From the NCBI GenBank assembly GCA_023380915.1, contig JAMCSM010000100.1:1-6716 (forward strand): a stretch of 6,716 bases of DNA, written 5' to 3'. Numbering within the stretch: position 1 is the stretch's first letter; each line of letters begins with the position of its first letter. Origin of the DNA: Actinomycetota bacterium. GTDB taxonomy: Bacteria > Actinomycetota > Humimicrobiia > Humimicrobiales > Humimicrobiaceae. Below the pieces are notes generated by a model. It was not told the origin of the DNA. It made no database searches and saw nothing but the letters and a program-made list of their open reading frames with translations. The translations under genes and the position numbers were made by a program. This document shows positions 1 to 6,716 of this stretch, piece by piece.

Positions 1-99
1 TGCAATAGAACTTATAATAATTGCTCCATATGTTAACCATTGCACCATATTTGATATATCATCCTTTTTTCTTATAAAGTTAAATCCAATCCAGAAAAA
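1..99 (-). repeat. 99-bp exact inverted copy of an internal part of the O-antigen polymerase gene
   Basis: Bases 1-99 are the perfect reverse complement of 472-570, inside the gene at 181-1413; position i pairs with 571-i. Identity stops at base 100, within an A-run (95-103). The copy reaches the window's first base, so it may continue outside. It is a fragment of the gene in the opposite orientation, encoding nothing by itself. Either the DNA has a real inverted duplication with a 372-bp spacer, or this is a chimeric contig end. The second inverted repeat in this window has exactly the same length, which favours a technical origin. Confidence 0.95.
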
Positions 100-180
100 A
101 AAAGTAAATGATTATTCTTTAAAAAACATAAAGTTTGAAAATTTTGTTTCCAAACAGAAATATGTTAAATTAGTCAGGGA
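100..180. other. Short AT-rich leader upstream of the polymerase gene
   Basis: These 81 bases are all the upstream sequence of the polymerase gene that is not inverted copy. An in-frame TAA at 166-168 rules out a longer start. I see no convincing promoter. The only purine-rich stretch (AGGGA, 176-180) touches the ATG and is too close to be a normal Shine-Dalgarno site. The true upstream context may be lost at the junction at 99/100. Confidence 0.5.
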
Positions 181-1413
181 ATGGATAAGATTCAACAGGA
201 TTTAAAATTGGATTTTGCAATCCAGATTGCAATTATCATGTTGGTTGTATTGGTTCCTTTGGGCCAGATTGTCAGATACGTTATAACCTTTTTTCTTATA
301 CTTTTCTGGCTGGGTAAATCTGTCAAAAATAAAAAATTAGAGTTTTTTTATTCCTCCTTTTACGTTCCACTTATATTTCTTTTTTTTATCGGGACAATTT
401 CCGGAATCGTAAATTTTACGACAGGCATCAATTTATTCAAGGAAATATTTCTTGCGTTTGAATACATTATGTTTTTCTGGATTGGATTTAACTTTATAAG
501 AAAAAAGGATGATATATCAAATATGGTGCAATGGTTAACATATGGAGCAATTATTATAAGTTCTATTGCAATTCTTCAATGTTTTATTTTAGTGGACCCT
601 TTTTTAAGATGGGGATACGAGAAGCATATTTTTTCAATTATAAATCACTATAGAGCATTTTTTACATCTGTATTTAATAATCCTAATGTTTTTGGTGAAT
701 ATCTGGTTATAGTCTTTCCTGTTATTTATAGTATTTTGTCTTATGAAAAGAATAAAATCGGGAAATTAATCCTGCCTGTTTTGCTTGTTTCCTTAATTAT
801 TGCAGGTTCCCATGGTTCATATTTTGGATTGTTTCTCGGTATGATAATTTTTTATGTTTTTAGATATAAGGTTTTAACAAATCCGGAAGAAAAAATAAAA
901 GAAAAAAAACGTATAAAATGGCTTGTATGGAGTATCAGTTTAATCCTGATTATAATTGCATCACTGGCTTTTTCAGGTTATAGAGAACAATCTTTTATAC
1001 AAAGGGCTATAATATGGAAAACTTCATGGAAAATTTTTAAGGCACATCCATGGTTGGGGGTGGGATTTGAAAATTTTGGCAAAGTATTTCCGGAGTTTGT
1101 CGGGCACCAGCCTGTTTTATGGATGTATACCCAGGCGCATAATATATTCTTTCAATTCCTGACTGAAACCGGTATTTTGGGATTTTTGGCAGTTTTATGG
1201 CTTATAATAAAAGTTATCAGGGATTTTATAAAAAATTACAGGGGTATAACAAATAGATTTTTACAGATTTTTGCCATTGGCTGTTTTTCCTCTTTTTGCG
1301 GCTGCCTGACAAATAGCATGACAGACTGGGTTTTTGCCACACGGGAGTTTGCTTTTTTATTTTTCTTTTTCATAGGTATTCTGTATTCCATATATGCAAT
1401 TGGCAATACATAA
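181..1413 (+). CDS. O-antigen polymerase/ligase family membrane protein (Wzy/WaaL-like)
   Basis: The 410-residue protein is a polytopic inner-membrane protein with about ten or more hydrophobic segments along its length. Its C-terminal half carries the hallmarks of the Wzy_C/O-antigen ligase family: HPWLGVGFENFG at residues 289-300 and AHN at 319-321, followed by FFQFLTETGILG before another membrane segment. These flank the large periplasmic loop that in the family acts on undecaprenyl-linked glycans, either polymerising repeat units or attaching the glycan to an acceptor. The middle motif GSHGSYFG (near residue 210) stands where many relatives have an SRG-type motif, so the usual Arg is absent. 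ATG 181 is the only sensible start, since an in-frame stop lies at 166-168. Polymerase versus ligase cannot be decided from sequence alone. The neighbours cysC and gmd fit a surface-polysaccharide locus. Bases 472-570 recur inverted at 1-99; the reading frame itself is intact. Confidence 0.85.
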   Translation: MDKIQQDLKLDFAIQIAIIMLVVLVPLGQIVRYVITFFLILFWLGKSVKNKKLEFFYSSFYVPLIFLFFIGTISGIVNFTTGINLFKEIFLAFEYIMFFWIGFNFIRKKDDISNMVQWLTYGAIIISSIAILQCFILVDPFLRWGYEKHIFSIINHYRAFFTSVFNNPNVFGEYLVIVFPVIYSILSYEKNKIGKLILPVLLVSLIIAGSHGSYFGLFLGMIIFYVFRYKVLTNPEEKIKEKKRIKWLVWSISLILIIIASLAFSGYREQSFIQRAIIWKTSWKIFKAHPWLGVGFENFGKVFPEFVGHQPVLWMYTQAHNIFFQFLTETGILGFLAVLWLIIKVIRDFIKNYRGITNRFLQIFAIGCFSSFCGCLTNSMTDWVFATREFAFLFFFFIGILYSIYAIGNT

Positions 1414-1455
1414 TCCGAACAAAAAAATAAACTATAATGAATTTATAGGTAGTAG

Positions 1456-1507
1456 TTAACCTTCATATTTAATTTTACATGTTAAATATGAAGTGTTAAA
1501 ATATTTT
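1456..1507 (+). terminator. Probable AT-rich rho-independent terminator after the polymerase gene
   Basis: A stem of 12 perfect pairs (1461-1472 with 1482-1493) closes a 9-base loop. It extends by five more pairs (1456-1460 with 1495-1499) past one bulged T at 1494. A T-run follows at 1503-1507. It lies about 45 bp past the polymerase stop and 50 bp before the cysC Shine-Dalgarno. The stem is AT-rich, so termination strength is uncertain. It could instead be a processing or 5' leader hairpin for cysC. Confidence 0.45.
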
Positions 1508-1557
1508 TATGACATTAAAACCACGAATACTTAGAATTCAAATTATAAGGAGCCGCT

Positions 1558-2172
1558 ATGAATAAACCCGCTAATATTGTCTGGCATAAAACACATATTG
1601 ATAAAGCTAAAAGGAGCAGGGTTAAAAATCATAAACCATGCGTAGTATGGTTTACAGGTTTAAGTTGTTCTGGAAAATCAACTATAGCAAATGCTTTGGA
1701 GGAAAGATTAAATAAAATGGGGCATCACACCTATCTACTTGACGGAGATAACATAAGACACGGCTTAAATAAAGATTTGGGATTCAGTGAAAAAGACAGG
1801 AATGAAAATATACGAAGAATTAGTGAAGTGGCAAAACTTTTTGTAGATGCCGGAATTATAACACTTTGTGCTTTTATATCCCCATTTAAAGAAACCAGAA
1901 AAAAAGTAAGAGGTTTGTTTGAATCTGGTGAGTTTATTGAAGTTTTTATTGACGCGCCTCTGGAAGTTTGTGAACAAAGAGATACCAAGGGCCATTATAA
2001 AAAAGCACGCAGTGGTGAAATCAGGGAATTTACAGGTATAAGTTCCCCTTATGAACCACCCGATAACCCTGAAGTTCATCTTGACACAGCAAAAGTATCT
2101 ATTGAAAAAGCAGTAGAAATAATTATAAATTATCTTGAAAGTAAATTAATTATCAGTAGTGATATTATATAG
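1558..2172 (+). CDS. cysC: Adenylylsulfate kinase (APS kinase)
   Basis: This cytoplasmic enzyme phosphorylates adenosine 5'-phosphosulfate with ATP to make PAPS, the activated sulfate donor for assimilation or sulfotransferases. At 204 residues it is normal single-domain CysC length. The P-loop GLSCSGKST is at residues 34-42, the APS-binding [15 protein letters not shown] at 62-76 followed by DRNENIRR at 80-87. The CAFISPF motif (104-110) holds Ser108 at the position phosphorylated in the E. coli enzyme, and the [19 protein letters not shown] lid follows. All usual motifs are present. The start is fixed by AAGGAG (1547-1552) five bases before the ATG. No sulfurylase (cysD/cysN or sat) is in the window. 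Between a polysaccharide polymerase and gmd, it may supply PAPS for glycan sulfation, which is inference. The gmd ATG follows 16 bp after the stop, so the two are probably cotranscribed. Confidence 0.95.
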
Positions 2173-2319
2173 ATAAAGCATCTGAAAAATGAAAAAAGCA
2201 CTGATAACAGGAATAACAGGACAGGATGGTTCTTATCTGACAGAATTTTTGCTTTCAAAAGGATACCAGGTGCATGGCATTATCCGAAGAGCAAGTTCAT
2301 TCAATACACACAGGATAGA

Positions 2320-2418
2320 CCACTTCTCCTGACTGCCTCTAAAATTCTTGTTGTTCCAAGGCCGGTTACATCTCCTGTATATTCAGGCAGGTCAAAGCTG
2401 ACCCTTACATGACTTTGC
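2320..2418 (-). repeat. 99-bp exact inverted copy of gmd bases 2512-2610
   Basis: Bases 2320-2418 are a perfect reverse complement of 2512-2610 (position i pairs with 4930-i), separated by a 93-bp spacer of normal gmd sequence. Mismatches occur immediately outside both ends (2319/2611 and 2419/2511). The inverted segment does not simply insert: it takes the place of roughly 39-42 native bases. The sequence leaves gmd at GACCAC, reads backwards from a downstream CCAC-containing site, and rejoins gmd just before LHYGD. This is the layout of a template-switch event with two jumps, or of a chimeric assembly path. Confidence 0.97.
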
Positions 2419-2803
2419 CCTTTTTCTTCATTATGGAGATATATCAGATTCAAGCCACATATCCCATATCATATACACTATCCAGCCTGATGAGATATAC
2501 CATTTAGGGGCGCAAAGTCATGTAAGGGTCAGCTTTGACCTGCCTGAATATACAGGAGATGTAACCGGCCTTGGAACAACAAGAATTTTAGAGGCAGTCA
2601 GGAGAAGTGGAATAAATACCAAATTTTATCAGGCATCATCTTCAGAAATGTTTGGAGCATCTTTACCCCCGCAAAACGAAAAAACACTATTTTATCCGAG
2701 AAGTCCTTATGGAGCGGCAAAAGTTTATGCATATTGGATGACAATAAATTATAGAGAATCTTATAATCTTTTTGCCTGCAATGGCATACTTTTTAATCAC
2801 GAA

Positions 2804-3826
2804 TCAATACCAAAAAACTCCCCCTTAATTATAGATATAGATGGAAAAATAGATATTCTTCCAATTGAAGATTTATTCAAAGTTGAAAAACATAGATATG
2901 AGGGAATATTAGATAAATATAAAAAGGCTTTTGTATGGAATGGCAAAGATTGGACCAAAATAATTAATGGAACTTGTTATAAAGACGTTAGAAAACCCCT
3001 GAAATTAATTCAAACAAGAGAATCATGCTATGAAGCAACATATGAACATGTCTGTTTTGATGATAAAAACAATGAAATAAGAACAAATAACATTAGAAGG
3101 GGAGACAAAGTTTTTAAAGTTAGTTTCCCTGAAAGTAAGGAAAAATTAATTTTGGATGAAAGATTAGCTAAATTTATTGGATATTTAATTGGTGATGGTT
3201 CTATTGATTCAAGAGGAAGAATAAGACTAACAGGTATAAATAAGAAAGAGTTAGTTAAAATAGCTGATTTAATTACCAACCAGTTTGGCTGGACATATAG
3301 ATTAAATACATTTGGACCAGGACAGTTTGATAATTGTAAAAAAGATATTTGGCAATTAGATATTAACAATAATTCCCATTTTGGATTATGGTTAAAAGAC
3401 AATATTTATACAAAACATAGTCAAGAAAAACGGATTCCGGTCTTTATTTTAAATTCGGATAGAGAAACAAAAAAAGCATTTTTTGATGGGTATTATTTGG
3501 CAGACGGAAGGAATAAAGGCAATGAAAAATATAAATATAAAGGATTTACTACAAACTCAGCCACATTATGTTTAGGACTTATTTTTATTTTTAAAAGTTT
3601 TTCTAATCAAATAATAAAATGTAAATGTGAATATAGAAATGGTAACAGATATTATTATGTTCAATTTAGGACTGAAGTTTTATCAAATAAAGGTAACCAT
3701 TTAAAGAAAAATCTAAATGAAATAATCAAAATAGTTGATACTAAATCTTCTGATGGATGGTTTTTTGACATTCAAACAGAATCTCAAAGTTTCGCAACGG
3801 GTCCTAATTTATTTAAAATTCATAAT
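2804..3826 (+). mobile_element. Intein with LAGLIDADG homing endonuclease, inserted in gmd
   Basis: A 341-residue insertion splits the highly conserved GMD motif NHESPRRG between Glu and Ser. It starts with Ser1 (SIPKNSPLIIDIDGK, splicing block A), has the block B T-x-x-H as T79-Y-E-H82, and ends in FKIHN with His340-Asn341; the +1 extein residue is Ser (3827-3829). Removal restores NHE-SPRRG exactly. The central part has two dodecapeptide motifs, LAKFIGYLIGDG at residues 121-132 and FFDGYYLADG at 226-235, both keeping the acidic residue (Asp131, Asp234), so the endonuclease may be active. Block F reads FFDIQTESQSFATG, with Gln where a His is often found. The intein frame is open throughout, so self-splicing and homing look possible even though the host gene is broken upstream. 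Insertion at a conserved active-site motif is typical of inteins. Confidence 0.93.
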
Positions 3827-4482
3827 AGTCCTAGACGCGGGGAAACATTTGTAACAAGAAAAATAACCAGAGCAATTGCAAATATACTTAAAGGAAATCA
3901 AAAAAATATATATCTTGGTAATCTGAATGCAAAAAGAGACTGGGGGTTTGCTCCTGAATATGTTGAATGTCAATGGCTAATATTACAGCAGGATAAGCCT
4001 GAAGATTATGTTATCGGAACAGGAGAAAGTCATTCTGTAAGAGAATTTGTTGAAAAGGCGTTTGCTTATGCAGGCATGGAAATAGAATGGAAGGGAAAGT
4101 CAACTGAAGAAAAAGGTATTATAAAATCCTTGAAACCATCTATCCCTTTAAATGTTGGTGATTCAATTATTGAGATAGACCCCAACTATTTCAGACCTAC
4201 AGAGGTTGAATTTTTACAGGCAGATATAAAAAAAGCAAAAGAAAAACTCGGTTGGCAACCAAGAGTAACATTTGAGGAACTGGTAAAAATCATGGTGGAC
4301 TATGACATTAAACAGGCGGGGCTTAAGCCTCAGGGTGAGGGAATAAAAATCTGCCAGGAAAAGGGGTTTTGCTACACAGACCATCAATATTCCTTTTATG
4401 AAAAAACCGACAAATAAAAATTATCAGTGATAATTGGAAATAACAGATTGGATTTTATCGCAGATTTATGAGGGCACAATGT

Positions 4483-4524
4483 GTGGGGCAGGCAAGATAA
4501 ATCTTGCCTGCCCCACTGGTTTTT
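4483..4524 (+). terminator. Strong GC-rich terminator hairpin between convergent blocks
   Basis: A perfect 16-bp inverted repeat (4483-4498 and 4501-4516) with a 2-base centre is followed on the forward strand by GG and TTTTT (4519-4523). It lies 65 bp after the gmd stop and 11 bp before the stop of the reverse-strand small-protein gene. It is the obvious terminator for the polysaccharide block and may also stop reverse transcription, though no T-run serves that side. The GGGGCAGGCAAG stem is much richer in GC than its surroundings, so it could be a dispersed palindromic (REP-like) element. Confidence 0.75.
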
Positions 4525-4527
4525 CTG

Positions 4528-4962
4528 CTACATTTTTTGCATTATTTTGTTGACCATCTGCATTTTCAGTCTCATTTCTGTTATTATATCTTTTTTCAAT
4601 TCCTTACTGATAATCTGCTGCCAATGTTTGAGGTTTTTATATTTGGGGTTCTTCATAAGTTTTGCTGAAGTATCCTTATAAAGTTTTTTCTGGAGAACCA
4701 TTATCCTGTTCAATTCCATTTTAAGCTTTGGGTCTGACTGTATAGTCTGCATCCTGAGTTTTTTCATCTGGTCATTTATTATCATTGCATCTTTACACTT
4801 CGCAGCAAAATCCTTTTTTATCTTCCACATCATCATACCCATAGGCCTGTTTGACATTCCCATCATCCCGTTGTTCTGCATCATCATCTGTTTTGCATAG
4901 CCTTTTGAAGCAAATAAACCTAAAAAGATTAACACCCCACCTATTAAAAGCAGTTTTCTCAT
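4528..4962 (-). CDS. Methionine-rich small exported helical protein (second paralogue)
   Basis: From ATG 4962 this is a 144-residue exported protein. Residues 1-23 form a signal peptide (MRK, hydrophobic core, GYA cleavage site). The mature N terminus is extraordinarily Met-rich, with ten Met among residues 26-46. The rest is charged and predicted helical, with TIQSDPKLKMELNRI and SAKLMKNPKYKNLK segments shared with its upstream paralogue. A GTG at 4971 is also in frame, but an SD-like GGGGGGGTGAT overlaps it and sits a few bases before ATG 4962, so I chose ATG. The size, export signal and helical Lys-rich body resemble Spy/CpxP-like periplasmic proteins, but no LTxxQ motif is visible, so homology is unproven. 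The Met clusters suggest binding of a soft metal such as Cu(I) or Ag(I), which is inference. It is last in the reverse operon, 31 bp after its paralogue. Confidence 0.75.
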   Translation of the reverse strand: MRKLLLIGGVLIFLGLFASKGYAKQMMMQNNGMMGMSNRPMGMMMWKIKKDFAAKCKDAMIINDQMKKLRMQTIQSDPKLKMELNRIMVLQKKLYKDTSAKLMKNPKYKNLKHWQQIISKELKKDIITEMRLKMQMVNKIMQKM

Positions 4963-4972
4963 TTTTATCACC
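4895..4972 (-). repeat. Leader repeat, copy 2 (SD plus signal-peptide codons)
   Basis: This 78-bp segment matches 5274-5351 with about three mismatches. It covers the ribosome binding site, start codon and whole signal-peptide coding region of the Met-rich gene. Similarity falls sharply once the mature protein begins. Confidence 0.9.
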
Positions 4973-4993
4973 CCCCCTATGCTTTTATTTTTT

Positions 4994-5341
4994 TTATTTC
5001 ATACTTTTTCTTTCTTTCTGTAATTCTTTACGGATTGTTTTCAGTTGCTGTTTAAGGTCTTGATATTTACTATTACCCTTAAGTTTTGCAGAAAGAATTT
5101 TGTGTAGTTGTTTGGCAAGTGTTCTTATCTGTTGAAAAGTTTGCTTAAGTTGCGGGTCTGACTTAATAGTTTCTATCCTGATTTTCCTCATATCTCTTTT
5201 TATTTTCATTGCTTTTTTTAAGCTGCCAACAATTTTGGATTTCGTAGAGGTTCCATTGCCCCCTGATTGGCCCGCATAGCCTTTTGAAGCAAATAAACCT
5301 AAAAAGATAAGCATCCCACCTATTAAAAGCAGTTTTCTCAT
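4994..5341 (-). CDS. Small exported helical protein (first paralogue)
   Basis: From ATG 5341 this is a 115-residue protein with a signal peptide (residues 1-23, ending GYA before GQ), a short Gly/Ser/Thr-rich linker, then a strongly basic helical body: KKAMKIKRDMRKIRIETIKSDPQLKQTF, then SAKLKGNSKYQDLKQQLKTIRKELQK. The AGAGGTGAT Shine-Dalgarno (5346-5354) four bases before the ATG sets the start; a TTG at 5368 in frame is rejected because it lies upstream of that site. It is a clear paralogue of the next gene but lacks the Met-rich segment. Location is probably periplasmic. It resembles Spy/CpxP-like accessory proteins in size and composition, and I cannot assign a function. An ECF-like promoter lies immediately upstream (5361-5388). 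Confidence 0.75.
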   Translation of the reverse strand: MRKLLLIGGMLIFLGLFASKGYAGQSGGNGTSTKSKIVGSLKKAMKIKRDMRKIRIETIKSDPQLKQTFQQIRTLAKQLHKILSAKLKGNSKYQDLKQQLKTIRKELQKERKSMK

Positions 5342-5351
5342 TTTTATCACC
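5274..5351 (-). repeat. Leader repeat, copy 1 (SD plus signal-peptide codons)
   Basis: This is the partner of the copy at 4895-4972, with about 3 differences in 78 bp, in direct orientation. The encoded leaders differ by a single residue, Met versus Val at position 10. Confidence 0.9.
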
Positions 5352-5360
5352 TCTGGTTGT

Positions 5361-5388
5361 TTAGACAAATCAAGTATAGGAAAAGTTT
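5361..5388 (-). promoter_or_regulatory. Candidate ECF-sigma promoter for the two small exported proteins
   Basis: On the reverse strand AAACTT (5388-5383) is followed after exactly 16 bases by GTCTAA (5366-5361). This matches the general ECF pattern of an AAC-containing -35 and a GTC-containing -10. It lies between the membrane-protein gene and the first small-protein gene, 20 bp from the ATG, and leaves a very short leader just including the Shine-Dalgarno. If recognised by the sigma factor encoded at 6394-5837, it would make the pair a direct regulon. A sigma70-like TATACT also lies inside the spacer, without a good -35. Confidence 0.45.
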
Positions 5389-5400
5389 AGTGTGAAAAAT

Positions 5401-5862
5401 TTACTCGGATTTCAATATGTCATTTATTATTGTTTTCTGCATACCTGCAGGAACATAATTGAAATAATTTACAAAATCTTTTAAAGGAAGAATCTGCTCA
5501 TCAGGATAATAAATTCCCAGGGTATGACTGTATGGAATTTGTAATCCATCCGGATTTAATGTCTTTGATACAGGTTTATATGAAATTTTTCCGTTATGCA
5601 TTTTAACAGGAATAAAAAATTTAGCGGAAAAAAATGGAAAATATAAAAGAAGAACAAAAATTAGACTTCTTGTTAAGATTCTTCTTGTTCTATAGGATGC
5701 TTTTTTACTTTCCCATTCCTGATAAAGTTTGTTATATTGAATTTTCCAGAAGGATTCAGAAAACTGCGGGACATTAATTTTCCTTGCAAGAAGTAATAAT
5801 TCTTTTATATCCCCGGGTTCTTCTTTGTTTTTATCTTCAATAATTTTTTTTCTGAATTTCAC
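5401..5862 (-). CDS. Single-pass membrane protein, probable anti-sigma factor
   Basis: The 153-residue protein has a charged cytoplasmic N-terminal part (1-60), one membrane segment (about 66-86) and a C-terminal part of about 67 residues, presumably periplasmic. The segment ARKINVPQFSESFWKIQYNKLYQEWESK (26-53) resembles the cytoplasmic part of ECF anti-sigma factors that precede the membrane anchor. There is no HxxxCxxC zinc motif, so it is not a classic ZAS anti-sigma factor. The start is GTG at 5862, supported by GGAG seven bases upstream. It overlaps the end of the sigma gene by 26 bp, the usual arrangement for translationally coupled sigma/anti-sigma pairs. The assignment rests on position, topology and this weak motif rather than on clear family identity. 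It would hold the sigma factor at the inner membrane until a periplasmic signal releases it. Confidence 0.65.
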   Translation of the reverse strand: MKFRKKIIEDKNKEEPGDIKELLLLARKINVPQFSESFWKIQYNKLYQEWESKKASYRTRRILTRSLIFVLLLYFPFFSAKFFIPVKMHNGKISYKPVSKTLNPDGLQIPYSHTLGIYYPDEQILPLKDFVNYFNYVPAGMQKTIINDILKSE

Positions 5863-6394
5863 TGTCTTTCTCCATTAATTTCAGTATATTTTTTAGTTTT
5901 TCCACTGTCTGGGAAAAAGCTGCTTTTGCCGTACCCGTTTTAACCTTCATTATTTTAGCTATTTCTTCATAGGGCAGGTCATTGTAAATCCTGAGAGTAA
6001 AAATTGTTTTTTGTTTCAAGGTCAGGCTTTCAATTGCCTTGTCAAGCATTAACATTTTTTCCTCCTGTTTTTCCGGTTCTTTCATATTTTCCACGGTTTT
6101 ATCAAACTGAAAAATCAGTTTTTGTTCCGGAATAAACGTAATTCTTTTTTTCCCCCTGAGTCTGTCATAACATAGATTTATAGTGATTCTATAAAGCCAG
6201 GTCTGGATTTTTGCCTGGTTTCTAAATTTAGAAAAACTGTTTAAAGCCCTTAAAAATGCCTCCTGTACTATTTCAAGTGAATCATCATTATTTTGCAGCA
6301 GCCTGAATGCTGTATTATAAAGTAGTTGCGCATATTTATAATAAGCCTCCTCTAATTTATTTTCTTTCTCTTTATTATTTTTGACGAATTTCAT
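5837..6394 (-). CDS. ECF-type RNA polymerase sigma factor (sigma70 family)
   Basis: The 185-residue protein has sigma region 2 at about residues 21-84 (YAQLLYNTAFRLL, DDSLEIVQEAFLRA, then WLYRITINLCYDRLRGKKR). A charged linker follows, then region 4 at about 117-171 with the helix-turn-helix LPYEEIAKIMKVKTGTAKA and following LKNIL. There is no region 1 or 3, as expected for ECF (group 4) sigma factors, and the length is typical. It directs RNA polymerase to a small set of promoters, likely in response to an envelope or metal signal passed on by the overlapping membrane protein. The ATG at 6394 has no good Shine-Dalgarno, so translation may be weak or the start slightly different. It heads a probable four-gene operon with the membrane protein and the two small exported proteins. 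Confidence 0.92.
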   Translation of the reverse strand: MKFVKNNKEKENKLEEAYYKYAQLLYNTAFRLLQNNDDSLEIVQEAFLRALNSFSKFRNQAKIQTWLYRITINLCYDRLRGKKRITFIPEQKLIFQFDKTVENMKEPEKQEEKMLMLDKAIESLTLKQKTIFTLRIYNDLPYEEIAKIMKVKTGTAKAAFSQTVEKLKNILKLMEKDSEIQKKNY

Positions 6395-6436
6395 TTAATT
6401 TTGGTTTAGTAATATTATATAAGTGGGACTATATAT

Positions 6437-6463
6437 ATTATAATAAACCATAATAATAGTAAA
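6437..6463 (-). promoter_or_regulatory. Weak candidate sigma70-like promoter for the sigma operon
   Basis: On the reverse strand TTTACT (6463-6458) and a perfect TATAAT (6442-6437) are separated by 15 bases, shorter than the ideal 17. The region is so AT-rich that such matches arise easily. The -35 would overlap the edge of the MITE-like element. I see no second copy of the AAC-16-GTC ECF pattern upstream of the sigma gene. Confidence 0.25.
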
Positions 6464-6636
6464 TATTCACTAAGACAGTGTTTCCTCCAAAAAGATTGGC
6501 GGACAGGTATAATTTACTGAACTGAAGTAGAAAATAAGTTCTGGATTGCTCTTCTCATCTTTGTAAAAACATTCTTTCAAACAAAGCCTCAAAGACAATC
6601 CAAACTTATTTCAAACACCGTTCACTGAGTATTTTC
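6459..6636. mobile_element. Putative MITE-like element (178 bp, imperfect terminal inverted repeats)
   Basis: The left end (6459-6483) and the reverse complement of the right end (6613-6636) both read G[T/A]AAATA[T/C]TCA, then a variable part, then GTGTTT. The sequence TAATAATA flanks both sides (6451-6458 and 6637-6644), like an 8-bp target duplication, though it is low-complexity. Inside, 6532-6548 pairs with 6596-6611 (one bulged base) and 6559-6564 pairs with 6581-6586, giving a nested stem. No open frame is present. It could be a degenerate MITE, a structured RNA, or chance in AT-rich DNA. Confidence 0.4.
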
Positions 6637-6716
6637 TAATAATAATACAAAAAAATGAATGGACATCTGATTTTCGTGAATTTTATTCTTTTTATAACTT
6701 CCATGATAGTTGGCAT
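6637..6716. other. Window edge without a supported gene
   Basis: A forward ATG at 6655 opens a frame to the window end (about 20 hydrophobic residues, NFILFITSMIVG) that could be a signal or membrane segment of a gene continuing outside, but no Shine-Dalgarno precedes it. The reverse strand is also open over a short stretch at the very edge. Neither is convincing. Confidence 0.3.

What the first reader, a model, noticed from the sequence alone, without database searches (positions are those of the whole stretch)
2804..3826. LAGLIDADG intein inserted in the SPRRG motif of GDP-mannose 4,6-dehydratase
Sugar-nucleotide dehydratases are not among the common intein hosts (polymerases, RNRs, helicases, RecA) that I know. 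Here a full-length intein with both LAGLIDADG motifs splits NHE/SPRRG precisely, and both ends are intact. It implies a homing allele travelling among polysaccharide loci, which are themselves often exchanged horizontally. I cannot say whether it is undescribed.
Basis: partly seen in the sequence, partly recalled or inferred. Interest (0 to 1): 0.7.

Follow-up and report, generated by a model that had tools for sequence, protein, structure and literature searches.

The report
Mobile intein inside sugar-nucleotide enzyme gene
A complete intein (a self-splicing protein element) with a DNA-cutting homing domain sits exactly in a conserved motif of the enzyme GDP-mannose 4,6-dehydratase, and relatives at the same spot in distant bacteria, archaea and phage-like contigs suggest that it jumps between cell-surface sugar genes.

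Summary
The finding is real. Window 2804-3826 (+) encodes a 341-residue class 1 intein (Ser1, TxxH, block F Asp, C-terminal His-Asn, Ser+1) with two LAGLIDADG motifs, exactly between NHE and SPRRG of GMD. The model (pLDDT 90.3) matches intein-endonuclease structures end to end (300-310 residues aligned). Of 78 database relatives, 70 show both Ser1-type junctions here, 2 of them shifted one residue. Carriers include Atribacteria, Campylobacterota, Deferribacter, Omnitrophota, Patescibacteria, two MAGs labelled archaeal and four viral contigs. Intein and GMD trees conflict beyond a split-half control: the window's closest sampled GMD (75% identical) carries a distant intein (55%), while a Methanothermococcus-labelled intein is 73% identical with a 57% extein. 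One Atribacteria genome holds an occupied GMD and an uninterrupted copy (91%, no gap). GMD is not a wholly new host: a 2022 cyanobacterial paper mentions full-length inteins in gmd. This site, family and cross-domain spread were not found in print in ten searches. GMD has at least four intein sites; a second, mostly Thr1, family uses this one. Caveat: the window's N-terminal extein is broken by a 99-nt inverted copy with in-frame stops, probably an assembly artefact. Splicing and homing are untested.

The parts
2804..3826 (+). 341-residue class 1 intein with nested LAGLIDADG homing endonuclease
2804..2806 (+). Ser1, predicted N-terminal nucleophile; invariant in 76 of 76 complete sequences
3038..3049 (+). 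Block B T79-Y-E-H82 (TxxH); His in 76 of 76, Thr in 75 of 76 (one Ser)
   Evidence: block names as in PMC4031507 passages
3164..3199 (+). First LAGLIDADG motif LAKFIGYLIGDG (acidic residue D131)
3473..3508 (+). Second LAGLIDADG motif KAFFDGYYLADG (acidic residue D234)
3767..3769 (+). Block F Asp322; invariant in 76 of 76
3821..3826 (+). C-terminal His340-Asn341, followed by Ser+1 (3827-3829); all invariant in 76 of 76
2189..2803 (+). N-extein of GDP-mannose 4,6-dehydratase (gmd), interrupted at 2320-2418; 2648-2803 is the part listed in one ORF with the intein
3827..4417 (+). C-extein of gmd, starting SPRRGETFVTRK
2320..2418 (+). 99-nt exact inverted copy of 2512-2610 with two in-frame stops; probable assembly artefact
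1..99 (+). 99-nt exact inverted copy of 472-570 at the contig end; probable assembly artefact

Best explanation
The segment is a class 1 intein with an embedded two-motif LAGLIDADG homing endonuclease. Shown: it is in frame with GMD and carries a complete set of splicing residues. Inferred: Ser1 attacks the Glu-Ser1 bond, Ser+1 takes over the N-extein, Asn341 cyclises and the exteins are joined to give the native NHE-SPRRG motif; unspliced precursor has that motif split and should be inactive. Inferred: the released intein cuts the empty NHE/SPRRG site in intein-free gmd genes and is copied in by repair. Shown: the family occupies that site in distantly related gmd genes, including on phage-like contigs, in a pattern that does not follow the gmd phylogeny. 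This supports repeated horizontal homing, with phages as plausible carriers.
For: Exact in-frame insertion. Pfam LAGLIDADG_3. Model pLDDT 90.3 with end-to-end matches to intein-endonucleases. 70 of 78 hits show both Ser1-type junctions, 2 of them shifted one residue. In 76 complete sequences Ser1, His82, Asp322, His340, Asn341 and Ser+1 are invariant, residue 131 is acidic in 76 (70 D, 6 E) and residue 234 is Asp in 75 (dropped rows are named in the full report). Carriers under many phylum names and in two MAGs labelled archaeal; four viral contigs with terminase, portal or capsid genes. The genome of L001 has an uninterrupted GMD 91% identical to the joined L001 extein over 354 residues, no gap. 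Identity order flips (intein/extein): WIN-P0057 55/75; P0057-L007 74/54; WIN-L002 73/57. aLRT 98.6 for WIN+P0057 in the extein tree against 94.7 and 100 for their separate intein clades. Cross-tree deltaLnL exceeds the odd/even control in each of four half-alignments, 2.5 to 4.7-fold. Intein dN below dS in four of four pairs. Intein G+C below that of its C-flank in 15 of 15 places.
Against: No splicing, cleavage or homing was measured. AU p-values are weak evidence alone, because odd and even columns of the same part reject each other too. Exteins also move horizontally, so the direction of each transfer is unknown. In this contig gmd is interrupted upstream; if that is real, this copy is broken. 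Carrier names are those of the records; for the two archaeal MAGs the proteins scanned gave no archaeal marker. One sequence of 76 has Asn at position 234, one relative is a decayed free-standing gene (P0074) and one is frame-broken (L020). dS near or above 1 by NG86 is unreliable.
Confidence: 0.93

Rival explanations
1. The intein is inherited with gmd and no longer homes; its scattered pattern reflects horizontal transfer of whole intein-bearing gmd genes.
For: gmd sits among surface-polysaccharide genes that are often exchanged (Wzy_C-like neighbour; glycosyltransferase-like neighbours in L001 by eye), and the sampled exteins do not follow organism names either.
Against: Intein and extein identities flip in order with well-supported conflicting clades. 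Both endonuclease acids are kept in nearly all copies. Most GMD-bearing genomes sampled lack this intein.
Confidence: 0.12
2. A decayed or non-splicing insertion: the segment keeps its sequence but this GMD is inactive.
For: The window's N-extein carries two in-frame stops in a 99-nt inverted copy. Decayed relatives exist: free-standing P0074 without the HN terminus and frame-broken L020.
Against: All splicing residues are intact and invariant; intein dN is below dS; the break lies outside the intein, and a second inverted copy of identical length at the contig end suggests the assembler. In 10 of 11 carrier genomes no uninterrupted GMD passes the family cut-off, so the intein-bearing copy may be the only one.
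Confidence: 0.05
3. The intein is kept as a regulatory switch (conditional splicing) for GDP-deoxysugar supply.
For: It splits a conserved motif, and in 10 of 11 carrier genomes no uninterrupted GMD passes the family cut-off (best uninterrupted hit there 192 bits, cut-off 415). Conditional splicing is published for other inteins (PMC5790916, start of abstract in a listing).
Against: No signal, sensor residue or expression datum was looked for or found; MAGs are incomplete; sporadic presence (2 of 298 genomes in one order, both already known carriers) favours a selfish element.
Confidence: 0.1

Closest known systems
TliVMA / PhoVMA inteins (PDB 7qss, 7qsu, 7qst) and intein-endonuclease PI-PkoII (2cw7)
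   Same: Hint splicing domain with nested LAGLIDADG endonuclease; end-to-end structural match, 20-22% identity
   Different: Other hosts: V-ATPase subunit A (entry names) and, as recalled, a DNA polymerase; TliVMA and PhoVMA begin with Cys (entries are C1A variants), not Ser
gmd inteins of Thermosynechococcus (Taiwanese and Indian strains; PMC9403480)
   Same: Full-length ('type II') inteins in GDP-D-mannose dehydratase, stated in one sentence of section 17
   Different: Site and sequence are not given in the section read; the genome-contig scan with A1 returned no cyanobacterium among its 11 loci; family identity untested
Mja UDP-glucose dehydrogenase intein (recalled from InBase, no call)
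   Same: Intein in a sugar-nucleotide enzyme
   Different: A dehydrogenase, not a 4,6-dehydratase; not compared here
Mostly Thr1 GMD intein family (P0077, P0078, P0199-P0317)
   Same: Same NHE|S insertion site in GMD, HN|S C-terminus, LAGLIDADG_3 recorded for part of the rows
   Different: 27-31% identical to the window intein, 389-454 residues where parsed, Thr at position 1 in 113 of 121 rows

Membership tests
Class 1 intein | Cys, Ser or Thr at intein position 1 and at extein +1 | tested here: met
   Ser1 and Ser+1 in 76 of 76; definition from the Figure 3 legend of PMC4031507 (passages)
Class 1 intein | Block B Thr and His (TxxH) and block F residue (commonly Asp) | tested here: met
   T79 in 75 of 76, H82 in 76 of 76, D322 in 76 of 76
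Class 1 intein | C-terminal Asn with penultimate His | tested here: met
   H340-N341 in 76 of 76
Class 1 intein | Hint fold | tested here: met
Class 1 intein | Exact in-frame insertion in a conserved motif, with intein-free homologues | tested here: met
Class 1 intein | Self-excision with ligation of exteins | not testable with these tools
   Needs an expression assay
LAGLIDADG homing endonuclease (intein-borne) | Two LAGLIDADG helices each ending in a catalytic acid | tested here: met
   Pfam LAGLIDADG_3 5.8e-08; residue 131 D or E in 76 of 76, residue 234 D in 75 of 76, one N
LAGLIDADG homing endonuclease (intein-borne) | Specific cleavage of the empty allele | not testable with these tools
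   Needs purified protein and target DNA
Mobile (homing) intein | Sporadic presence and phylogeny discordant with the host gene | tested here: met
   Presence. Discordance with split-half control:

The most novel reading that the evidence does not exclude
GDP-mannose 4,6-dehydratase is a major multi-site intein host outside DNA metabolism. At least four conserved motifs are invaded (NHE|SPRRG, DWGHAKDY|, YQA|STSELYG, LGAM|SHV), some proteins carry two inteins, and the NHE site hosts two distantly related families, one beginning mostly with threonine. Phages and their surface-sugar genes may be the exchange platform that carries these inteins between bacterial phyla and into archaea.
Probability: 0.55. 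Interest if true: 0.6.

Novelty: new member of a known kind. Interest (0 to 1): 0.48.

Why it matters
[quoted passage not shown] A family under many phylum names in a surface-polysaccharide enzyme, with an occupied and an empty copy in one genome and copies on phage-like contigs, gives a testable system for cross-phylum homing. The mostly Thr1 family at the same site would let one compare Ser- and Thr-initiated splicing in the same extein context.

Tried and rejected
Normal GMD domain: rejected, since 128 of 298 and 146 of 384 sampled genomes have a GMD over the full-length cut-off and nearly all listed rows are in one piece (one search's list was cut; two of the 128, G259 and G098, pass although interrupted by another intein). 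Chance ORF fusion: rejected, 70 of 78 hits repeat both junctions, two shifted by one residue. Deposited phages and plasmids: no tblastn match of the intein. Whole genome of the window: none held. G060 looked like a further insertion, but its frames contain N-masked stretches and no intein was seen in the pieces read. AU p-values as sole proof of transfer: rejected, odd and even halves also reject each other. HEN swapped against the splicing domain: Hint and HEN trees conflict with deltaLnL 372 and 434, more than the odd/even halves of the intein (300 and 235) at similar size (143 and 190 columns against 171 and 170); some exchange is possible, left open. Archaeal origin of the L002 and L003 contigs: Pfam of seven neighbours gave no archaeal marker; the record titles are relied on. 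Whether the Thermosynechococcus gmd intein belongs to this family: not tested. Literature: ten searches answered, open-licence papers only; I looked at passages of, or searched for terms in, PMC3322345, PMC5874633, PMC7765530, PMC4031507, PMC5050341, PMC5371798, PMC8528832 and PMC9403480 and read section 17 of the last. Of these only PMC9403480 was seen to mention a gmd intein; the other listed papers were not opened.

Full report
WHAT IS THERE. The window holds a Wzy_C O-antigen-ligase-like gene (181-1413), an adenylylsulfate kinase gene (1558-2172), gmd with the insert (start 2189; open frame 2648-4417), two small similar proteins (4528-4971 and 4994-5368, minus), a further unassigned ORF (5401-5862, minus) and an ECF sigma factor (5837-6394, minus). 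The sigma factor's best relatives that bear an organism name are Candidatus Omnitrophica (73% and 56%), so the contig is probably Omnitrophota (inference). No whole genome is held for it.

RELATIVES. A search with words from the intein only, allowing full-length hosts, gave 78 proteins. 70 of 78 show both junctions of the Ser1 type: 68 at N[HNS]E|S...HN|S, and P0051 and P0053 shifted one residue (NHEG|S...HN|SRRG). The other eight are P0011, P0033, P0039, P0075, P0076 (truncated or unclear ends), P0074 (free-standing) and P0077, P0078 (other family). For conservation and trees I used 76 sequences: the window, 61 of the 78, and 14 of the 15 loci. The 17 proteins left out are P0011, P0012, P0033, P0039, P0072, P0074-P0078 (fragments or other family), P0006, P0010, P0013, P0016, P0025 (same protein as a locus), P0009 (short) and P0043 (shorter intein); L011 was left out as frame-broken (its region is L020). 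In these 76, Ser1, His82, Asp322, His340, Asn341 and Ser+1 are invariant, Thr79 is 75 of 76, residue 131 is D in 70 and E in 6, residue 234 is D in 75 and N in one; intein lengths are 336-350.

WHO CARRIES IT. Genome contigs: 11 loci, named Atribacteria (L001), Methanothermococcus (L002), Methanophagales (L003), Campylobacteraceae or Campylobacterales (L004, L005, L009), Sulfurovum (L010, L011), Patescibacteria (L006) and Omnitrophota (L007, L008); one protein is named Deferribacter abyssi (P0014). Viral contigs: four loci. L014 (168-kb contig) has a terminase and a portal gene nearby, L012 a portal gene, L013 a major head protein and a DNA methyltransferase, L015 a terminase. Deposited phages and plasmids have no match. 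In the order of G010, 133 of 298 genomes have a GMD hit at 1e-60 and two carry this family; both (G009, G010) had already been found and G010 is the centre; a third genome, G076, gives a weak hit (4e-9). In the phylum of G007, 199 of 384 have a GMD hit at 1e-55 and four an A1 hit at 1e-20: the two known carriers G007 and G008, G553 (Thr1 type in GMD, L029) and G682 (an intein in the equivalent PRRG motif of a GMD-like protein, L028; read by eye).

MOBILITY. Identities (intein/extein): window-P0057 55/75; P0057-L007 74/54; window-L002 73/57; L004-L010 74/56; L005-L010 70/87. In the extein tree window+P0057 are sisters (aLRT 98.6); in the intein tree the window lies with L001, P0001-P0005 and P0008 (94.7), then L003 and P0007 (94.2), then L002 (93.4), while P0057 lies with L007, L008 and five others (100). 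Each alignment rejects the other's tree (deltaLnL 1318 and 2509, LG+F+R4). Control (LG+F+G4): odd against even columns of the same part give 235-325, the cross tree 689-1328 on the same halves, so the conflict exceeds noise although p-values alone do not show it. The window's extein is only partly present (its N-terminus is broken), which weakens its own placement. Synonymous divergence window-L001 is lower in the intein (0.83) than in the C-extein (1.73), with dN 0.15 and 0.28 (rough at such values). Intein G+C is below that of its C-flank in 15 of 15 places compared. The genome of L001 also holds an uninterrupted GMD (L025), 91% identical over 354 residues to the joined L001 extein, no gap: an occupied and an empty copy in one genome. 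In the other 10 of 11 carrier genomes no GMD passes the family cut-off of 415 bits, the best uninterrupted hit being 192 bits; MAG incompleteness limits this.

OTHER INTEINS IN GMD. A search from P0077 gave 346 proteins, of which the best 120 are listed. Of 121 rows parsed (those 120 and P0078) the first intein residue is Thr in 113, Cys in 3 (P0208, P0213, P0303), Ser in 1 (P0253), and 4 could not be parsed (P0202, P0220, P0279, P0301); lengths where parsed are 389-454. The 226 unlisted proteins were not seen. L016 and L017 carry a Cys1 intein at DWGHAKDY|C; P0215 and P0232 carry that and the Thr1 type; P0231 has a further one at YQA|C...GN|STSELYG, and P0258 and P0307 have one before SHV. 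That makes at least four sites, read by eye from the sequences and not modelled.

KNOWN OR NEW. PMC9403480 (section 17 read in full) states that full-length inteins occur in gmd of Taiwanese and Indian Thermosynechococcus. So a gmd intein is on record, without site or family in that section. None of the other papers whose passages I looked at was seen to mention one (see Tried and rejected); only open-licence papers are held, and supplementary tables could not be read. PMC4031507 (passages) names Cys1 or Ser1 as step-1 nucleophiles in its text and Cys, Ser or Thr in a figure legend, so Thr1 is allowed for.

CAVEAT ON THE WINDOW. The two exact 99-nt inverted copies (1-99/472-570; 2320-2418/2512-2610) both end at 99 nt (the first also meets the contig end). 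The second takes the place of part of the GMD N-terminus and adds two stops, with the same reading frame on either side. Equal lengths suggest a k-mer assembler; without reads this is inference. It does not touch the intein.

MECHANISM, SHOWN AND INFERRED. Shown: sequence anatomy, fold match of the model, site, distribution, discordance. Inferred: splicing chemistry, inactivity of the unspliced enzyme, cleavage of empty sites, carriage by phages.

Noticed in passing
window 2320-2418 / 2512-2610 and 1-99 / 472-570: Two exact inverted repeats, both 99 nt; probable k-mer assembly artefacts, one of which puts stops into the gmd N-terminus.
   Followed up: partly
P0077, P0078, P0199-P0317: A second GMD intein family at the same NHE|S site, 346 hits, with threonine first in 113 of 121 rows parsed; P0298 is named from a viral metagenome.
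   Followed up: partly
L016, L017, P0215, P0232: A different Cys1 intein in GMD at DWGHAKDY|C; P0215 and P0232 carry two inteins.
   Followed up: partly
P0231, P0258, P0307: Further inteins upstream in GMD, at YQA|STSELYG and at LGAM|SHV or LAAQ|SHV, in proteins that also hold the Thr1 type.
   Followed up: no
P0074: Free-standing 336-residue relative without the HN terminus: an intein that seems to have become a stand-alone gene (resembles the recalled yeast HO case).
   Followed up: no
P0051, P0053, L013: Insertion shifted by one residue (NHEG|S...HN|SRRG).
   Followed up: partly
L028 (G682): A related intein in the equivalent PRRG motif of a GMD-like paralogue (FTH|S...HN|TGPRRGD), read by eye.
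   Followed up: no
L012 8134-11376: The portal-like protein of this viral contig seems by eye to carry its own intein-like segment near its C-terminus.
   Followed up: no
window 4528-4971 and 4994-5368 (-): Two similar small proteins whose first 78-nt region is 96% identical, near an ECF sigma factor gene; no Pfam family.
   Followed up: no
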